Source of the DNA: Pedobacter sp. SYP-B3415
GTDB taxonomy: Bacteria; Bacteroidota; Bacteroidia; Sphingobacteriales; Sphingobacteriaceae
Length of the DNA stretch: 64,000 bases
Direction: 5' to 3'
Assembly: GCF_004138205.1 (NCBI RefSeq)
Contig: NZ_RXNQ01000031.1
Span: 62,001 to 126,000 of the forward strand
The notes under the pieces were generated by a model. The model ran no database searches. It was not told the origin of the DNA and was given only the letters and a program-made list of their open reading frames with translations. Below are positions 1-64,000 of the stretch, piece after piece (positions within the stretch are counted from its first letter, which is position 1; the number at the start of each line of letters is the position of its first letter). Made by a program: the position numbers and the translations under genes.

Positions 1-82
1 AAACTGAACAAATACATTTTTAAAATACTGTTAATCAGCCAATTAATAGTTCGTTTAAAAATATTTCGATTTGATTGTTTTG

Positions 83-104
83 CACTGACATAACGTTGTC
101 AGTG
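83..104. promoter_or_regulatory. Inverted repeat upstream of the DinB gene
   Basis: Eight-base arms CACTGACA (83-90) and TGTCAGTG (97-104) are perfectly complementary around a six-base spacer, 39 bases before the ATG at 144. The position fits an operator or a structured 5' leader; no U-run follows, so it is not a terminator. Bases 1-82 are AT-rich and show no gene. Confidence 0.4.
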
Positions 105-143
105 GGCTGGAGTTTCTTTGAATAACCAAAAAGAAAACGGATC

Positions 144-698
144 ATGGAAACACAACTGAACAACACATTGACCAACAGAACTATTGGCAGTCTGCTGAAA
201 AACTATGCGAGCTACAACCAGTGGGCAACTGAAAGCATCGTTACCTGGCTACAGTCGAAACCGGTTGAACTGCTTGAACAGGAAGTTGCATCAAGCTTCT
301 CAAGCATTAAAAAGACGCTGCGCCATATCTGGGAGTCGCAGGCATACTGGCTTGCTGCAATCAAAAGAGGTGATACTGAAAATTTCGGCACATTCAGCGA
401 TGATACGGCTATCATCCTGAACGGTATCATGGAACAGAGCGCTGAGCTTGCCGAATATATCAACGGGATGGATGAGCAGGACTTTCAGCAGAATAATCTG
501 CTTGTCAGCCCCTGGTTTCAGAGCGACTTTGAAAATTTTGAGTACGTGCTGCATTGTGTAAACCATAGCACGTATCACCGCGGGCAGATCGTAACCATTG
601 GCAGAAATGTAGGTCTGACAGATGCACCGATGACGGACTATAACTTCTACAATATTTATGTCGGCAAAATTGTTCAGCAACTGGCTTTTGCTGGTTAA
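144..698 (+). CDS. DinB family protein
   Basis: This 184-residue protein belongs to the DinB/YfiT four-helix-bundle superfamily, whose members bind a divalent metal and in some cases transfer or hydrolyse small thiol conjugates; the substrate here cannot be told. The three metal-ligand histidines expected for the family are visible: His61 in LRHIWESQ, and His141 and His145 in NHSTYHRGQ. The NHSTYHRGQ block is the typical family signature. The gene stands alone and converges on the histidine kinase: the palindrome TTAA at 695-698 carries both stop codons. DinB members are often stress-induced, but nothing in the sequence shows this here. Confidence 0.88.
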   Translation: METQLNNTLTNRTIGSLLKNYASYNQWATESIVTWLQSKPVELLEQEVASSFSSIKKTLRHIWESQAYWLAAIKRGDTENFGTFSDDTAIILNGIMEQSAELAEYINGMDEQDFQQNNLLVSPWFQSDFENFEYVLHCVNHSTYHRGQIVTIGRNVGLTDAPMTDYNFYNIYVGKIVQQLAFAG

Positions 699-3550
699 GC
701 CGGCTGGTCAGAAAGGGGAAGGCTGAAATAAAAGGTAGACCCTACCCCTTTCTGGCTTTCTACCCAGATGTTGCCGCCATGGCGTTCAACAATTTCGGCA
801 GACAGGTAAAGCCCGATTCCGAAGCCCGAAATATTACGCGTATGCGGACTTTCCACCCGGTAAAAGCGTTTGAACAACAGTTTTATATCATCAGGTTTGA
901 TGCCCATCCCTTCGTCCTGAACGCTTATTATAACTTCATCTGCCGTTACTTTCCATGTCATACGTACAACCCGGCCACGCGGGGAGTACTTTACGGCATT
1001 ACTGACAAGATTCATCATTACCTGAAGAATCTTGTTCTGATCAGCAAAGATGGTTACCGGTTCTGACGGGTCGACAAGGATAGTATGTGTGCCCATAATT
1101 GGCTTGGCTTCATCCAGCACTTCATTAAGCAGCGAGGAAATTTCAAACGAAGTTTTATCAAGCTGAATTTTGCCTGATTCCAGCCTGGCCACATTCAGAA
1201 AGCTGTTAATCATGCCCGTCATTTTGTTTACCTGCTGCTCAACCTTGCTGAGAGACTCTGTTGCAAAGGCATCGCCCGCCTTTTTTGAGCGGTTGTTCAG
1301 GATCTGGATATAGGCTTTGAGGGAAGTCAGCGGTGTTTTCAGCTCGTGACTGACCATGCTGATGAAATCGTTTTTGCGGAGTTCATCCTGCTTCTGATCT
1401 GTTATGTCGAGCACAGCACCTGTAAAACGCAAAGGTTCGTCTTTATCGTTAAACAAAACCTTTCCCTTGGCCTTTATCCATCTCAGTTTTTTATCTTCAG
1501 CACCGATTGTGCGGTATTCAATATCAAAATCACCGTTACTGACTGCCCTGTCAAACGAGTTTCGAACTTCCTTAAGAACCTTATTTTTGTCATCCGGATA
1601 AAGATTTGCAACAAAGTCCTGCTCATAGCTAACCTCTCGCTGGCCAAATATGCCAAAGAACTTTCGGCAGCGCTCGTCCCATTCCAGTTTACCTGAGGGA
1701 ATATCCATATCGAATGATCCCAGCTCTGCCGCATTCTGCGAAAGTTTCATTTGCTCAAACGCACTCTCAAGCGCCGTCCTGGCTGTGATCTGATCAGTGA
1801 TATCGCTTGTTACGCCGATTACGCGCTGTGCCCTTCCGTCCTGATCATACCTTGGCTTTCCTGATGCACTGATCCAATGCAGTGAACCATCCGGCCAGCG
1901 TATCTCGTACTCGGCCCGGTAAACGGTATCGTGTTCAATCGCCTGCCTGATCTGCTGATCTACGTATGGAAGGAAATCAGGCTGTATGAGCGCCATCATG
2001 TCATCAAAATGGAATTCCTGATCAATCGGCCACCCATAATTCAGCTTGCACTGATCAGTACAAATCATCTTGCGCGTGGCAAGATCTATATCATAAGAAC
2101 CCAGCCTGGCCGCATCGAGGGCAATCTGCAGCCTGCTGTTGGTTTCCTCGAGTGCTGCGCTGAACATCCGTTCTTCAGTGATATCCTGAAGTGTGCCGCT
2201 AAACCGGATAACCTGTTCATTTTCGTTAAACAGCGCTTTCCCTTTTGCACGCACAATACGCGGCTCCTGGTCTGCGGGATTTACAATCTTATATTCAGCG
2301 AAATAAATTCCACCCGACCGGTACGTCATCGCCTCCTGTATGGCTGCAATTACCCTTGCCCGATCCTCTTTATCTATAATATCGGTTGCCCGGGAAAGTT
2401 CAATTTCCGCCAGCGGCGATAAGCCGAACCATGATTTCAGACGCTCATTACCTACAAAACGATTTGTGGCAGGATCCAGATCCCAGGTACCAAGCCCCGC
2501 GGCATCAATGGCAAACTGGAACTGATCTTCGCTTTCACGAATACGTCTCTGGTTAAGTTTTTCCGTTTCAAAATTTGCCCCGTTGGCGATAGAATGGCTG
2601 ATATGTCCCGCGACTGCTTCGAGAAATAACTTGTAACCGGCATCGACAGCGATTCCGGGATGTATACCGCAAACCAGCAGACCAGTAACATGGTGTTCGC
2701 CCTGCCTGATTGGAAAAATCATGGCCTGCTCAATCGGATCAGGCCAGTCGCGTGGGTATACATGGCCTAGTTGGGCCGTAAGATTATCGATGAGCAGGGC
2801 GGTGTCAGCCTTCAGTACCGCTTCCAGCGGAAGCTGAAGTAGTTCCGCCTGCATTTCAGTGATGCCCGTTACCTGGGTCAGCTCGAAACTCCCGTTGTGC
2901 TGATCATGCAGGAACAGCATGCTGAACGGAATGTCTGTGTCGAAAATATTAAGCAGATCCAGACTCTCTTTGTAACCTTGACCCTGCGAATGAAAAATAT
3001 TTGATTCAAAGCTAAAACGGTACAAAAGTTTATTGCGGCGTTCGTTGATGACCCGGTATGTTGTTTCGATGACCGCATTCATGACACCTGTTATCCTGCC
3101 GTCTTTTTCTACGATTGGGGAGAGGTTATAGTCAAAATAACACTCCTCAAGCCGGCCAAAGCGTTTGATAGGAAAATACTTATCAAAGATCCGTGTTCCC
3201 TTGCCCGAGAAAAGCGCTGCATCGAACTGGGACTTTACTTCAGCCCAGTTTTCCGGCCAGACTTCAGCGCGAGCCTTCCCGAACGCCTCCGGGTGGCGCT
3301 CTGCCGCGATGCTGATGTAGGCATCGTTATAAAGCAGCAGATACTCAGGCCCCCAGTAAAGTGCAACAGGATAAGGAGAACCAAGGCACATGCCGAGTGC
3401 ATATTGCAAACTTTCAGGCCATGTTTCACGATTTCCCAAAGCAGAATCGCTCCAGTCGCGGCCAATCAGCATTTTCGCTATCTCGCTGTCGCCATGCAAA
3501 TAGTAATTAAAATTGCCCGGGTCTTGATCAGGAAGCATAGATGTGGACAT
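695..3550 (-). CDS. Multi-PAS/GAF sensor histidine kinase
   Basis: A 951-residue cytoplasmic histidine kinase with no membrane segment or signal peptide. From the N terminus I read a PAS-like domain (about 30-160), a GAF-like region (about 170-330), three PAS domains each with a PAC-like tail (about 340-460, 465-590, 600-720; note repeated 'RFTGAVLDITD'-type endings), a HisKA dimerisation domain with phospho-acceptor His735 in SMVSHELKTPL, and a HATPase domain with the N box NLVSNAVKY near 847, then DEGMGI and GFGIGLYL G boxes. There is no receiver domain and no response regulator next door, so it is an orphan kinase. Input signal unknown; PAS stacks of this kind often sense redox state or light. 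Confidence 0.93.
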   Translation of the reverse strand: MSTSMLPDQDPGNFNYYLHGDSEIAKMLIGRDWSDSALGNRETWPESLQYALGMCLGSPYPVALYWGPEYLLLYNDAYISIAAERHPEAFGKARAEVWPENWAEVKSQFDAALFSGKGTRIFDKYFPIKRFGRLEECYFDYNLSPIVEKDGRITGVMNAVIETTYRVINERRNKLLYRFSFESNIFHSQGQGYKESLDLLNIFDTDIPFSMLFLHDQHNGSFELTQVTGITEMQAELLQLPLEAVLKADTALLIDNLTAQLGHVYPRDWPDPIEQAMIFPIRQGEHHVTGLLVCGIHPGIAVDAGYKLFLEAVAGHISHSIANGANFETEKLNQRRIRESEDQFQFAIDAAGLGTWDLDPATNRFVGNERLKSWFGLSPLAEIELSRATDIIDKEDRARVIAAIQEAMTYRSGGIYFAEYKIVNPADQEPRIVRAKGKALFNENEQVIRFSGTLQDITEERMFSAALEETNSRLQIALDAARLGSYDIDLATRKMICTDQCKLNYGWPIDQEFHFDDMMALIQPDFLPYVDQQIRQAIEHDTVYRAEYEIRWPDGSLHWISASGKPRYDQDGRAQRVIGVTSDITDQITARTALESAFEQMKLSQNAAELGSFDMDIPSGKLEWDERCRKFFGIFGQREVSYEQDFVANLYPDDKNKVLKEVRNSFDRAVSNGDFDIEYRTIGAEDKKLRWIKAKGKVLFNDKDEPLRFTGAVLDITDQKQDELRKNDFISMVSHELKTPLTSLKAYIQILNNRSKKAGDAFATESLSKVEQQVNKMTGMINSFLNVARLESGKIQLDKTSFEISSLLNEVLDEAKPIMGTHTILVDPSEPVTIFADQNKILQVMMNLVSNAVKYSPRGRVVRMTWKVTADEVIISVQDEGMGIKPDDIKLLFKRFYRVESPHTRNISGFGIGLYLSAEIVERHGGNIWVESQKGVGSTFYFSLPLSDQPA

Positions 3551-3817
3551 GAGGTCCTAATATAAAGTAAATCTAACTTCCTGAAAAGAATGTAAAAGAT
3601 TTAGTTGAAGCAAGACAGCGCGCACTGACTTCGATGCGGCACCTTATCTGCCCGTTTGAAAAAGCGTTAAAATGTCTTTCAGGGCCGGCAACAAGGAACA
3701 ACGTATTTCAGCAAACCCATCATTCAATGTCTGCTTGAGCGAAACACCCCTGGAACCTTTTGCAAAATATTCCGGCCATCGCTAATTTTATAACATCCTG
3801 AATCCCTAAATTTAATC
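3551..3817. other. Divergent intergenic region, kinase / HxlR regulator
   Basis: These 267 bases separate two divergent genes and must carry both promoters. I see no coding frame of convincing length and no RNA gene. A box TAATTTTA near 3784-3791 is one base from the TAnnTTTG pattern seen elsewhere in the window and is a candidate -7 element for the HxlR gene. Confidence 0.35.
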
Positions 3818-4177
3818 ATGTCAGTACGTAAAGTCAATTCAACCAACAGCCAAAATCAACATTTGCTAAAAAACTTTTGCGGTGTGGTCTATACGCTCGA
3901 GCTTATTGGTGCAAGGTGGAAAATGCTGATCCTGTACAAACTTGAGTCGGGCAGGAAACGTTATAGCACGCTCAGAGATGAGATTCCCAATATCACCGAA
4001 AGAATGCTTACCCGACAGCTTAAAGAGCTCGAAAAAGATCACCTGATCAAACGCACGGTCCATGCTGAAATCCCCCTCCGGGTCGAATACGAGTTAACGG
4101 AAACTGCAAATAGCCTGAGTCCTGTCTGGCACGCCATGGAAGCATGGGGAAAACGCCATAAAGTAACGTATTTATAG
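3818..4177 (+). CDS. HxlR-type winged-helix transcriptional regulator
   Basis: A 119-residue MarR/HxlR-like regulator. The N-terminal part contains the cysteine typical of HxlR proteins (in KNFCGVVYTLELIGARWK), followed by the winged-helix core with the recognition-helix region ERMLTRQLKELEKDHLIKR and the wing ending VEYELTETA. HxlR proteins act as dimers and often respond to aldehydes, quinones or redox stress, regulating a neighbouring oxidoreductase; no obvious redox target is adjacent here, the neighbours being an orphan kinase (divergent) and a LOG-family enzyme (convergent). The ATG is the only plausible start. Confidence 0.92.
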   Translation: MSVRKVNSTNSQNQHLLKNFCGVVYTLELIGARWKMLILYKLESGRKRYSTLRDEIPNITERMLTRQLKELEKDHLIKRTVHAEIPLRVEYELTETANSLSPVWHAMEAWGKRHKVTYL

Positions 4178-4191
4178 ACGCTGGTTATGAA

Positions 4192-4770
4192 CTAAACTTC
4201 GTCCCTGCCTATCCATTTCTGTATGACGGGCGGCTCATAGTGCTGAAGGGCATCGATAAGTGAGGGGATCTCCGGTGAAACGATCAGCAAGTCGCGATAA
4301 ACCGGTTTCAGGAAACCGCTTATGACCATCTGGTCGATAAAACGAACCAGTGGATCAAAAAAGCCGGCTACGTTTAATAATGCTACAGGCTTTTGATGAA
4401 GACCCAATTGCCCCCAGGTAAGCATTTCGAACAATTCCTCCAGCGTTCCAAAGCCGCCGGGCAGCGCTACAACCGCGTCGCTGAGGTCGCTCATCCGGGT
4501 TTTCCGTTCATGCATGGTATCGACCAGCACCAAATCGGTTAGCCCGGGGTGGGCAATCTCTTTGGCCTGCAGGAACACCGGAAGCACGCCGATTACCGTT
4601 CCACCCTGTTCAAGACCTCCATCAGCCACCGCACCCATCAGTCCCACATTCGGCCCGCCATAAACAATGCCCATTCCCCTGTCGGCTAATGTACGGCCAA
4701 GCTCACGCGCTGCATCTGCAAATACCGGCTCTGTCCCAAAACTGGAACCGCAAAATACACAGATATTCAT
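4192..4770 (-). CDS. LOG family (TIGR00730) nucleotide phosphoribohydrolase
   Basis: A 192-residue Rossmann-fold protein of the LOG/TIGR00730 family, whose members release a base from a nucleoside 5'-monophosphate (in plants, the cytokinin-activating step; in bacteria, AMP and other nucleotides). The catalytic signature PGGFGTLEE and the upstream YGGPNVGLMG block are both present. I place the start at the ATG at 4770 (MNICVFCGSS, the usual family start) rather than at the TTG 18 bases upstream, because that TTG lies inside a TACTTTTG promoter box. The product is probably cytosolic. It is sometimes annotated as a lysine decarboxylase, which is an old error for this fold. Confidence 0.93.
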   Translation of the reverse strand: MNICVFCGSSFGTEPVFADAARELGRTLADRGMGIVYGGPNVGLMGAVADGGLEQGGTVIGVLPVFLQAKEIAHPGLTDLVLVDTMHERKTRMSDLSDAVVALPGGFGTLEELFEMLTWGQLGLHQKPVALLNVAGFFDPLVRFIDQMVISGFLKPVYRDLLIVSPEIPSLIDALQHYEPPVIQKWIGRDEV

Positions 4771-4785
4771 GTTTTGAATTTTTGA

Positions 4786-4793
4786 CAAAAGTA
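4786..4793 (-). promoter_or_regulatory. Bacteroidota -7 box for the LOG gene
   Basis: TACTTTTG on the minus strand matches TAnnTTTG and ends 15 bases before the ATG at 4770. It overlaps the alternative TTG start, which argues against that start. Confidence 0.5.
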
Positions 4794-4829
4794 AACGATC
4801 AGGTACAAATCAAAAAAATTCATTTTTCA

Positions 4830-4871
4830 CTTTGAAATACAAAGTATATTTGCCAACTTTGTATTTCAAAG
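4830..4871. promoter_or_regulatory. 16-bp perfect palindromic operator around a -7 box
   Basis: CTTTGAAATACAAAGT (4830-4845) and its exact reverse complement (4856-4871) flank a ten-base spacer. Each arm is itself a near-palindrome, CTTTG-N5-CAAAG, so the site looks like two adjacent dimer-binding operators. A consensus -7 element TATATTTG (4845-4852) sits in the spacer, so a bound protein would cover the promoter of the membrane gene beginning at 4891. The cognate regulator cannot be identified from the window. Confidence 0.75.
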
Positions 4872-4890
4872 CACTTTTAATATTTTGTTT

Positions 4891-5226
4891 ATGACGCATA
4901 GCAATATCAACTCGAAACCGGCAGCCGGCATCACTTCTTTAAGAACCGTTTTAATCGGCGCTGGCATCGCATTCCTTGTTATCTCTTATTTTCTGATCGG
5001 TGCTGGTCCTGGTAATCCGGCGTGGCCGAAGTACTGGCAGATAAAGCCACTCATTATGGTTCCCATGGCAGGTGCGGCAGGCGGTGCATTTTATGCGTTT
5101 CTTCGCAACATTCGTGTGCTGGGCGGCTGGAAGACACTGGCCGGTGTTGTAATCGGAATTATTGGCTATCTCTTCATTTTGTGGATCGGAATCGTACTGG
5201 GACTTAATGGTACGATGTGGGATTAA
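4891..5226 (+). CDS. Small three-TM membrane protein
   Basis: A 111-residue inner-membrane protein with three hydrophobic segments (about 19-40, 54-72 and 81-104) and a conserved-looking C terminus GIVLGLNGTMWD. Related small Bacteroidota proteins are often auto-annotated 'potassium transporter KefB', but it has nothing like the length or domains of KefB and I do not support that function. The start is ATG 4891; a TTG two codons upstream is also possible. The gene is monocistronic and its promoter is embedded in a large palindromic operator, so it is probably tightly controlled by a dedicated repressor. Confidence 0.8.
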   Translation: MTHSNINSKPAAGITSLRTVLIGAGIAFLVISYFLIGAGPGNPAWPKYWQIKPLIMVPMAGAAGGAFYAFLRNIRVLGGWKTLAGVVIGIIGYLFILWIGIVLGLNGTMWD

Positions 5227-5296
5227 TGGCATGTGGTTCCAGCCTGCTCAGATCTTGTACCAGGTAAAAACCGATACCAAAATAAGCATCTGAACA

Positions 5297-5614
5297 TTAG
5301 CCCAGCAGCCGTTTGAGCCAGCCTGTTTTGAAACCGATGTAAACGCCATCGTCTTTCAGCGCTACGGGATAAAGGTCGATATAGTCGCCCTGGCCGGCGG
5401 CACCCCTCCCGGTTCGCAAGTCGTATTCATAGCGGTGAATGGGGCAGACAAGCATGCCGTTCTTGCACCAGCCTCCGCTGAAATGTCCGCCTGCATGCGG
5501 ACAGGTAGCTTGGGTAGCGACAAGTTCCTGGCCGTGACGAATCAGGCAGACCTTTTTTCCGTCTGCTTTCAGGCAACGCACAAAATCGCCCTCGGGGATC
5601 TCCTGTTTTGACAT
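5297..5614 (-). CDS. Rieske [2Fe-2S] ferredoxin-like protein
   Basis: A 105-residue soluble Rieske protein. The two cluster-binding motifs are intact: C-P-H (in ATCPHAGGHF) and C-P-I-H (in LVCPIHRYEYDLRTG). No transmembrane anchor or oxygenase domain is present, so it resembles the stand-alone ferredoxin or NirD-like type that passes electrons to an oxygenase or reductase; no partner is adjacent. I prefer the ATG at 5614, which has an AAGGATA ribosome-binding sequence just upstream, over the one at 5647, which leaves only 32 bases to divergent queE. Confidence 0.88.
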   Translation of the reverse strand: MSKQEIPEGDFVRCLKADGKKVCLIRHGQELVATQATCPHAGGHFSGGWCKNGMLVCPIHRYEYDLRTGRGAAGQGDYIDLYPVALKDDGVYIGFKTGWLKRLLG

Positions 5615-5654
5615 TATCCTTACCCAACGCGTTGAAGCATCCTGCATGTTTCTG

Positions 5655-5662
5655 TATATTTG
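5655..5662 (+). promoter_or_regulatory. -7 box for queE
   Basis: TATATTTG matches TAnnTTTG exactly and ends 17 bases before the queE ATG, predicting a leader of roughly a dozen bases. No queuosine (preQ1) riboswitch fits in that space. Confidence 0.55.
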
Positions 5663-5679
5663 CAGCCTAATTTACAAAA

Positions 5680-6303
5680 ATGGCAGTTCAGGTTCCCGAA
5701 GATGGTTCACTTTTACCTTTGATGGAAGAATTTTATACGATCCAGGGTGAGGGATTCAACACCGGAAAGGCGGCATATTTTATCCGACTTGGAGGTTGTG
5801 ATGTGGGCTGTCACTGGTGCGACGTGAAGGAGAGCTGGAATGCGGACATGCACCCCCTGACACCCGTAGAACAGATCGTGTCTAATGCTGAAAAACATCC
5901 CGGCAAAGCGGTAGTCATAACCGGCGGCGAGCCGCTGATTTATAATCTTGATCAACTTACCGCTGCATTGCAGGCAAAGGGAATCAAGACCTTTATCGAA
6001 ACTTCGGGAGCCTATCCCCTTTCCGGCCATTGGGACTGGATCTGTTTGTCGCCGAAAAAATTCAAAGCGCCGCGGCCAGACATTACCCCTTTTGCTCATG
6101 AGCTGAAAGTGATCGTTTTCAACAAAAGCGATTTCGAGTGGGCGGAGAAATATGCTGAAACAGTTTCCGCACAGTGCAAACTTTACCTTCAGCCAGAATG
6201 GTCAAGATCTAAAGAAATTACGCCCCTGATCATTGATTATGTAATGCAAAACCCGAAATGGGAAATATCTCTGCAGACGCATAAATATTTAAATATTCCC
6301 TGA
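5680..6303 (+). CDS. queE: 7-carboxy-7-deazaguanine synthase QueE
   Basis: QueE is a radical-SAM enzyme that contracts the ring of 6-carboxytetrahydropterin to 7-carboxy-7-deazaguanine in the pathway to preQ0 and tRNA queuosine. The sequence has 207 residues. The [4Fe-4S]/SAM cysteines are Cys40, Cys44 and Cys47 in CDVGCHWCDVKESW, the C-x3-C-x2-C spacing of the standard enzyme, preceded by the substrate-region motif EEFYTIQGEGFNTGKAA; the SAM-binding GGEPL block follows at about residue 87. queC and queD are not in the window, but queG is at 60 kb. The neighbour 6338-6751 follows 34 bases later and may be co-transcribed. Confidence 0.96.
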   Translation: MAVQVPEDGSLLPLMEEFYTIQGEGFNTGKAAYFIRLGGCDVGCHWCDVKESWNADMHPLTPVEQIVSNAEKHPGKAVVITGGEPLIYNLDQLTAALQAKGIKTFIETSGAYPLSGHWDWICLSPKKFKAPRPDITPFAHELKVIVFNKSDFEWAEKYAETVSAQCKLYLQPEWSRSKEITPLIIDYVMQNPKWEISLQTHKYLNIP

Positions 6304-6337
6304 AACTGCGGCACCGGATATGTAATTTGCAGGCATT

Positions 6338-6751
6338 ATGGCTCAGAATTACAAAAATCACCGGCGGTTCAGCCCGCCCTTTCACTTCGTGCTGGTTCCT
6401 GTATCGCTCATTGCGATGATCATTTCCATAGCTGGCGGCTGGGAAGACATTGGCCTGAAGTGGATGTATACGCTTATCTTTTTTCTGATCCTGCTGGCTG
6501 CTTATTGTCTGCGCACCTTTGCGCTTAAAGTTCAGGACCGGGCCATTCGTGCAGAGGAAAACCTGCGTTACTTCATGCTGACCGGCGAGCGGCTTCCTGA
6601 AACGCTGAAGCTGGGCCAGGTGCTGGCACTCCGTTTTTCGGCCGATGAGGAATTACCTGCTCTTACCAAACGGGCAATAACCGAAAATCTGTCAGCAAAC
6701 AAAATTAAACAGGCTGTAACGCACTGGCGTGAGGACAAGCTAAGGGCCTGA
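6338..6751 (+). CDS. DUF6526 family membrane protein
   Basis: A 137-residue protein that I recognise as DUF6526, a Bacteroidota/Firmicutes family of unknown function. Two hydrophobic segments (about 18-34 and 42-59) form a hairpin, and the rest is a cytoplasmic, charged tail with the block RAEENLRYFMLTGERLP followed by an LRFSADEELP region and predicted helices. It lies 34 bases after queE in the same direction and only 9 bases before the end of convergent kdsA. No catalytic motif is visible and I propose no function. Confidence 0.82.
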   Translation: MAQNYKNHRRFSPPFHFVLVPVSLIAMIISIAGGWEDIGLKWMYTLIFFLILLAAYCLRTFALKVQDRAIRAEENLRYFMLTGERLPETLKLGQVLALRFSADEELPALTKRAITENLSANKIKQAVTHWREDKLRA

Positions 6752-6760
6752 AGTTGCCTA

Positions 6761-7573
6761 TTATTGTACGGCTTCCCTGATCCTGATCAGTTTTACAAGC
6801 AAATCCTCTAGTCTGTCGAGATGAAGCATGTTTGCACCATCAGATTTTGCATTTGCAGGATCGGGATGCGTTTCAATGAACAGTCCATCGGCACCAACCG
6901 CTATAGCGGCCTTTGCTATGGTACCAATCAGCTCTGGCTTCCCACCTGTTACGCCGCTGCTTTGATTTGGCTGCTGCAGCGAATGGGTGCAGTCCATCAC
7001 AACAGGCACCCCAAAGCTCTGCATTTCAGGCAGCCCGCGGTAGTCAACAATAAGATCCTGGTATCCAAATGTATTGCCCCGGTCTGTCAGAATCACCTTA
7101 TCATTTCCTGCATCCTGTATTTTTTCTACGGCAAACTTCATGGAGCCGGCAGATAAAAACTGTCCCTTCTTTACATTCACAACCTTGCCGGTTTCAGCAG
7201 CAGCAATAAGAAGATCGGTTTGGCGGCATAAAAAGGCCGGAATCTGAAGCACGTCTACATAAGCCGCGGCCATTGCGGCCTCTGCCTGTTCATGGATATC
7301 GGTTACCGTTGGTACATCAAACTCCCGGGCAACTTTCTCGAGAATCTTCAGCGCCTTTTCATCACCGATACCTGTAAATGAACTACCCTTTGAACGATTC
7401 GCTTTGCGGTAAGAACCTTTAAAGATATAAGGGATTTTGAGCCTTGAAGTTAGCGCGACAATGCGTTCTGCAATACGTAACGCGATTTCTTCACCTTCAA
7501 TGGCACATGGCCCCGCCATCAAAAAGAAGTTCCCGGAATCGGTATATTTTATATTTTTAAGGTAATTCTGCAT
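6761..7573 (-). CDS. kdsA: 3-deoxy-8-phosphooctulonate synthase KdsA
   Basis: KdsA condenses phosphoenolpyruvate with D-arabinose 5-phosphate to give KDO 8-phosphate for the lipopolysaccharide core. The 270-residue length is normal for a (beta/alpha)8 KDO8P synthase. Recognisable blocks are MAGPCAIEGEE at the start, the FKGSYRKANRSKGSSFTG phosphate-binding loop, DVLQIPAFLCRQTDLL, and VMDCTHSLQQPNQ with the DCTHS metal-site His, then FIETHPDPANAKSDG. The gene begins 22 bases after the recQ stop on the same strand, so the two are probably co-transcribed; its substrate-forming partner kdsD is divergent from recQ just upstream. Confidence 0.97.
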   Translation of the reverse strand: MQNYLKNIKYTDSGNFFLMAGPCAIEGEEIALRIAERIVALTSRLKIPYIFKGSYRKANRSKGSSFTGIGDEKALKILEKVAREFDVPTVTDIHEQAEAAMAAAYVDVLQIPAFLCRQTDLLIAAAETGKVVNVKKGQFLSAGSMKFAVEKIQDAGNDKVILTDRGNTFGYQDLIVDYRGLPEMQSFGVPVVMDCTHSLQQPNQSSGVTGGKPELIGTIAKAAIAVGADGLFIETHPDPANAKSDGANMLHLDRLEDLLVKLIRIREAVQ

Positions 7574-7595
7574 AATTAATGTGATTTTTCTGAAG

Positions 7596-9785
7596 TTAGT
7601 TCCCTAACTCAGACATAAATTTGATACGCATCAGCTGGATTTCTTCGCGGGTGTAGTCGGTTTCGCCAAGCTCATTAAGCGCTGCGTCGATCGAGTCATT
7701 TTCTGCCGCACGGAAATAGTCGAACACCTCATCCTGCCGGTCTTCATCAATCAGATCATCAATAAAGTAATCCAGGTTAATTTTAGTTCCGGAATTAACG
7801 ATAGACTCGATTTCTTTCAGGATGTCTTCATAGGTGATCCCTTTTGAATCGGCAATGGTTTCCAGGCCGATCTGTCGGTCAATATTCTGAATAATTGAAA
7901 CCTTGAGCTGCGATTTGTTAGCCTGAGTACGAATGACCAGGTCGATCGGGCGCTCAATATCATTGTCGCCAACGTATTTTTTTATCAGTTCAATAAATGA
8001 AGAACCGAATTTTGCCGCCTTTCCTGCGCCTACTCCGGAGATCTGCCGAAGCTCTTCCATTGTTACCGGGTAGTGCGTACACATTTCTTCGAGCGACGGA
8101 TCCTGGAAAACAACAAATGGCGGTACGTTTTTCTGTTTGGCGATCTTTTTACGCAACTCTTTTAATAGCTGCAGCAACTGGGTGTCAAGCGTACCGGTTC
8201 CGCCCTTCGCATCATCGTCGCCGTCATCTCCGGCAGATTCGATCGGCTCGTTCATTACAAACCTGATGCTGTAAGGGTTGGTAATGAAGTCCCGGCCTGA
8301 TGCAGTGAGCTGCAAGAGTCCGTAGTTGTCGATGTCTTTTGATAGGAAGTTTGAAAGAACAGCCTGCCTGATCAGCGATTTCCACAGCAAATCACCATCA
8401 ATCCGGGCATGGCCAAACTCAGACAGCTTTTTATGCTCATAGGCAATAATCTGCGCTGTTTCATTGCCCATAAGCACATTGAGCAGATGCGTGTCGTCAA
8501 ATTTCTCCCCGGTTTTTTCTATCAGCTTCAGCAACACCTGCAACTGCTCTTCAGCCTCGAAATTTTTCTTTGGCTTCTTACAGTTATCACACATGCTGTT
8601 ACAGCCCGACTCGTTAAAGTTTTCCCCGAAATAGTGAAGGATCTGCTTTCGCCTGCATACACCGGATTCTGCGTAATCAATCACTTCTTTCAGGATCTGG
8701 GTACCGATTTCCCGCTCTGCAACCGGCTTGTCTTTCATGAACTTAGCCAGTTTATCTATATCTTTTTGAGAGTAAAACGCGATACATACACCTTCACCAC
8801 CATCACGGCCTGCACGGCCGGTTTCCTGGTAATAACCTTCCATACTTTTTGGAACGTCATGGTGAATAACAAAGCGAACATCGGGTTTGTCAATGCCCAT
8901 ACCAAATGCGATGGTAGCGACAATGACTTCCGCATCTTCCATCAGAAATTTATCCTGTGTTTCAGCGCGTACTTTGGCGTCGAGCCCGGCATGATAAGGC
9001 AGCGCCCTGATGCCGTTCAGGTTAAGGCTTTCGGCGACCTCTTCAACCTTCTTGCGGCTCAGACAGTAGATAATTCCAGACTTGCCTGTGTTTGACTTTA
9101 TATACCGGATAATCTCCTTCATGATATCCTTCTTCGGGCGGATCTCATAATACAGGTTAGGCCGGTTAAAAGATGACTTAAACAGCGTGGCGTCTGTCAT
9201 ATGCAGGTTTTTGATGATGTCCTGCTGCACTTTCGGGGTAGCTGTTGCTGTTAACGCAATGATTGGAATATCTGCACCGAGACCGGAAATAACTTGCCTG
9301 ATCTTTCGGTATTCGGGACGGAAATCATGGCCCCATTCAGAGATACAGTGTGCTTCATCTACCGCTACAAATGATATTTTTATAAGCCTGAGAAAGTCTA
9401 TGTTATCTGCCTTTGCCAGCGACTCGGGCGCAACATACAATAACTTGGTTTGCCCGCTCAGCAGATCGGTCTTCACCTGGTTCAGCTCACTTTTGTTAAG
9501 CGATGAGTTCATGAAATGCGCAATGCTGTCATTACCGCCAAAAGCACGCAGCTGATCTACCTGATTCTTCATCAGGGCGATAAGCGGGGATATAACGATT
9601 GCGGTCCCTTCGCTCATCAGGGCGGGCAACTGATAACAGATCGATTTGCCGCCGCCGGTCGGCATAATTACGAAAGTATTTTTCTTTTCGAGAATATTGG
9701 TAATGATCGACTCCTGATCACCTTTGAAATTATCGAACCCGAAAAAATTTTGCAGGTTGTCAAATAACGACTTCTTAACGTCCAT
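7596..9785 (-). CDS. recQ: ATP-dependent DNA helicase RecQ (long form, paralog 1)
   Basis: A 729-residue superfamily-2 helicase that unwinds recombination and replication intermediates 3' to 5'. Visible are the Walker A motif PTGGGKSICYQ, the DEAH box (VDEAHCISEWGHDFRP), the RecQ-C zinc cysteines (GVCRRKQILHYFGE...CNSMCDNCKKP), a winged-helix RQC region, an HRDC domain (about 570-645) and a roughly 110-residue acidic C-terminal HTH-like extension. The start is the ATG at 9785 (MDVKKSLFDNL); the longer frame to 9917 would overlap divergent kdsD. A second, shorter RecQ lies at 44.2-46.1 kb. Confidence 0.96.
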   Translation of the reverse strand: MDVKKSLFDNLQNFFGFDNFKGDQESIITNILEKKNTFVIMPTGGGKSICYQLPALMSEGTAIVISPLIALMKNQVDQLRAFGGNDSIAHFMNSSLNKSELNQVKTDLLSGQTKLLYVAPESLAKADNIDFLRLIKISFVAVDEAHCISEWGHDFRPEYRKIRQVISGLGADIPIIALTATATPKVQQDIIKNLHMTDATLFKSSFNRPNLYYEIRPKKDIMKEIIRYIKSNTGKSGIIYCLSRKKVEEVAESLNLNGIRALPYHAGLDAKVRAETQDKFLMEDAEVIVATIAFGMGIDKPDVRFVIHHDVPKSMEGYYQETGRAGRDGGEGVCIAFYSQKDIDKLAKFMKDKPVAEREIGTQILKEVIDYAESGVCRRKQILHYFGENFNESGCNSMCDNCKKPKKNFEAEEQLQVLLKLIEKTGEKFDDTHLLNVLMGNETAQIIAYEHKKLSEFGHARIDGDLLWKSLIRQAVLSNFLSKDIDNYGLLQLTASGRDFITNPYSIRFVMNEPIESAGDDGDDDAKGGTGTLDTQLLQLLKELRKKIAKQKNVPPFVVFQDPSLEEMCTHYPVTMEELRQISGVGAGKAAKFGSSFIELIKKYVGDNDIERPIDLVIRTQANKSQLKVSIIQNIDRQIGLETIADSKGITYEDILKEIESIVNSGTKINLDYFIDDLIDEDRQDEVFDYFRAAENDSIDAALNELGETDYTREEIQLMRIKFMSELGN

Positions 9786-9830
9786 TTGTGTGTGTAAAAT
9801 ATGCGATGTGCATTTTTGTTCAAAATAACA

Positions 9831-9838
9831 TAATTTTG
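9831..9838 (+). promoter_or_regulatory. -7 box for kdsD
   Basis: TAATTTTG matches TAnnTTTG and lies 36 bases before the TTG start of kdsD, inside the divergent recQ/kdsD spacer. Confidence 0.45.
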
Positions 9839-9874
9839 CAGGGATTATATCATTAAGATACAAAAATTTTCTCT

Positions 9875-10840
9875 TTGAAAAGTAAAAAATCGATCCTGAA
9901 TACGGCTGTATCGACACTTCGGATGGAAGCCGGAGCCATCGATAGTATCAGTAATTTTTTAGATGAATCTTTTGTCTCGGTGGTCGAGCTTTTACTTGGT
10001 CTTCGCGGCCGCGTCATCATTACGGGCATTGGCAAAAGCGCAATCATTGCACAAAAGATCGTTGCAACCCTCAATTCTACCGGTACCCCTGCCATTTTCA
10101 TGCATGCTGCAGATGCTGTACACGGCGATCTTGGCATGATCCAAAAAGACGATGCAATTATCTGCCTGTCGAAAAGCGGCAATACCCCAGAAGTAAAGTT
10201 GCTGGCACCACTTCTGAAACAGGGCGGCAATCCGCTGATCGGGATGGTGGGTAATATGGATTCGTATCTGGCCCGGCAGGCCGATTTCATTTTGAACACC
10301 ACAGTGGAAAAAGAAGCCTGCCCGCACAACCTGGCACCCACAACCAGCACCATAGCACAGCTGGCCATGGGCGATGCACTGGCCATCTGTCTGCTCGAAG
10401 CACGGGGTTTTAACGAGCAGGATTTTGCACGTTTTCATCCCGGCGGTTCGCTCGGAAAAAAGCTTTACCTGAAAGTGTCAGATCTGGCCGTCAGAAATGA
10501 AAAGCCAAGCGTAAACAGCGATGCCGCGGTTAAAGATGTGATTATTGAAATCAGCAAAAACAGATTGGGTGCCGTTGCGGTTACAGAAGATAACCGTATA
10601 TTGGGCATCATTACAGACGGAGACATTCGCCGAATGCTTGAAAGACATACCAACCTTGCAAACATTTCGGCGCATGAAATCATGACAGCAAATCCGAAGT
10701 CAGTTGATAAAGATGAGCTTGCTGTAAATGCCCTGGAAATTATCAAGAAACACAATATTACACAACTGCCTGTAACGCAATCAAATATGTACTTTGGAAT
10801 GATCCATTTGCATGACATTATACAGGAAGGAATCATCTGA
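9875..10840 (+). CDS. kdsD: D-arabinose-5-phosphate isomerase KdsD
   Basis: KdsD (KpsF/GutQ family) interconverts ribulose 5-phosphate and arabinose 5-phosphate, the first committed KDO step. The 321-residue protein has an N-terminal SIS sugar-isomerase domain (about 25-165; motifs ITGIGKSAIIAQK, HAADAVHGDLGM, SKSGNTPE, EACPHNLAPTTST) and two C-terminal CBS repeats (about 200-321). The start codon is a TTG: MKSKKSILNTAV aligns with the usual start of Bacteroidota homologues, whereas the first ATG (residue 17) would remove conserved sequence. It is followed after 10 bases by the guanylyltransferase gene, forming a two-gene operon for surface-sugar precursors. Confidence 0.95.
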   Translation: MKSKKSILNTAVSTLRMEAGAIDSISNFLDESFVSVVELLLGLRGRVIITGIGKSAIIAQKIVATLNSTGTPAIFMHAADAVHGDLGMIQKDDAIICLSKSGNTPEVKLLAPLLKQGGNPLIGMVGNMDSYLARQADFILNTTVEKEACPHNLAPTTSTIAQLAMGDALAICLLEARGFNEQDFARFHPGGSLGKKLYLKVSDLAVRNEKPSVNSDAAVKDVIIEISKNRLGAVAVTEDNRILGIITDGDIRRMLERHTNLANISAHEIMTANPKSVDKDELAVNALEIIKKHNITQLPVTQSNMYFGMIHLHDIIQEGII

Positions 10841-10850
10841 GCGAGCAGCA

Positions 10851-11942
10851 ATGAACAAAAACTATTTTGCCCTGATTATGGCAGGCGGCATTGGCAGCCG
10901 TTTCTGGCCCGTTAGCCGTACTAATTATCCTAAACAATTTATTGACTTCTTTGGTGTAGGAAAGACCCTTATTCAAAGCACATACGAGCGGTTTAAAGCC
11001 ATCTGTCCGGCAGAAAACATTTTTATTGTTACCAACGAGTTATACAGCGACCTCATTAAGGAGCAGATCCCTGAAATTTCAGACAACCAGATCCTGGCCG
11101 AACCGATGATGAGGAACACCGCCCCATGCATTGCGTATGGCTGTATGAAGATTCGCGAGATTAACCCGGATGCTGCTGTTGTCGTAGCACCGTCAGACCA
11201 TACCATCGCAGATCCGGCAGGTTTTATTGCCGCTATTGAGCAGTCGCTTAAAGCCGCATCAGAAAACAATTGCCTGATTACCCTCGGCATCAAACCAAGC
11301 CGCCCTGATACAGGCTATGGCTATATTCAATACAACGAACATACTTTGGCATCTGATGCCGAGATCCACAAGGTAAAGACATTTACGGAGAAACCGAACC
11401 TGGAGCTGGCGCGCTCATTTATTCAAAGCGGAGATTTCCTTTGGAACGCGGGTATCTTTATCTGGTCTGCCCAGACCATTCTGAACGCGTTTGAGCAACA
11501 CCTTCCCGACATGTATGAAATCTTTGCTTCAGGTAAACCGGCCTATAATACGGCTGATGAGGCCGGATTTATCGGGAATGCCTACCAGCAGTGCACCAAT
11601 ATCTCGATCGATTTTGGTGTAATGGAAAAAGCGGAAAACGTATACGTTTTACCGGCCGAGTTTGGATGGAATGACCTGGGTACCTGGGCCTCGATCTATG
11701 ACATGGCCGATAAAGACTATGTTGGAAATGCGGTCATTCCCTCAGAACATGTCATGATGTTCGACTCTTCGAATTGTATGGTCAACGTGCCAAAAGACAA
11801 ACTGGTAATCTTGCAGGGCATGCATGATTATATCGTGGTCGAGTCAAACAACACACTGTTAATCTGTCCCAGAGATCAGGAACAGAGCGTAAAGCAGATT
11901 GTAAACGACGTCAAGTCGAGATTCGGCACGAAGTTTATCTAG
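10851..11942 (+). CDS. manC: Mannose-1-phosphate guanylyltransferase
   Basis: A 363-residue nucleotidyltransferase that makes GDP-mannose from mannose 1-phosphate and GTP for surface polysaccharides and glycans. The N terminus has the pyrophosphorylase signature ALIMAGGIGSRFWPVSR with the PKQF block, followed by VAPSDHTIADP and FTEKPNLELA, and the GDP-mannose family block SGDFLWNAGIFIW. It is the short, single-domain type without the C-terminal isomerase domain of bifunctional ManC/AlgA. The ATG at 10851 begins 10 bases after kdsD; an in-frame ATG at 10812 would overlap kdsD and lengthen the protein without family support. Confidence 0.93.
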   Translation: MNKNYFALIMAGGIGSRFWPVSRTNYPKQFIDFFGVGKTLIQSTYERFKAICPAENIFIVTNELYSDLIKEQIPEISDNQILAEPMMRNTAPCIAYGCMKIREINPDAAVVVAPSDHTIADPAGFIAAIEQSLKAASENNCLITLGIKPSRPDTGYGYIQYNEHTLASDAEIHKVKTFTEKPNLELARSFIQSGDFLWNAGIFIWSAQTILNAFEQHLPDMYEIFASGKPAYNTADEAGFIGNAYQQCTNISIDFGVMEKAENVYVLPAEFGWNDLGTWASIYDMADKDYVGNAVIPSEHVMMFDSSNCMVNVPKDKLVILQGMHDYIVVESNNTLLICPRDQEQSVKQIVNDVKSRFGTKFI

Positions 11943-11991
11943 CCCAGCTCATAGGTCAATGGTCCGCAGGCAATGGTTCGGCTTTCTGATT

Positions 11992-12765
11992 TCAGAGACC
12001 TGAACCTCTTTGTCTGACTGCCTCATACAAAATAACCCCGGCAGAAACCGAAACGTTCAGCGATTCGATGTTTCCTGCCATGGGAATCTTAGCCAGGTGG
12101 TCTGACAGGCGTAACAGTTCATTGGAAATGCCAACATCTTCAGCGCCCATAATGATTGCTGTTGGCACGGTATAATCGGGCGCATAGATCAGATCGTCGG
12201 TCTTTTCGGTGCAGGCAACAAGCTGCAGACCGCTTTCCTGTAAAAACTGTGCAGTTTTGTAAAGACTCGCATGGCGGCACACGGGAATGTTAAACAATGC
12301 GCCGGCCGAGGTTTTGATCGCATCTGCATTGATCTGCGCCGAATTTTTTAGCGGAACAACGATTGCATGAACACCTGCACAGGCAGCAGTGCGCACAATG
12401 GCACCCATATTTCTGACATCGGTAAGCCCATCAAGTAACAAGACCAGCGGTGTCTCACCGCGCTCATATATGGCCGGAATGACATCTTCGATCTGCTGAT
12501 AGGTAATCGGCGAGCTTACCGCAATAACACCCTGGTGATTTTTTTGCGTCATCCGATTAAGCTTTTCGACAGGAACCGTCTGCATGGGTATAATATGATC
12601 TGCCAGCACGGCTTTCAGCTCGGTCATCAGGTTCCCGGATATGCCCCGCTGAACAAATATGGTCTCAATATCCTGTCCGGCGCGGATGGCTTCGATAACC
12701 GCCCGGATCCCAAAAATAAAGGTGTTGTTCTGTTTTGGCCGCGGCGATCTCCTGTTGTTGTCCAT
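11992..12765 (-). CDS. rlmB: 23S rRNA (guanosine-2'-O-)-methyltransferase RlmB
   Basis: A 257-residue SPOUT-class (SpoU) RNA methyltransferase, in bacteria the enzyme for 2'-O-methylation of G2251 in the peptidyl-transferase loop of 23S rRNA. The N-terminal substrate-binding domain (FIFGIRAVIEAI, with VPVEKLNRMTQKNHQG) is followed by the trefoil-knot catalytic domain with LLDGLTDVRNMGAIVRTAA, IMGAEDVGISNELL and the SAM-loop IPMAGNIESLNVSVSAGV. All three SpoU motifs are intact. The target nucleotide is by family homology; a TrmH-like tRNA specificity cannot be fully excluded. The gene is convergent with manC and divergent from dnaB. Confidence 0.93.
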   Translation of the reverse strand: MDNNRRSPRPKQNNTFIFGIRAVIEAIRAGQDIETIFVQRGISGNLMTELKAVLADHIIPMQTVPVEKLNRMTQKNHQGVIAVSSPITYQQIEDVIPAIYERGETPLVLLLDGLTDVRNMGAIVRTAACAGVHAIVVPLKNSAQINADAIKTSAGALFNIPVCRHASLYKTAQFLQESGLQLVACTEKTDDLIYAPDYTVPTAIIMGAEDVGISNELLRLSDHLAKIPMAGNIESLNVSVSAGVILYEAVRQRGSGL

Positions 12766-12782
12766 GCTGATTGTATTTGCTG

Positions 12783-12790
12783 CAAAAGTA
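12783..12790 (-). promoter_or_regulatory. -7 box for rlmB
   Basis: TACTTTTG on the minus strand ends 17 bases before the rlmB ATG and matches TAnnTTTG. Confidence 0.5.
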
Positions 12791-12947
12791 CATCAATTAA
12801 TCCGATTCCGCTAAGGCGAAGGCATGCATCGGCAGTGCACTGATTATCAACAAATAAATGTTAAAAAGCCGGGTCGACCAACATGTTATCGCCTGCCGGC
12901 GGAAAAGATGTTTATAATTGCCGGGAGAAAACCGGGCATTTATTGCG

Positions 12948-12955
12948 TATTTTTG
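12948..12955 (+). promoter_or_regulatory. -7 box almost touching the dnaB start
   Basis: TATTTTTG matches TAnnTTTG and ends 4 bases before the ATG at 12960. A start about 5-8 bases past the box would make a leaderless or near-leaderless dnaB transcript. It also excludes the TTG start at 12918, which lies upstream of the box. Confidence 0.5.
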
Positions 12956-12959
12956 TGGC

Positions 12960-14528
12960 ATGAGCAGCGATTACGAGCCGGGACAAACTAAACCGAACAA
13001 CACGACTTCCAGAAAAAACAGACTGAGCAACACGATCAGCGGCATGGGCAAAATTCCGCCACAGGCCGTAGATCTGGAAGAGGCCGTATTGGGTGCACTC
13101 ATGCTCGAGAAAGACGCGCTTTCTTCGGTCATCGACATTCTCAAACCAGAGCTTTTTTACCAGGAAGCGCATCAGAAAATTTTTGAAGCCATCCACCTGC
13201 TTTTTCAAAAATCAAAGCCTGTAGATATTTTAACGGTTACATCAGAGCTGCGTCAGCTCGGTCACCTCGAAATGGTTGGCGGTGCTTTTTATATCACGAG
13301 CCTGACAAACCGGGTTGCTTCAGCGGCAAATATTGAGTTTCACGCCCGGATCATCTCACAAAAGTACATTCAGCGCGAGCTGATCAGGATCTCAACAGAG
13401 ATCATCAATAACGCTTACGAAGACACCACCGATATCTTTGACCTTCTGGATCACGCCGAAAAGAATCTCTTTGATATTGCCCAGAACAACCTGCGTCGCG
13501 ACACCCAGAAAATGGATGAAATTATCAGGCAATCGCTCGCTACCCTTGAAGAATTACGAAGTAAAACGGATGGTTTGACTGGCGTTCCTTCAGGTTTCAC
13601 CGCGCTGGACCGTATTACTGGGGGCTGGCAGAAGTCTGACCTTGTCATCATTGCGGCACGACCGGCGATGGGAAAAACGGCATTTGTACTAAGTTGTGCG
13701 AGAAACGCGGCTGTCGATTTCAAGAAAGCCGTCGTAGTCTTCTCGCTGGAGATGTCATCTGTACAGCTTGTAAACCGTCTGATATCCGGCGAAGCCGAAA
13801 TTGAGCAGGAGAAAATCAGAAAGGGTAATCTCCAGGAATGGGAATGGCAGCAGCTGCACAGCAAGATCGGTAACCTGACCGAAGCACCGCTGCTGATTGA
13901 TGACACGCCCGCCCTGAATATATTTGAATTCCGCGCAAAATGCCGCAGGCTGAAATCTCAATACGATATCCAGATGGTCATCGTCGATTATTTGCAGCTG
14001 ATGCACGGTAAAGGTGAAGGAAAAGGCGGCGGAAACCGTGAGCAGGAAATCGGCAGTATATCGCGTGCCCTTAAGTCAGTAGCGAAAGAAATTGATATTC
14101 CCGTGCTTGCGCTCTCGCAGCTTAGCCGTGCCGTTGAAAGCAGGCCGGGCGTAAACGGAAAACGGCCGCAGCTATCCGATCTCCGGGAATCCGGCTCAAT
14201 TGAGCAGGATGCTGATATGGTGTTATTTCTTTACAGGCCGGAATATTACGGAATAACTGAAGATGAGCAGGGCCGTTCGCAGATCGGTGTCGGCGAAGTT
14301 ATCATCGCCAAACACCGTAATGGTGAAACAGGAATTGTTCCGTTACGCTTTATAGGCAAGTTTGTAAAATTCGGCGATCTCGAAGAAGATTTTATGCCGC
14401 CAGGCGGAGGTTTTGGAAACGACAGCCCCGCCTCAGGGATGTACCCGTCGCAAGACTTCGACAAACCGAGTAACGTGATCATCAAACCATCAAGAATGGA
14501 CGATTTTGATGATGAGCCACCTTTTTAG
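12960..14528 (+). CDS. dnaB: Replicative DNA helicase DnaB
   Basis: DnaB is the hexameric 5'-3' fork helicase. The 522-residue protein starts at the ATG at 12960 (MSSDYEPGQTK), supported by the promoter box immediately upstream. The N-terminal primase-interaction domain starts with PPQAVDLEEAVLGALMLEKDAL, and the RecA-like motor carries Walker A ARPAMGKTAF, the Walker B/H2 stretch MVIVDYLQLM, the DnaB block LSQLSRAVESRP and RQPLSDLRESGSIEQDAD-like H4 region. A glycine-rich, acidic C-terminal tail of about 45 residues follows. There is no intein in the usual P-loop or H4 sites. The gene is monocistronic. Confidence 0.97.
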   Translation: MSSDYEPGQTKPNNTTSRKNRLSNTISGMGKIPPQAVDLEEAVLGALMLEKDALSSVIDILKPELFYQEAHQKIFEAIHLLFQKSKPVDILTVTSELRQLGHLEMVGGAFYITSLTNRVASAANIEFHARIISQKYIQRELIRISTEIINNAYEDTTDIFDLLDHAEKNLFDIAQNNLRRDTQKMDEIIRQSLATLEELRSKTDGLTGVPSGFTALDRITGGWQKSDLVIIAARPAMGKTAFVLSCARNAAVDFKKAVVVFSLEMSSVQLVNRLISGEAEIEQEKIRKGNLQEWEWQQLHSKIGNLTEAPLLIDDTPALNIFEFRAKCRRLKSQYDIQMVIVDYLQLMHGKGEGKGGGNREQEIGSISRALKSVAKEIDIPVLALSQLSRAVESRPGVNGKRPQLSDLRESGSIEQDADMVLFLYRPEYYGITEDEQGRSQIGVGEVIIAKHRNGETGIVPLRFIGKFVKFGDLEEDFMPPGGGFGNDSPASGMYPSQDFDKPSNVIIKPSRMDDFDDEPPF

Positions 14529-14558
14529 CCTGTTAACCAGCGGTTATCGGCTATAGAC

Positions 14559-14966
14559 CTATCCAAGCAATGTATCATGCACCACCACCTTTGTCCACAG
14601 GTGGCTATATTTTTCTATAGCAGCATGATGACGCTTGTCGTCCTGGTATTGATTATGTGTTTCAACAGAATCAAAGATCGCAGTCATGGAATAGCTGAAT
14701 GAGTTATCAGTTACCGGGCGATTCGGTGTATTTGCAGCCCTTCCGTACTGAAGCGATTTAACCGTCTCAATCTTTTTTAGCATCTCAAAAAAACCTTTGA
14801 AAGACTCAATTTCTGCTGTACTAAGGCCGTCCTTTAGCCAAAAGAGTACGTAATGAAGTAAATTTTGCTGTTTGGAGTTATTCATATTTGCAATCAAATC
14901 TGAGGGGGCAAGTACTGCACCGCCGGCAGCAAGTGCCGCGGTTTGTACAAATTTTCTTCTTTTCAT
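14559..14966 (-). CDS. Exported Dabb (stress-responsive A/B barrel) protein
   Basis: A 135-residue protein with a twin-arginine-like export signal (MKRRKFVQTAALAAGGAVLA) followed by a Dabb ferredoxin-like barrel domain of about 95 residues (LLHYVLFWLKDGLSTAEIESF through HLWTKVVVHDTLLG). Dabb domains dimerise into alpha/beta barrels; some are enzymes, many are of unknown role. The conserved first strand H-Y-V-L-F-W-L-K is intact. It stands between convergent dnaB and the glycine-zipper lipoprotein gene. Function cannot be set further. Confidence 0.87.
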   Translation of the reverse strand: MKRRKFVQTAALAAGGAVLAPSDLIANMNNSKQQNLLHYVLFWLKDGLSTAEIESFKGFFEMLKKIETVKSLQYGRAANTPNRPVTDNSFSYSMTAIFDSVETHNQYQDDKRHHAAIEKYSHLWTKVVVHDTLLG

Positions 14967-15024
14967 TGGTTCAATTTATCTATAACAATATAGCGGTTTT
15001 TGCCGGCGCTATCCAGAACAAATG

Positions 15025-15052
15025 AAAAAAGCCGGAGGTCATCCGGCTTTTT
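15025..15052 (-). terminator. Intrinsic terminator after the glycine-zipper gene
   Basis: On the minus strand a GCCGGA stem with a five-base loop (arms 15031-15036 and 15042-15047) is flanked by A6 and T5 tracts, 22 bases past the stop at 15074. The flanking tracts make it symmetric, so it could also act on the plus strand. Confidence 0.75.
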
Positions 15053-15073
15053 AATGTATAAAAAAACTAAAAA

Positions 15074-15571
15074 TTAATTTCTTGGCTGTACGCGGCCGCT
15101 TTTACGGTCCTCGCCGCGACCAATCACATATCCGGTACCCGCACCGATCAAACCGCCGATCACTGCGCCGCGGCCTTTTTTCTTATCGATCAGCGCACCA
15201 CCAACAGCACCTGCGCCTGCCCCGATCAGAGTGCCCTTAGCGGCATCACTCCAGCCTTTCTTTTTAGCTGTTGCCTGTGTACCACCATAGGAGCTGCTTG
15301 AAGTTCCTGAGCCTCCTGAAGAAGATGACGACGAACGGCGGGCATATGACCGGCGCTCAGCTGCAACGGCAGCAGCGGCGGCGGCGGCAGCTACCCGCTC
15401 CTGCTCTATCTTTTCCTGCCTGGCCAGCTCAACTTTTTTAAAGCTGTCCAGTCTTAAACTGTCGGTCACACGCTTTTCAGCTGCAATTCTCATTTGTTCT
15501 TTCTCCTTTGCACTTGGGCCGCAGGCAACTATGCTTGCAGACAGTGCTAAAATTCCGAGTATCTTTTTCAT
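15074..15571 (-). CDS. Glycine-zipper outer-membrane lipoprotein
   Basis: A 165-residue lipoprotein. MKKILGILALSASIVAC is a signal peptide ending in a lipobox with the lipidated Cys at residue 17. A charged helix with an alanine run (about 60-75) and a serine-rich linker follow, then a glycine-zipper segment rich in G-x3-G spacing (AKGTLIGAGAGAVGGALIDKK and AVIGGLIGAGTGYVIGR), as in YMGG/SlyB-like proteins that insert in membranes. Start chosen at the ATG at 15571 because the signal peptide begins there; the longer frame to 15646 adds no recognisable sequence. Function not known. Confidence 0.85.
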   Translation of the reverse strand: MKKILGILALSASIVACGPSAKEKEQMRIAAEKRVTDSLRLDSFKKVELARQEKIEQERVAAAAAAAAVAAERRSYARRSSSSSSGGSGTSSSSYGGTQATAKKKGWSDAAKGTLIGAGAGAVGGALIDKKKGRGAVIGGLIGAGTGYVIGRGEDRKSGRVQPRN

Positions 15572-15736
15572 GGCTTCTATAATTGTGTTCGTAAATATTG
15601 GGATGTTACAGGAAGCTAAGAAAAAATGATGCCAAAACCAGATCATAAAGTTTCGGGCGGCCCTGCGGCTAAGAAAATAGTTTAACAGAATTTTAAAATT
15701 CGAATAGCTAAAAGGAATACGTCAAACTAAGGCAGG

Positions 15737-15842
15737 CGGCATTTTGTTGATGCCCTATACGTACCCAAAATGCCGGCTTACAAAATATATAATTTACATG
15801 TTTTAAAACCTGAACGATCTGAAACACAGAGCAAAATGCCGG
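15737..15842. promoter_or_regulatory. Three copies of a CAAAATGCCG motif
   Basis: CGGCATTTTG (15737-15746) and CAAAATGCCG (15766-15775) form a perfect ten-base inverted repeat with a 19-base spacer; a third copy, CAAAATGCCGG, lies in direct orientation at 15832-15842. The cluster covers the probable promoter of the small gene beginning at 15884 and looks like operator DNA. Confidence 0.5.
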
Positions 15843-15883
15843 TTTCCCTTCGATCAGACGCATGTCTCCTTTTTTCCATTTTG

Positions 15884-16177
15884 ATGAACCGGACCACGAA
15901 CGAAAACCTTTCCTCCTCGCTGGTTAGTCTTGCATTGAACGTGAAATCAGCTGACGGGCAGCAGCCGTGTTTCGCCCGGTTGTATGCTTATGCCAACAGC
16001 TACCTGCGAACAAGTAATGCAGCTGTTAAAAGTACGCCGCCGGCGCCTGTTGGTCCGTCTGTGCTTCGCGAACTGATGATTAACGGTCGTTCGCAGGAGG
16101 ATATCTGTCGAGGCCGCGGCCTCTCCCGAACCGAGATGATGCGCAAACTCAGACAGGAACTTCAGCGTCTTCGGTAG
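15884..16177 (+). CDS. Small unknown protein with HTH-like C terminus
   Basis: I do not recognise this protein. From the ATG at 15884 it has 97 residues (a longer frame opens at 15770, but that start codon falls inside the CAAAATGCCG repeat cluster). The C-terminal 45 residues (LRELMINGRSQEDICRGRG then SRTEMMRKLRQELQRL) read like a helix-turn-helix, so it could be a small DNA-binding protein acting on the repeats just upstream; that is inference. Its last 29 bases overlap the 3' end of the convergent PP-loop gene. Codon use looks ordinary. It may also be a chance frame. Confidence 0.45.
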   Translation: MNRTTNENLSSSLVSLALNVKSADGQQPCFARLYAYANSYLRTSNAAVKSTPPAPVGPSVLRELMINGRSQEDICRGRGLSRTEMMRKLRQELQRLR

Positions 16178-16880
16178 TAGACATGGGCAAGAGGTCAAGG
16201 TACCAATAACCATGTGTTTCGTTTATATCTGAGGAAGTTTTGAACCCGAACGAACGGAAAACTACATCGCCGCGTTTAAAGGTAATTTTATCTAAAAAAA
16301 AGGGCGCCCGATAGACGAAGCTATGGTATTCACCATTTTCCCCGCAGGGATCAGTACCCGGCAAAAGTAACTTAATTAGTTCAGGCCCTACTTCACGGCC
16401 AAGAGCGGGCCGCTGGTTTTCAAGTACGCAACACAGCAGTGCGCCAAAGTTCTTTCTCCGGAATTCATCGAGGAGGACTTTGGTATCTTCTGCCCAGATC
16501 GGAAAACTGCAGGTTACCCCGTACGCCGCAAGCTGCTTTTCGCGATAGTCGCGCAGATCCTGCAGGTGGATGTCGCCAAAAACGGAATGGTAAATACCCT
16601 GGTTTTTCAGAACAGCCCAGTGCCCGCGCATGCTTTCAGCATAGGCAGACATCGTCTGGTTTTCGGGCACATAAATCTTGTAAAGGGGGATGCCTGTTGC
16701 GGCAGCCTGAAGATCAAGCATCTCTTCGCGGACACCATGCATGGATACACGACCATGATCGGCATTGACCGTGGTAAGCAAATAAACAACTTCGATATCA
16801 CCGGCTTCAAGAACCCGGTTTAGTGCCAAAGCACTGTCTTTACCGCCGCTCCAGTTAAATACGGCTTTAGTTCTTACCAT
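16149..16880 (-). CDS. Dph6-like PP-loop ATP pyrophosphatase
   Basis: A 243-residue N-type ATP pyrophosphatase (diphthine-ammonia ligase family, TIGR00290-like). The PP-loop SGGKDSALAL is at residues 10-19, and family blocks HGVREEMLDLQA, VFGDIHLQDLRDYREKQL and AEDTKVLLDEF follow. Eukaryotic/archaeal Dph6 amidates diphthine on translation factor EF2; bacteria lack diphthamide, so the real substrate is unknown, presumably ATP-dependent amide formation on a small molecule or protein. Its ATG lies 14 bases inside the upstream sirtuin gene, implying translational coupling. The pair is the next minus-strand unit after the B12 operon. Confidence 0.85.
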   Translation of the reverse strand: MVRTKAVFNWSGGKDSALALNRVLEAGDIEVVYLLTTVNADHGRVSMHGVREEMLDLQAAATGIPLYKIYVPENQTMSAYAESMRGHWAVLKNQGIYHSVFGDIHLQDLRDYREKQLAAYGVTCSFPIWAEDTKVLLDEFRRKNFGALLCCVLENQRPALGREVGPELIKLLLPGTDPCGENGEYHSFVYRAPFFLDKITFKRGDVVFRSFGFKTSSDINETHGYWYLDLLPMSTTEDAEVPV

Positions 16881-17568
16881 GTTCCCTCAACAGTGCATCA
16901 TAAAGAACCCGCACGCCGGTCACAGCCTTATCGGCTATCGGTCTGGTATTGGCGATGCCGTGGGTGGCGGGTATATGCGGATCAATGATGTATTTTTTTA
17001 CATGTTCAGGCACATAATCGATAAGACCCGCTGCCGGATAGACCGCCAGCGAGGTGCCGATTACCGCAAATATTTCAGCCGAGGAACACAGTTCGGCGGC
17101 AGGAATAATCATAGGGACCTGTTCGCCGAACCAGACAATATGCGGACGAAGCTGGCTGCCAAGTTCGCAAACATCGCCCATCCTGATACCGTCGGCGCCT
17201 GCCTGGTAAATAAGTTCAGGATTTCGGGTACTGCGCGCCTGCGTGATCAGTCCGTGCAGATGCAAAACATTCAGGCTGCCTGCGCGCTCATGCAGGTCGT
17301 CTACATTTTGTGTAATGATCGTAACCTCAAAGTATTCCTGAAGCGCCGCGAGCAACCGGTGTGCATCATTTGGTTCGGCTTTCAGCACCTGTTCCCGACG
17401 CTCATTATAAAAGCGCTGAACTTTTTCCGGGTCCCGCAGCCACGCTTCGGGCGTAGCCACTTCTTCCACACGGTGACCTTCCCAGAGGCCATCGCTGTCC
17501 CGAAAGGTCTTCAATCCGCTTTCGGCGCTGATACCCGCACCGGTAAGAACTACCAACTTTTTCATCAT
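16867..17568 (-). CDS. SIR2 family NAD-dependent protein deacylase, zinc-less
   Basis: A 233-residue sirtuin that would remove acyl groups from lysines using NAD. The NAD-binding GAGISAESGLKTFRD, the TQNVDDLHERAG block and catalytic His105 in LHLHG are present. The four zinc-binding cysteines that E. coli CobB carries between this His and the PHIVWFGE motif are missing: only one Cys remains there (GDVCELG). The GxS and VYPAA blocks at the C terminus are normal. MMKK gives two adjacent starts. It overlaps the PP-loop gene by 14 bases and is separated by 50 bases and a terminator from the DUF6580 gene upstream. Confidence 0.93.
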   Translation of the reverse strand: MMKKLVVLTGAGISAESGLKTFRDSDGLWEGHRVEEVATPEAWLRDPEKVQRFYNERREQVLKAEPNDAHRLLAALQEYFEVTIITQNVDDLHERAGSLNVLHLHGLITQARSTRNPELIYQAGADGIRMGDVCELGSQLRPHIVWFGEQVPMIIPAAELCSSAEIFAVIGTSLAVYPAAGLIDYVPEHVKKYIIDPHIPATHGIANTRPIADKAVTGVRVLYDALLREHGKN

Positions 17569-17584
17569 TCGACAATGTATAGGG

Positions 17585-17611
17585 CAAAAAAAACCCTTCC
17601 TGGCGGAAGGG
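17585..17611 (-). terminator. Intrinsic terminator of the B12 operon's last gene
   Basis: On the minus strand the perfect seven-base stem CCCTTCC/GGAAGGG with a four-base loop (17594-17611) is followed by T9. It lies 7 bases past the stop of the DUF6580 gene and separates it from the sirtuin gene. Confidence 0.8.
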
Positions 17612-17618
17612 CTGTATT

Positions 17619-18212
17619 TTAAGCGGCTAAAAGTCCGGGTCTTTTCAAGGCCGGGTATTTTGCTTTGATAAACTCAAATGCACCAAACATCAAACTACCG
17701 TAGATCAGTGTTCCCGCGAGGAAGTTCCGCTCGAATGGAATGGCCCGTTCCAGGCAAAGCCAGAATCCGGCAGCATCCTGCGTATATGATGGATTTTGAA
17801 ACCATACGCCGAAATCTGTTACGATCCAGTGAATAACTACGGTCACCATGGCGGCGGCAAATATATTCAGCACTTTTGGTCTCCTGATGATCAGGCGACC
17901 AGCAAGCACCATAAGCGCAAAGGCAAGATAGGTCCAATGCCAGCCATCGTAAGAGAATCCATTGCTGTAGGCTTTGTAAATGGTATTTGCCAGAACAAAA
18001 TCGCTCAGGAACAAACTCAGTAAGGGAAATGCAAAAGCCTTGCCCCAGCTCTTGAAATAAGCACCACCAAAAAGCGCAACCGCGCCTATTGAGCTGAAAT
18101 TGGCAAATGCCAATACGTCTGTATTAAAGGTAACGAGCAACCGGAAAAGCGTGATCAGCAAAATGATACACACCAGGATGACGGTACGCGGGTTAAATTG
18201 CACTTTCGACAT
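17619..18212 (-). CDS. DUF6580 family integral membrane protein
   Basis: A 197-residue polytopic membrane protein with about five to six hydrophobic helices, recognised as DUF6580, annotated only as a putative transport protein. The size, the start (RTVILVCIILLITLFRLL...FSSIGAVALFGGAYF) and the helix count resemble an S-component of an ECF vitamin transporter, though no EcfA/T genes are present. It is last after the cobalamin riboswitch and the TonB receptor, so a role in carrying cobalamin, a precursor or cobalt across the inner membrane is a reasonable inference. A weak hairpin before it may reduce its expression relative to the rest. Confidence 0.78.
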   Translation of the reverse strand: MSKVQFNPRTVILVCIILLITLFRLLVTFNTDVLAFANFSSIGAVALFGGAYFKSWGKAFAFPLLSLFLSDFVLANTIYKAYSNGFSYDGWHWTYLAFALMVLAGRLIIRRPKVLNIFAAAMVTVVIHWIVTDFGVWFQNPSYTQDAAGFWLCLERAIPFERNFLAGTLIYGSLMFGAFEFIKAKYPALKRPGLLAA

Positions 18213-18252
18213 GTTATTTAATTAAAAAAACAAAGTTAAGACATTCCGGGAA

Positions 18253-18273
18253 TAAAAAAAGCGGGCTGCGCCC
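18253..18273 (-). terminator. Weak hairpin with U-run inside the operon
   Basis: On the minus strand a short GGGC-GCA-GCCC hairpin followed by GC and T7 begins 3 bases past the stop at 18276. The stem is only four pairs, so it is likely a partial terminator or attenuator between the last lipoprotein gene and the DUF6580 gene. Confidence 0.45.
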
Positions 18274-18275
18274 CC

Positions 18276-19403
18276 TTAGTCGGGGAACAAAAACATCGAG
18301 GTAAAGTAGTAACTTTCATCGATAGTTCCGTTCATCACCTTGTTAAACGGCATGCGTTTTTTCAGCGCGCCGGTTTGCGCATCGTGAAAATAAAGCGTGT
18401 TCACGGTGTAGTTACTCCCAAATCCATCTTGCACACTGGTTGTAACCAGTTCATTCCGTTTTCCGTCAAAACCGAGGTTCTTTTTGTAGAAAGACTGCTT
18501 GTCAGGCATGATGATGAACGGCAGTGCCAGGCTTTCCTTTTTCCCGGACACGTACCGGTACAGCTCCTTTCCTCCGCCAAAACTTGCGGAGCGCACCAGG
18601 TACACCGTATTCTCTCTTGTAGAAGCGATGATCGGCGATGGGTACCATGCAAACCATGTAGATGAGGTTGTCCAGGGTAGCTCTACGCTATCGGCTACCA
18701 GCGTTCCGGGATCGATGTTGTAAAGAAATTTACCTTTTGTATACCAGACCTGCTTGTCTGGTGTCTGGGCAAAGCCTTGAGTAACGCCTTTGATTTTTTT
18801 TGCTACCGACAAGTCAGACCGTTTGTAAATAACGGCCCCCTCCGATTGCGATAAGGCAAAGATATGCGTACCTGCATTCAGCAGATCGCCTACCTGTCCG
18901 GATGCAGCCGCGAGTTTTGTATTAGCCTTCATGCTGCGCAGGTCGAGCAGGAAGATGCCGTTAGAGCTGCTCAACAAGGCCGTCTGGTCGTCGAGGCCGG
19001 CGATTGCCCGGAAGTCATTCCCCGTACCGCTCATCCGTCCGGTTTCTTTAAAGGTTTTGGCATCGACAGCAATCACAGGTCCGCCGGCTTTGTTAACCAG
19101 ATAAATCTTGTCGTTGAGTTTTGCCGCATACTGAAGCGTTGATGAAGCCGTACCAGCCTCTTTACCCTTGTTTTCTTTCAGGAAAACACTATCTGACAGC
19201 TGTTCGGTACTATACCGGAAAAAACTTGCTTCTCCGCTCCCACGGCCAAACCAGCCCTCATGAATCAGAAAAAAACCATCTTCATATTTTCCCACAACCG
19301 GATCAATAGGGTCAGGAACAGCAGTTTCTTTCTGACAGGATGTAAACAGGATGACCGCTGCTGCGATCGCGGCGCCAGAACGGCTCATTTTTTTTAAAAA
19401 CAT
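18276..19403 (-). CDS. Surface lipoprotein, DUF5074-type beta-propeller (BtuG-like)
   Basis: A 375-residue lipoprotein: signal MFLKKMSRSGAAIAAAVILFTSC with lipobox LFTSC (Cys23). The mature part begins with GKYEDGFFLIHEGWFGRGSGEASFF, the 'IxNEGxxGxxxxSxS' opening seen in YncE/DUF5074 propellers, and continues with seven-fold-like blade repeats. In Bacteroides the BtuG protein, a propeller lipoprotein, captures B12 at the surface and hands it to BtuB; position in a cobalamin-riboswitch operon supports the same role here. It is the third propeller and the fourth lipoprotein in this operon, so it may instead handle another corrinoid or a related metal chelate. No peptidase or lyase motif is seen. 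Confidence 0.82.
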   Translation of the reverse strand: MFLKKMSRSGAAIAAAVILFTSCQKETAVPDPIDPVVGKYEDGFFLIHEGWFGRGSGEASFFRYSTEQLSDSVFLKENKGKEAGTASSTLQYAAKLNDKIYLVNKAGGPVIAVDAKTFKETGRMSGTGNDFRAIAGLDDQTALLSSSNGIFLLDLRSMKANTKLAAASGQVGDLLNAGTHIFALSQSEGAVIYKRSDLSVAKKIKGVTQGFAQTPDKQVWYTKGKFLYNIDPGTLVADSVELPWTTSSTWFAWYPSPIIASTRENTVYLVRSASFGGGKELYRYVSGKKESLALPFIIMPDKQSFYKKNLGFDGKRNELVTTSVQDGFGSNYTVNTLYFHDAQTGALKKRMPFNKVMNGTIDESYYFTSMFLFPD

Positions 19404-19418
19404 GTATATGAAAAGAAG

Positions 19419-20312
19419 TTAAGGATTTAACAGTTTCAGGTCGGCAACGCCGGAAATTTCGGTGGAGAGTTCACCGAGCCAGCCCATATTGGCCTGAATA
19501 CCGGTCTGAATTTTTATAAAGTCGATGCCGGTTAGCACAACTTTGTTGCCTTTTGCGTCGATTGCATTGTCAAGGTCTAAGCGGTCTTCAAGTGCAGAAT
19601 TATCTGCATAACCAAATGGGAATGCCAGACTTTTCACCGAAGCAGGGTTCGACATGTCAATATTTGAAGAGGGAAGCACCACGCCTTTAATGGTGTAAGT
19701 ATTGGAAGTAATCCACTCCGGGTAATAGGCTTGTTTGTGAAAGGTGTTTGTCTTCACGACGCCAGAGTTACCCTTATTGTCAGTCCATGGAACATCGCCT
19801 GTTGCCGGATTGGGACGCGTATATGTTACCTCATAGTCCCGCACATAACCGGCTTTGCCGTATTCGCTTCCTTTCAGCTCGTACCAGGTATCATCAGCCT
19901 TGCCATTGCCGTTTATATCCTGCATGACATACACGACACCAGGCTCTGCAAAGTTTGCAAAGGCATTGTTATAAATCACGATGTCATCTTTCCCGGCAAT
20001 ATTTGCAACCGTGTGGTCGAAAGCCAGTTCAATGCTTCCGCCCCAGGCGCCAAGTGAAACCAGGCCTTTTTTGCCGAGAATTCCGTTGGCGCTTTCCAGG
20101 TTACCTGGCGCTTTGTTAATAAATTGCCCGGGTGCCGGATTGTAGGCCAGCAGCTGTGTAGCGTAAGCATTACTGCCTGGCTTCGGGTCTCGCGGTACGA
20201 AAACGCCCTGGTCTTCGTCTGCCGGCGTTGATTCTGTTTTTTTACATCCGCCGAGGGCGAAAAAGCCTGCAAGCAATAGAATGAGGTAATGTGGATTAAT
20301 GTTCTTGTTCAT
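19419..20312 (-). CDS. Surface lipoprotein of the B12 operon with a Ca-loop motif
   Basis: A 297-residue lipoprotein: signal ending ALLAGFFALGGC-type lipobox (LGGC; Cys23), then a threonine/proline linker. The mature protein reads like a jelly-roll or PKD-like binding domain ('cell surface protein' in Bacteroidota annotations). A calcium-loop-like sequence DINGNGKADDTWYELKG (about 131-147) and GGSIELAFDHTVAN suggest a beta-sandwich ligand-binding module. It lies between two propeller genes with gaps of 8 and 15 bases, so it is certainly part of the operon. Bacteroides B12 loci also encode non-propeller surface B12-binding lipoproteins; this may be a functional equivalent, but I cannot establish homology by eye. 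Confidence 0.78.
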   Translation of the reverse strand: MNKNINPHYLILLLAGFFALGGCKKTESTPADEDQGVFVPRDPKPGSNAYATQLLAYNPAPGQFINKAPGNLESANGILGKKGLVSLGAWGGSIELAFDHTVANIAGKDDIVIYNNAFANFAEPGVVYVMQDINGNGKADDTWYELKGSEYGKAGYVRDYEVTYTRPNPATGDVPWTDNKGNSGVVKTNTFHKQAYYPEWITSNTYTIKGVVLPSSNIDMSNPASVKSLAFPFGYADNSALEDRLDLDNAIDAKGNKVVLTGIDFIKIQTGIQANMGWLGELSTEISGVADLKLLNP

Positions 20313-20320
20313 AGGTAAGA

Positions 20321-21451
20321 TTACTTATAACTATACACGAATACAGCACGTTGTGGAGTTGTTCCTGTAGCAAAGCTGAATATTTTTTTTCCGGCGGCTG
20401 AGAAATATATGGCTTCGCCGGATGGGGCGCTGAATTTTGAGTCAGTGAGCAAAACCGCTTTATCAAACGGATTAACCGTCAGTGCGTAGGGGCTCGTAAA
20501 CGTGACCTGATCCTGAATGAAGTCATTCTTTTTCACAAGTGTCATGGGATCCAGGGAGCCAATGAAAGGCTTGCCATCACGGTAAAGACCGCCAACTGCC
20601 AGCGCGGTATTATCAGAAAAAACCATGCTATTAATTTCAGTGTTCGCACTCGACATCACCTGGTCAGTCACCGTGCTCAGTTTTACAACCCCGCCACCAG
20701 CAGCTGAGTAATCGGCGGCATATCCCACAAGCAGCGTTCCGTCAGGGCCGGCAGCAATTGTTGTTGGATTCAACCCAACCTCGACGTCTTTCAGTTTGCT
20801 CAGGTCAGCTAAACGAAGAACCGATACCGAATTATTTTTGCCTGAACCGGGTACAGTATAGTCATTTGCCGTGTTAATAACGTATAGTTTCCCATTCGCA
20901 ATGGCAATGCCTTCAAGTGCTGAGCCGGCAGCAACTTTCTTATCAACCAGCAGGCTTGCTGTGTCTATCTGGCTGATGCTTCCATCATAGGCAGAAACGT
21001 AAGCCTTGCTACCGCTGAAAGCGACCGAACGTGGCATGACCCCCTTACCATTTTGATTAAAAGAAATCTCCTTAATTAGTTTGCCTGTATTCACATCCAT
21101 GACCACTACGAACGACTCAGCGGTAGTAAGCGATCCGGATACTACACAATACATTTTGCTCCCGTAACGCTTCAGATCATTGGCGCTCTGACCCAGTGCC
21201 CGACCATTTACTTTCTGAAATATATCGGCCTCTGTCCGGTTGCCGGCAATATCGTGATAACTTATGGAGCTGTTATTTGCCGGCCAGGCGCCCTCATTCA
21301 GCACATAAATTCCGACCGTTTTGTCGACTACCGGCTCCGGTTTGATCTTTTCCAGTATCTCGTCTTCTCCGGTTTTGCTGCATGAGGCCATAACGAATGG
21401 TAAGGCGAGGCCAGCAGCCAGCTGCATCAGTTTTTTGTAGTTTTTATTCAT
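20321..21451 (-). CDS. Surface lipoprotein, YncE/DUF5074-type beta-propeller (BtuG-like)
   Basis: A 376-residue lipoprotein: MNKNYKKLMQLAAGLALPFVMASC with lipobox VMASC (Cys24). The mature start KTVGIYVLNEGAWPANNSSISYHD matches the DUF5074/YncE propeller opening, and repeated 'GKLYVINTANDY', 'GSKAYVSAYDGSI' strands mark blades. It resembles its neighbours at 21455 and 18276 in architecture, pointing to local duplication and divergence. By analogy to BtuG it should sit on the outer face of the outer membrane, bind cobalamin and cap the TonB receptor encoded two genes upstream. The start lies three bases after the stop of the preceding gene. Confidence 0.84.
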   Translation of the reverse strand: MNKNYKKLMQLAAGLALPFVMASCSKTGEDEILEKIKPEPVVDKTVGIYVLNEGAWPANNSSISYHDIAGNRTEADIFQKVNGRALGQSANDLKRYGSKMYCVVSGSLTTAESFVVVMDVNTGKLIKEISFNQNGKGVMPRSVAFSGSKAYVSAYDGSISQIDTASLLVDKKVAAGSALEGIAIANGKLYVINTANDYTVPGSGKNNSVSVLRLADLSKLKDVEVGLNPTTIAAGPDGTLLVGYAADYSAAGGGVVKLSTVTDQVMSSANTEINSMVFSDNTALAVGGLYRDGKPFIGSLDPMTLVKKNDFIQDQVTFTSPYALTVNPFDKAVLLTDSKFSAPSGEAIYFSAAGKKIFSFATGTTPQRAVFVYSYK

Positions 21452-21454
21452 GTT

Positions 21455-22594
21455 CTATTGTGTTTTTTTGAGAAATGCAATGTGTGCCGGGATGTCGCCG
21501 GTGGTAACCGACCATTTAAGTTTTCCGTTGCTGCCAAAGCAGTGCAGGGTTCCTGGCGAAACATAATCTTTTGCGTCGGTAAGTAGGATATCTTTGTTTT
21601 CCGGATTAACAGCTATGCCATATGGCATGGTGATTCTGCCCGGCTGGTCCATCCCGTCGGTTATAAAGGAGCGTTGAAGCGGTCTTTCTGTACGCAGATC
21701 GAGCATGGTATAACTGATCACGTTTTTGCCTGTCTGATAATTAAAGGCGGTGCCGCATATGTAAGCCGTATCGGCACTGATATCCAGATCACTTATAGCC
21801 AGATCAAAGCTAGTTTTGACCCGGTCGGCACCGGTATCAATGACATAAAGTTTTGGGGGAATGTCATAATAATCGCCGCGCGAACTCACGTAAAGATCAC
21901 CATATGCATCAGCGCGCACCCGGTGCAGGTTGATACCTACATCAATCCGCTTTGTTTCGCGAAAAGTGCCGAGATCAATAACTGAAAGTGTGCGTTCATA
22001 ATTTGGCGCGCTGTATCCTCCGGAGTTTGCAACAAACAACCGGCCGCCCACAACCGCCAGTTCTTCCGGCTGTCGGCCAACCGTCACCCTGCGTGTAATG
22101 CTCAGCGAAGCCGTATCAATTTCACTTACACTGCCCTGGGGTGCATCCGGATCTCCGACGACCCCCAGATAGGCGGTTACATATGCCTTTCCGCCGGAGA
22201 ATGTGATGTACCTGCAATTATCCAGATTGATCTGTCTCAGCCTTTTATACGTTCGGGCATCAAGCACCTCGATCTTATTTGAAACATTGACTACCACATA
22301 AACCTTGCTGCCATAAACGGCCACATCATTGCCAACATCACCTAATCCGCTGCTTCCGGGGTTGCCCTTGCTAAAAACGTCGCTATGATAGGTCCCGGTG
22401 CCGTAGTCGAAATAATCGAGGGCAGCCTTGTTCATGTTCATATTTCCCTCATTGAGCAAAAAGAAACCCGATACGCGGTTAAGCGTTTCGGCGGGTACGG
22501 GCTGCCCTTCTTCCGGTTCGGGCCCCAGGTCCTTCCGGCAGCCGCTAAGTACGAGCATGGCCATAATGAAGCAACACATTTTTCTACAAGCCAT
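21455..22594 (-). CDS. Surface lipoprotein, YncE-type beta-propeller (best BtuG candidate)
   Basis: A 379-residue propeller lipoprotein immediately following the receptor gene. I place the start at the ATG at 22594, giving MACRKMCCFIMAMLVLSGC, a short signal peptide with lipobox LVLSGC; ATG 22612 is an alternative, and the longest frame (22681) runs far into the receptor gene. Mature sequence opens RVSGFFLLNEGNMNMNKAALDYFDY, the DUF5074/YncE signature, and shows regular blade strands such as GSKVYVVVNVSNKIEVLDARTY. The 11-base overlap with the receptor stop implies coupled synthesis, which fits a 1:1 receptor-lid complex as known for BtuB-BtuG. Confidence 0.86.
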   Translation of the reverse strand: MACRKMCCFIMAMLVLSGCRKDLGPEPEEGQPVPAETLNRVSGFFLLNEGNMNMNKAALDYFDYGTGTYHSDVFSKGNPGSSGLGDVGNDVAVYGSKVYVVVNVSNKIEVLDARTYKRLRQINLDNCRYITFSGGKAYVTAYLGVVGDPDAPQGSVSEIDTASLSITRRVTVGRQPEELAVVGGRLFVANSGGYSAPNYERTLSVIDLGTFRETKRIDVGINLHRVRADAYGDLYVSSRGDYYDIPPKLYVIDTGADRVKTSFDLAISDLDISADTAYICGTAFNYQTGKNVISYTMLDLRTERPLQRSFITDGMDQPGRITMPYGIAVNPENKDILLTDAKDYVSPGTLHCFGSNGKLKWSVTTGDIPAHIAFLKKTQ

Positions 22595-24632
22595 GCGTTT
22601 CTCGTTTTGCATGATCAAACTGCCAGGAAAGGCCCAGCCGGTAGTTGCGGCCGGGCATAGGAAAATTTTTAACCACGTCATATTGCTGATTCAACATGTT
22701 ATTTACTTCCAGATTTACGGACAACAGCCTTCTGCCAGATTGCGCCCGGTAATGGAGCGACAGATCGTGCGTATACCATGGTTGCAGGTAGTTGGAACGG
22801 ATATTGGCTTTCTGGGCATAGCGCTCGCCCGTATAGACGAAACTGTAGCTCAAGCCTGCTGCACCATAATCTGCACTGGCGGTGAAGGTTCCGCTGTGCT
22901 TTGGAATGTATAGGATCTGCTGTCCAGGGGCCGCACCAGGGGTCGTTTCGATCGCCTTTTGAAAGGTGTAACCAAACAGTAATGTAAAATCCAGTTTGCT
23001 GCCTGCCTGGCCGGCCATACGTAAGGTAGCATCCAGACCTCTGATTTCAACCTCGTCCAAATTGATCATGGCCCAGCGAAACAGGTTCTGCCCGGGCACG
23101 GCCACAATTTTATCAGTTACCTTATTGTAATAAACATCCGCCTGTGCGTCGAGTGTGCGAAGTACTCCGCTGCCCAGGTTATTGGCAGAGGTAAGGCCCA
23201 AATTTATTTGCTTTGCATACTCGGGTCGCAGGAACGAATTACCTGAGAAAGTATAATACAGATCGTTGAAACTGGGCATTCGAAAAATCTCCTTATAGAA
23301 ACCTCGAAGGTGTATGGGAACTTCGCTGACCGCTTGCCAGTTAAAAGAAACAGATGGCGTTAATTTCCTGAAATCGTTTGCCTGCAGGTAATACTGTACA
23401 TCTTCATCAACTACGGTCGACAGCAGATTCGCCTCAACCAGGAAATTTTTAAGTTGTAACCTGCTAACGGCTGCTGCTAATAACGTTTGCCGGGAAGGAT
23501 AGGGAAAGCGGTACAAATTCGCACGCATATCGTTAAGCTGGTAGTCGCCTGACAGACCTATCTCCCAAAATCCGGTAATTTCATATTGAGATGATAACGA
23601 GGCATATAATTCGTCTGAACGAAACAGGTTGTTTAAAAAACCTGCATCCGTGGTAATCTCCGGATCAAGATATCTGAGCCGGTCATGGCTGTATTTTCCG
23701 GAGAATGACCATGCAAACCGTCGGCCGATTTGCCGCCTGTATTTTCCCTGTACAAACAGATTGTCGTCCCACTGCCGCTGTCGCGCTTCAAAACGGTTGG
23801 ATACGATTGCCCGGGGCAGCCCTCGCTCCGAGCTGTACTGATAAAACTTCAAATGCCACGCCGCCAGAGAGTCGTTGGGACCAAAAATATCAGCTTCGTT
23901 TCTTACCGACCAGATATCAGTGTTTTGCCTGACGGCGGATGTATCTGTTGTTCCGATCCGGCTTCTGAAACCATAGCGTCCGTTGGCGTTTAAGAATTCG
24001 CTATTGATCCTGGCTGAAATCCGTCTTCCCAACTTTTGTTCGATGCTTAGCGATGGATTGACGAATCCATATGATCCGCCTTTGAGTGCAACGCGATAGC
24101 GCCGGGCCAGCCGGCCTTCGAACACAGGCCTGCGGCTTTCCATATAAATGGCTGATGCGCTGGCATAGGCCCTTGCCGGCAAAAGCAAACCCGGTTTCTG
24201 TCCGTTATACAACGAGATCAATTCCATGTTATCAAGAGAGAAACGCCCGAGATCGACCTGTCCGTTCTGCATGTTTCCCAGTTGCACGCCATCATAGAAC
24301 ACACCGACGTGATTTGTTCCCATGCTGCGCACATTAACCGTTTTAAGGCCGCCGATACCGCCGTAATCTTTAAGTTGCACCCCTGAAAAAAACCGGACCG
24401 CATCTGCAACCGACAGGCTGTGCATACGGCTAAGCTGCAAGCCTGACAGGACCTGTACGGGAACAACGGAGCGCCGGAGCTCAGGAACAAGCCGCTCGCG
24501 GATCTGTACTTCTTCGAGTTGTCTGAACCGCTGGACAGAATCTGATTGCGCAAAAGATCGGCCCGCCATCAATGTGGCGAAAGACATGCTAAAAAGCAGG
24601 ATCTTGCTAAAAACGGGTTTGCGATCGGTCAT
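22584..24632 (-). CDS. btuB: TonB-dependent cobalamin receptor (BtuB-like)
   Basis: A 682-residue outer-membrane receptor: signal peptide ending SFAQS, a plug domain (about 30-145; EEVQIRERLVPEL, the block VLSGLQLSRMHSLSVADAVRFFSG, GGLKTVNVRSMGTNHVGVFYDGVQLGN), and a 22-strand-type barrel with the C-terminal aromatic strand YRLGLSWQFDHAKRETHGL. It lacks the N-terminal carboxypeptidase-like domain of SusC proteins, as expected for a BtuB/FepA-type transporter. Start is ATG 24632; the TTG three codons earlier is less likely. A cobalamin riboswitch lies about 110 bases upstream on the same strand, which is the basis for assigning B12 as substrate. Confidence 0.92.
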   Translation of the reverse strand: MTDRKPVFSKILLFSMSFATLMAGRSFAQSDSVQRFRQLEEVQIRERLVPELRRSVVPVQVLSGLQLSRMHSLSVADAVRFFSGVQLKDYGGIGGLKTVNVRSMGTNHVGVFYDGVQLGNMQNGQVDLGRFSLDNMELISLYNGQKPGLLLPARAYASASAIYMESRRPVFEGRLARRYRVALKGGSYGFVNPSLSIEQKLGRRISARINSEFLNANGRYGFRSRIGTTDTSAVRQNTDIWSVRNEADIFGPNDSLAAWHLKFYQYSSERGLPRAIVSNRFEARQRQWDDNLFVQGKYRRQIGRRFAWSFSGKYSHDRLRYLDPEITTDAGFLNNLFRSDELYASLSSQYEITGFWEIGLSGDYQLNDMRANLYRFPYPSRQTLLAAAVSRLQLKNFLVEANLLSTVVDEDVQYYLQANDFRKLTPSVSFNWQAVSEVPIHLRGFYKEIFRMPSFNDLYYTFSGNSFLRPEYAKQINLGLTSANNLGSGVLRTLDAQADVYYNKVTDKIVAVPGQNLFRWAMINLDEVEIRGLDATLRMAGQAGSKLDFTLLFGYTFQKAIETTPGAAPGQQILYIPKHSGTFTASADYGAAGLSYSFVYTGERYAQKANIRSNYLQPWYTHDLSLHYRAQSGRRLLSVNLEVNNMLNQQYDVVKNFPMPGRNYRLGLSWQFDHAKRETHGL

Positions 24633-24669
24633 TGCATACAAATAAATACGGCAAAGGCGGTAAAGCGAA

Positions 24670-24696
24670 AGACAGCAGCATACACGTGCTGCGTAC
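24670..24696 (-). promoter_or_regulatory. Hairpin in the riboswitch-to-btuB leader
   Basis: GCAGCA and TGCTGC arms pair around a short CGTGTA loop on the minus strand, between the riboswitch core and the receptor ATG. It may be part of the expression platform; there is no U-run, so control would act on translation rather than termination. Confidence 0.4.
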
Positions 24697-24742
24697 AGTT
24701 TTCCGGCTTCAGTCCGCGAAAGCCATGAAATTATGTATCAAA

Positions 24743-24909
24743 GGCAGGTCTTCTGACTTACTCCCGGTTGGTCCGCCTTCCCTCCCGTAACAGGAAGTGG
24801 CATTCGATTGGAAACCGTTAACAGAGTTTACAGCTGCGCGACAGTTACGGATTTTCACCGTATTCCCTTTTAATCTTCAGCCCGGCTGTACCGGTGAAGA
24901 ACCTTTTGA
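24743..24909 (-). ncRNA. Cobalamin (B12) riboswitch
   Basis: Read on the minus strand, the leader contains the conserved AAAAGGGAATACGGTGAAAA entry, ATCC and ACTG junction elements, the GCAGCTGTAAAC stem, the B12-box core ATGCCACTTCCTG with GGGAAGGCGG, and the closing AGTCAGAAGACCTGCC. This order matches the cobalamin aptamer (P3-P6 core and the L5/L13 pseudoknot partners). It precedes btuB and the operon down to 17619, so binding of a cobalamin should switch off receptor and lipoprotein synthesis. Confidence 0.96.
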
Positions 24910-24914
24910 TGCCG

Positions 24915-24922
24915 CGAAGGTA
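24915..24922 (-). promoter_or_regulatory. -7-like box for the B12 operon
   Basis: TACCTTCG on the minus strand is one base from TAnnTTTG. Transcription starting a few bases later would begin at about 24909, exactly where the riboswitch core starts. Confidence 0.4.
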
Positions 24923-25016
24923 GACATTTTTACCCATTTTTTTCCACCGCAGGTCCAGCTGTCTGCGAAAAGCCTAATTTAGCATACGTTAGCTGCCATA
25001 GCTTAAACTCCTTCGC

Positions 25017-26264
25017 ATGAAAAAATACATTTTTATCTTGTTCGCCATGCTCCATACCGCCGCCATGGGTCAGGAAACTGATACCACATTTCTTAAAAAA
25101 TTATTCGAATCAAAGCCTGAGCTGTTTGGAGGTATATTGAACCACCCCGCTAACAATGAGGTGCAGGTGCTTTATACCCGGATTGATCGTGATGCGCAAA
25201 ACCGGCCCAGCTTCAGCTCATACGCATACAATCTTGACCCGCTGCATTATTTTTATCCGGCCAGCACGGTGAAACTTGCGGCCTGCATATTTGCCCTGGA
25301 AAAGGTGAATTCGCTGAAGAAAACCGGTTTGACATCTAAAAGTACGATGCTGACTGATAGTTCATCTGCAGGTCAGACTTCTGTACTGGTCGATGCCAGT
25401 GCTGCGAACGGGCTGCCTTCGGTTGAACACTACATCAAGAAGATCCTGCTAACCAGTGATAATGATGCCTTTAACCGGCTGTATGAATTTATAGGCCGGG
25501 CTGAGATTAACCAAAAACTGAAACATTACGGGTTGCTGCATTCGCGGATCCTGAATCGTCTGGCCATCGGCGATGCCGGTGAACCTGCCAGACATACCAA
25601 TCCTGTCAGATTCTATAATGGAAGCAAGCTGGTCTACCGGCAGGATGAACAATACGATCCGAAAGATTATCCGCTTAATCTGACACATACAACCATGGGC
25701 AAAGGCTATCTGGACAGTGCAGACCGCCTGGTAAACAAGCCCTTCAGCCTTGAAAACAAAAACGCATTCTCCATAGCTGATCAGCAGTCGCTGATGAAAC
25801 GTCTGATGTTTCCTGAAGTTTTTCCCGAAACGGAACGCTTTCAGCTTACCAAAGACGATTACAAGCTGATCTATACCTATATGAGCAAACTGCCTGCTGA
25901 AAGTAACTTTCCGGCTTATAATGAGAAAGAGTTCTGGCCAAATTATGCAAAAATGCTTTTTTATGGCAGGGATAAGACCACTGTGCCTAATCCTGACGTC
26001 AGGATATTTAATAAATATGGCGACTCATACGGTTACATCATAGATAACGCATACATTGTAGATTTTAAAAATAAAGTCGAATTTCTGCTCACGGCTGTTG
26101 TTCAATCAAATGAAGACGGCATTTATAACGATAACCGATACGAATACGAAACGGTGTGTTATCCCTTTATGAAAAACCTTGGCCGGTGCATTTATGAAAT
26201 TGAGCGCACGAGAAAAAAAGACAGCCCTGCAAATCTCGATCACCTGCGTATGTCATACCAATAG
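25017..26264 (+). CDS. Exported class A beta-lactamase-like serine hydrolase
   Basis: A 415-residue periplasmic serine hydrolase with signal peptide MKKYIFILFAMLHTAAMG. The active-site motif S-T-V-K is at 83-86 (PASTVKLAACIFALEK) and an S-D-N motif at 147-149 (LLTSDNDAFNRLYEF), as in class A beta-lactamases; the KTG box is replaced by a KYG-like stretch (FNKYGDSYGY). It is over 100 residues longer than true class A enzymes, so a peptidoglycan-related or other esterase/peptidase role is as likely as beta-lactam hydrolysis. It diverges from the B12 leader and ends base-to-base with convergent ppk2. Confidence 0.83.
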   Translation: MKKYIFILFAMLHTAAMGQETDTTFLKKLFESKPELFGGILNHPANNEVQVLYTRIDRDAQNRPSFSSYAYNLDPLHYFYPASTVKLAACIFALEKVNSLKKTGLTSKSTMLTDSSSAGQTSVLVDASAANGLPSVEHYIKKILLTSDNDAFNRLYEFIGRAEINQKLKHYGLLHSRILNRLAIGDAGEPARHTNPVRFYNGSKLVYRQDEQYDPKDYPLNLTHTTMGKGYLDSADRLVNKPFSLENKNAFSIADQQSLMKRLMFPEVFPETERFQLTKDDYKLIYTYMSKLPAESNFPAYNEKEFWPNYAKMLFYGRDKTTVPNPDVRIFNKYGDSYGYIIDNAYIVDFKNKVEFLLTAVVQSNEDGIYNDNRYEYETVCYPFMKNLGRCIYEIERTRKKDSPANLDHLRMSYQ

Positions 26265-27146
26265 TTATTTTTCGGCTTCAAGCTTTTTGCGCGCAAGTTG
26301 TAAGCCTGCCGCCGCCTCTTCGGGCAATACAGGGAACTGCGGATTTATCTTCTTTAATGTCTCTTCCAGGACCGTGCTTATGGCCAGCCGGGCAAACCAC
26401 TTTTTGTCTGCAGGAATCATGTACCAGGGGCAATCGGACGTCGATGTTTCTGCCATCGCTTCCTTGTAGGCTTCCATGTAATTATTCCAATGCCTGCGCT
26501 CTTCAATATCTCCGGCGGCGAACTTCCAGTTCTTTGCAGGATCGTCGATACGCTCCAGGAACCGCTCCTTCTGCACCTCCCTCGACACATTGAGAAAAAA
26601 TTTCAAAACCGTTGTACCGTTATCATGAAGATGCTGCTCAAAGTTTCTGATCTGCGCATACCGTCGTTTCCAAAAATTTTTATCAATGTCTTTCACATTC
26701 CTGATACCCGGAATATTTTCTCTGAGAATGTATTCAGGATGCACCTTACAAACGAGCACACTTTCATAATGCGAACGGTTATGAATGCCGATTTGCCCCC
26801 GTTCAGGTAATGCAAGCACATGACGCCATAAAAAATCATGACCATATTCGACAGCGCTGGGTTGTTTGAAACTTCGCACCATGGTGCCCTGCGGGTTCAG
26901 CCCTGACATAACATGTTTAACAGCGCTGTCTTTGCCCGCTGCATCCATAGCCTGAAAGATAATCAGCAACGCGCGTTCACGACCCGCATACAGCCGCTCC
27001 TGATAGTCTGCCATGCGCAGCTTGCTTTCTGTGAGCAGCATCGCCGCCGTTTTTTTATCATACCCCTCGGGTGCATCTGTATCAAATTTAGCCGGATTGG
27101 CGTTCTTGTGGTTTTTGACTTCGTATTCGCGGAAGATATCTTTCAT
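26265..27146 (-). CDS. ppk2: Polyphosphate kinase 2 (PPK2 family)
   Basis: A 293-residue PPK2-family phosphotransferase, which uses polyphosphate to phosphorylate nucleotides (class I: NDP to NTP; class III: NMP to NTP). The P-loop-like IIFQAMDAAGKDSAVKHVMSGLNPQG and the lid-proximal FERSHYE/HNRSHYESVLVCKVHPE and RIDDPAKNWKFAAGDIEER blocks are the family signature, with the WYMIPADKKW stretch near the C terminus. Single-domain length suggests class I or III. No ppk1 or ppx is next to it. The stop codon abuts the stop of the serine hydrolase gene with no bases between. Confidence 0.93.
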   Translation of the reverse strand: MKDIFREYEVKNHKNANPAKFDTDAPEGYDKKTAAMLLTESKLRMADYQERLYAGRERALLIIFQAMDAAGKDSAVKHVMSGLNPQGTMVRSFKQPSAVEYGHDFLWRHVLALPERGQIGIHNRSHYESVLVCKVHPEYILRENIPGIRNVKDIDKNFWKRRYAQIRNFEQHLHDNGTTVLKFFLNVSREVQKERFLERIDDPAKNWKFAAGDIEERRHWNNYMEAYKEAMAETSTSDCPWYMIPADKKWFARLAISTVLEETLKKINPQFPVLPEEAAAGLQLARKKLEAEK

Positions 27147-27299
27147 GTACGGGTTATTTGAGGTTTATGACAACCTGGTTTGAAAAGGCTAAAATTTAGA
27201 GATACGCTAAAAATTAAGTAAATTAAATCTGTTAATTTGCATATTGGTTTTAACACATTTTAACAAAGAACCATTTATCTTTTTTATCATATTTACGGC

Positions 27300-29753
27300 A
27301 TGTTCAGGGAAATCCGAAATAAATTTTTACGCTACTTCACGATCACCGTTTACTTTATCATTTTATTCTTCTGCGCGCTTCAGATCAACTTTTTATGGCT
27401 CTTCGGATATTCACCCCGTAAACAAGATATCAAGCTTCCTAGTTTGCGTGTTTCTTCAGAATTATATACTTCCGACGGAAAGCTGATCGGACGTTACTTC
27501 AAAGAGAACCGTACACCCGTCGATTACGATCAGATTTCGCCTGCCGTGATCAACGCCCTGGTTGCCACAGAAGACGTTCGTTTTTACAAGCACTGGGGTG
27601 TAGACTTTCGTTCCGTTTTAAGCAGCGGCATATCGACCGCTACCGGCGACCGGCGCGGGGCAAGTACGATTACGCAACAGCTGGCAAAGAATCTTTACCG
27701 TACCAGGTATAATAAATCTCAGGGCGTTGTGAAATATATTCCGGTGGTACGTACGGTAATTTTTAAGCTGAAGGAATGGATGACCGCAATAAAGCTTGAG
27801 TCAAACTACAGCAAAAACGAGATCATCACCATGTATCTGAATACGGTTTCTTTCGGCAACAACGCCTATGGTATAAAAACCGCGGGTCGTGTTTATTTCG
27901 ATAAAGATACCAAAGCGCTTAACGTGCCCGAAGCGGCGCTGATTGTAGGCATGCTCAAAGGAACCAGCCTCTACAATCCGCTTAAGAACCCTGAAAAAGC
28001 GCTTGAACGACGCAATGTGGCCATCAGCCAGATGGAGAAGTATAACTATGTGACCCCTGAACAGGCTGCTGCATACAGGAAAACGCCGCTTAGCCTGCGC
28101 GAGGGAAGGCTTGAAGATGGCAGCGAGGGTGATTCTTACCTGCGTTCGGCAGTAGCCCGTTATCTTGACAAATGGTGCACAGATAATGGTTACGACCTTT
28201 ATGAAGATGGGCTCAAAATTTATACAACCATCGATTCACGACTGCAGAAATATGCAGAAGAGGCCGTAGGCGAACAAATGAAAACGCTTCAGCGCCGCTT
28301 CTACAGCGTCTGGGGAAATGAAGACCCCTGGTATGACTCCGAAGGCAATAAAGTCGACTACCCTACCCGCGCTAAAAAAAATCTGCCGGTGTACGCGCAA
28401 TTAGTAAAAAAGTTTCCTAACAACCCGGATTCTGTCGATGCGTATTTCGAACGCAAAAAAAAGATGCGGGTATTTTCCTGGAAGGGTGAACGCGACACAC
28501 TCTTTTCCACAATGGATTCAATCCGTTACTATGGCAAGATCATGAACACCGGCATGATGACGCTGGATCCCTTTTCGGGAAAAATCAAAGTCTGGGTAGG
28601 TGGAATCAATCACAAATATTTTAAATATGACCACGTCAATCAGGCCAAACGCCAGGCCGGTTCAACGTTTAAGCCTTTTGCCTATCTGACTGCATTAGAG
28701 GAAGGCATGAGTCCCTGCGATAAGTTTACTGATAAACCTGTCAGCATTCCGTATGTAGAAAACGGGCAGCAGAAAACCTGGGAACCTAAAAACGCGGACT
28801 GGAACATCACCTACCGGGAGATGTCACTTCGCTGGGCCATGGCGAAATCAGTAAATACCATAACCGCACAGCTTACTGAGCGCGTTGGCTGGGATAATGT
28901 TGTGAAATGGGCAAAAGACTGCGGTATAGACAGTCACCTTGAATCTGTACCTTCTGTGAGCCTCGGTTCTAATGATGTCTCCGTTTTTGAAATGGTAAGG
29001 GCTTACGGAACATTTCTGGCCAATGGTGAACGGACAGATCCAATCCTGGTTGAAAAAATTGCTGACAGCGAGGGCAACGTCCTGGAAGAGTTCAAAGCGA
29101 AAACGAAAAAGGTGCTTTCTGACGAAATTTCCTGGCTGATGTTATATATGTTCAGGGGTGGCATGGAAGAACCGGGCGGCACATCGCAGGCGCTTTGGGA
29201 ATGGGACCTCTGGAAGAAAAACAACCAGATTGGCGGTAAAACCGGAACGTCTTCAGATTATGTGGATGCCTGGTACATGGGGATAACGAAAGACCTGGTA
29301 ACCGGTGTATGGGTGGGCTGCGATGAGCGCACTGCACACTTCAAAAATGGCGAACAGGGCGAAGGGTCGCGTACCGCCCTCCCTATTTTTGCCAAGTTTA
29401 TGGAGAAAGTTTATCAGGACCCCAACAGCGGTTATACCTATGGCCCTTTTCCAAAACCGAAAGGCAAAATAGAGCGTACGTACATGTGTCCGAGCCCGCG
29501 AATTGTAGAAGACACGACATCGGCTGACACCTTACTTACCGATTCACTGTCTACCGACTCCATTCCATACACAGATGCGCCAGCTGAACAAACGCAGCCA
29601 CAGCCCGAGACGCAAAAGCAGGAAGACAAAAAGCCTGAACAGCCGGTAAACCCTGCCCTGCCTGCAGCCCCGGCAACCAAGCGTGAGGAACGTGAGCAAA
29701 AGAGAAAACAGCGCCAGGAAGAACGTGAAAAAAGAAAACAGGATGGCGAGTAA
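27300..29753 (+). CDS. Penicillin-binding protein 1A (bifunctional)
   Basis: An 817-residue class A PBP that polymerises glycan strands and cross-links peptides. One N-terminal transmembrane helix (about 12-33) anchors it. The glycosyltransferase domain has catalytic Glu91 in ATEDVRFYKHWGVDFR and the block GASTITQQLAKNLY. The transpeptidase domain has Ser455 in AGSTFKPF, the S-V-N motif at 517-519 (MAKSVNTI) and KTGT at 647-650. The last 100 residues are a low-complexity, basic/proline-rich tail rich in K, E, R and Q. It is followed after 75 bases by the protease-propeller-barrel gene, possibly in one operon. Confidence 0.96.
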   Translation: MFREIRNKFLRYFTITVYFIILFFCALQINFLWLFGYSPRKQDIKLPSLRVSSELYTSDGKLIGRYFKENRTPVDYDQISPAVINALVATEDVRFYKHWGVDFRSVLSSGISTATGDRRGASTITQQLAKNLYRTRYNKSQGVVKYIPVVRTVIFKLKEWMTAIKLESNYSKNEIITMYLNTVSFGNNAYGIKTAGRVYFDKDTKALNVPEAALIVGMLKGTSLYNPLKNPEKALERRNVAISQMEKYNYVTPEQAAAYRKTPLSLREGRLEDGSEGDSYLRSAVARYLDKWCTDNGYDLYEDGLKIYTTIDSRLQKYAEEAVGEQMKTLQRRFYSVWGNEDPWYDSEGNKVDYPTRAKKNLPVYAQLVKKFPNNPDSVDAYFERKKKMRVFSWKGERDTLFSTMDSIRYYGKIMNTGMMTLDPFSGKIKVWVGGINHKYFKYDHVNQAKRQAGSTFKPFAYLTALEEGMSPCDKFTDKPVSIPYVENGQQKTWEPKNADWNITYREMSLRWAMAKSVNTITAQLTERVGWDNVVKWAKDCGIDSHLESVPSVSLGSNDVSVFEMVRAYGTFLANGERTDPILVEKIADSEGNVLEEFKAKTKKVLSDEISWLMLYMFRGGMEEPGGTSQALWEWDLWKKNNQIGGKTGTSSDYVDAWYMGITKDLVTGVWVGCDERTAHFKNGEQGEGSRTALPIFAKFMEKVYQDPNSGYTYGPFPKPKGKIERTYMCPSPRIVEDTTSADTLLTDSLSTDSIPYTDAPAEQTQPQPETQKQEDKKPEQPVNPALPAAPATKREEREQKRKQRQEEREKRKQDGE

Positions 29754-29828
29754 AACAAAAATCTGTACACTGCTTAACCCGGCCGGTAAGGCAGCATTTA
29801 TAACAACGAATACCAAACCACACCGAAT

Positions 29829-32800
29829 ATGATCAAAAAACTTACCCTCTTAAAAAAGATTGTTCCAGTCTTGTTGTTGCTGTTTTGTACGGCACCGGTA
29901 GCCCAGGCGCAGTACTTCGGGCAGAATAAGGTTAGGTACAAAAATCCCGATTTCAAAGTGTTGCAGACGCCGCATTTTGAGATCTATTACTACCTGAAGA
30001 ATGAGAAGCTGGTGCAGAAGTTTGCGCAGGACGCTGAAACATGGTATAAAATGCATCAGGAGGTTTTCAGGGATACATTTTTTAAAAAGAACCCGATCAT
30101 CCTTTATTCCAATCACCCTGATTTCCAGCAGACAACCGCATTGCAGGGCGAAATTGGCGTAGGTACGGGCGGTGTTACGGAAGCGCTGAAGAACCGTGTT
30201 ATTATGCCGGTAATGGAGCTGAACAGCCAGACGCGGCATGTACTTGGTCATGAGTTGGTGCATGCCTTTCAATATCACGTCTTGCTTGAGCGCGATTCCA
30301 TTCCCCTTCAGAACATTGGCGAAACACCGCTCTGGATGATTGAAGGGATGGCCGAATACCTCTCTATCGGAAAAAGTGATGCCTTTACATCGATGTGGAT
30401 GCGCGATGCCATGCTTAACCGTGACATACCATCGCTTAAAGATTTGACCACATCAAATAAATATTTTCCGTACCGCTATGGCCAGGCGTTTTGGACATAT
30501 ATCGGATCCCAGTACGGTGACACCACCATTGTGCCGCTGTTTAAAAATACCGCGAAATATGGATATGAGAACGCCATCAGGTATACTTTCGGATACGATG
30601 ATAAAACGCTTTCCGGGCTTTGGAAAAATGCCATCGAGCAGCACTACCGCCCAATGCTTAAAAGCGACAGTTCACAGATCAGACTTGTTGGCACAAAGAT
30701 CATAGACAACAGGAATGGAGGAAATATGAACGTGGCACCGGCGGTAAGTCCGGATGGCAAGTATGTGGCGTTTCTCTCTGAAAAGGATCTTTTCGGTATT
30801 GATCTTTTTCTTGCTGATGCTAAAACGGGACGAATTATCCGCAAGCTGACAAGCCAGGTGAACAACAGTCACATTGATGATTTTAATTTTATTGAATCGG
30901 CCGGAACCTGGTCTCCCGACAGCAAAAAATTTGCATTCAGCGTTTTCAGCCGCGGAAAAAATCAGCTCATGGTTGTTGACATATCGAATGGCCGGGCCCT
31001 ACTCAGAACAGATATGGGTGAGGTGGAGCAATTTGGCAACCTGACCTGGTCACCTAACGGAAAAGACATCGCCTTCTCAGGAATGAAAGAAGGGCAAAGC
31101 GATATTTTCTCTTATAACCTCGATACAAAAGCCGTGACTCAGATCACAAATGATGTGTTTTCTGATTATGCACCGAGTTTCTCGCCCGACGGAACCATGA
31201 TCGTCTTTTCTTCAGACCGCGGTGCTATTGAAGGTGGAAATACCGCCGCCGTCAATCCGATCAACTTAGTTGTATACAACATTCCTGAAAAAAGCATCCG
31301 TAATATTGATGTATTTAAAGGTGCAAATAACCTGAATGCTGTATTTTCGGCTGACAGCAAGAGCATCTTCTTCCTGTCTAACAGGGATGGTTTCAGAAAC
31401 CTGTACCGTTACAATCTTGGTGCCGGCGATGTCACACAACTTACAGACTATTTTACTGGGATAAGCGGAATCACCGAGTTTTCGCCTGCAATTTCGGTGT
31501 CCCGGAATGACGATATTGTTTACAGTTATTACCGCTATCAGCGCTACACCTTATACAATGCTCCGGCCAGTTCATTTCGTGGCAGAAAGGTAGAGGCAAA
31601 CGAAGTGAACTTCGACGCAGCGATCCTGCCGCCAATGGAGAATCTCGGTGTAAACATCATCAATTCGAACCTTGGCAACTTCAACAGGTTTGAACGCACA
31701 ACCCAGGATTCGATGAAGCTGGTGCAGTATCGCCCGAAATTCAGACTTGATTACCTGGCTAACAGCGGCGTTGGTGTATCTACAAGCCGTTTTGGAACTG
31801 GTGTTCAGGGTGGTATTGTCGGGATGTTCAGCGACATCCTAGGCGTTAACCAGATCATAGCCAACCTGTCGGTGAACGGTGAGATCTATGATTTCGGCGG
31901 TCTGGTCGGGTACATTAATCAGAAAAGCAGGATCAACTGGGGTATTGCTTTATCACACATTCCGTATGTCTCCGGTTTCAGCAGTATTGGCGCCGACCGC
32001 CTTCCGGGAAATAACGGCAGCGAGATCCCGGTTACGAATCTGCGTACAGATATTATCCGGACATTTGAAGAGCAGGCTCAGGTTTTCGGTGCATACCCGT
32101 TCAACAAGGTTCACCGTTTCGAACTGGGTGGAGCGTTTTCCCATTACAGTTACCGGATAGACCGCTACAGTAATTACTATGATCCATCAGGTTATTATAT
32201 TGGCGCCAACCGTGCGCGCGTATCGAATGAACAGGCTGCTCAGGAACTGGGTGTGCCATTTAACGCCTTCACGATCTTTCAATTAAACACTGCATTTGTC
32301 GGCGACAACTCGATCTTCGGGATTACAGCTCCGCTGGATGGGTTCCGGTACCGGATTGGCGGCGAAAAATATTTCGGAGACTACTCATTTACCGGCTTGA
32401 CGGTTGATTTGCGCAAATACTGGCGCATCAAGCCTGTCACGCTTGCCGTGCGGAGTTACAACTACGGACGCTTTGGCCGCGAAGGAGATTTCCTTTACCC
32501 CCTCTTTCTCGGTTATCCATACCTGATCAGAGGTTATGAGGCCAATTCGTTTTACCGGAACAGTTCAGGTAATTCAGGAAACTTTAACATCAATCAGTTA
32601 TCCGGAAGTAAGATTGCGGTATTCAATTTCGAAGTTCGGCTTCCGTTTACCGGGCCAAAGAAACTTTCTGCAATTCCATCGAAGTTTTTGTTCAGCGATC
32701 TTAACTTTTTCTTTGATGCAGGTGTAGCCTGGGATGAAGATTCCGAAATATCATTCGAGCGCGATCCCGGTACAGCGGTGACACCGCGCGGCCTTCCGGC

Positions 32801-32951
32801 AAAACGCGTCCCTGCGCTGAGTGCAGGTATTTCTGCACGGGTGAACGTGTTTGGCTATTTCGTGATCGAACCTTATTATGCGTTTCCGTTTACCCGCACC
32901 GATTTAAGTACGCCAGGCGTATTTGGACTTACTTTCGCACCCGGCTGGTAG
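29829..32951 (+). CDS. Peptidase-MA/TolB-propeller/outer-membrane barrel fusion
   Basis: A 1040-residue exported protein (signal to about residue 27, VAQAQ). Region 45-270 is a gluzincin-like metalloprotease domain with H-E-x-x-H at 141-145 (GHELVHAFQYH) and the third-ligand block W-M-I-E-G-M-A-E-Y (169-177; Glu172/Glu176). Region about 290-600 has WD40-like/TolB repeats (SPDGKYVAFLS, SPNGKDIAFSG, SPDGTMIVFSS). The C-terminal 400 residues form a BamA/D15-like outer-membrane barrel ending in ALSAGISARVNVFGYFVIEPYYAFPFTR with a terminal aromatic. Likely an outer-membrane protease or assembly factor; often annotated just as 'biopolymer transporter Tol'. The active-site residues look intact. Confidence 0.88.
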   Translation: MIKKLTLLKKIVPVLLLLFCTAPVAQAQYFGQNKVRYKNPDFKVLQTPHFEIYYYLKNEKLVQKFAQDAETWYKMHQEVFRDTFFKKNPIILYSNHPDFQQTTALQGEIGVGTGGVTEALKNRVIMPVMELNSQTRHVLGHELVHAFQYHVLLERDSIPLQNIGETPLWMIEGMAEYLSIGKSDAFTSMWMRDAMLNRDIPSLKDLTTSNKYFPYRYGQAFWTYIGSQYGDTTIVPLFKNTAKYGYENAIRYTFGYDDKTLSGLWKNAIEQHYRPMLKSDSSQIRLVGTKIIDNRNGGNMNVAPAVSPDGKYVAFLSEKDLFGIDLFLADAKTGRIIRKLTSQVNNSHIDDFNFIESAGTWSPDSKKFAFSVFSRGKNQLMVVDISNGRALLRTDMGEVEQFGNLTWSPNGKDIAFSGMKEGQSDIFSYNLDTKAVTQITNDVFSDYAPSFSPDGTMIVFSSDRGAIEGGNTAAVNPINLVVYNIPEKSIRNIDVFKGANNLNAVFSADSKSIFFLSNRDGFRNLYRYNLGAGDVTQLTDYFTGISGITEFSPAISVSRNDDIVYSYYRYQRYTLYNAPASSFRGRKVEANEVNFDAAILPPMENLGVNIINSNLGNFNRFERTTQDSMKLVQYRPKFRLDYLANSGVGVSTSRFGTGVQGGIVGMFSDILGVNQIIANLSVNGEIYDFGGLVGYINQKSRINWGIALSHIPYVSGFSSIGADRLPGNNGSEIPVTNLRTDIIRTFEEQAQVFGAYPFNKVHRFELGGAFSHYSYRIDRYSNYYDPSGYYIGANRARVSNEQAAQELGVPFNAFTIFQLNTAFVGDNSIFGITAPLDGFRYRIGGEKYFGDYSFTGLTVDLRKYWRIKPVTLAVRSYNYGRFGREGDFLYPLFLGYPYLIRGYEANSFYRNSSGNSGNFNINQLSGSKIAVFNFEVRLPFTGPKKLSAIPSKFLFSDLNFFFDAGVAWDEDSEISFERDPGTAVTPRGLPAKRVPALSAGISARVNVFGYFVIEPYYAFPFTRTDLSTPGVFGLTFAPGW

Positions 32952-32981
32952 GAAAACAGCTCTTGTGTATAAAAACAAAAC

Positions 32982-33015
32982 AGGCTCATGCATCTCTGCA
33001 TGAGCCTTCGTTTTT
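32982..33015. terminator. Strong bidirectional terminator
   Basis: Eleven-base arms AGGCTCATGCA (32982-32992) and their complement (32997-33007) enclose a four-base loop and are followed by TTCGTTTTT on the plus strand; the minus strand also has a T-rich exit. It can end both the barrel-fusion gene (plus) and the GIY-YIG gene (minus). Confidence 0.82.
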
Positions 33016-33040
33016 AACAAGGATGAATGTAGGGTATCTT

Positions 33041-33391
33041 TTATGACATGCCCACGAAGGACATCTTAACTTGTGTGTCAATTTTTTTCTGCATCATGAC
33101 ATGCTCAAAATCGAGACCTATGGTAAGGTCAATCCAGTCAGGATTGCAGGACCGGATCATTTTTTCTTTTTGAGATCTTGTAAACCTGCTGATCAGTTTA
33201 AATCGGCTGAGCGCCTGCTCTTCGGTTTTAAACTCCTCAAAATACACCAATCTGCTCAATTGTTGGTTACTATCGAAGAATAAATTCGGCATTTTTTTAT
33301 AAAACTCAAGAGTCTTGATCAGGTCAGCACTCATACCTACATGCAGACTGTTCCTGTTCCGGTCGGTTACGATGTATACAAAATTGTTCAT
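33041..33391 (-). CDS. GIY-YIG superfamily endonuclease-like protein
   Basis: A 116-residue single-domain protein of the GIY-YIG nuclease superfamily (UPF0213-like/YhbQ-like): the first motif is FVYIVTDRNRNSLHVGM (a variant with V-Y-I and H-V-G for G-I-Y and Y-I-G), followed by RLVYFEEFKTEEQALSRF and the helix SRSQKEKMI. The typical Glu near the end is not clear, so catalytic competence is uncertain. It diverges from the HTH-S24 repressor, and the operators between the two genes may control both. It could be a DNA-repair-type nuclease under that repressor's control. Confidence 0.8.
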   Translation of the reverse strand: MNNFVYIVTDRNRNSLHVGMSADLIKTLEFYKKMPNLFFDSNQQLSRLVYFEEFKTEEQALSRFKLISRFTRSQKEKMIRSCNPDWIDLTIGLDFEHVMMQKKIDTQVKMSFVGMS

Positions 33392-33415
33392 GATGCGATT
33401 GATAAAAAGGTTACC

Positions 33416-33497
33416 ACTAATCTATTTAGTATTATTTCTTGGATTGTCGGGAAATATTACTAACTTTATTGGCATAAAATTACTAATTATTTTAGTA
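33416..33497. promoter_or_regulatory. Two (T)ACTAA-N5-TTAGT(A) operators plus a half site
   Basis: Site 1: ACTAA-TCTAT-TTAGT (33416-33430). Site 2: TACTAA-TTATT-TTAGTA (33481-33497), a perfect palindrome with six-base arms. A half site TTACTAA occurs at 33457-33463. They lie in the 134-base divergent spacer between the GIY-YIG gene and the HTH-S24 gene and are very probably the binding sites for that repressor. Confidence 0.7.
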
Positions 33498-33525
33498 TTT
33501 CAAAATTTTTTAAAAATTTATTTTT

Positions 33526-34302
33526 ATGTCCAACATCGCAGCGAATCTCAAATACCTCAGGAAGAAAAAAGGCCATACCCAGCAGCAATTTGCTGATATC
33601 ATGGAAATTAAACGTTCATTGATCGGCGCCTATGAGGAAGACCGTGCGGAGCCTAAATACGAATTACTAAAAAAGATAGCAGAATATTTTGACCTTACCA
33701 TTGATGAATTTATCAATGAAACAATTAATGAGTCATGGAAACCAAAACCAAAAAGTTCCGGCTCAAACCTCCGTATTCTCAGTATCTCTGTTGACCAGGA
33801 CGAAAAAGAAAACATAGAACTGGTACCTGTTAAGGCAAGCGCAGGATACCTGAACGGCTATGCAGATCCCGAATATCTCAGCCAGATGCCGCGGTTTCAG
33901 CTTCCGATACCTGCGCTCAGGCAGGGAACTTTTCGCGCATTCGAAATCATGGGCGACAGTATGCTCCCCGTGCAGCCAGGCAGTATTATTATCGGCGAGT
34001 ATATGGACAATTGGAATGATGTTAAAACCGGAGAAACGTATGTCGTGGTCAGCAAAACTGAAGGCGTTGTCTACAAACGTGCGGGCAACCGCTTCCGCGA
34101 GAACAAAGACCTGAAGTTGATTTCAGATAATAAACTATATGATCCCTACCAGATTGCTGCCGATGATATTCTCGAGATCTGGAAGGCAAAAGCGTATATA
34201 TCCACTGCCCTGCCTGAGCCAACGCCTGAACCTACCATCGAGACGCTAACAAGCATGATGTCTCAGATGCAAAAGTCCATTTCACAGCTCAACAAAAATT
34301 AA
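33526..34302 (+). CDS. LexA/CI-like HTH-S24 autocleaving repressor
   Basis: A 258-residue two-domain repressor. Residues 1-65 are a XRE-type HTH (LKYLRKKKGHTQQQFADIM, then SLIGAYEEDRAEPKYELL). After a linker, about 95-215 is an S24/LexA-type peptidase domain with nucleophile Ser145 in IMGDSMLP, general base Lys184 in GVVYKRA, and a candidate self-cleavage bond Ala106-Gly107 in KASAGYLNGY. This is the CI/LexA layout: the repressor would be inactivated by RecA-stimulated cleavage. Palindromic operators lie just upstream, implying autoregulation. It is not a standard short LexA; it resembles phage-derived or stand-alone damage regulators of Bacteroidota. Confidence 0.9.
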   Translation: MSNIAANLKYLRKKKGHTQQQFADIMEIKRSLIGAYEEDRAEPKYELLKKIAEYFDLTIDEFINETINESWKPKPKSSGSNLRILSISVDQDEKENIELVPVKASAGYLNGYADPEYLSQMPRFQLPIPALRQGTFRAFEIMGDSMLPVQPGSIIIGEYMDNWNDVKTGETYVVVSKTEGVVYKRAGNRFRENKDLKLISDNKLYDPYQIAADDILEIWKAKAYISTALPEPTPEPTIETLTSMMSQMQKSISQLNKN

Positions 34303-34402
34303 CAAGTTTTAACAAGTGCATTTTTAAACCCTTTTTCATCATTGTACTCTATCCGTTTAAACAGACATAAAGATGTCTGCAGGCAACACAAAATTTGAAC
34401 AA

Positions 34403-34846
34403 ATGAAAAAGTTATTATTAAGTGCGCTTATCGCGGTATCTGCGATCAGCGCAACCTACGCTCAGGACAGCACCAGAACCAGACAGCACAGACCAAGACT
34501 GACCGCAGAACAGCGGGCAGAAAGATCAAGTGCAGCGCTTGCTGAGAAATTGTCGTTAAGCGCCGAGCAGAAAAAAAAGATTTATAACATCGAACTGGAT
34601 CGCACGAAACGTTTACAGACAACGCTGCAGAGCCAGGAAGACCGTAACGCTAAATCAGAAGAACGCAAGGCATTGATGCAGGACACAAAAAGTAAGATTG
34701 ATGCCGTATTAACAACTGAGCAAAGAACTAAATTGCAAAGCCTGCGCGCAGAACAGCGCGACAAAATGCGTAAACACGCAGAAGCCGCCAAAGGTAAACG
34801 AAAGTTCAAGAAATCAGAGATCACATCACCCGTATCCGGATCGTAG
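34403..34846 (+). CDS. Periplasmic DUF4890-like/Spy-like protein
   Basis: A 147-residue secreted, highly charged, helical protein. Signal MKKLLLSALIAVSAISATYAQ is cleaved after TYAQ; the mature chain contains three L-T/S-x-x-Q motifs (LTAEQRAERSS, LSLSAEQKKKIYNI, VLTTEQRTKLQSL), as in Spy/CpxP-like chaperones and DUF4890. Start chosen at ATG 34403, where the signal peptide begins; the longer frame (34373) has no support. Envelope-stress chaperones of this type bind unfolded proteins; I infer the same here but cannot show it. It lies between the repressor gene and a strong terminator. Confidence 0.83.
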   Translation: MKKLLLSALIAVSAISATYAQDSTRTRQHRPRLTAEQRAERSSAALAEKLSLSAEQKKKIYNIELDRTKRLQTTLQSQEDRNAKSEERKALMQDTKSKIDAVLTTEQRTKLQSLRAEQRDKMRKHAEAAKGKRKFKKSEITSPVSGS

Positions 34847-34864
34847 ATAGGTTTCGATAGATAG

Positions 34865-34893
34865 AAAAAGCGTTGTTAATCACAACGCTTTTT
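34865..34893 (+). terminator. Intrinsic terminator
   Basis: Twelve-base arms (34865-34876 and 34882-34893) with a five-base loop and T-run; ends the gene at 34846. The box used for bioF starts two bases later. Confidence 0.82.
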
Positions 34894-34894
34894 C

Positions 34895-34902
34895 TATTTT
34901 TG
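34895..34902 (+). promoter_or_regulatory. -7 box for bioF, close to the ATG
   Basis: TATTTTTG matches TAnnTTTG and ends 7 bases before the bioF ATG, immediately after the preceding terminator; the predicted transcript is leaderless or nearly so. Confidence 0.45.
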
Positions 34903-34909
34903 ACCCACC

Positions 34910-36043
34910 ATGAACAACATACAGCGGTTCATCGAATCACAACTGGCAGACCGGCGTGAAAAAGGGCTGCTAAGGCAGTTGAATGCCTCAAAACTACCCT
35001 ACGACTTTTGCTCAAATGATTATCTGGGTTTCGCGCGCAGTACTGCAATTGCCCAAAAAGTCGTCGAGTTGTTGAGTGAATTTCAGCCATATCTGAACGG
35101 CTCCGGAGGTTCGCGTTTGCTTAGCGGAAACCATCCCTTTACAGAATCGACGGAAGCATACATAGCCGGTTTTCATGGTTTTGAAAGCGCCCTCCTGTTT
35201 AATTCAGGATACGATGCTAATGTGGGTTTGTTGTCCTCCCTGCCACAAAAAGGGGATACAGTGATAACAGACGAGCTCATACATGCCAGCCTCATCGATG
35301 GCATTCGCCTGAGTCATGCGAACCGTTTGCGGTTTGCTCATAACAACACCGAAGCATTGGCTGAGCGGCTTCAACGTGCTGTGGGCAAATGTTATGTTGT
35401 TGTAGAAAGCATTTACTCAATGGATGGCGATGCTGCTCCCCTGCAGGAAATTGCATCCGTTTGCAGGCAGTACAACGCCGGGCTTATCGTTGATGAGGCA
35501 CATGCAATCGGTATAAAAGGCCGTGCCGGCCGGGGCGTGGTTGCAGAACTGGGTCTTCAGCAGCAGGTTCTGGCCTGTGTTTATACTTATGGGAAAGCTT
35601 TGGGAACACATGGTGCAGCCATTTGCGGGAACAGTTCTTTACGAGACTACCTGCTCAATTTTGCACGGTCATTCATTTACAGCACAGCAGCTGCTCCGCA
35701 TACCATAGCAAGCATTCATGCCGCTTATTTACATCTGGAGCATGGAAATTACTCCGAATTGCTAAAAAACAGAACCGCGCTGTTTGACAACCTATTGCAG
35801 GATTTTATTTCCCCCCCGCCCCCGGCAGATGCAGCGATCCGTTCGGTGATCTGCCCGGGAAATTTCGAAGCAAAGACAACAGCTGCCCGACTTCAGTCGG
35901 CCGGTTTTGATGTGCGGGCCATTCTTAGCCCAACAGTGGCCTCAGGCACTGAGCGGTTGCGCATTTGTCTTCATACATTTAATACAGACGAAGAGATTAA
36001 TGCCCTTGTTAAGCACCTGCGAGAGGGCCTAAAGAAAAACTAA
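34910..36043 (+). CDS. bioF: 8-amino-7-oxononanoate synthase family enzyme (BioF)
   Basis: A 377-residue PLP enzyme (alpha-oxoamine synthase family) that condenses pimeloyl-CoA/ACP with alanine in biotin synthesis. Signature blocks: YDFCSNDYLGFARS, LNGSGGSRLLSGNHPFTESTEAYIAGFHGFESALLFNSGYDANVG, LIHASLIDGIRLSHA, IVDEAHAIGIKGRAGRG and the PLP-lysine region YTYGKALGTHGAAICGN. The presence of bioD 2 bases downstream fixes the assignment over the related KBL and serine palmitoyltransferase enzymes. bioA, bioB and bioC are not in the window. Confidence 0.94.
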   Translation: MNNIQRFIESQLADRREKGLLRQLNASKLPYDFCSNDYLGFARSTAIAQKVVELLSEFQPYLNGSGGSRLLSGNHPFTESTEAYIAGFHGFESALLFNSGYDANVGLLSSLPQKGDTVITDELIHASLIDGIRLSHANRLRFAHNNTEALAERLQRAVGKCYVVVESIYSMDGDAAPLQEIASVCRQYNAGLIVDEAHAIGIKGRAGRGVVAELGLQQQVLACVYTYGKALGTHGAAICGNSSLRDYLLNFARSFIYSTAAAPHTIASIHAAYLHLEHGNYSELLKNRTALFDNLLQDFISPPPPADAAIRSVICPGNFEAKTTAARLQSAGFDVRAILSPTVASGTERLRICLHTFNTDEEINALVKHLREGLKKN

Positions 36044-36045
36044 AG

Positions 36046-36660
36046 ATGCACCAGGGATACTTCATAACCGGTATCGGTACCGGGATAGGAAAAACGGTTG
36101 TAAGTGCCGTAATTACCGAAAAACTCAAGGCAGACTATTGGAAACCTGTACAGTCCGGTGACCTAGACGCAAGCGATAGCATGTCTGTCGGGGCACTTAT
36201 CAGTAACAACCGTACACAGATTCACCCGGAGATTTACCGGCTGAATACGCCGCTTTCGCCACATCAATCGGCAGCTATTGACGGTGTAGAGATTGAACTT
36301 GACGGGTTTAGCCTGCCCCAAACCCAGAACCGTCTCGTTGTGGAAGGTGCCGGGGGCCTGATGGTTCCATTAGCTGAAAAGTTGTTAATTACAGACCTGA
36401 TACGCCATCTCAACCTTCCGGTTATCCTGGTAAGCAGACACTATCTCGGCAGTATTAACCATACACTTCTAAGCTGGCATTTTTTAAAGGAACAGGAAAT
36501 ACCTGTACGGGGTATCATCTTCAATGGACCCGAGAATCACGAAAGCAAGCGTTACATTTTACAATATACCGCACTCGAATTACTTGGCGAACTTCCAGAG
36601 CTTGATCAGATCGATGCAAAGATTATCAGCGAACTGGGTGCAAATATCACCCTTACTTAG
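36046..36660 (+). CDS. bioD: Dethiobiotin synthetase BioD
   Basis: BioD closes the ureido ring of dethiobiotin from 7,8-diaminopelargonate, CO2 and ATP. At 204 residues it is slightly short but complete. The P-loop GIGTGIGKTVVSAV is at about 9-22, the substrate-binding KPVQSGD and EGAGGLMVPL blocks follow, and the C terminus has the AND-like ARIIFNGP-type loop (IIFNGPENHESKRY). The ATG is 3 bases after the bioF stop, so the two are translated together; the rest of the pathway must be encoded elsewhere. Confidence 0.94.
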   Translation: MHQGYFITGIGTGIGKTVVSAVITEKLKADYWKPVQSGDLDASDSMSVGALISNNRTQIHPEIYRLNTPLSPHQSAAIDGVEIELDGFSLPQTQNRLVVEGAGGLMVPLAEKLLITDLIRHLNLPVILVSRHYLGSINHTLLSWHFLKEQEIPVRGIIFNGPENHESKRYILQYTALELLGELPELDQIDAKIISELGANITLT

Positions 36661-36909
36661 AATTACACAAAAGGTGTTTAAATGAGAAAGGGAATTCCTC
36701 GCGAATTCCCTTAAAACCAAACAAACTATTTTTATGAAGTATGATAATAACACGCTCCGGTATAAATGGTTTGGCCTATAGCAAAAAAAGTTAAAAAAAA
36801 AATTTGACAGGCTGAAAGAACACTTGTAATACAATGTATGTCAACGTGTTAAAACAAAAAAAGGAAAGCGGTGAGCTTTCCTTTTTTTTGTGTGATAAGA
36901 TTATTATTT
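36661..36909. other. Intergenic region with palindrome and a tiny frame
   Basis: This 249-base spacer holds a perfect ten-base inverted repeat with a five-base loop (36688-36712, GGGAATTC arms), then an AT-rich stretch and a 15-codon frame (ATG at 36734, MKYDNNTLRYKWFGL, stop at 36779). In the same frame past the TAG lie 15 more codons (a basic amphipathic stretch) to a TAA. A small protein, an uORF or an interrupted gene is possible. The next element is the rplT terminator. No RNA gene is recognised. Confidence 0.35.
36856..36889 (-). terminator. Terminator of the thrS-infC-rpmI-rplT operon
   Basis: GGAAAGC/GCTTTCC arms (36863-36881) with a five-base loop are flanked by A7 and T8. On the minus strand the T-run follows, 20 bases past the rplT stop; it is symmetric enough to work both ways. 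Confidence 0.85.
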
Positions 36910-37254
36910 CTACTTCACTGCGTTGATGACCGCTTTGAACGCCTCAGGGTTGTTCATGGCAAGATCAGCAAGAACTTTACGGTTCAAACCGATTTCTTTA
37001 GCGGCGAGTTTGCCGATCAACTGTGAATACGAAATTCCGTGCTGACGTGCACCAGCATTGATACGCTGAATCCAAAGGGCACGGAAAGCTCTCTTCTTAA
37101 CTTTACGGTCGCGGTAAGCATATTGCAAACCTTTTTCTACCGTGTTTTTAGCAATGGTGTATACCTTGCTTCTTGATCCCCAGTAACCTCTGGCTAATTT
37201 TAGGATCTTTTTTCTTCTTCTTCTCGAAGCTACTGCGTTTACCGAACGTGGCAT
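36910..37254 (-). CDS. rplT: 50S ribosomal protein L20
   Basis: L20 (114 residues) binds 23S rRNA early in assembly of the large subunit. The sequence is typical: [28 protein letters not shown], then the [17 protein letters not shown] helix and the C-terminal [14 protein letters not shown] block. It is last in the thrS-infC-rpmI-rplT cluster, the usual bacterial arrangement in which L20 can repress the operon by binding its mRNA; a hairpin in the spacer before it (37271-37307) may be the site. Confidence 0.98.
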
Positions 37255-37270
37255 GTTGTTAATGTGTTTT

Positions 37271-37307
37271 GGTAGGCGGCGTTGCGTTTCTCAGCAAACT
37301 TACTACC
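37271..37307 (-). promoter_or_regulatory. Nested hairpin in the rpmI-rplT spacer
   Basis: GGTAG/CTACC outer arms (37271-37275, 37303-37307) and TTGC/GCAA inner arms (37282-37285, 37294-37297) can form a stem with an internal loop in the 76-base spacer just before rplT, a position where L20 translational operators occur in other bacteria. Pairing is short, so this is tentative. Confidence 0.35.
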
Positions 37308-37330
37308 GGATACCTGGTTAAAAAATAAAT

Positions 37331-37531
37331 TTACTTGCCGATGCAGAGCATACGTTTAACGTTGCCCATGTCTGCGTCATGTACCATGCTGGTATGACCC
37401 AAATTGCGCTTACGTTTTGTCGACATCTTTGTAAGGATGTGACTTTTGTATGCATTCTTCCTCGCGATTTTACCTGTTCCAGTAAGCGTGAAACGCTTTT
37501 TAGCACTGGAATTGGTTTTCATTTTTGGCAT
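37331..37531 (-). CDS. rpmI: 50S ribosomal protein L35
   Basis: L35 (66 residues) is a small basic large-subunit protein. The sequence [20 protein letters not shown] then [25 protein letters not shown] is the canonical family pattern at normal length. The gene is between infC (26 bases upstream) and rplT (76 bases downstream). Confidence 0.97.
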
Positions 37532-37557
37532 AACTCTGTTTTTATATAAATTTCAAT

Positions 37558-38127
37558 TTATTTCCTAGCAAGCTTTGGCGCAACGGTTAAAAACATCCGT
37601 TTCCCCTCAAGTTTTGGCAGCAGCTCAACTTTACCAACTTCTTCAAGCGCCTGTGCAAATTTAAGCAAAAGGATCTCTCCATGCTCTTTGTACACAATAG
37701 CCCGGCCTTTGAAATGTACGTATGCGCGTACCTTTTCGCCGTTTTCAAGGAAACTGATTGCATGTTTCAGTTTGAATTGAAAGTCGTGATCGCTGGTATT
37801 TGGTCCGAAACGGATCTCCTTGATCACGGTCTGCTTTGCATTCGCCTTGATTTCCTTCTGCTTCTTCTTCTGCTCGTAGATGAATTTGCTGTAGTCAACG
37901 ATTTTACAAACCGGTGGAACCGCATTCGGGGAAATTTCTACCAGGTCCAGTTCAAGACCATCGGCAAGGGCCATGGCTTTTGATAATGGATAAACACCGG
38001 GTTCAACATTGTCACCAACAAGACGAACTTCAGGCGCCTTTATAAACTGGTTGATGTTGTGTTCTGCTTCTTTTTTCTTAAAAGGAGGTCGCGGCCCCCT
38101 GTTAAAACCTGGTCTACCTAGTGCCAA
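37558..38127 (-). CDS. infC: Translation initiation factor IF-3
   Basis: IF-3 keeps ribosomal subunits apart and proofreads start codon-anticodon pairing. The 189-residue product has the N-domain ([34 protein letters not shown], ending [17 protein letters not shown]), a helical linker, and the C-domain ([34 protein letters not shown]). The N-terminal 25 residues are glycine/proline-rich. The start codon is a TTG, 10 bases after the thrS stop, with no Shine-Dalgarno and no ATG in frame nearby; non-AUG starts in infC allow autoregulation in other bacteria. Confidence 0.96.
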
Positions 38128-38137
38128 ACTTTTACGC

Positions 38138-40063
38138 TTAAACGGTTATTTCTTTTATTAATAAACTGTTAAACTCCGCCATCGTCATTTCACCCAGGTC
38201 TCCTTCTCCATGTTTACGAACAGAGACCTTTCCTTCATTCATCTCCTTTTCGCCGATTATCAGCATATAAGGAAGCTTTTTGACTTCAGCATCACGGATT
38301 TTACGCCCGATCTTTTCATCCCTAAAGTCAATCAGCCCGCGAATATCGGAATTATTAAGTTCATCTAAAACTTTTTTTGCATATTCTTCATATTTTTCAG
38401 AAATCGGAAGAATGATAAACTGCTCAGGGGTAAGCCATAGCGGAAAGTTGCCTGCACAGTGCTCGATCAGCACGGCAACGAATCGTTCAAGTGAACCAAA
38501 TGGTGCCCGGTGAATCATTACCGGACGGTGCTTCTGGTTATCGCTGCCTGTGTATTCGAGTTCGAACCTTTCCGGAAGATTATAGTCAACCTGAATAGTT
38601 CCCAGTTGCCATTTACGGCCCAGCGCATCTTTCACCATGAAATCCAGTTTCGGACCATAAAATGCTGCCTCACCATATTCCACTACAGTCTGCAGGCCTT
38701 TTTCGGCAGCGGCTTCAATAATTGATGCTTCGGCAAGCTCCCAGTTCTCATCGGTACCGATGTATTTCCCTTTGTTTTCGGGATCGCGCAGTGAGACCTG
38801 CGCTATATAGTTATCAAACCCGAGTGATTTAAAGACATATAAAACCAGGTCGATTACCTTTTTAAACTCTTCTTTTACCTGGTCAGGCATACAGAAAAGG
38901 TGGGCATCATCCTGAGTAAATCCGCGAACCCGGGTCAAACCATGCAGTTCTCCGCTTTGCTCATACCGGTAAACCGTTCCGAATTCCGCGAAACGCACGG
39001 GGAGATCTTTGTAAGAGCGCGGCTTCGATCTGTAGATCTCGCAATGGTGCGGACAATTCATCGGCTTCAGGAAGAACTCCTCTCCTTCCTGAGGCGTTTT
39101 TATAGGCTGAAAAGAATCCTTACCGTACTTCTCATAGTGGCCGGATGTGATGTACAGATTTTTATGTCCGATGTGCGGCGTAATAACCTGCTCATAACCT
39201 GCCTTTTGCTGAGCCTTGGTGAGGAAACTAACCAGACGCTCGCGCAGGGCCGTACCTTTCGGCAACCAGAGAGGCAGCCCCATACCAACCTTCTCAGAGA
39301 AAGTAAACAGCTCAAGCTCTTTTCCCAGTTTACGGTGATCGCGCTTTTTCGCCTCCTCGATCATCTGCAGGTATTCAGCAAGTTCACTCGCCTTTGGAAA
39401 GGTAACTCCGTATATCCTGGTAAGCTGTTTTTTTGTCTCATCCCCACGCCAGTATGCGCCGGCAACGTTCATGAGCTTTACAGCTTTAATAAATCCGGTG
39501 TTCGGAATATGTGGTCCGCGACAGAGGTCTGTAAATTGTCCCTGTGTATAAAAAGTAATTTTTCCGTCTTCAAGCCCGTCAATCAGATCAAGCTTATATT
39601 CATCACCTTTTTCTGTGAAATAACTTACCGCATCAGCTTTGCTTACCGCCTTGCGTGAAAAGGTCTCTTTCTGTTTGGCAAGCTCGATCATTTTTGTTTC
39701 TATCGCCTTAAAATCTTCAGACGAGAATTCACGATCGCCAAAATCGACGTCATAATAAAAGCCGGTGTCAATAGCCGGGCCGATACCAAATTTGGTACCC
39801 GGGTACAAGGCTTCGAGCGCCTCTGCCATCAGGTGCGCAGACGAATGCCAGAAGGTGCTTTTGCCAAGCTGATCATTCCAGGTCAGCAGCTTTACGGCGG
39901 CATCATCTTCAATGGGCCTGGATGAATCCCAGACTTCGCCGTTTACCTCGGCAGCAAGAACATTGCGCGCCAGCCCCTCAGAGATTGAGAGGGCGATTTG
40001 ATGGGCAGAAGTGCCCTTTTCATACTGACGGACCGATCCATCAGGAAGTGTAATGTTAATCAT
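38138..40063 (-). CDS. thrS: Threonine-tRNA ligase
   Basis: A 641-residue class II aminoacyl-tRNA synthetase charging tRNA-Thr. From the N terminus: TGS domain (about 1-60), the editing (second additional) domain with [11 protein letters not shown] (about 70-230), the catalytic core with motif 2 [36 protein letters not shown] and motif 3 [12 protein letters not shown], zinc ligands around NCPHHCEIY, and the anticodon-binding domain ([11 protein letters not shown]...). Length and domains are normal. A 235-base spacer upstream has no T-box; it is first in the thrS-infC-rpmI-rplT cluster. Confidence 0.97.
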
Positions 40064-40224
40064 CTACAACTATGATTTATGTTTATAAAATGTGTTCAAA
40101 GCGATCACTTACCGTGTGATCTGTTTTGATGCGAAAATAAGAAAAAATAGAAAGAGTATAACAGGCAGAAGGCGGTTTCTGCTTCGGTTGAACCGGCGTT
40201 ATGTTCTCTTGGTAAGCCAACAAT

Positions 40225-40256
40225 AAAAAAAAGGCAGCCCCCGGGAGCTGCCTTTT
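40225..40256 (-). terminator. Terminator after the GLPGLI gene
   Basis: AAAAGGCAGC/GCTGCCTTTT arms with an eight-base loop (40229-40256), followed on the minus strand by a T-run (A8 on the plus strand from 40225). Confidence 0.75.
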
Positions 40257-40298
40257 GTGAGAACTTTCGTTAAAAAGAGTTTACGAAAGCCAGAAAAA

Positions 40299-41165
40299 TC
40301 AGTTCGATTGTAAACGTACCTGCGGGCGATTACCGTTGTTCCTGAACCGGCGCATATTGCTTTCCATTTTTGCACGGTAAGCTTCGGGAGTAATGCTTAC
40401 GCCTTTTTTCGGCAGCGTAACGTCGCGTTCAGCAACCCTTCTGTACTCGATGCTTTTTGCTACCGTACTGCTTCCCCGGCCTTCGATAGCCAGCACAGCG
40501 CCTTCCTTCCAGATGGCCGGGTTCGGCGAGAAATCAAAACCAAGCTCTTTTGTATACCAGACATTTGTTTCATCTGTCACTTCACGCTCCTGACCCATAA
40601 AATTCAGTTTTCGGGTTGTTTTGATCGTATACTTGTTGCAATTGAGGCCCAGGATCTTTTTGGTCTCATCAGATTTGATGACCTCGACAACTGGCGGGGT
40701 CATATTCGGCCGATTCGCATTTCCACCGCCACCAAACGAGGGCATCTGAGGCGCAACACCCAGTTTGCTTTCCATAAAGTACGTGGTATCATTCAGATCA
40801 AAAACTTCGGTCAGCTTTTTATCTGTCAGGCTATAATAATAACTTCGGTTACCGCCTCCCATACCGCCGAAACGCATCATCATGCCGCCGAAACCACGAT
40901 TGCCGCCACCGCCGTTACTGTCTTCAACTTCTTCTACAGGCATGTAACTGGCATTGGTTGGGGTGAACAGCAATTCAAAATCGCTGGTTTGCTTTTGTGG
41001 CATGCGTGCCCGCTGCTCATCAGACAACTGCATTCCGCTCGCCGCAGCCATTGCTGCCGGATCAAATACGGACTGAAACTGGATGGCACCCGATTTCTTT
41101 TGCTGCGCAAAAGCGACAGACACCAGCGTTGCAAGGCTCAAAAAAGCCAGGAATATCTTTTTCAT
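40299..41165 (-). CDS. GLPGLI family secreted protein
   Basis: A 288-residue exported protein of the GLPGLI family, common in Bacteroidota and of unknown function. The signal peptide is MKKIFLAFLSLATLVSVAFAQ; start chosen at ATG 41165, six codons inside the longest frame. The central domain is interrupted by a glycine/asparagine/methionine-rich insertion (about 90-115), and the family block is KKILGLNCNKYTIKTT followed by TDETNVWYTKELGF. Some GLPGLI genes sit beside TonB receptors; none is adjacent here. It is flanked by thrS (238 bases downstream) and lutA-like gene upstream. Confidence 0.86.
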   Translation of the reverse strand: MKKIFLAFLSLATLVSVAFAQQKKSGAIQFQSVFDPAAMAAASGMQLSDEQRARMPQKQTSDFELLFTPTNASYMPVEEVEDSNGGGGNRGFGGMMMRFGGMGGGNRSYYYSLTDKKLTEVFDLNDTTYFMESKLGVAPQMPSFGGGGNANRPNMTPPVVEVIKSDETKKILGLNCNKYTIKTTRKLNFMGQEREVTDETNVWYTKELGFDFSPNPAIWKEGAVLAIEGRGSSTVAKSIEYRRVAERDVTLPKKGVSITPEAYRAKMESNMRRFRNNGNRPQVRLQSN

Positions 41166-41262
41166 GATTGTTAGTAGCCGCATTGACGGCGATACACAAA
41201 AATACGAGGCCGGATGGCTGTAAAAGCTAATTTTTGTTAAATCGCCAAAACGTTACAGAGTC

Positions 41263-42000
41263 TTAGTATTCGGTGCTTTCGAGCCACCCGTTAGCCAGTA
41301 CATCAGCAATGTGCATGGTCTTGATTGGCAACTGGTGCTGGTCTATATAACCCTGAAGATGGAGCAGGCAGGAATGGTCGGTAGAAATAATATAGTCCGC
41401 CTGTTGGGCAAGTGCGTTGCGTACCTTCTGTTCGGCCATTGCCGATGAGATCGAAGCGAATTTTACCGCAAACGTTCCACCGAAACCACAGCAGGTTTCT
41501 GTATCTGCCATCTCGACAAGTTCCAGGCCGTGCACCTTCGACAGAAGGTGGCGCGGCTCTTCCCTGATCCGGCATTCACGAAGGGCGCTGCATGAATCAT
41601 GGTAGACAGCCCTGCCCTCAAGTTCGGCACCGAAGTAATCCTTATTCGCTACATTAACAAGAAAATCAGAAAGCTCCATTATATTGCCCTGCATGGTGCG
41701 GCACTTGTTATGTACGGTGGTGTTTGTGAACAGGTCGTTATAACCGCTTTTTACCATGCCTACGCATGATGCCGATGGTGCCACAATATAATTCTGGTCA
41801 GAAAAATCAGCAAGAAACTTGGTACCGATCTCTTTTGCTTCTTCCCAATAACCCGCATTGTATGCTGGCTGACCGCAGCAGGTCTGTCGTGAATTATACT
41901 GCACCTTATAACCGGCCTTTTCAATCAGTTTGACAGTATTAAATGCTGTATCCGGATGCAACTGATCTACAAAACAGGGTATAAAAAGTTCAACGGTCAT
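41263..42000 (-). CDS. LutA/YkgE-like CCG-domain Fe-S protein
   Basis: A 245-residue protein with two CCG (cysteine-rich) domains, as in LutA, the subunit of lactate utilisation complexes and of glycolate/succinate-type oxidoreductases that bind [4Fe-4S] clusters: motif 1 IPCFVDQ...SRQTCCGQPAYN and motif 2 DSCSALRECRI...TETCCGFGGTFAVKF. ATG at 42000 is preferred; the longer frame starts with TTG at 42006. LutB and LutC are not adjacent, so partners may be encoded elsewhere. The 38-base gap to the UMF1 transporter suggests co-transcription. Confidence 0.9.
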   Translation of the reverse strand: MTVELFIPCFVDQLHPDTAFNTVKLIEKAGYKVQYNSRQTCCGQPAYNAGYWEEAKEIGTKFLADFSDQNYIVAPSASCVGMVKSGYNDLFTNTTVHNKCRTMQGNIMELSDFLVNVANKDYFGAELEGRAVYHDSCSALRECRIREEPRHLLSKVHGLELVEMADTETCCGFGGTFAVKFASISSAMAEQKVRNALAQQADYIISTDHSCLLHLQGYIDQHQLPIKTMHIADVLANGWLESTEY

Positions 42001-42038
42001 CGACAATATGAGTAAGTTTATCTATTTGATACGCAAAG

Positions 42039-43355
42039 TTAAGCTTTTACGGCATTTTGCGGCTCATGTTTGCGCAGGGCCAGCAAAAATACAAGACCTG
42101 CAACGAAGAATAACGCAAGTGCTATCGTTGAATTGCGCATACTTCCGGTAAATTCTTCAATATAACCAAAGCTGAACATACCTAATACCAGGGCCACCTT
42201 TTCTGCAACATCGTAAAAACTGAAATAAGAGGTATGATCCGGGCTGTCCTGAGGCAGGTACTTTGAATAGGTAGAGCGGGAAAGTGACTGGATACCACCC
42301 ATGATCAGCCCAACGACCGCCGCTAAGGCATAAAACTGATATTCAGTATGTACAAAATAAGCGGACAGGCAGCAGCCGATCCAGATGACGATGACACCGA
42401 TCAGCACTTTCAGATTTCCGAAATGCCTGCGCGACAGGTATGACATTAAAAGCGCGCCGGGAATAGCAACCAGTTGAAGCAGCAGAATGGTGCCGATCAG
42501 CTTTGTGGTCGAGAGCTCGAGTTCTTTCTCTCCGAAAATAGTCGCCATGAGCATAACTGTTTGCACACCCATCGAATAAAAGAAAAACGCAAAAAGAAAA
42601 CGTTTCAGATGCGCCATCTTTTTAACCTCCGTCCAAACCTTTTGCAGTTCCTTGAAGCCGCTCGTCATCACATTTCTGCCTGCCTTTGCAAAGTTCGGGC
42701 TCCCTTTGGGCAGTCTTCTGAAGGGAATTTGCGCAAATCCCATCCACCAGATGCCGACCAGCAGAAATGACAAGCGGGACGCCTGCCCCTCCCCGGATAA
42801 ACCAAAAGCCGAAGGGAAGAATACAAAAACGAAACAGATAATCTGAAGAATCACGCTACCGATATACCCGTAGGTGAAACCCTTCGCACTCACACTGTCC
42901 TGTCGGTCGGGGCTGGCAATTTCGGGCAAATACGAGTTGTAAAACACCAGGCTTCCCCAGAAACCGATTGCCGCTAACACAAAAAGCACTACACTCAGTT
43001 GCAGGGTGTGTTCCTCAAAAAAGTAAAGGCCGCAGCAGGCAAGACTTCCAAGGTAAGTAAACATCTTCATAAAGACCTTTTTATTACCCCGGCTGTCTGC
43101 AATCGATGAGAGTATCGGCGAAGCGATGGCTATAACCAGGAAAGCAAACGCCATTGCGTAACTGTAAAGCGTCGAATTGATGAACTTTCGACCCAGAAAA
43201 GTCACATAATCAACGGTATGTGGATCTTTATCTGAAGTAATTGCAGCGTAGTAGGCGGGAAAGATCGTTGAAGTGATTACCAGGTTGTAGGCGGAATTGG
43301 CCCAGTCAAAGAATGCCCATGAACGGATCATTCCTTTGTTATTTTTCTCGGTCAT
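42039..43355 (-). CDS. UMF1-family MFS transporter
   Basis: A 438-residue major-facilitator-type protein of the UMF1/Atg22-like family, with 12 predicted transmembrane helices. The family start MIRSWAFFDWANSAYNLVITSTIFPAYYAA is intact and the linker PFRRLPKGSPNFAKAGRN separates the halves. UMF1 transporters are linked to export or import of amino acids or peptides in some organisms, but the substrate is not known. It is followed by the LutA-like gene. Confidence 0.9.
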   Translation of the reverse strand: MTEKNNKGMIRSWAFFDWANSAYNLVITSTIFPAYYAAITSDKDPHTVDYVTFLGRKFINSTLYSYAMAFAFLVIAIASPILSSIADSRGNKKVFMKMFTYLGSLACCGLYFFEEHTLQLSVVLFVLAAIGFWGSLVFYNSYLPEIASPDRQDSVSAKGFTYGYIGSVILQIICFVFVFFPSAFGLSGEGQASRLSFLLVGIWWMGFAQIPFRRLPKGSPNFAKAGRNVMTSGFKELQKVWTEVKKMAHLKRFLFAFFFYSMGVQTVMLMATIFGEKELELSTTKLIGTILLLQLVAIPGALLMSYLSRRHFGNLKVLIGVIVIWIGCCLSAYFVHTEYQFYALAAVVGLIMGGIQSLSRSTYSKYLPQDSPDHTSYFSFYDVAEKVALVLGMFSFGYIEEFTGSMRNSTIALALFFVAGLVFLLALRKHEPQNAVKA

Positions 43356-43457
43356 TGATGGCGATAATATCGGCCTCTAAAGTAGAAAAAAAATCACAAC
43401 TCAGTATTGCCGCAAACCAGGCTGTTCAGCGTTTGTTAAAGCCGTACCGGCCAGGAC

Positions 43458-44165
43458 CTATAAGACACGTTCCAACTTGGCTGTTCCGGACTTCTTTTCA
43501 TCCACTTTGCCTGGGCTGCCTTTATAATAAATCTCGCTCGAGCCTGAAGTATTGACTTTTAACTCATTCAAGACATTGATATTACTCTTCGCAACGCCAT
43601 CACTCTCAATTTTATAACGTCCTACCGTGAAGTCATACGCCAGAAGCTCTGCCGAGCCTTGCATCCTGATGTCGTGCGAACCCGCCTGTCCCATGAAACT
43701 CAGTGTACCTCTCCCTTCCAGTTTGGTTTTTACGTTAGCAGCGTTCAGCCGCAGTGCAGAAGAAACATGTCCGCTGTAATCGAGCGCCAGGTCCTTAAGC
43801 TGCAAGGTACCCTCATTATTCAAGTGAACAGAGCCATTTACTTCTATCCCTGTGATGTCTGATACACCGATATACACAGCCACCCGGCCGGCACCGCACA
43901 ACTCCCGGTTCAGGCGCACTGTAAGTCTGCGCCCGCTTACCTCTGTTTTAACATGACCCATGACTTGCTCACCGGCTGTAATTTTGATCTTGTGTGTGCT
44001 GTCCTGAATCAGGTTCACGTCAAGCGGACCGACAAGCTTGAGACTGTTGAAATCAGGCAGGCTGATATCTTTATTGATACGATTTCCATCCTCTTCAAGG
44101 CAGTCATGATTGCAGGCAGCGATGAATAAGAGGAGAACCGGCAGGAACCGGGTTATCATTTTCAT
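43458..44165 (-). CDS. Head GIN domain lipoprotein (DUF2807)
   Basis: A 235-residue lipoprotein with signal MKMITRFLPVLLLFIAAC (lipobox IAAC, Cys18). The mature part is the right-handed beta-helix/DUF2807 'head GIN' type: FNSLKLVGPLDVNLIQDSTHKIKITAGEQVMGHVK, then SGHVSSALRLNAANVKTKLEG and GSHDIRMQGSAELLAYDFTVG. Start is ATG 44165, because the longer frame begins with TTG at 44186. These domains are thought to be carbohydrate- or adhesion-related, with no proven function. The gene lies between recQ2 and the UMF1 gene, with a 102-base spacer to the latter. Confidence 0.88.
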   Translation of the reverse strand: MKMITRFLPVLLLFIAACNHDCLEEDGNRINKDISLPDFNSLKLVGPLDVNLIQDSTHKIKITAGEQVMGHVKTEVSGRRLTVRLNRELCGAGRVAVYIGVSDITGIEVNGSVHLNNEGTLQLKDLALDYSGHVSSALRLNAANVKTKLEGRGTLSFMGQAGSHDIRMQGSAELLAYDFTVGRYKIESDGVAKSNINVLNELKVNTSGSSEIYYKGSPGKVDEKKSGTAKLERVL

Positions 44166-44216
44166 AAGCAGTGGTTTCTTAATCAAACAAAAACGGGCAG
44201 TTTATGTTGGTCGGAA

Positions 44217-46109
44217 TTACAGATAGTAATGCTGCCCGTCTGTTTTTATCTTCCCGGCATCGAGCAGCTCACGGATGCGCGTAAGCCTTTCTTTGTCGCT
44301 CCCTGATTTAACTGCCTGCATCAGCTCGTCGAGAACAGGCCTGTCCTGTTGTAATGCCCCAAGAATTTCAAAATCGATCCGGTCATTGAGTTCGCTTGCG
44401 CGGGATGCCTTTTTTTCGGCCAGGCAGACATCGCAGGTACCGCAGGCTTCAGCTGTCTGTTCGCCGAAATACCGCAGCAGCTGCAGACTCCTGCAAACGG
44501 GTCTGACGGCATATTCGCTGACCGCCAGGATCTGTGCGCGTTGTACATCCTGACGCCAGTTCAGATAAGCGGTATCAAGGTCAAAATGAACCTGATCGGT
44601 ACGCGGTCTGAGAAAGGTAAGCTGCGGATCGTCAGACTGTGGCAGATAATCGAGCAATTCCGACTTTTGCAGATACTTCAGCGCAGCAACAACTTCATTA
44701 TACGACATACCGGTACGCTTTGCAAGTTCAGATTCACTGATACCAACGTATTGATCAAAGCTGCCGCCATAACTTCGCAGAATGACCTTGATAAGCGGAT
44801 CATATAGCCTGTTTTCGATTTGGAAACGATACAGGTCTTCATGCCCGGTTAGAAAGATGATTCTTGACGGATTGTAAATACGTTCTGAGAGTGTCAGATA
44901 GCCATCGTGCTCCAGGAACTTTAGTGCCTGTAAGGTTTTGTTGGGGTTCAGGGTAAAACGCTTACAAAATTCAGGCAGGTCGAAAGACAGGCTCAAACCT
45001 TCGCCTGCACCATAGGCCAACTGGTAAAAATTTCCCAGTTGCTGATAGATATGTTTAACCTCCGCTGGGGTAGGAAAATGATCCTTGAACCGGGTTTCGA
45101 GCAAACGAAGTTCCGTCTTGCCACCGAATAAGACAGCATAGGCCCGTTTTTCATCCCGCCCGGCGCGCCCCGCTTCCTGGTAATAGGCCTCAAGACTTTC
45201 GGGCAGGTCCCAGTGTACCACAAAACGTACGTCTGCTTTGTCTATACCCATACCAAATGCGTTTGTACAGGCCATGATACGGCTCTTACCTATCTTCCAC
45301 TCGGCTTGTTTGGCAAAACGCACTTCTTTTTCGAGGCCGGCATGATAAAAATCGGCCGAAACGCCATTCCGTTGCAAAAACGAAGCGACTTCTGTTGTCT
45401 CACGGCGATTCCGGACATAGATCAGGCCGCTCCCCTGCAGGCTCCTTACAACCTTAAGAAGCTTTCGGTGTTTATCCTCATCATCAGCAACAACATAACT
45501 CAGGTTTTGTCTTGCGAAACTCTTTACGAAAATCTGCGCATCGCGAAGGTCAAGTTTTTCAATAATATCCTGCCTGACGGGTTCGGTAGCCGTTGCGGTG
45601 AGTGCCAGCACAGGCGCTTCGGGCGCGAATTCGCGAAGTGCCTTGACCTGCAGGTATGATGGCCTGAAATCGTACCCCCATTGCGACACACAATGTGCTT
45701 CGTCTATCGCAATGAGATTTACCTTCATATAAGAGATGCGTACACGGACCAGTTCAGACAGCAGGCGCTCTGGCGACAGATAGAGAAACTTAATATTGCC
45801 GTAAATGCAGTTGTCAAGCAGAATATCGATCTCCCGTTTACCCATACCGGCATAAATGGCAACCGCTTCAATGCCTTTGCTTTTAAGGTTTTCGACCTGG
45901 TCTTTCATCAGGGCAACGAGCGGCGAAACCACGATGCAAATGCCTTCCCGCATAAGCGCCGGAACCTGGAAACAGATTGACTTTCCTCCGCCGGTAGGCA
46001 AAAGTGCCAGCGTATCATTCCTGGCCAGTACGGAAGCAATGATTTCCTGCTGCAGCGGCCGAAATGCCTGATGGCCCCAGTACTTTTGTAAAACTTCGGT
46101 CTCTGTCAT
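44217..46109 (-). CDS. recQ: ATP-dependent DNA helicase RecQ (paralog 2)
   Basis: A 630-residue RecQ helicase. Motor motifs: FRPLQQEIIAS, LLPTGGGKSICFQVP (Walker A), IDEAHCVSQWGYDFRPSY, and the TATATEPVRQDII and GIDKADVRFVVHWDLPESLEAYYQEAGRAGR helicase blocks. The C-terminal RecQ zinc motif is YFGEQTAEACGTCDVCL, but no HRDC is obvious. It is about 100 residues shorter than RecQ at 7.6-9.8 kb and clearly diverged. Two RecQ types are common in Bacteroidota. Confidence 0.96.
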   Translation of the reverse strand: MTETEVLQKYWGHQAFRPLQQEIIASVLARNDTLALLPTGGGKSICFQVPALMREGICIVVSPLVALMKDQVENLKSKGIEAVAIYAGMGKREIDILLDNCIYGNIKFLYLSPERLLSELVRVRISYMKVNLIAIDEAHCVSQWGYDFRPSYLQVKALREFAPEAPVLALTATATEPVRQDIIEKLDLRDAQIFVKSFARQNLSYVVADDEDKHRKLLKVVRSLQGSGLIYVRNRRETTEVASFLQRNGVSADFYHAGLEKEVRFAKQAEWKIGKSRIMACTNAFGMGIDKADVRFVVHWDLPESLEAYYQEAGRAGRDEKRAYAVLFGGKTELRLLETRFKDHFPTPAEVKHIYQQLGNFYQLAYGAGEGLSLSFDLPEFCKRFTLNPNKTLQALKFLEHDGYLTLSERIYNPSRIIFLTGHEDLYRFQIENRLYDPLIKVILRSYGGSFDQYVGISESELAKRTGMSYNEVVAALKYLQKSELLDYLPQSDDPQLTFLRPRTDQVHFDLDTAYLNWRQDVQRAQILAVSEYAVRPVCRSLQLLRYFGEQTAEACGTCDVCLAEKKASRASELNDRIDFEILGALQQDRPVLDELMQAVKSGSDKERLTRIRELLDAGKIKTDGQHYYL

Positions 46110-46178
46110 AAAAGGCGTGCGTCAAAACTAAAAAAAACGTCGTGATATTGCTAAATTGCGCCGTTTAAAACCCGGCAT

Positions 46179-49100
46179 ATGCTCAGAAAACTATTCATAC
46201 TTATCTTTCTTTTTCTTCCATTTTTAAACCTGGCGCAGGTTAAACAAACTCCCTGGGATATTGAAAAATACAAAGGTCCGACCAAAAAGATCACGGTCAA
46301 CACAAATGAAGGAACCTGGATGAACCTGGATATGAGCCCCGACGGCAGTGAGATAGTCTTTGACCTGCTGGGTGATATTTATGTGATGCCCGCTGCCGGC
46401 GGAACCGCACGGCTGTTAACCGGCGGACCGGCATGGGATGTCCAGCCACGGTTTAGCCCTGACGGCAAATACATCTCATTTACAAGTGATAAGAGCGGTG
46501 CAGACAACATCTGGATTATGAACCGCGACGGAGCTGATAAAAAGCAGATAACAAAAGAAACCTTCCGGCTCCTGAACAATGCTACCTGGATGCCGAACAG
46601 TCAATATATCGTAGCCCGTAAACACTTTACCGCAAGTCGCTCGCTTGGCGCAGGCGAAATGTGGATGTACAGTATTTTTGGCGGCGAGGGCGTGCAGCTG
46701 ACAAAAAAGAAAAACGACCAGCAGGATGCCGGCGAACCTGATATTTCGCCTGATGGGCGTTATCTTTACTTTAGTGAGGACGTGAGTCCCGGACCAAACT
46801 TTGAATACAGCAAAGATCCGAACGGAACCATTTATGCCATCAGGCGCCTTGACCTGAAGACCGGCCGGTTGCGCGATTTTATCAATGTGCAGGGCGGTGC
46901 GGCCAGACCACAGGTTTCCCCTGATGGTAGACTGATGGCCTACGTCCGCCGCGTCAGACTCAAATCGGTACTGTTTGTGCAGAACATCCAAACCGGTGAA
47001 GAATGGCAGGTCTATGATGACCTGTCGCGCGACCAGCAGGAAACATGGGCAATTTTCGGCGTTTACCCCAACTTTGCCTGGACACCGGATTCAAAGAATC
47101 TTGTTTTTTATGCTAAAGGAAAGATAAGAAAAAGCAGCATCAATGGCTTCCAGGTACAGGAAATTCCTTTCAGCGCAAATTGTGTTCAAACCATACAGGA
47201 AGCACTGCATTTTCCCCAGCAGGTTTTCAATGATGAGGTCGACATAAAAATGATTCGCCAGCTTGCCACATCGCCTGATGGTAAGACCGTTGTGTTTAAC
47301 GCTGCAGGGTATTTATATAAAAAAGAACTTCCGAACGGAACACCTGAGCGCCTTACCAGGTCTGCAGAGTTTGAGTTTGAGCCCGCATTTAGTCCGGATG
47401 GCAAATCTGTTGTTTTTGCAAGCTGGAGCGACGAATTAAAAGGGGCTATCAAGCGGGCAGATCTCCGTACCGGGAAAGTCACCGCATTGACTACTGAGAA
47501 AGGATATTATTACTCGCCGCAATACGCTGCAAAAGGCGATCGCATTGTGTTTCGCAAGGGCGTTGGCAATGAGACACTCGGACTGAGTTATGGTCGCAAC
47601 ACGGGAATATTTATTATGAATGCGAATGGCGAAGGCATACGGCTGATCAGCGAAAGCGGTATCCGGCCCCAGTTTAGTGCTGATGACACCCGGATATATT
47701 TCCAGGGCTACAGCGACGGTAAAAAGGCGCTGAAAAGCGTAGATGTGAATGGCGCTGATGAGCGCACACACTACACGTCTACATATACCACACAGTTTTT
47801 GCCGAGTCCGGATGGGAAATGGCTGGCCTTCACCGAGTTTTTCAATGTATACGTAACGCCGCTTGTTACGATCGGCTCGGCGCTCGATCTCTCATCAGCA
47901 AACAAAAGCATTCCTGTAAGCAGGATTACGAAAGATGCTGGAAGTTACATCCATTGGAGCGGAGACAGCAAAAAACTGATGTGGACACTGGGACCTAAAT
48001 ACTTTAGCCGTGAATTATCAAAAATCTTTGCCTTTGCAGATGGCGGACAGGCACAGGTGGCAGCTCCTGATACAACCGGAATTGAACTTGGACTTAAACT
48101 GAAGGCTGATATGCCAACAGGCCTGATCGCGCTCAAAGGTGCACGGATCGTAACCATGAAGGGCGACCAGGTCATTGAAGACGGAACCATCCTGATTGAG
48201 AACAACCGCATCAGACAGTTGGGAAAAACTGCTGATGTTGCCATTCCTGAGAAGACAAAAGTTGTCGATGTAAGCGGTAAGACGATTGTTCCGGGCATAG
48301 TCGACGTGCATGCACATCTGCGCACCAGCCCGGACGGCATATCGCCGCAAACAGACTGGTCGTATCTGGCTAACCTGGCGTTTGGCGTAACAACTGCCCA
48401 TGATCCGTCTAGCAATACAGAAATGGTGTTCAGCCAGAGCGAAATGCTCAAGACCGGCCGAATGATTGGTCCGCGGGTCTACTCTACCGGATCCATTCTT
48501 TATGGCGCCGACGGTGATTTCAAGGTGACCATAAACAGTCTTGATGATGCCCTTTCACACCTGAGGAGGCTCAAAGCTGTTGGTGCGTTTTCGGTCAAAT
48601 CGTACAACCAGCCGAGGCGCGAACAGCGGCAGCAGATCCTTGAGGCTGCGAGACAGCTGAAAATGGAAGTGGTTCCCGAAGGCGGATCCACGTTCTTTAC
48701 CAATATGAACATGGTGGCAGACGGTCATACAGGCATAGAACATTCCATTCCGATTGTACCTGTATATAATGATGTAGCGCAGTTCTGGAACAAAACGGAG
48801 GTAGCCTATACCCCAACGCTGATTGTAAGTTACGGCAGCCAGTGGGGAGAAAACTATTGGTACGACCGTACCAATGTATGGGAAAATGAGCGCTTAATGG
48901 CCTTCACCCCAAGAGGGATTGTAGATTCGAGAGCAAGGCGTCGAACCACTTCTGAGTATGCAGATTATGGGCACATTGATGTTGCAAAGGCAGTAAAGAA
49001 AATTGCCGATGGCGGAACAAGGGTCAATCTGGGTGCCCACGGACAAATTCAGGGCCTGGGTGCACACTGGGAGCTGTGGATGCTTGTTCAGGGCGGAATG

Positions 49101-49424
49101 AGCCCGATGCAGGCCCTGCGGGCGGCCACACTGAATGGCGCAACCTATCTTGGCATGCAAAAAGAACTTGGTTCGCTTGAAAACGGCAAACTTGCAGACC
49201 TGATCATCATGGATGCCAATCCGCTGGAGGATATCCGCAATTCGGAAAAGATCAAATATGTTATGATCAATGGTCGCCTTTACGACAGCATGACCCTGAA
49301 CGAAACCGGTCTCCGCGAAAAAGTACGCGGCAAACTGTGGTTCGAAAACGACCGGAATGTGTCGTTATCATATCCACAGGGCAACATCGAAACCTGGACG
49401 TACACGGTACCGCATTGCGATTAA
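46179..49424 (+). CDS. Exported TolB-propeller amidohydrolase
   Basis: A 1081-residue secreted protein: signal peptide MLRKLFILIFLFLPFLNLAQ, then a long WD40/TolB-like beta-propeller region (about 30-620; repeats such as SPDGSEIVFDLLGD, SPDGKYISFTSDK, SPDGKTVVFNA), and a metal-dependent amidohydrolase domain (about 670-1080) with VVDVHAHLRTS (metal-binding H-x-H), the lysine/His region FSVKSYNQPRREQRQ, HTGIEHS, and the end LENGKLADLIIMDANPLEDIR. The fold is that of imidazolonepropionase-related amidohydrolases; substrate unknown, perhaps a peptide-like or cyclic amide compound. Confidence 0.9.
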   Translation: MLRKLFILIFLFLPFLNLAQVKQTPWDIEKYKGPTKKITVNTNEGTWMNLDMSPDGSEIVFDLLGDIYVMPAAGGTARLLTGGPAWDVQPRFSPDGKYISFTSDKSGADNIWIMNRDGADKKQITKETFRLLNNATWMPNSQYIVARKHFTASRSLGAGEMWMYSIFGGEGVQLTKKKNDQQDAGEPDISPDGRYLYFSEDVSPGPNFEYSKDPNGTIYAIRRLDLKTGRLRDFINVQGGAARPQVSPDGRLMAYVRRVRLKSVLFVQNIQTGEEWQVYDDLSRDQQETWAIFGVYPNFAWTPDSKNLVFYAKGKIRKSSINGFQVQEIPFSANCVQTIQEALHFPQQVFNDEVDIKMIRQLATSPDGKTVVFNAAGYLYKKELPNGTPERLTRSAEFEFEPAFSPDGKSVVFASWSDELKGAIKRADLRTGKVTALTTEKGYYYSPQYAAKGDRIVFRKGVGNETLGLSYGRNTGIFIMNANGEGIRLISESGIRPQFSADDTRIYFQGYSDGKKALKSVDVNGADERTHYTSTYTTQFLPSPDGKWLAFTEFFNVYVTPLVTIGSALDLSSANKSIPVSRITKDAGSYIHWSGDSKKLMWTLGPKYFSRELSKIFAFADGGQAQVAAPDTTGIELGLKLKADMPTGLIALKGARIVTMKGDQVIEDGTILIENNRIRQLGKTADVAIPEKTKVVDVSGKTIVPGIVDVHAHLRTSPDGISPQTDWSYLANLAFGVTTAHDPSSNTEMVFSQSEMLKTGRMIGPRVYSTGSILYGADGDFKVTINSLDDALSHLRRLKAVGAFSVKSYNQPRREQRQQILEAARQLKMEVVPEGGSTFFTNMNMVADGHTGIEHSIPIVPVYNDVAQFWNKTEVAYTPTLIVSYGSQWGENYWYDRTNVWENERLMAFTPRGIVDSRARRRTTSEYADYGHIDVAKAVKKIADGGTRVNLGAHGQIQGLGAHWELWMLVQGGMSPMQALRAATLNGATYLGMQKELGSLENGKLADLIIMDANPLEDIRNSEKIKYVMINGRLYDSMTLNETGLREKVRGKLWFENDRNVSLSYPQGNIETWTYTVPHCD

Positions 49425-49965
49425 GGAATTAATCAGGGGAAAAGGGATAAAGAAAAACGATTGCCCTCGTTGAGTTGAAAGTTGAAAGTAAAAAGTTTAA
49501 AGTCTGGGCGCGCAGGGCGAGCAAAAAAAGAAAAGATGGAGTTCTAAGTTGTAGGTATTAAGTTCTAAGTCTGGGCGCATACCCCCTCAATATGCCATAA
49601 CCGGCCGAGGGGTTTTGCGCATGTCAGGACTCAGACGTCAATTCTCATATCGCCATAATTCACTGCCCATGCCCCACGCCGTCATCCCGAAGCGCGTTTA
49701 CGCAATTCCTTTTTTTCCGGGAACGCAACGGCGAGGGATCTCCTGCTTGAAGCAGCGACGACCGTTTGCGCAGGGAGACCAAAGAAAAAAGAAAGAGGAA
49801 GAATGACCACGGCGCAGATCCGGTCATGCGCCATGAAAGGTATGCGTCACGTCTAAATACGAATTACGAACACCTAAATACTATCATGTCTCAAGACTCA
49901 CATCTCACATCTCAAATCTCGAAGAAATGCGCTTAGAACTTACTACTTAAAACTTACAACTTAAC
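49425..49965. repeat. Modular intergenic repeat region, copy 1
   Basis: A 541-base non-coding spacer of repeated modules: A-type 'AAGTTCTAAGTCTGGGCGC' (49481-49512 and 49541-49582), a hairpin module B, GCGCATACCCCCTC...GAGGGGTTTTGCGC (49575-49622, arms pair), a GTCATCCCGAAGC...GAGGGATCTCC module (about 49680-49745), D 'GTCTAAATACGAATTACGAA' (49851-49880), C 'CAAGACTCACATCTCACATC' (49888-49920) and another A-like run (49932-49963). The modules recur, inverted, at 61954-62171. No gene is convincing; the 63-codon frame in it is repeat sequence. Confidence 0.7.
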
Positions 49966-51156
49966 TCAGATATCCTGCGCAATCAAAAAGCCACTGGCCC
50001 AGGCCCATTGAAAATTATACCCCCCTAACCAGCCCGTTACATCAACACACTCACCGCCAAAGTAAAGGCCAGGTATCTTTTTGCACTCAAGCGTTTTAGT
50101 CGATAACTCGTTCGTATCTATTCCGCCGCGCATGACTTCAGCTTTGTCGTAGCCCTTGTCGCCCGCAGGTTTGACCTGAAAACGGTGTAACGTTTCTTCT
50201 GTTTTTGCGATCTCGTCTTTTGTTAGTGAGGCGACCGTTTTTTCGAGCGGCAAAAACCTGCCAAGCGCTTCACTAAACCGCCGGGTAACAAACTGCTGCA
50301 AAAAGGCAGACAACAGCATGCTGCCTGAAGTTCGCCGGGCTTCACTTAGCAATGCGTTTGCGTCCCGGCCGGGCAGCAGGTCGATTGTAATTGTTTCACC
50401 CCGTTGCCAGTACGAGGAAATCTGTAAAATAGCCGGTCCGCTAAGGCCCCAGTGTGTAAACAAAATGTTTTCTTCAAAATCGGCGCGCCCGTTGCTGACT
50501 GCTGCAAAAACCGAATTTCCGGAAAGCTGGGCGTACCAGGATTCATCCTTTCCGGTAATGGTAAGGGGCACCAATGCAGGGGAAGTTTCGATGATATTAA
50601 TCGCCTGCCTACGCGCGTAACGAAGCCCGAAATCGCTTGCGCCCATTTTAGGGATTGGCAATCCGCCGGAGGCAATCACAACTTTAGGCGTACGTAAAGT
50701 AACAGCATTTCCATCCTGATCATAATCGACCTCAAAACCACCGTCAATCTGCCTGATGTCTTTTACTTCAGAGCGGCAGCGAATTTCCTGCCCCAGGTCA
50801 TTGCAAAGCTGGGTAAACATGCGCACAACATCTTTTGCATTCCCGTTTTCCGGAAACAGCTGGCCAAGCGTTTTCTCTGAACCGGAAATGCCATAGGTTT
50901 CAAAAAAAGAGACCGTATCGTCAACAGTCCACTGGTTGAGCGCATACTTTACAAAGTGCGGATTGGCAGAAATAAACTGATCGGCCGTTGTATAAAGGTT
51001 GGTATAATTGCAGCGTCCGCCGCCCGAGATCAGGATTTTTGCGCCGGGTTGCTTGTTTTTCTCAAGCAAAATAGCCTTCTTACCAAGAAATCCGGCCTGG
51101 ACAGCGCACATCAGTCCGCAGGCCCCGGCCCCCACAATTATCGCATCTGCAACCAT
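49966..51156 (-). CDS. BaiN/RdsA-like NAD(P)/FAD-dependent oxidoreductase
   Basis: A 396-residue flavoprotein of the HI0933/YhiN (BaiN/RdsA) family. The FAD/NAD Rossmann motif AIIVGAGACGLMCAVQAGFLGKKAILLEKN opens the chain, with the family signature GAKILISGGGRCNYTN following and the second glycine-rich block VIASGGLPIPKMGASDFG. C-terminal FAD motif GGECVDVTGWLGGYNFQWAWASG is intact. Known members include a flavin reductase and a putative bile-acid reductase, but in most bacteria the substrate is unknown. Divergent from purK. Confidence 0.92.
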   Translation of the reverse strand: MVADAIIVGAGACGLMCAVQAGFLGKKAILLEKNKQPGAKILISGGGRCNYTNLYTTADQFISANPHFVKYALNQWTVDDTVSFFETYGISGSEKTLGQLFPENGNAKDVVRMFTQLCNDLGQEIRCRSEVKDIRQIDGGFEVDYDQDGNAVTLRTPKVVIASGGLPIPKMGASDFGLRYARRQAINIIETSPALVPLTITGKDESWYAQLSGNSVFAAVSNGRADFEENILFTHWGLSGPAILQISSYWQRGETITIDLLPGRDANALLSEARRTSGSMLLSAFLQQFVTRRFSEALGRFLPLEKTVASLTKDEIAKTEETLHRFQVKPAGDKGYDKAEVMRGGIDTNELSTKTLECKKIPGLYFGGECVDVTGWLGGYNFQWAWASGFLIAQDI

Positions 51157-51174
51157 CTATTTCCTAAATATTCT

Positions 51175-51182
51175 TATTTTTG
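51175..51182 (+). promoter_or_regulatory. -7 box for purK
   Basis: TATTTTTG matches TAnnTTTG and ends 28 bases before the purK ATG. Confidence 0.45.
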
Positions 51183-51210
51183 AGCAAAATTAGCATACTT
51201 TCCTTACCTT

Positions 51211-52350
51211 ATGGCAAAACAGATCAGTGATTTAAAATTGGGCATTCTGGGCGGCGGGCAGCTTGGCCGCATGTTAATACAGGAAGCCATTAATTACAAC
51301 CTGGTTACCCATGTCCTTGACCCTGATCACGATGCTCCCTGCAAAGATATAGCACATAAATTCGAGTGCGGATCTATCACCGACTTTGATACGGTGTATC
51401 AATTCGGTAAAAAAGCAGACATCATTACAATTGAGATCGAGAAGGTAAACATCGAGGCGCTTGAGCAGCTCGAACGCGAAGGCAAAGTTGTTTATCCGCA
51501 GCCACGCGTCATCCGCCTGATTCAGGATAAAGGCATTCAAAAACAGTTTTTTAAAGAAAACGATATCCCGACGGCTCCCTTTCAACTGATCGGTTCGAAG
51601 GAAGACCTGCACAGCTGTGCTTTTTCATTTCCCTATATAGTTAAACAGCGGCGTGACGGGTATGACGGCAAAGGTGTGATGCTTGTCAGCGGACCTGAGG
51701 ATATAGACAATACATTTGATGCACCGATGCTGGCAGAGGCCCTGGTAAATTTCGAAAAGGAAATTGCGGTAATTGTTTCCCGGAATCCGAATGGTGACAT
51801 TAAGACCTTCCCGGTTGTCGAGATGGAGTTCAACAAAGAAGCCAACCTGGTTGAGTTCTTGATTTCGCCATCTACCTATCCTGAGGCCATTCAGCAAAAA
51901 GCCGAGAAGATAGCTGTAAGTATTGCTACCGCATTGAACATCACCGGACTGCTAGCCGTAGAAATGTTTATTACGCATGACGGCGACATCCTGGTAAACG
52001 AGCTCGCACCACGTCCCCACAACAGCGGTCACCATTCAATTGAAGGCAATTACACATCGCAGTTTGCCCAGCACCTGCGCGCTATTTTTAATTTGCCTCC
52101 CGGCGATACACGGTCGCTCAGCAATGCTGTGATGATCAATCTGCTTGGCGAAAAGAAACATGAAGGACTGGCAGTTTACCAGGACCTTGAGCGTGTCCTT
52201 GCTATTGAGGGCGTTTACGTACACCTCTACGGAAAAAAATACACTAAACCCTTCAGAAAAATGGGTCACGTAACGGTGGTCGACCAGAATCGTGACAAGG
52301 CAATCGAAAAAGCACGTTATGTGCAGCAAACACTAAAAGTTATCAGCTAA
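51211..52350 (+). CDS. purK: N5-carboxyaminoimidazole ribonucleotide synthase PurK
   Basis: PurK carboxylates AIR with bicarbonate and ATP to N5-CAIR in de novo purine synthesis. It is a 379-residue ATP-grasp protein: N-terminal LKLGILGGGQLGRMLIQEAINYNL, then IEIEKVNIEALEQLEREGK, KQRRDGYDGKGVML, and the ATP-grasp catalytic block LLAVEMFITHDGDILVNELAPRPHNSGHHSIEG. The N5-CAIR mutase gene purE follows after 6 bases, so the pair is an operon. Confidence 0.96.
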   Translation: MAKQISDLKLGILGGGQLGRMLIQEAINYNLVTHVLDPDHDAPCKDIAHKFECGSITDFDTVYQFGKKADIITIEIEKVNIEALEQLEREGKVVYPQPRVIRLIQDKGIQKQFFKENDIPTAPFQLIGSKEDLHSCAFSFPYIVKQRRDGYDGKGVMLVSGPEDIDNTFDAPMLAEALVNFEKEIAVIVSRNPNGDIKTFPVVEMEFNKEANLVEFLISPSTYPEAIQQKAEKIAVSIATALNITGLLAVEMFITHDGDILVNELAPRPHNSGHHSIEGNYTSQFAQHLRAIFNLPPGDTRSLSNAVMINLLGEKKHEGLAVYQDLERVLAIEGVYVHLYGKKYTKPFRKMGHVTVVDQNRDKAIEKARYVQQTLKVIS

Positions 52351-52356
52351 ATATAT

Positions 52357-52866
52357 ATGGAGCAGCAAGAAGTGCAACCGAAGGTAGGTATTATCATGGG
52401 CAGTAAATCTGACCTGAACATCATGCAGGATGCGGCGGATGTGTTACGGGAATTTGGCATCGCCTACGAGATTACAGTCGTTTCGGCGCACCGCACACCC
52501 GAGCGTATGTTCGAATATGCTAAGCATGCTTCCTCCCGCGGTATCAAAGTGATCATTGCCGGCGCCGGTGGAGCTGCGCACCTTCCCGGAATGGTTGCCT
52601 CTATCACGACGCTTCCCGTGATCGGCGTTCCGGTAAAATCGTCAAACTCAATTGATGGTTGGGACAGCATTCTCTCCATCCTGCAAATGCCGAATGGGAT
52701 TCCCGTTGCCACAGTTGCGCTGAATGCCGCAAAAAACGCCGGTCTTCTTGCCACGCAGATCCTGGCCACTGCCGATGAAAGCCTGTCGGCTGCTTTTCAG
52801 CAATACAAAGACGACCTGAAAAAGAAGATTGAAGAGAGTGCCGCTGAGGTTGAGGCGAAAGCCTGA
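52357..52866 (+). CDS. purE: N5-carboxyaminoimidazole ribonucleotide mutase PurE
   Basis: PurE (169 residues) converts N5-CAIR to CAIR. The conserved PurE blocks are present: [62 protein letters not shown] and [16 protein letters not shown]. Class I type, used together with PurK; a 25-residue charged tail follows the family core. Translationally linked to purK by the 6-base gap. Confidence 0.97.
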
Positions 52867-52890
52867 CGGATCTGAATCTGACCGCAGTTG

Positions 52891-53094
52891 TTAATCGGCA
52901 ATATCAATAATATCGCCGGGCTTGCAGTCAAGCGCCTTACAAATCGCCTCAAGCGTATCAAAACGAACACCTTTTGCTTTGCCGGTTTTTAGTATGGAAA
53001 GGTTGACGATGGTAAGACCCACCTTCGCCGAAAGTTCGGTGAGCGACATTTTTCGTTTGGCCAGCATGACGTCAAGGTTGATTATGATTGGCAT
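52891..53094 (-). CDS. Small XRE/YozG-like HTH regulator
   Basis: A 67-residue helix-turn-helix protein of the Cro/CI (YozG) type: MPIIINLDVMLAKRKMSLTE then the LSAKVGLTIVNLSILKTGKAKGVRFDTLEAICKALDCKPGDIIDI HTH core. Such small regulators are typically paired with a DUF2975 membrane protein, as here (9-base gap); the pair may form a toxin-antitoxin-like or regulator-anchor unit of unknown function. Convergent with purE. Confidence 0.9.
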   Translation of the reverse strand: MPIIINLDVMLAKRKMSLTELSAKVGLTIVNLSILKTGKAKGVRFDTLEAICKALDCKPGDIIDIAD

Positions 53095-53103
53095 ACAGTT
53101 CGG

Positions 53104-53757
53104 TTATACAAAAGACTCATTTTCTTCCTTCAATTGCGCACCCGTCCTAAAAACGAATGCAATGACAAGCAAAATACTTCCCCAGATCGTTTCTGACGAT
53201 GTGAACCGGGAGGCATTGTGCAGCAGGTAACCCGAATCGTTCATGCCCATTTCGCTGATGCAGTGAATAAATAGCTCTTTCATCAGCCAGCCTGATAAGG
53301 GAAGAGCGATCAGACTGAACCCGATAACCTGCAGCCATAAAATATTCCGGCGTGTAAAGATCATATTTTTTCGCAGGGCAGCAAGTAGCTGGCGCACGCC
53401 CAGCACCACCAGGCCTATGATCAGCCAGTATAATAACCACCCCAGCTGAAAACTTACCGCCGGAAAAGACATCAGTTCGTTCCAGCTTCTGAATCGCAGG
53501 TGCACCGTCCCGCGCTTGTATTCGTGCACAATAACGTTGTTTTTGAACCACCCTTCAAGCGTCTGGCTCGGGGTCAGTTCCTGATGTTGTCTCCTGGTAA
53601 CGTTGATATCTTCCAACTGAAAGCTTTTGATCGCCTTCGATGTTGCCGGTGAGGCAGATGTCAGGACATTGACAACAAATGCGATCACATACACAACAAC
53701 TGCGAAATTGCTTAGCGCATACAATACGCGAAGCAAGATAGACTGGGTTTTATTCAT
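53104..53757 (-). CDS. DUF2975 family membrane protein
   Basis: A 217-residue membrane protein with four hydrophobic segments (about 8-32, 95-120, 138-160, 185-205), recognised as DUF2975. The extracytoplasmic or cytoplasmic loop between the first two segments is large and charged (about 35-95). DUF2975 proteins almost always precede a small YozG-like HTH gene; their function has not been shown. AT-rich 11-base inverted repeats (53787-53797 and 53816-53826) lie just upstream of the gene. Confidence 0.87.
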   Translation of the reverse strand: MNKTQSILLRVLYALSNFAVVVYVIAFVVNVLTSASPATSKAIKSFQLEDINVTRRQHQELTPSQTLEGWFKNNVIVHEYKRGTVHLRFRSWNELMSFPAVSFQLGWLLYWLIIGLVVLGVRQLLAALRKNMIFTRRNILWLQVIGFSLIALPLSGWLMKELFIHCISEMGMNDSGYLLHNASRFTSSETIWGSILLVIAFVFRTGAQLKEENESFV

Positions 53758-53786
53758 CTTGTAAGGCTTTCATCAAACCTACAAAA

Positions 53787-53826
53787 TTTAAAATAAAACA
53801 ACTAATATTTATCGATTTATTTTAAA
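53787..53826. promoter_or_regulatory. AT-rich inverted repeat before the DUF2975/XRE pair
   Basis: TTTAAAATAAA and its complement TTTATTTTAAA, 11 bases each with an 18-base spacer, lie between the YqgE stop and the DUF2975 start. The position fits an operator for the XRE protein; a mere AT-rich coincidence cannot be excluded. Confidence 0.35.
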
Positions 53827-53827
53827 A

Positions 53828-54391
53828 TCAATTTAGACTTGGGTCACTTGGAAAATTACTTACGTGCGCATATTTCGGCCCCATATCGATTACAACCTCT
53901 TTCCATAAGCGCTCCATATCTTCATTAAACAAGATATCCGGGTTTGAAACGTTGCCGACAATCCAGGTATTCTGCTCGATTTCATCATGCAATTGTTCTG
54001 CACCCCAACCAGAATAACCAAGAAAAAACCGGATCTGATCTTCTGGGATTGCGTTGTTTTGCAGGAGAATTGTAAGTGTTTCAAAATTCCCGCCCCAGTA
54101 AAGACCGTTGCCGAGATCGTTTCCGCTTTGCAGCAGGTCATAACAGCGATGCACAAAATGTAATGTGTCCTGACCAACCGGCCCGCCGATAAAAACCGGA
54201 TGATGCGCCGGTGCAAAATCGCTCACCACATCGCTAATCTCCAGGTTGCTCATCTGGTTCAGGACGTAACCGAGTGTTCCTTCTTCTGTATGCTCGGCGA
54301 GCAAAACAACGGAACGTTTGAAGTTGGGATCCATCATAAAAGGTTCGGAAATGAGGATTCTGCCGGCTTGGGGAGATAGTTTACTAAGCAT
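53828..54391 (-). CDS. YqgE/AlgH family protein
   Basis: A 187-residue protein of the YqgE/AlgH (UPF0301/DUF179) family: SPQAGRILISEPFMMDPNFKRSVVLLAEHTEEGTLGYVLNQ, FIGGPVGQDTLHFVHR and IRFFLGYSGWGAEQLHDEIEQNTW are the characteristic blocks. Function is unknown in most bacteria (AlgH affects alginate in Pseudomonas). Convergence/divergence: it diverges from pdxH by 53 bases. Confidence 0.93.
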   Translation of the reverse strand: MLSKLSPQAGRILISEPFMMDPNFKRSVVLLAEHTEEGTLGYVLNQMSNLEISDVVSDFAPAHHPVFIGGPVGQDTLHFVHRCYDLLQSGNDLGNGLYWGGNFETLTILLQNNAIPEDQIRFFLGYSGWGAEQLHDEIEQNTWIVGNVSNPDILFNEDMERLWKEVVIDMGPKYAHVSNFPSDPSLN

Positions 54392-54432
54392 GCGGGTTCG
54401 ATTGTGGTTGTAAATATATAACCAAATAAACG

Positions 54433-54440
54433 TAGTTTTG
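54433..54440 (+). promoter_or_regulatory. -7 box next to the pdxH start
   Basis: TAGTTTTG matches TAnnTTTG and ends 4 bases before the ATG, predicting a leaderless or near-leaderless pdxH mRNA. Confidence 0.45.
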
Positions 54441-54444
54441 TTGC

Positions 54445-55098
54445 ATGCAGATTACCACAGAATTTATCCAGAACCTGCGTCAGGATTACCGGAATGCCAG
54501 CCTGGAAGAAAAAGACACAGAAGCAAATCCGGTTGTGCAGTTTGCAAAATGGTTTGAAAACGCCGTTCAGGCCAATATTTATGAGCCAAACGTCATGACA
54601 CTTGCAACTGCGAATGCACAGGGACGGCCATCTGCACGTATCCTACTACTGAAAGGTTTTGATGAAAAAGGCTTTGTTTTTTACACGAACTATCAAAGTC
54701 ATAAGGCAGATCACCTCGCGGAGAACCCACAGGCTGCGCTTCTGTTTTTTTGGTCAGAGCTTGAGCGTCAGGTGCGGATCGAGGGTTCTGTTACCAGGGT
54801 TGAAGAGACGCTTTCAGACCAGTACTTTCAGTCGCGGCCACGCGGAAGCCAGATCGGCGCAGCGGCATCTCCACAGAGCCGCGTTATTCCAAACCGTGAG
54901 TTTCTTGAAGAACAGGTAAACGTGCTTACCCGGCAGTTTGAGGATCAGGATGTACCAAGGCCGATTGAATGGGGCGGTTACCGGCTTAAACCAGACTACA
55001 TGGAATTCTGGCAGGGACGTTCCAGCCGTCTGCACGACCGTATCGCCTACCGGCTGATGGATAATGGCATCTGGGTAAAAAACCGGCTCGCGCCTTGA
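54445..55098 (+). CDS. pdxH: Pyridoxamine 5'-phosphate oxidase PdxH
   Basis: PdxH is an FMN enzyme that oxidises pyridoxine/pyridoxamine 5'-phosphate to pyridoxal 5'-phosphate. The 217-residue chain has the FMN-binding split barrel: MTLATANAQGRPSARILLLKGFDEKGFVFYTNYQSHKADHLAENP, LFFWSELERQVRIEGSV, and the C-terminal RPIEWGGYRLKPDYMEFWQGRSSRLHDRI block. PLP is needed by BioF in this window. Downstream HBD overlaps the stop by the TTG frame, but its true start is later. Confidence 0.96.
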   Translation: MQITTEFIQNLRQDYRNASLEEKDTEANPVVQFAKWFENAVQANIYEPNVMTLATANAQGRPSARILLLKGFDEKGFVFYTNYQSHKADHLAENPQAALLFFWSELERQVRIEGSVTRVEETLSDQYFQSRPRGSQIGAAASPQSRVIPNREFLEEQVNVLTRQFEDQDVPRPIEWGGYRLKPDYMEFWQGRSSRLHDRIAYRLMDNGIWVKNRLAP

Positions 55099-55127
55099 CA
55101 ACAGAGACACAAAAGCAACTCGATTCC

Positions 55128-56027
55128 ATGATGGAAATTAAAAACATAAGCGTTATTGGCTCAGGTACGATGGGCAATGGTATTGCGCATACTTTTGCGC
55201 AATATGGCTTCCTGGTTTCACTGGTCGATATCAGCCGAGAGGCGTTAGACCGGGCATTAGATACGATAGGCCGCAACCTCGACCGGCAGGTCAGCAAAGG
55301 CACGCTGACCCCCGACCAAAAGACACAAACACTGGCGCGCATAAGCACCTTTACAGAAAATGGTCCGGGCGTAGCGCATGCAGATCTAGTAGTCGAGGCC
55401 GCTACAGAGAATGAGGAACTTAAACTTGCAATCTTTGGCGAATTAGACAGGCTCGCTCCCGCTGATGCCATTCTCGCATCCAATACGTCTTCTATCTCGA
55501 TTACAAAAATTGCCGGCGCCACTTCGCGACCTGATAAAGTGATCGGCATGCATTTCATGAATCCTGTACCCGTTATGAAACTTGTCGAAGTGATACGCGG
55601 ATATGGCACAAGCGATGAAACGACTGAACGGATTATGGAACTTTCCCGTACCCTGGAGAAGTCGCCGGTTGAAGTAAACGACTACCCGGGCTTTGTTGCC
55701 AACCGCATTCTGATGCCGATGATAAACGAAGCGATCTACACGCTTTACGAGGGTGTGGCCGGTGTGGAAGAGATTGATACGGTGATGCGGCTGGGCATGG
55801 CACACCCGATGGGTCCGCTGCAGCTTGCTGATTTCATCGGTCTTGACGTCTGCCTGGCGATACTCCGTGTACTGCATCAGGGTTTTGGCAATCCGAAATA
55901 CGCGCCTTGCCCCCTCCTTGTTAACATGGTGCTCGCAGGAAAAAAAGGCGCGAAAAGCGGCGAGGGTTTTTATACCTATACGGCGGGCTCGAAAGCACTC
56001 GTGGTTGCTGCCAAATTTCAAAAATAG
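55128..56027 (+). CDS. 3-hydroxybutyryl-CoA dehydrogenase
   Basis: A 299-residue NAD(P)-dependent 3-hydroxyacyl-CoA dehydrogenase of the short (PaaH/Hbd) type. N-terminal Rossmann domain: ISVIGSGTMGNGIAHTFAQYGFLVSLVD, catalytic-region SNTSSISITKIAGATSRPDKVIGMHFMNPVPVMKLVE, and the C-terminal helical domain with GFVANRILMPMINEAIYTLYEGVAGVEEIDTVMRLGMAHPMGPLQLADFIGLD. The start is the pair of ATGs at 55128/55131; the longer TTG frame at 55095 overlaps the pdxH stop. Likely in fatty-acid or butyrate metabolism; no thiolase or crotonase is adjacent. Confidence 0.94.
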   Translation: MMEIKNISVIGSGTMGNGIAHTFAQYGFLVSLVDISREALDRALDTIGRNLDRQVSKGTLTPDQKTQTLARISTFTENGPGVAHADLVVEAATENEELKLAIFGELDRLAPADAILASNTSSISITKIAGATSRPDKVIGMHFMNPVPVMKLVEVIRGYGTSDETTERIMELSRTLEKSPVEVNDYPGFVANRILMPMINEAIYTLYEGVAGVEEIDTVMRLGMAHPMGPLQLADFIGLDVCLAILRVLHQGFGNPKYAPCPLLVNMVLAGKKGAKSGEGFYTYTAGSKALVVAAKFQK

Positions 56028-56042
56028 CCTTACCTTTAACAG

Positions 56043-57065
56043 ATGAATGAAAACCTGGATCCGGAAGCATCTAACCTGAGCCCTGCCGAACGTGATGTAG
56101 AAAAAGTGCTGCGCCCGCAGGCCTTCGAAGATTTTACCGGACAGGAAAAGGTCATGCAGAACCTCAAAGTTTTTGTCCAGGCGGCAAAAATGCGTGGCGA
56201 AGCTCTCGACCATGTTTTGCTGCATGGCCCTCCGGGTCTTGGCAAGACCACTTTGTCGCATATCATTGCAAATGAAATGGGCGCCGGCATCAAAATTACA
56301 TCCGGTCCGGTGCTCGATAAACCCGGCGACCTGGCGGGTCTGCTTACTAATCTTGATAGCGGCGACATCCTGTTCATCGACGAAATTCACCGCCTCAGTC
56401 CCCTTGTAGAAGAGTACCTGTATTCTGCTATGGAGGACTTTAAGATTGACATTATGCTTGAGACCGGGCCAAATGCACGTTCGGTTCAGATTTCACTTAA
56501 TCCGTTTACGCTTGTGGGTGCCACTACCCGCTCGGGCCTGTTGACGGCTCCCCTCAGGGCACGTTTCGGCATTAACTCGCGGCTTCAGTATTACGATGCT
56601 AAATTGTTAACTACTATCATCTTAAGATCGGCCGAAATTTTGCGAACTCCGATAACCGAAGAAGGCGCATACGAGATAGCGAGACGAAGCCGGGGTACGC
56701 CGCGTATAGCCAATGCGCTGCTGCGCCGAACACGCGATTTTGCACAGGTAAAAGGCAACGGCAGCATTGATACCAGCATCGCCAGTTTTGCGCTCAACGC
56801 CTTAAACGTTGACGAACATGGCCTTGATGAGATGGATAACAAGATCCTGACTACGATCATTGAAAAGTTCAAGGGTGGCCCGGTAGGTTTGAAAACGATA
56901 GCTACGGCTGTTGGTGAGGACGAAGGCACCATCGAAGAGGTCTATGAACCGTTTCTTATACAGGAAGGGTATCTTATGCGTACCTCGCGTGGCCGGGAAG
57001 CGACAGATAATGCTTATAAACACCTCGGACTAAACCGCCGCGGTTCATCACCTACACTTTTTTAA
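56043..57065 (+). CDS. ruvB: Holliday junction helicase RuvB
   Basis: RuvB (340 residues) is the AAA+ motor that drives branch migration with RuvA. Motifs: [17 protein letters not shown], Walker [17 protein letters not shown], Walker [30 protein letters not shown], sensor/Box [21 protein letters not shown], and the C-terminal winged-helix block [29 protein letters not shown]. ruvA and ruvC are not in the window. It begins 15 bases after HBD, so the two may be co-transcribed. Confidence 0.97.
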
Positions 57066-57066
57066 A

Positions 57067-58140
57067 ATGAAAAAACTGCTTGCCCTTGTATTGGTTTTAA
57101 TCGGACTCCAGAGCCGGGCGCAGGATAAGCCCGCCCGCGTTGCCATTGCAGGTCTGAGTCACGACCACATTCACCTTGTCTTGCGGGAATACGGCAAGGG
57201 ACGTATTGACATCATCGGCATTGCAGAAACAAACGCTGAGCTGCGTAAAAAATACGCGGCGATGTACAAACTTCCGGAAACCCTCTTTTATGCTGATCTG
57301 AAAGAGCTGTTGAAAAAAGAGCGTCCGCAGGCCGTGCTTGGATACAACCCGGTAGCCCAACATGTCGATTTAGTGAGAATTTGCGCACCCCTGGGCATTT
57401 CTGTCATGGTAGAAAAGCCACTGGCGGCCACCCTGGCGCAGGCAAAGGAAATGGAACAGTTAGCGCGTAAACATAAGATCAACCTGCTTACCAACTATGA
57501 AACTACCTGGTACCCAAGTCTGAAAAAAGTTCATGACGACATCAGATCAGGTAATATCGGTACAATCCGGAAAATGGTAGCCCATGATGGTCACCGGGGT
57601 CCGCAGGAAATTGGCTGCAGCAAAGAATTTCTGGCCTGGCTTACCGACCCGGTTATGAACGGCGCAGGTGCGCTGAATGATTTTGGATGTTACGGTGCTG
57701 ACCTGATGACCTGGCTGATGAATGGTGAAGAACCCATCGCTGTAACGGCAGTAACAAAGACCTATAAGCCCCAAATTTACCCGAAAGTTGACGATGACGC
57801 TTCTGTCATGGTAGAATACCGTACGGCAACGGGTTTTATCGAAGGCTCCTGGAACTGGCCCTTCGACATCAAGGATCTTGAAGTTTTTGGCGATAAAGGA
57901 TATTACCACGCACGCGATAAGGATCAGGTTGCCCAGCGCATTGGTAACCGAACCGGTTCGACCCGAGCCGAGGCACTGCCTGCGCCGCTTGATAATCCCT
58001 TCAGTTATCTGAATGCCGTATTAAGCGGAAAGATCACAGGACAGAATGACCCCTCTTCGCTGAACTATAACATGACTGTCATGCGCATTCTTGATGCCGC
58101 CAAACGGGCAGCGAAAGAAAAGCGGCGTGTTGTGCTGTAG
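57067..58140 (+). CDS. Exported Gfo/Idh/MocA family oxidoreductase
   Basis: A 357-residue protein of the Gfo/Idh/MocA dehydrogenase family with a Sec signal peptide (MKKLLALVLVLIGLQSRAQ). The Rossmann start is RVAIAGLSHDHIHLVLREY: the usual G-x-G-x-x-G/A is replaced by G-L-S-H-D-H. The family EKP motif is intact (SVMVEKPLAATLAQAKEME) and the C-terminal domain has the GHRGPQEIG and GGNDFGCYGADLMTWL-like region (NDFGCYGAD). An exported NAD(P)-type enzyme is unusual because the cofactor is cytosolic; some relatives keep a tightly bound cofactor. Single base after ruvB. Confidence 0.86.
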   Translation: MKKLLALVLVLIGLQSRAQDKPARVAIAGLSHDHIHLVLREYGKGRIDIIGIAETNAELRKKYAAMYKLPETLFYADLKELLKKERPQAVLGYNPVAQHVDLVRICAPLGISVMVEKPLAATLAQAKEMEQLARKHKINLLTNYETTWYPSLKKVHDDIRSGNIGTIRKMVAHDGHRGPQEIGCSKEFLAWLTDPVMNGAGALNDFGCYGADLMTWLMNGEEPIAVTAVTKTYKPQIYPKVDDDASVMVEYRTATGFIEGSWNWPFDIKDLEVFGDKGYYHARDKDQVAQRIGNRTGSTRAEALPAPLDNPFSYLNAVLSGKITGQNDPSSLNYNMTVMRILDAAKRAAKEKRRVVL

Positions 58141-58242
58141 CACGCCATCAGATCATACTTATTTCCTGTTCATCCCAACAAAGCGATCTTCTGCTTGTTT
58201 CCTGAGCAAGGCGCAGTGAATCTGCGCATAAGAAACAAGCTT

Positions 58243-59751
58243 ATGAATATTGAACTCAGAAAACTTACGCTCGAGGATTATGCTGACCTGAAAGAATCTA
58301 TGCTGCAGGCATATGATACGATGGGGGGACAAACGTGGTCAAAAGGGAGCATCTCGAAACTGATCAGCATATTTCCCGAAGGCCAGTTATGTATAACCGT
58401 AAATGATAAAGTTGTTGCCTGTGCCCTTTCGATCATTGTAGACTATGATGAATATGGAGACAAACATACCTACAATAACATTACCGGAAGTTATACTTTT
58501 TCAACGCATGATCCTACCGGCGATACGTTGTATGGCATAGAAATCTTCGTGCATCCTGAACACCGCGGCCTGAGGCTTGGCCGCCGCTTATACGAAGCCA
58601 GAAAAGAACTTTGTGAAAGCCTGAACCTTAAAAGTATCATCGCCGGCGGGCGCATACCCGGCTACCATGAATACGCCGGAACGCTCACGCCGCGTGAATA
58701 CATTGCAAAGGTTCGGACAAAAGAGATCTACGACCCTACCCTTACGTTTCAGTTGTCGAATGACTTTCACGTCCGGAAAGTACTTCGAAACTATCTTCCC
58801 GGTGATCACGAGTCTAAAGAGTTTGCTACCCTGATAGAATGGAACAACATTTATTATCAGGGCATCGAGGCCTCAGCGCGCTCGGCAAAAACCATCCGGC
58901 TTGGACTGGTACAGTGGCAAATGCGTCTGTTCCCGGACATGGAGAGTTTTTATGAGCAGGTCGAGTTTTTTGTCGACGCCGTAAGCGGATACAAGTCTGA
59001 CTTTATCATGTTCCCGGAGTTTTTCAATACACCACTGTTACAGCCATACAATCATCTTGGCGAGATGGAGGCAATGCGCAGGCTATCGGAAAAAACAGAT
59101 GAAATTGTTAACAAGATGCATGCCCTGGCGGTTTCGTACAACGTAAACATTATATCAGGCAGCATGCCGCTTCTGGAAGACAATAAACTGTATAATGCCA
59201 CTTACCTGTGTCACCGCAGCGGCAAAATTGATGAGTACAGAAAGATTCACATTACGCCGAATGAGCAAAAGTATTACGGAATGACCGGCGGAAACAAGAT
59301 CCAGGTTTTCGATACCGATTGCGGCAAAGTAGGTATCCTGATCTGCTATGATGTCGAATTTCCTGAATTGAGCCGCCTCTATGCAGACCAGGGCATGCAG
59401 CTGCTTTTTGTGCCATTCCTGACAGATACACAAAACGGTTATACGCGTGTTCGTCACTGCGCGCAGGCCCGGGCCATTGAAAATGAATGTTATGTAGCGA
59501 TTGCCGGTTGCGTGGGTAATTTACCCAAGGTGAACAACATGGACATCCAGTTTGCCCAGTCGGCTGTATTTACACCGTCTGACTTTGCTTTCCCTACAAA
59601 TGGCATCAAGGCTGAGACGACGCCGAATACAGAAATGATGCTGGTTGCAGATGTCGACCTGCATCTGCTTGATGAGCTACATCACTTTGGTACCGTCAAA
59701 ATCCTCAAAGACAGGCGAAGAGACCTCTATCAGGTAAAACTGCTTAAATAA
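58243..59751 (+). CDS. GNAT acetyltransferase-nitrilase fusion
   Basis: A 502-residue two-domain enzyme. Residues about 1-160 form a GNAT N-acetyltransferase (MNIELRKLTLEDYADLKES, acetyl-CoA site GIEIFVHPEHRGLRLGRRLYEARKEL). Residues about 215-500 form a carbon-nitrogen hydrolase with the E-K-C triad in FIMFPEFFNTPLL, DEYRKIHITPNE and VGILICYDVEFPELSRLY. Start chosen at ATG 58243; the longest frame begins TTG at 58195 without family support. Such fusions occur in several phyla; the substrate is unknown, possibly an amide first acetylated or released by the partner domain. Confidence 0.9.
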   Translation: MNIELRKLTLEDYADLKESMLQAYDTMGGQTWSKGSISKLISIFPEGQLCITVNDKVVACALSIIVDYDEYGDKHTYNNITGSYTFSTHDPTGDTLYGIEIFVHPEHRGLRLGRRLYEARKELCESLNLKSIIAGGRIPGYHEYAGTLTPREYIAKVRTKEIYDPTLTFQLSNDFHVRKVLRNYLPGDHESKEFATLIEWNNIYYQGIEASARSAKTIRLGLVQWQMRLFPDMESFYEQVEFFVDAVSGYKSDFIMFPEFFNTPLLQPYNHLGEMEAMRRLSEKTDEIVNKMHALAVSYNVNIISGSMPLLEDNKLYNATYLCHRSGKIDEYRKIHITPNEQKYYGMTGGNKIQVFDTDCGKVGILICYDVEFPELSRLYADQGMQLLFVPFLTDTQNGYTRVRHCAQARAIENECYVAIAGCVGNLPKVNNMDIQFAQSAVFTPSDFAFPTNGIKAETTPNTEMMLVADVDLHLLDELHHFGTVKILKDRRRDLYQVKLLK

Positions 59752-59772
59752 ACACCGGCCATTGCCGGTAGC

Positions 59773-59804
59773 AAAAAAGAAGGCCTGGCAAATCTGCCAG
59801 GCCT
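59773..59804 (-). terminator. Terminator between the fusion gene and the tail-anchored gene
   Basis: AGGCCTGGCA/TGCCAGGCCT arms (59781-59790, 59795-59804) with an AATC loop; on the minus strand a TTCTTTTTT run follows, 22 bases past the stop at 59826. It may also stop the fusion gene on the plus strand, where the exit is less T-rich. Confidence 0.78.
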
Positions 59805-59825
59805 CTTAAATTTAAAACACACAAA

Positions 59826-60032
59826 TTATTTTTTGATCAGGAACCACCAGACAAGCAGGGCTACGACCAGGATCGGAATAATCCACCTTAATACGGGGCC
59901 GGCACCGTTGCTGTTGCTCTCCTGAACGGCCTCTTTTGACGGGCCCGGGTTGCTTTCATGTTTGCTATAATCTTGCTCAACCGGTGGCGGCGTATGTTCG
60001 CCATGCTGGTGTTGCGGATCTGTATTTTCCAT
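59826..60032 (-). CDS. Small C-tail-anchored protein
   Basis: A 68-residue protein from ATG 60032: a hydrophilic N-terminal part rich in Pro, His, Glu and Asn (MENTDPQHQHGEHTPPPVEQ) and one C-terminal hydrophobic helix (about 48-66) ending in FLIKK, so it should be tail-anchored in the inner membrane. I know no family. The longer frame from 60065 adds 11 residues without support and would leave only 5 bases to the divergent longest queG frame. Probably a real, lineage-specific small protein. Confidence 0.6.
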   Translation of the reverse strand: MENTDPQHQHGEHTPPPVEQDYSKHESNPGPSKEAVQESNSNGAGPVLRWIIPILVVALLVWWFLIKK

Positions 60033-60096
60033 AACGTTATGATTAGTTTGATGTCTGAATAACAACAGAGATGTTAAATGGTTTGGATTTTAGCTT

Positions 60097-60104
60097 TAAC
60101 TTTG
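60097..60104 (+). promoter_or_regulatory. -7 box for queG
   Basis: TAACTTTG matches TAnnTTTG and ends 8 bases before ATG 60113, which argues that queG starts there rather than at 60071. Confidence 0.5.
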
Positions 60105-60112
60105 CAGCTGCA

Positions 60113-61051
60113 ATGGCACAGAACAGCAGCTCGTACACCGCAATGATCAAAGCTGAAGCTACCCGACTCGGTTTCTTTCAGTGCGGTATTGCGCGTGCTA
60201 CATTTCTCGAAGAAGAGGCGCCAAGACTGGAAAAGTGGTTGAAAAGAAATGCCCATGGCGAGATGACCTATATGGAGAACCATTTCGATAAGCGTCTGGA
60301 CCCGCGACTGCTCGTTCCGGGAGCAAAATCAGTCGTTTCGCTTGCGCTCAATTATTATACAGACGAGAAACAGGCAGATGAACAGGCACCAAAAATTTCG
60401 AAGTACGCTTATGGAACAGATTACCATTCAGTGATCAAAGAAAAACTGTTTTCATTGCTAGACTTTATACGCAACAATATCGGCGAGGTAGATGGGCGGG
60501 CCTTTGTTGATTCGGCACCGGTTATGGATAAGGCCTGGGCCAAACGCTCAGGTCTGGGCTGGCAGGGTAAAAACAGTAACCTGATCAGTCCGCAAAAAGG
60601 CTCATTTTTTTTTCTTGCTGAATTAATCATCGACCTGGAACTAGACTACGACCAGCCCTTTAAGAATGATCATTGTGGTACCTGCACGCGCTGTATGGAT
60701 GCCTGCCCGACTGACGCCATCAGCGAGCCATATGTTGTAGATGGCAGCCGTTGTATTTCTTACCTGACGATCGAACTGAAAAATGAAATACCTGCAGCCT
60801 TCAAGGGTAAGCTGGACAATTGGATGTTTGGCTGCGACATATGCCAGGATGTTTGCCCATGGAACAGGTTCTCTACGATTCACCAGGAGCAGGCTTTTAT
60901 GCCGGCCCAGGGGCTGTTGTCTCTGACAGGACCAGAAATTTCTGAAATCACCGAAGATGTTTTCAGAAAGGTTTTCAAAGGCTCGGCGGTAAAACGAACA
61001 AAATACAGCGGATTGAAACGGAATGTAGATTTTCTAAAGCCGGCGCAATAA
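60113..61051 (+). CDS. queG: Epoxyqueuosine reductase QueG
   Basis: QueG reduces epoxyqueuosine to queuosine in tRNA, using cob(II)alamin and two [4Fe-4S] clusters. The 312-residue chain from ATG 60113 has the cobalamin-binding N-terminal region ([26 protein letters not shown] and [31 protein letters not shown]) with the conserved catalytic Asp region [24 protein letters not shown], and the ferredoxin-like clusters [17 protein letters not shown] and [11 protein letters not shown]. This makes cobalamin useful to the cell whose uptake operon is in the same window. Confidence 0.96.
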
Positions 61052-61111
61052 CGCGTTTTCAGCAAACCATTTCTCCCGGATTACCGCACCGTTCGCGTGG
61101 CGAAAAAACGT

Positions 61112-61879
61112 CTAGAACAATATCCCGGCACCAAGTGAAAAGGTGATCATACCTGTCCTTAAATTCTCAAGATCTGCATTGCGGCTTTCCTGGAATACGG
61201 GCAGCCAGGCATAACTGGTACGAAAATCGAATAAGAATGAAGGCTCGCCGCGTTTCCGCTTGGAAGATACCCACTGCAGGCCGCCGAGCGCGCTTACATT
61301 GAAACGGTTTACCGGAGGCATATACTCAAAATCACGGCCGCTATACGCTTGTCCGTTTACACGGTCGAAGGTAAGTTTGGCCGAATAATCAAACAGCCAT
61401 GCCGGTGCCACGCCGGCGTAGACCCTGAGCCGTCCGTCTTCGGGAACACCACCCAAGGCCACTTTAACCGTTATAGGCGTTTCAAAAAACTCCAGCCTGT
61501 ATGTATAATAATCGTGCGCGCGGCTGCTGTTGCCATCCTGATCATATACATAAAAGTCGGTAGGCTGCCTGTACGCCATCCCCCGCGGACTGTAAGCCGC
61601 TTCAATGTCAAAGGCCAGCTGTTCAGAAAAATTGAATTCTACGTTCAATGCGGCAGGAATGCCGGTGCGAAAGAAGGTGTTGTAGTCAGACTTATAGGAG
61701 TCCGTTCGCGCATTGCGGCCAAAACCATCAACATGACGTGTAAAAAATGAGAAATTCACACCTGATTTAATCCCGAACCGGACGGGTGTTTCCTGCGCCA
61801 GTGAACCTGGCAGGCAGAAGAATGATAGGCCACAGAGCATACCGGCTCCGATAACCGTGCGTTTAATAATAGATTTCAT
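61112..61879 (-). CDS. PorT-type outer-membrane beta-barrel protein
   Basis: A 255-residue secreted outer-membrane barrel. Signal MKSIIKRTVIGAGMLCGLSFFCLPGSLAQ; mature start RFGIKSGVNFSFFTRHVDG, the G-x-K-x-G-x-N-x-S opening common to PorT/OmpW-like Bacteroidota barrels; alternating strands with aromatic girdles follow and the last strand ends FSLGAGILF. PorT in Porphyromonas is part of type IX secretion assembly, but many homologues are unrelated in function, so I give no pathway. Divergence: its promoter lies toward the 61880-62217 spacer. Confidence 0.84.
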   Translation of the reverse strand: MKSIIKRTVIGAGMLCGLSFFCLPGSLAQETPVRFGIKSGVNFSFFTRHVDGFGRNARTDSYKSDYNTFFRTGIPAALNVEFNFSEQLAFDIEAAYSPRGMAYRQPTDFYVYDQDGNSSRAHDYYTYRLEFFETPITVKVALGGVPEDGRLRVYAGVAPAWLFDYSAKLTFDRVNGQAYSGRDFEYMPPVNRFNVSALGGLQWVSSKRKRGEPSFLFDFRTSYAWLPVFQESRNADLENLRTGMITFSLGAGILF

Positions 61880-62217
61880 GATTTTGCGTGTTAAACTAAA
61901 GATAATAAATCTGTTTGATTTATGCGCGATTGTTCGCTGTGGCTTTAGTATATAGGTGTTCGTAGTTCGTATTTAGACAGGGTGCAATTGCTAGAGATGT
62001 GAGATATGAGATTTGAGTCTTGACAGACGAGGCGCAAACCCCTCAGGTGGTTATGGCGGAGCGAGGGGTATGTGCGCACCGGTCAATCTTCTTTATTCCT
62101 TTTTCTTTAGTCTCATGAAGTGGCTATGCGCCCGGACTTACAACTTAGCACCTACAACTTAGAACTTCATCTTTATTCTTTTCTCATTGCTCGCCATGCG
62201 TATCAAAATCGCAGCTG
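61880..62217. repeat. Modular intergenic repeat region, copy 2 (inverted)
   Basis: A 338-base spacer upstream of the barrel gene and downstream of the metallopeptidase gene. Its right part carries, in the opposite orientation to copy 1, modules D (61954-61978), C (61994-62024), hairpin B (62032-62077, GCGCAAACCCCTC and GAGGGGTATGTGCGC arms) and A (62125-62171, TATGCGCCCGGACTTACAAC onward). The order of C and D is swapped relative to copy 1. The left 70 bases must hold the barrel gene promoter. No gene is seen. Confidence 0.7.
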
Positions 62218-64000
62218 TCAGTTAACGATAAATGTGTTATCACTCCGCATGCGGTCCGGAACATATGTACTGCCCATCACCACTTTGACAACACGTTTGT
62301 CAGTACGAACAGGGATTGAAACCTTACTACTGCCGCTTTCCCAGACAGCCACAGATTGGTTCTGCTCGATGCTGGTTCCATCGCTAAAAAATATGCGCAG
62401 GTGAACGGGCAACGGCTTATCACTTTTGTTTTCAACCGAAACATTGTAGCCGGCCGGGCTTTTCGTTACGGCGCTTATGGCCAGATCAGTAACGCCGGTA
62501 GAGAAGAACCAACGTTTCCAGAACCAGTTCAGATTCCTGCCGCTGCCAGTGTTCATGGAGTTGAAAAAATCCTGCGGCATAGGATGTTTGCCGTTCCATG
62601 TCTTGATATAATGATGAAGTGCCTTGGTAAACAACGAATCGCCAAGCATTTCTTTTACATACAGATAACCCAGCGCTGGCTTCGGGTACGAGTTTGTGAA
62701 ACTGCCCGCGCCGGCAAGCTCCGTTGTTGGCGTAATAACCGGTGTGTCATTCTTTGTGCCCGAGCTTTGGGCGGTCGGGGCGATCCCATAGTCATCATTT
62801 ATAGACGGGTCAATCATGGGCGAGATCAGCCATTCGCCGATTGTAGCCCAGCCTTCATCCATCCAGCCATGTTTGGTCTCATTAGTTCCCATATAAAATG
62901 GAAACATCGTATGAAAAATTTCATGGGTTGTCAGCGTAATTGCATCTTCCCGTTTGTCTACCGGATTATCATTAACCATCATCGGATATTCCATCTGGTC
63001 CAGGCCGTCGAATACGGTTTCGTGTGCATAAGGATAAGGCCATTTCGGAAAGCGATGACTCATGGCCTGCACGGTCTGATACGCAAAATCAACAACTTCG
63101 TAATAATCCTTGTGTGACGGATTGAAAGCTGCATCAACACGTGTACGTCTGCCACTTGCCGAATCAACAACCAGACTTTTTGATTTCCATAAATAATGGT
63201 CGCTTGTGGCAAAGGCAAAATCAACCACATTTTTTGCTTCATACCTGTAGGTCAGCGTTTTTTCCTGTCTGCTTACTTTTCTGGCCTTCAGGTCGGCTTC
63301 GGAAATGACATCGACGGTCTGATCAGATTTTTCTGCCTGGGCCAGCCGCGCAGTAACATCGGGCGAGAATACCTTTTGTGCATTTAAAAGATCGCCGGTA
63401 GCCCATACAACGAAATTTGCAGGAACCTTTATTTCCGCCTTGAAATTGCAAAAATCATTATAAAACTCCTCCGCGCCGGTGTAAGGTAATTTGTTCCAGC
63501 CATCTACATCGTCATATACAGCAATACGCGGAAAAAAATAAGCCAGAAACCAGGAGCTGGCATCTACCCTGCCGGTCCGGATATGCGACCCCTTATTAAC
63601 ATGGTAATTATACTCAATGCTGAGCTTCACGCTTTTTCCAGGCAACAGCGGATCAATTCCTGCAACCAGGTTGGTGCCGTCTGCCTCAAGTGAACTGAGT
63701 TCCCGTTTCTTTGATTCGACCTGGAAGGCGGTAAGCCTGACACCGTCGCCAAGATCGGCGGGTGCGATTTTCGACTTGCGCGGCACACCCTTTTTATACA
63801 GGTTAGGATACAATTTGAGCCAGAGCTGCCTCAGCGTATCCGGGCTGTTGTTGATATATTTAATCTGGACCCTGCCGCTCAGCAGGCCGCTTTCGGGATC
63901 AAAATCTATTTTCAGATCATAATCTGCCGAGTTCTGCCAGTACGCTTTCCCTGGTCTTCCGTCAGGACTTCGCGTTCCTTTTTGGTATGCACGACTGAAG
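62218..64000 (-). CDS. M1 family metallopeptidase (5' end outside window)
   Basis: The C-terminal 593 residues of an M1 (gluzincin) peptidase run off the right edge; the visible ATG-less frame continues upstream of 63813 as ...IKYINNSPDTLRQLWLKLYPN, so the annotated-looking start there is a Leu codon. The zinc motif is H-E-I-F-H in LTTHEIFHTMFPFYMG with the third ligand Glu in KHGWMDEGWA, exactly the HExxH-x18-E spacing. The exopeptidase GxMEN motif is represented by DQMEYPMM, as in a bacterial subfamily of large secreted M1 proteins. The catalytic domain is followed by a small C-terminal beta domain. Likely periplasmic or outer-membrane. Confidence 0.92.
   Translation of the reverse strand, partial: FSRAYQKGTRSPDGRPGKAYWQNSADYDLKIDFDPESGLLSGRVQIKYINNSPDTLRQLWLKLYPNLYKKGVPRKSKIAPADLGDGVRLTAFQVESKKRELSSLEADGTNLVAGIDPLLPGKSVKLSIEYNYHVNKGSHIRTGRVDASSWFLAYFFPRIAVYDDVDGWNKLPYTGAEEFYNDFCNFKAEIKVPANFVVWATGDLLNAQKVFSPDVTARLAQAEKSDQTVDVISEADLKARKVSRQEKTLTYRYEAKNVVDFAFATSDHYLWKSKSLVVDSASGRRTRVDAAFNPSHKDYYEVVDFAYQTVQAMSHRFPKWPYPYAHETVFDGLDQMEYPMMVNDNPVDKREDAITLTTHEIFHTMFPFYMGTNETKHGWMDEGWATIGEWLISPMIDPSINDDYGIAPTAQSSGTKNDTPVITPTTELAGAGSFTNSYPKPALGYLYVKEMLGDSLFTKALHHYIKTWNGKHPMPQDFFNSMNTGSGRNLNWFWKRWFFSTGVTDLAISAVTKSPAGYNVSVENKSDKPLPVHLRIFFSDGTSIEQNQSVAVWESGSSKVSIPVRTDKRVVKVVMGSTYVPDRMRSDNTFIVN

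Follow-up and report, generated by a model that had tools for sequence, protein, structure and literature searches.

A cobalamin riboswitch operon of Pedobacter that ends in DUF6580, a candidate inner-membrane importer of B12 in Bacteroidota

Many Bacteroidota possess B12 riboswitches and BtuB-type receptors but lack BtuCD, which raises the question of how the vitamin crosses their inner membrane. The question is posed in compact form by a minus-strand locus of Pedobacter sp. SYP-B3415, located in the 64-kb stretch of contig NZ_RXNQ01000031.1 analyzed here (the window, in whose coordinates all positions are given), where a run of surface-capture genes is followed by a gene for a membrane protein of the DUF6580 family. 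We propose that DUF6580 is most likely a solitary B12 importer with an S-component fold, which replaces BtuFCD and works in a BtuM-like manner. In a large fraction of Bacteroidota, it probably takes the place of the classical BtuCD pump. We infer three things in saying so, namely B12 as the substrate, the direction of its movement, and transport without an energy module.

The original prediction had placed a cobalamin riboswitch at 24743-24909 and had called for an Rfam/Infernal scan. That scan recovers the RF00174 aptamer at 24727-24921 on the minus strand, over the full length of the model, with 107.4 bits (E = 6.2e-26) against a gathering score of 31.5 bits, and it is the only Rfam match above threshold within the 64-kb window. 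From the riboswitch, the genes follow on the minus strand in the order BtuB, propeller A, propeller B, BtuH-like lipoprotein, propeller C, and DUF6580. The ORFs agree with the gene run and spacing given earlier, with an overlap of 11 bases between btuB and propeller A, and then gaps of 3, 8, 15, and 63 bases down to DUF6580; the overlap requires that propeller A, whose longest ORF begins at 22681, start at an internal ATG before its lipobox, as its coordinates below assume. Directly behind DUF6580, the unit is closed by a stem-loop resembling an intrinsic terminator (17592-17613, minus strand; 9 pairs plus a T-run in a consensus scan). The leader between the aptamer and btuB folds only somewhat better than its shuffles (z = -2.1) and shows no clear terminator or anti-terminator. 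The aptamer, along with homology of the products to BtuB1, BtuG1, and BtuH, bears out the reading of the locus as a B12-riboswitch uptake operon, which, to judge from the sequence, B12 would repress via the riboswitch.

The receptor (22584-24632, minus strand) combines a plug with a TonB barrel (Pfam); its start is taken as the ATG at 24632, the ORF also having a TTG at 24641. Among PDB sequences, it is nearest to Bacteroides BtuB1 (8blw_A, E = 4e-139), the following matches being at E = 3e-20 and weaker. As it does not reach the cut-off of TIGR01779, the NCBIfam equivalog for TonB-B12 receptors (81.1 versus 599.7 bits), we name it BtuB1-like, by its similarity to the Bacteroides protein. Propellers A (21455-22594, minus strand) and B (20321-21451, minus strand), with lipoboxes recognized by eye, are lipoproteins clearly similar to BtuG1, matching residues 50-363 (E = 1.8e-48) and 36-373 (E = 9.4e-44) of 8blw_B, respectively; by homology they are BtuG-like, predicted B12 binders. 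The next lipoprotein (19419-20312, minus strand), for which there is no Pfam family up to E = 0.01, had been termed "non-propeller." Its sequence identifies it as a counterpart of the BtuH domain, which in B. theta is joined to BtuG1 in one protein: it matches residues 376-661 of 8blw_B (E = 2.3e-58) and BtuH2 (7biz, E = 2.3e-50), and keeps four of the six polar B12 contacts (Q333, N399, H476, and W577), with Y510 and W511 replaced. Propeller C (18276-19403, minus strand) is a DUF5074 lipoprotein (PF16819, E = 1.4e-66), a domain that Pfam also finds in propellers B (1e-11) and A (3.5e-15). The idea that it is one more BtuG was rejected because it resembles BtuG chains only weakly (0.03 to BtuG1 in 8ptf/8ptd and 6e-5 to 8p97); its best solved relative is the PDB chain 9s6c (E = 7.9e-9), and this match does not establish a Btu identity.

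Of the three propellers and fourth lipoprotein described originally, all four lipoproteins are present and three carry DUF5074; the fourth, considered as a new kind, proved to be of a known one, BtuH. The contention that known Bacteroides loci pair BtuB with one propeller was too strong. According to a published account (PMC12751083), operon 1 of B. theta encodes BtuK1, BtuK2, BtuH1, BtuB1, BtuGH, and BtuJ1, and its four operons together specify ten cobalamin-binding proteins; B12 operons with multiple lipoproteins are already published. What is novel here is the final gene and not how many lipoproteins there are; the surface-capture genes are less of a novelty than had been claimed.

This last gene (17619-18212, minus strand) encodes a six-helix membrane protein of the family PF20221 (E = 1.1e-49; 169.2 bits against a gathering score of 27), our candidate for the inner-membrane B12 importer. 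In structure comparisons with two AlphaFold models, the B12 transporter BtuM ranked first and the other matches were almost only ECF S-components, CbiM/NikM-type metal S-proteins among them; the predicted fold is hence that of an S-component nearest to BtuM. The first model gave 8c7p as the best match (Z = 13.3), tied with FolT, and the second gave 8ovv (Z = 13.9) and 8c7p (Z = 13.7), with the next match at 12.3. A Foldseek search with the model is weak when taken alone (best E = 0.37). Against PDB sequences, BtuM entries included, the DUF6580 profile A1 matched nothing up to E = 10. Across 38 DUF6580 sequences, there is no invariant cysteine column that would correspond to the cobalt-ligating cysteine of BtuM (best column, 23 of 38). 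Of 17 conserved residues, 11 are placed toward the outside, a distribution that is not significant (p = 0.13). No match to DUF6580 was found in plasmid records.

The genome of the host (99.96% complete) uses B12, as the presence of MetH indicates, and also encodes methylmalonyl-CoA mutase family proteins. As originally stated, no BtuFCD importer is present: there is none in the operon, and a whole-genome search found no FecCD (PF01032)/BtuC permease. The genome also has no ECF-T (PF02361), on which ground we rejected the idea that DUF6580 belongs to a canonical ECF transporter. Among 296 Bacteroidota genomes, 101 have only DUF6580, 174 only a strong FecCD, 18 both, and 3 neither (against about 62 expected under independence, calculated by hand), in counts that ignore relatedness and in which the FecCD family also takes in siderophore and heme permeases rather than BtuC alone. 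The cut-off for a strong FecCD was 1e-40, and the 18 genomes with a weaker best match were counted as lacking it; when these are counted as present, the figures are 84, 175, 35, and 2 (by hand). By majority label, the 139 genera divide into 67 with DUF6580 only, 63 with FecCD only, 9 with both, and none with neither. The presence lists and taxon labels behind the genome, genus, and family counts were transferred by hand; G211, with DUF6580 below the cut-off, was counted as lacking it, and G045 and G118 were recoded likewise in the family sample. DUF6580 is found in 99 of the 101 riboswitch-bearing genomes without a strong FecCD, and ECF-T in 8 of the 119 genomes with DUF6580. BtuCD or BtuFCD lies under the riboswitch in some lineages without DUF6580, although in only 5 of the 23 loci inspected there (L163, L164, L191, L192, and L193; three genera), and the exchange of DUF6580 for BtuC in the same riboswitch operon occurs within families and once within a genus (G031 versus G006 and G048). 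These genome-wide and phylum-wide tests make the original suggestion of DUF6580 as the inner-membrane candidate much stronger.

We propose that the whole locus would constitute an envelope route for cobalamin scavenging. The BtuG-type propellers and the free-standing BtuH-type lipoprotein would bind the corrinoid and then pass it to BtuB, which would move it into the periplasm using TonB energy. DUF6580 would accept it on the periplasmic side and, as has been proposed for BtuM, move it across the inner membrane on its own, with neither BtuFCD nor an ECF module.

It is conceivable, though unlikely, that DUF6580 instead transports a part or precursor of B12 under riboswitch control (alpha-ribazole, dimethylbenzimidazole, cobinamide only, or cobalt), with intact B12 taking another route. 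S-component folds have many substrates, the metal S-proteins noted above are among the fold matches, and CobU and CobT are encoded close to DUF6580 in two loci (L118 and L168). This reading nevertheless leaves unexplained the near-universal presence of DUF6580 in genomes without any FecCD and the presence of BtuC in its slot in other lineages, and BtuM was twice the top fold match. We consider it quite improbable that DUF6580 is an accessory protein or sensor, with B12 crossing by an unrecognized ABC or peptide-type (e.g., BacA-like) transporter. Many DUF6580 genes do lie away from a riboswitch (in a set of 37 DUF6580 loci, 22 have none in the stretch), and sensor kinases too contain S-component folds, according to the portion available of a published study (PMC11109136), but such a role requires another, unseen importer gained and lost along with DUF6580. 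The exclusion between DUF6580 and FecCD is partly a clade effect: just 3 of 50 families (f1, f14, and f23) include both DUF6580-bearing and FecCD-only genera, and DUF6580 and CbiQ are also seldom found together (8 genomes). That it is nothing but two unrelated genes in different branches is, however, very improbable, given the near-empty "neither" class, which for DUF6580 and CbiQ holds 105 genomes (by hand), and the exchanges within families and within a genus in the same riboswitch operon.

Neighborhood analysis of DUF6580, as had been suggested, placed a riboswitch upstream in 72 of 80 loci, using our own motif search, which recovered 11 of 11 Infernal sites and none in three shuffles of 2.37 Mb. 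The 80- and 37-locus sets overlap by one, since L167 and L138, having the same gene order, look like the same locus. Owing to a short stem and T-run in the 63-bp gap upstream of DUF6580, its co-transcription with the operon is not certain, but it is scarcely credible that the operon stops there and that DUF6580 follows the capture genes without being related to them. DUF6580 keeps the riboswitch in loci lacking the lipoprotein genes, the order most often seen among the 80 loci is riboswitch-receptor-DUF6580, and the riboswitch directly precedes DUF6580 in L127, L150, and L168. Behind the terminator lie two conserved neighbors on the minus strand, a Sir2 deacylase (PF02146; 16867-17568), found near DUF6580 in 66 of the 80 loci, and a DUF71 ATP pyrophosphatase (PF01902; 16149-16880).

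Should DUF6580 prove to be the importer, a Pfam family that still has no name would turn out to be a core vitamin transporter in a major phylum, and predictions of B12 uptake and sharing in these bacteria would change. It would also be a second S-component fold that moves B12 without an ECF module and would help in learning how such proteins work alone. A more elaborate version, of which we are doubtful, holds that this new module-free importer family has taken over from BtuFCD in roughly half the genera of Bacteroidota and that in many Pedobacter it is matched with a BtuF-like protein that lacks a leader and stays in the cytosol, an intracellular B12 trap giving the facilitator its direction. 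This BtuF-like protein is not needed everywhere: a search of the window's genome gave no match, and proteins closely related to it (55-61% identity) are encoded by G236 and G327, two genomes that lack DUF6580. Our literature search found no paper naming DUF6580, and the name BtuN does not occur among the matches listed; for Bacteroidota without BtuCD, the sole match, in its available part, concerned a Sphingomonas. A 2003 comparative-genomics paper, reportedly the source from which the BtuM paper drew alternative B12 transporters, may already list the family under another name.

Comparison with known systems places the locus as follows. A gene for a DUF71/COG2102 protein, predicted to act in B12 salvage, adjoins the genes for B12 uptake in the window and lies near DUF6580 in 56 of the 80 loci; the available part of the 2012 paper on them gives BtuCDF and CbiB as neighbors, and we noticed no mention there of a DUF6580 transporter (PMC3541065). 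With the B12 operons of B. theta (BtuB1 with BtuG1/BtuGH, BtuH, BtuK, and BtuJ), the locus shares the cobalamin riboswitch, the BtuB1-like receptor, BtuG propellers, the BtuH domain, and several surface lipoproteins, but it has the G and H domains as separate genes and two BtuG-like propellers plus one DUF5074 protein. Where B. theta has BtuB2-BtuG2 with BtuFCD, the window has DUF6580 in the place expected for the latter. BtuFCD, which some relatives without DUF6580 carry in this riboswitch operon, is an unrelated assembly of permease, ATPase, and binding protein, and the window's genome is without FecCD. The predicted fold is common to DUF6580 and the ECF S-components (FolT, RibU, BioY, ThiT, and others), whereas ECF-T is missing from this genome and from 111 of the 119 with DUF6580. 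BtuM, mainly from Proteobacteria according to the accessible text of PMC6072759, differs from the Bacteroidota family DUF6580 in having the invariant cysteine and in showing no detectable sequence similarity to it; yet both are small six-helix membrane proteins with an S-component fold (predicted for DUF6580, with BtuM as its top structural match), accompanied by a BtuB-type receptor, with no ECF module in the host genome.

The operon opens with a full-length cobalamin riboswitch aptamer of the RF00174 type (minus strand, 24727-24921), which, in agreement with the original prediction, was recovered by the Infernal scan at 107.4 bits (E 6.2e-26) and was the only Rfam family over threshold within the 64-kb window. 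On the same strand, ORF and Pfam analysis places a TonB-dependent receptor (22584-24632), propeller A (21455-22594), propeller B (20321-21451), a non-propeller lipoprotein (19419-20312), propeller C (18276-19403) and the membrane protein DUF6580 (17619-18212), separated by the same intergenic gaps as first described. A terminator-like stem and T-run follow DUF6580 (minus strand, 17613-17592), and the transcription unit therefore probably consists of these six genes. A short G+C stem with a seven-T run also lies between propeller C and DUF6580 (18247-18275) and might partially uncouple the latter from the upstream genes. The stretch past the terminator (16149-17568) encodes a Sir2 deacylase and, separated by it from the B12 operon, an ATP pyrophosphatase of the DUF71 family.

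The surface apparatus combines known parts in a new arrangement. The receptor matches BtuB1 of B. theta (8blw_A, E 4e-139) and stays below the NCBIfam cut-off built for BtuB (81 versus 600 bits). For propellers A and B, the match is to the propeller half of BtuG1 (E 1.8e-48 and 9.4e-44, respectively), and the remaining half of that chain (residues 376-661) is matched by the non-propeller lipoprotein (E 2.3e-58); hence BtuG1/BtuGH, described in PMC10404256 as one fused protein in B. theta, is split over separate genes in the window. This lipoprotein had been regarded as an extra beyond the BtuG model, but it is BtuH-like (E 2.3e-50 to BtuH2). It keeps four of the six polar B12 contacts listed for BtuH2 in PMC8941943 (Q333, N399, H476, and W577), with Y510 and W511 replaced, and residue mapping indicates that F401 and L578 are also retained. 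Propeller C is a DUF5074 domain (Pfam) with a remote likeness to BtuG. The original view that known Bacteroides loci pair BtuB with a single propeller was too strong, since multi-lipoprotein B12 operons have already been published: PMC12751083 describes B. theta operon 1 (BtuK1, BtuK2, BtuH1, BtuB1, BtuGH, and BtuJ1), whose promoters are repressed by B12 in reporter tests. Elsewhere in Pedobacter, up to six BtuG/BtuH/DUF5074-like genes lie between BtuB and DUF6580 (loci L122, L123, L128, and L129). Two BtuH-like genes, in some cases with extra BtuG-like genes, occur in the Pedobacter operons L119, L120, L122, L123, L128, L129, L132, L141, and L142, whose lipoprotein sets are larger than that of the window.

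We place the interest in DUF6580 rather than in the surface genes. The genome containing the window (99.96% complete) encodes the B12-dependent methionine synthase MetH and methylmalonyl-CoA mutase family proteins, and possesses a second cobalamin riboswitch (about L003:17527-17717), downstream of which an ORF (L003:15063-17363) looks, by eye, like metE. The reported lack of BtuFCD in the operon extends to the entire genome, where neither a permease of the FecCD family, which includes BtuC, nor an ECF-T protein was found; the FecCD search was positive in 13 of 14 well-known genomes used as a control. This genome uses B12 without a recognized inner-membrane importer. According to PMC6072759, many B12-auxotrophic Gram-negative bacteria possess BtuB and lack BtuCDF; the paper also relates that alternative B12 importers, BtuM included, had been predicted earlier. 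We propose, as a well-supported hypothesis, that DUF6580 is a probable substitute for BtuFCD in many Bacteroidota, which, if true, would fill a known gap and is cheap to test.

The neighborhood search that had been suggested ties DUF6580 to cobalamin riboswitches. A scan of named genomes confirmed 518 DUF6580 relatives, and 72 of the best 80 loci, which are mostly from one genus and not independent, have a same-strand upstream riboswitch. Pedobacter accounts for 70 of these 80, with P. yulinensis the closest (80% identity), which makes a Pedobacter-like member of the Sphingobacteriaceae the most likely source of the window. The commonest order in the 80 loci is riboswitch, a receptor of about 630 aa from another BtuB-like subfamily, and DUF6580. 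Among 37 further loci, mostly from other lineages and partly chosen with riboswitch positions already known, a riboswitch was found within a stretch of at most 19.8 kb in 15 (upstream on the same strand in 13) and not in 22. The riboswitch lies immediately ahead of DUF6580 in L127 (186 bp), L150 (68 bp), and L168 (162 bp), and two tandem riboswitches flank the gene in three genomes of one family (G267:C8, G345:C320, and G387:C6). Homologues of Sir2 and DUF71 are found near DUF6580 in 66 and 56, respectively, of the best 80 loci; a role in B12 salvage has been predicted for bacterial DUF71 (PMC3541065).

In a sample of 296 Bacteroidota genomes, DUF6580 is over the cut-off in 119, 192 have a FecCD match counted as strong (best E < 1e-40), and 288 have a cobalamin riboswitch. 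Both proteins occur in 18 genomes, DUF6580 only in 101, FecCD only in 174, and neither in 3 (G282, G400, and G438), where about 62 would be expected under independence. The corresponding counts are 18, 99, 169, and 2 for riboswitch-bearing genomes; 9, 67, 63, and 0 for 139 genera labeled by majority; and 35, 84, 175, and 2 when 18 weak-FecCD genomes are recounted as FecCD bearing. Fisher tests give 8e-56 for genomes and 3e-30 for genera, values that ignore relatedness and are not to be read literally. Only 3 of 50 families have both DUF6580-bearing and FecCD-only genera; for the contrast pair DUF6580 and CbiQ, neither is present in 105 of the 296 genomes (hand count). Because the FecCD family also covers siderophore and heme permeases, its members are not always BtuC; where FecCD is wholly absent, BtuC is excluded. 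In their distribution over the sampled Bacteroidota, DUF6580 and FecCD replace each other. Within the family of the window (151 sampled genomes, 114 riboswitch bearing), 106 of the 114 have DUF6580; of the remaining eight, three have FecCD and five (71-92% complete) have neither.

In some lineages, BtuCD or BtuFCD takes the very slot of DUF6580. Inspection of 23 riboswitch-centered loci, all from DUF6580-less genomes, showed an ABC importer inside the riboswitch operon in five: BtuF-BtuC-BtuD in L163, L191, L192, and L193, and an adenosyltransferase, BtuC, and BtuD (Pfam) in L164. L191 to L193 come from three members of a single genus within a mostly DUF6580-bearing family; the one riboswitch locus inspected in each of this genus's other three genomes shows no BtuC. 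The two other sampled members of the L164 genus (G006 and G048) have DUF6580 and no FecCD. The remaining loci have BtuB, BtuG, or different genes after the riboswitch, one yielded no riboswitch by custom motif search, and in G265 and G401 an opposite-strand FecCD gene lies about 1-3 kb from the riboswitch. The L164 cluster (L164:4303-17000) combines two riboswitches, BtuCD, a cobalamin adenosyltransferase and, by eye, a CobU-like gene.

A BtuF-like protein (PF01497) is encoded near DUF6580 in 47 of the best 80 of the 518 relatives, many from Pedobacter. Many Pedobacter, and Bacteroidota of some other kinds, have its gene behind DUF6580 (L064:10732-11670, L143:10389-11354, L168:9771-10709, and L178:9900-10838, among others). 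In the phylum sample the two genes are adjacent in 10 of the 119 genomes with DUF6580 (hand count), and the window's genome has no match to this protein. In six ORF starts viewed by eye, the domain begins at once, apparently leaving no room for a signal peptide; the protein may serve to trap B12 in the cytosol.

The AlphaFold model of the window's DUF6580 is confident (pLDDT 91) and reads as six membrane helices. Foldseek returned nothing up to E 0.001 (best E 0.37), and structural realignment gave the top rank to cyanocobalamin-bound BtuM (Z 13.3; 168 residues at 3.6 A), level with folate S-components. S-components or related CbiM/NikM-type proteins fill rows 1-21, after which Z drops to 7.0. 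The realignment tool warns that a shared arrangement of helices can bring helical bundles to a Z of about 13; the consistency in kind among the matches is a better argument than the Z value. A model of a Salegentibacter relative (pLDDT 88), built from a largely different alignment, places two BtuM entries on top (Z 13.9 and 13.7; next 12.3), its top 21 rows comprising 20 S-components or CbiM and one MreD. Residues conserved towards the predicted outer side include R24, N38, D71, Y95, W137, and Y143, although overall enrichment of conserved residues there is not significant (p 0.13). Our literature search found no mention of DUF6580, which may have been predicted earlier under another name, and the main text of PMC11109136, on the S-component fold, names neither PF20221 nor a DUF of any kind.

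Taken with the surface proteins, among whose published relatives BtuG serves as a lid on BtuB (PMC10404256) and BtuH binds B12 (PMC8941943), DUF6580 would carry periplasmic B12 into the cytosol with no ATPase. The closest parallel is BtuM, which, as described in PMC6072759, rescues an E. coli importer mutant by complementation and is proposed to act by facilitated diffusion, the sink being adenosylation of B12 inside the cell. Since DUF6580 has no sequence link to PDB chains up to E 10 and no invariant cysteine was found in it, it would be BtuM-like at most in its working, a predicted likeness rather than an identity; common to both is the S-component fold, which in DUF6580 is predicted.
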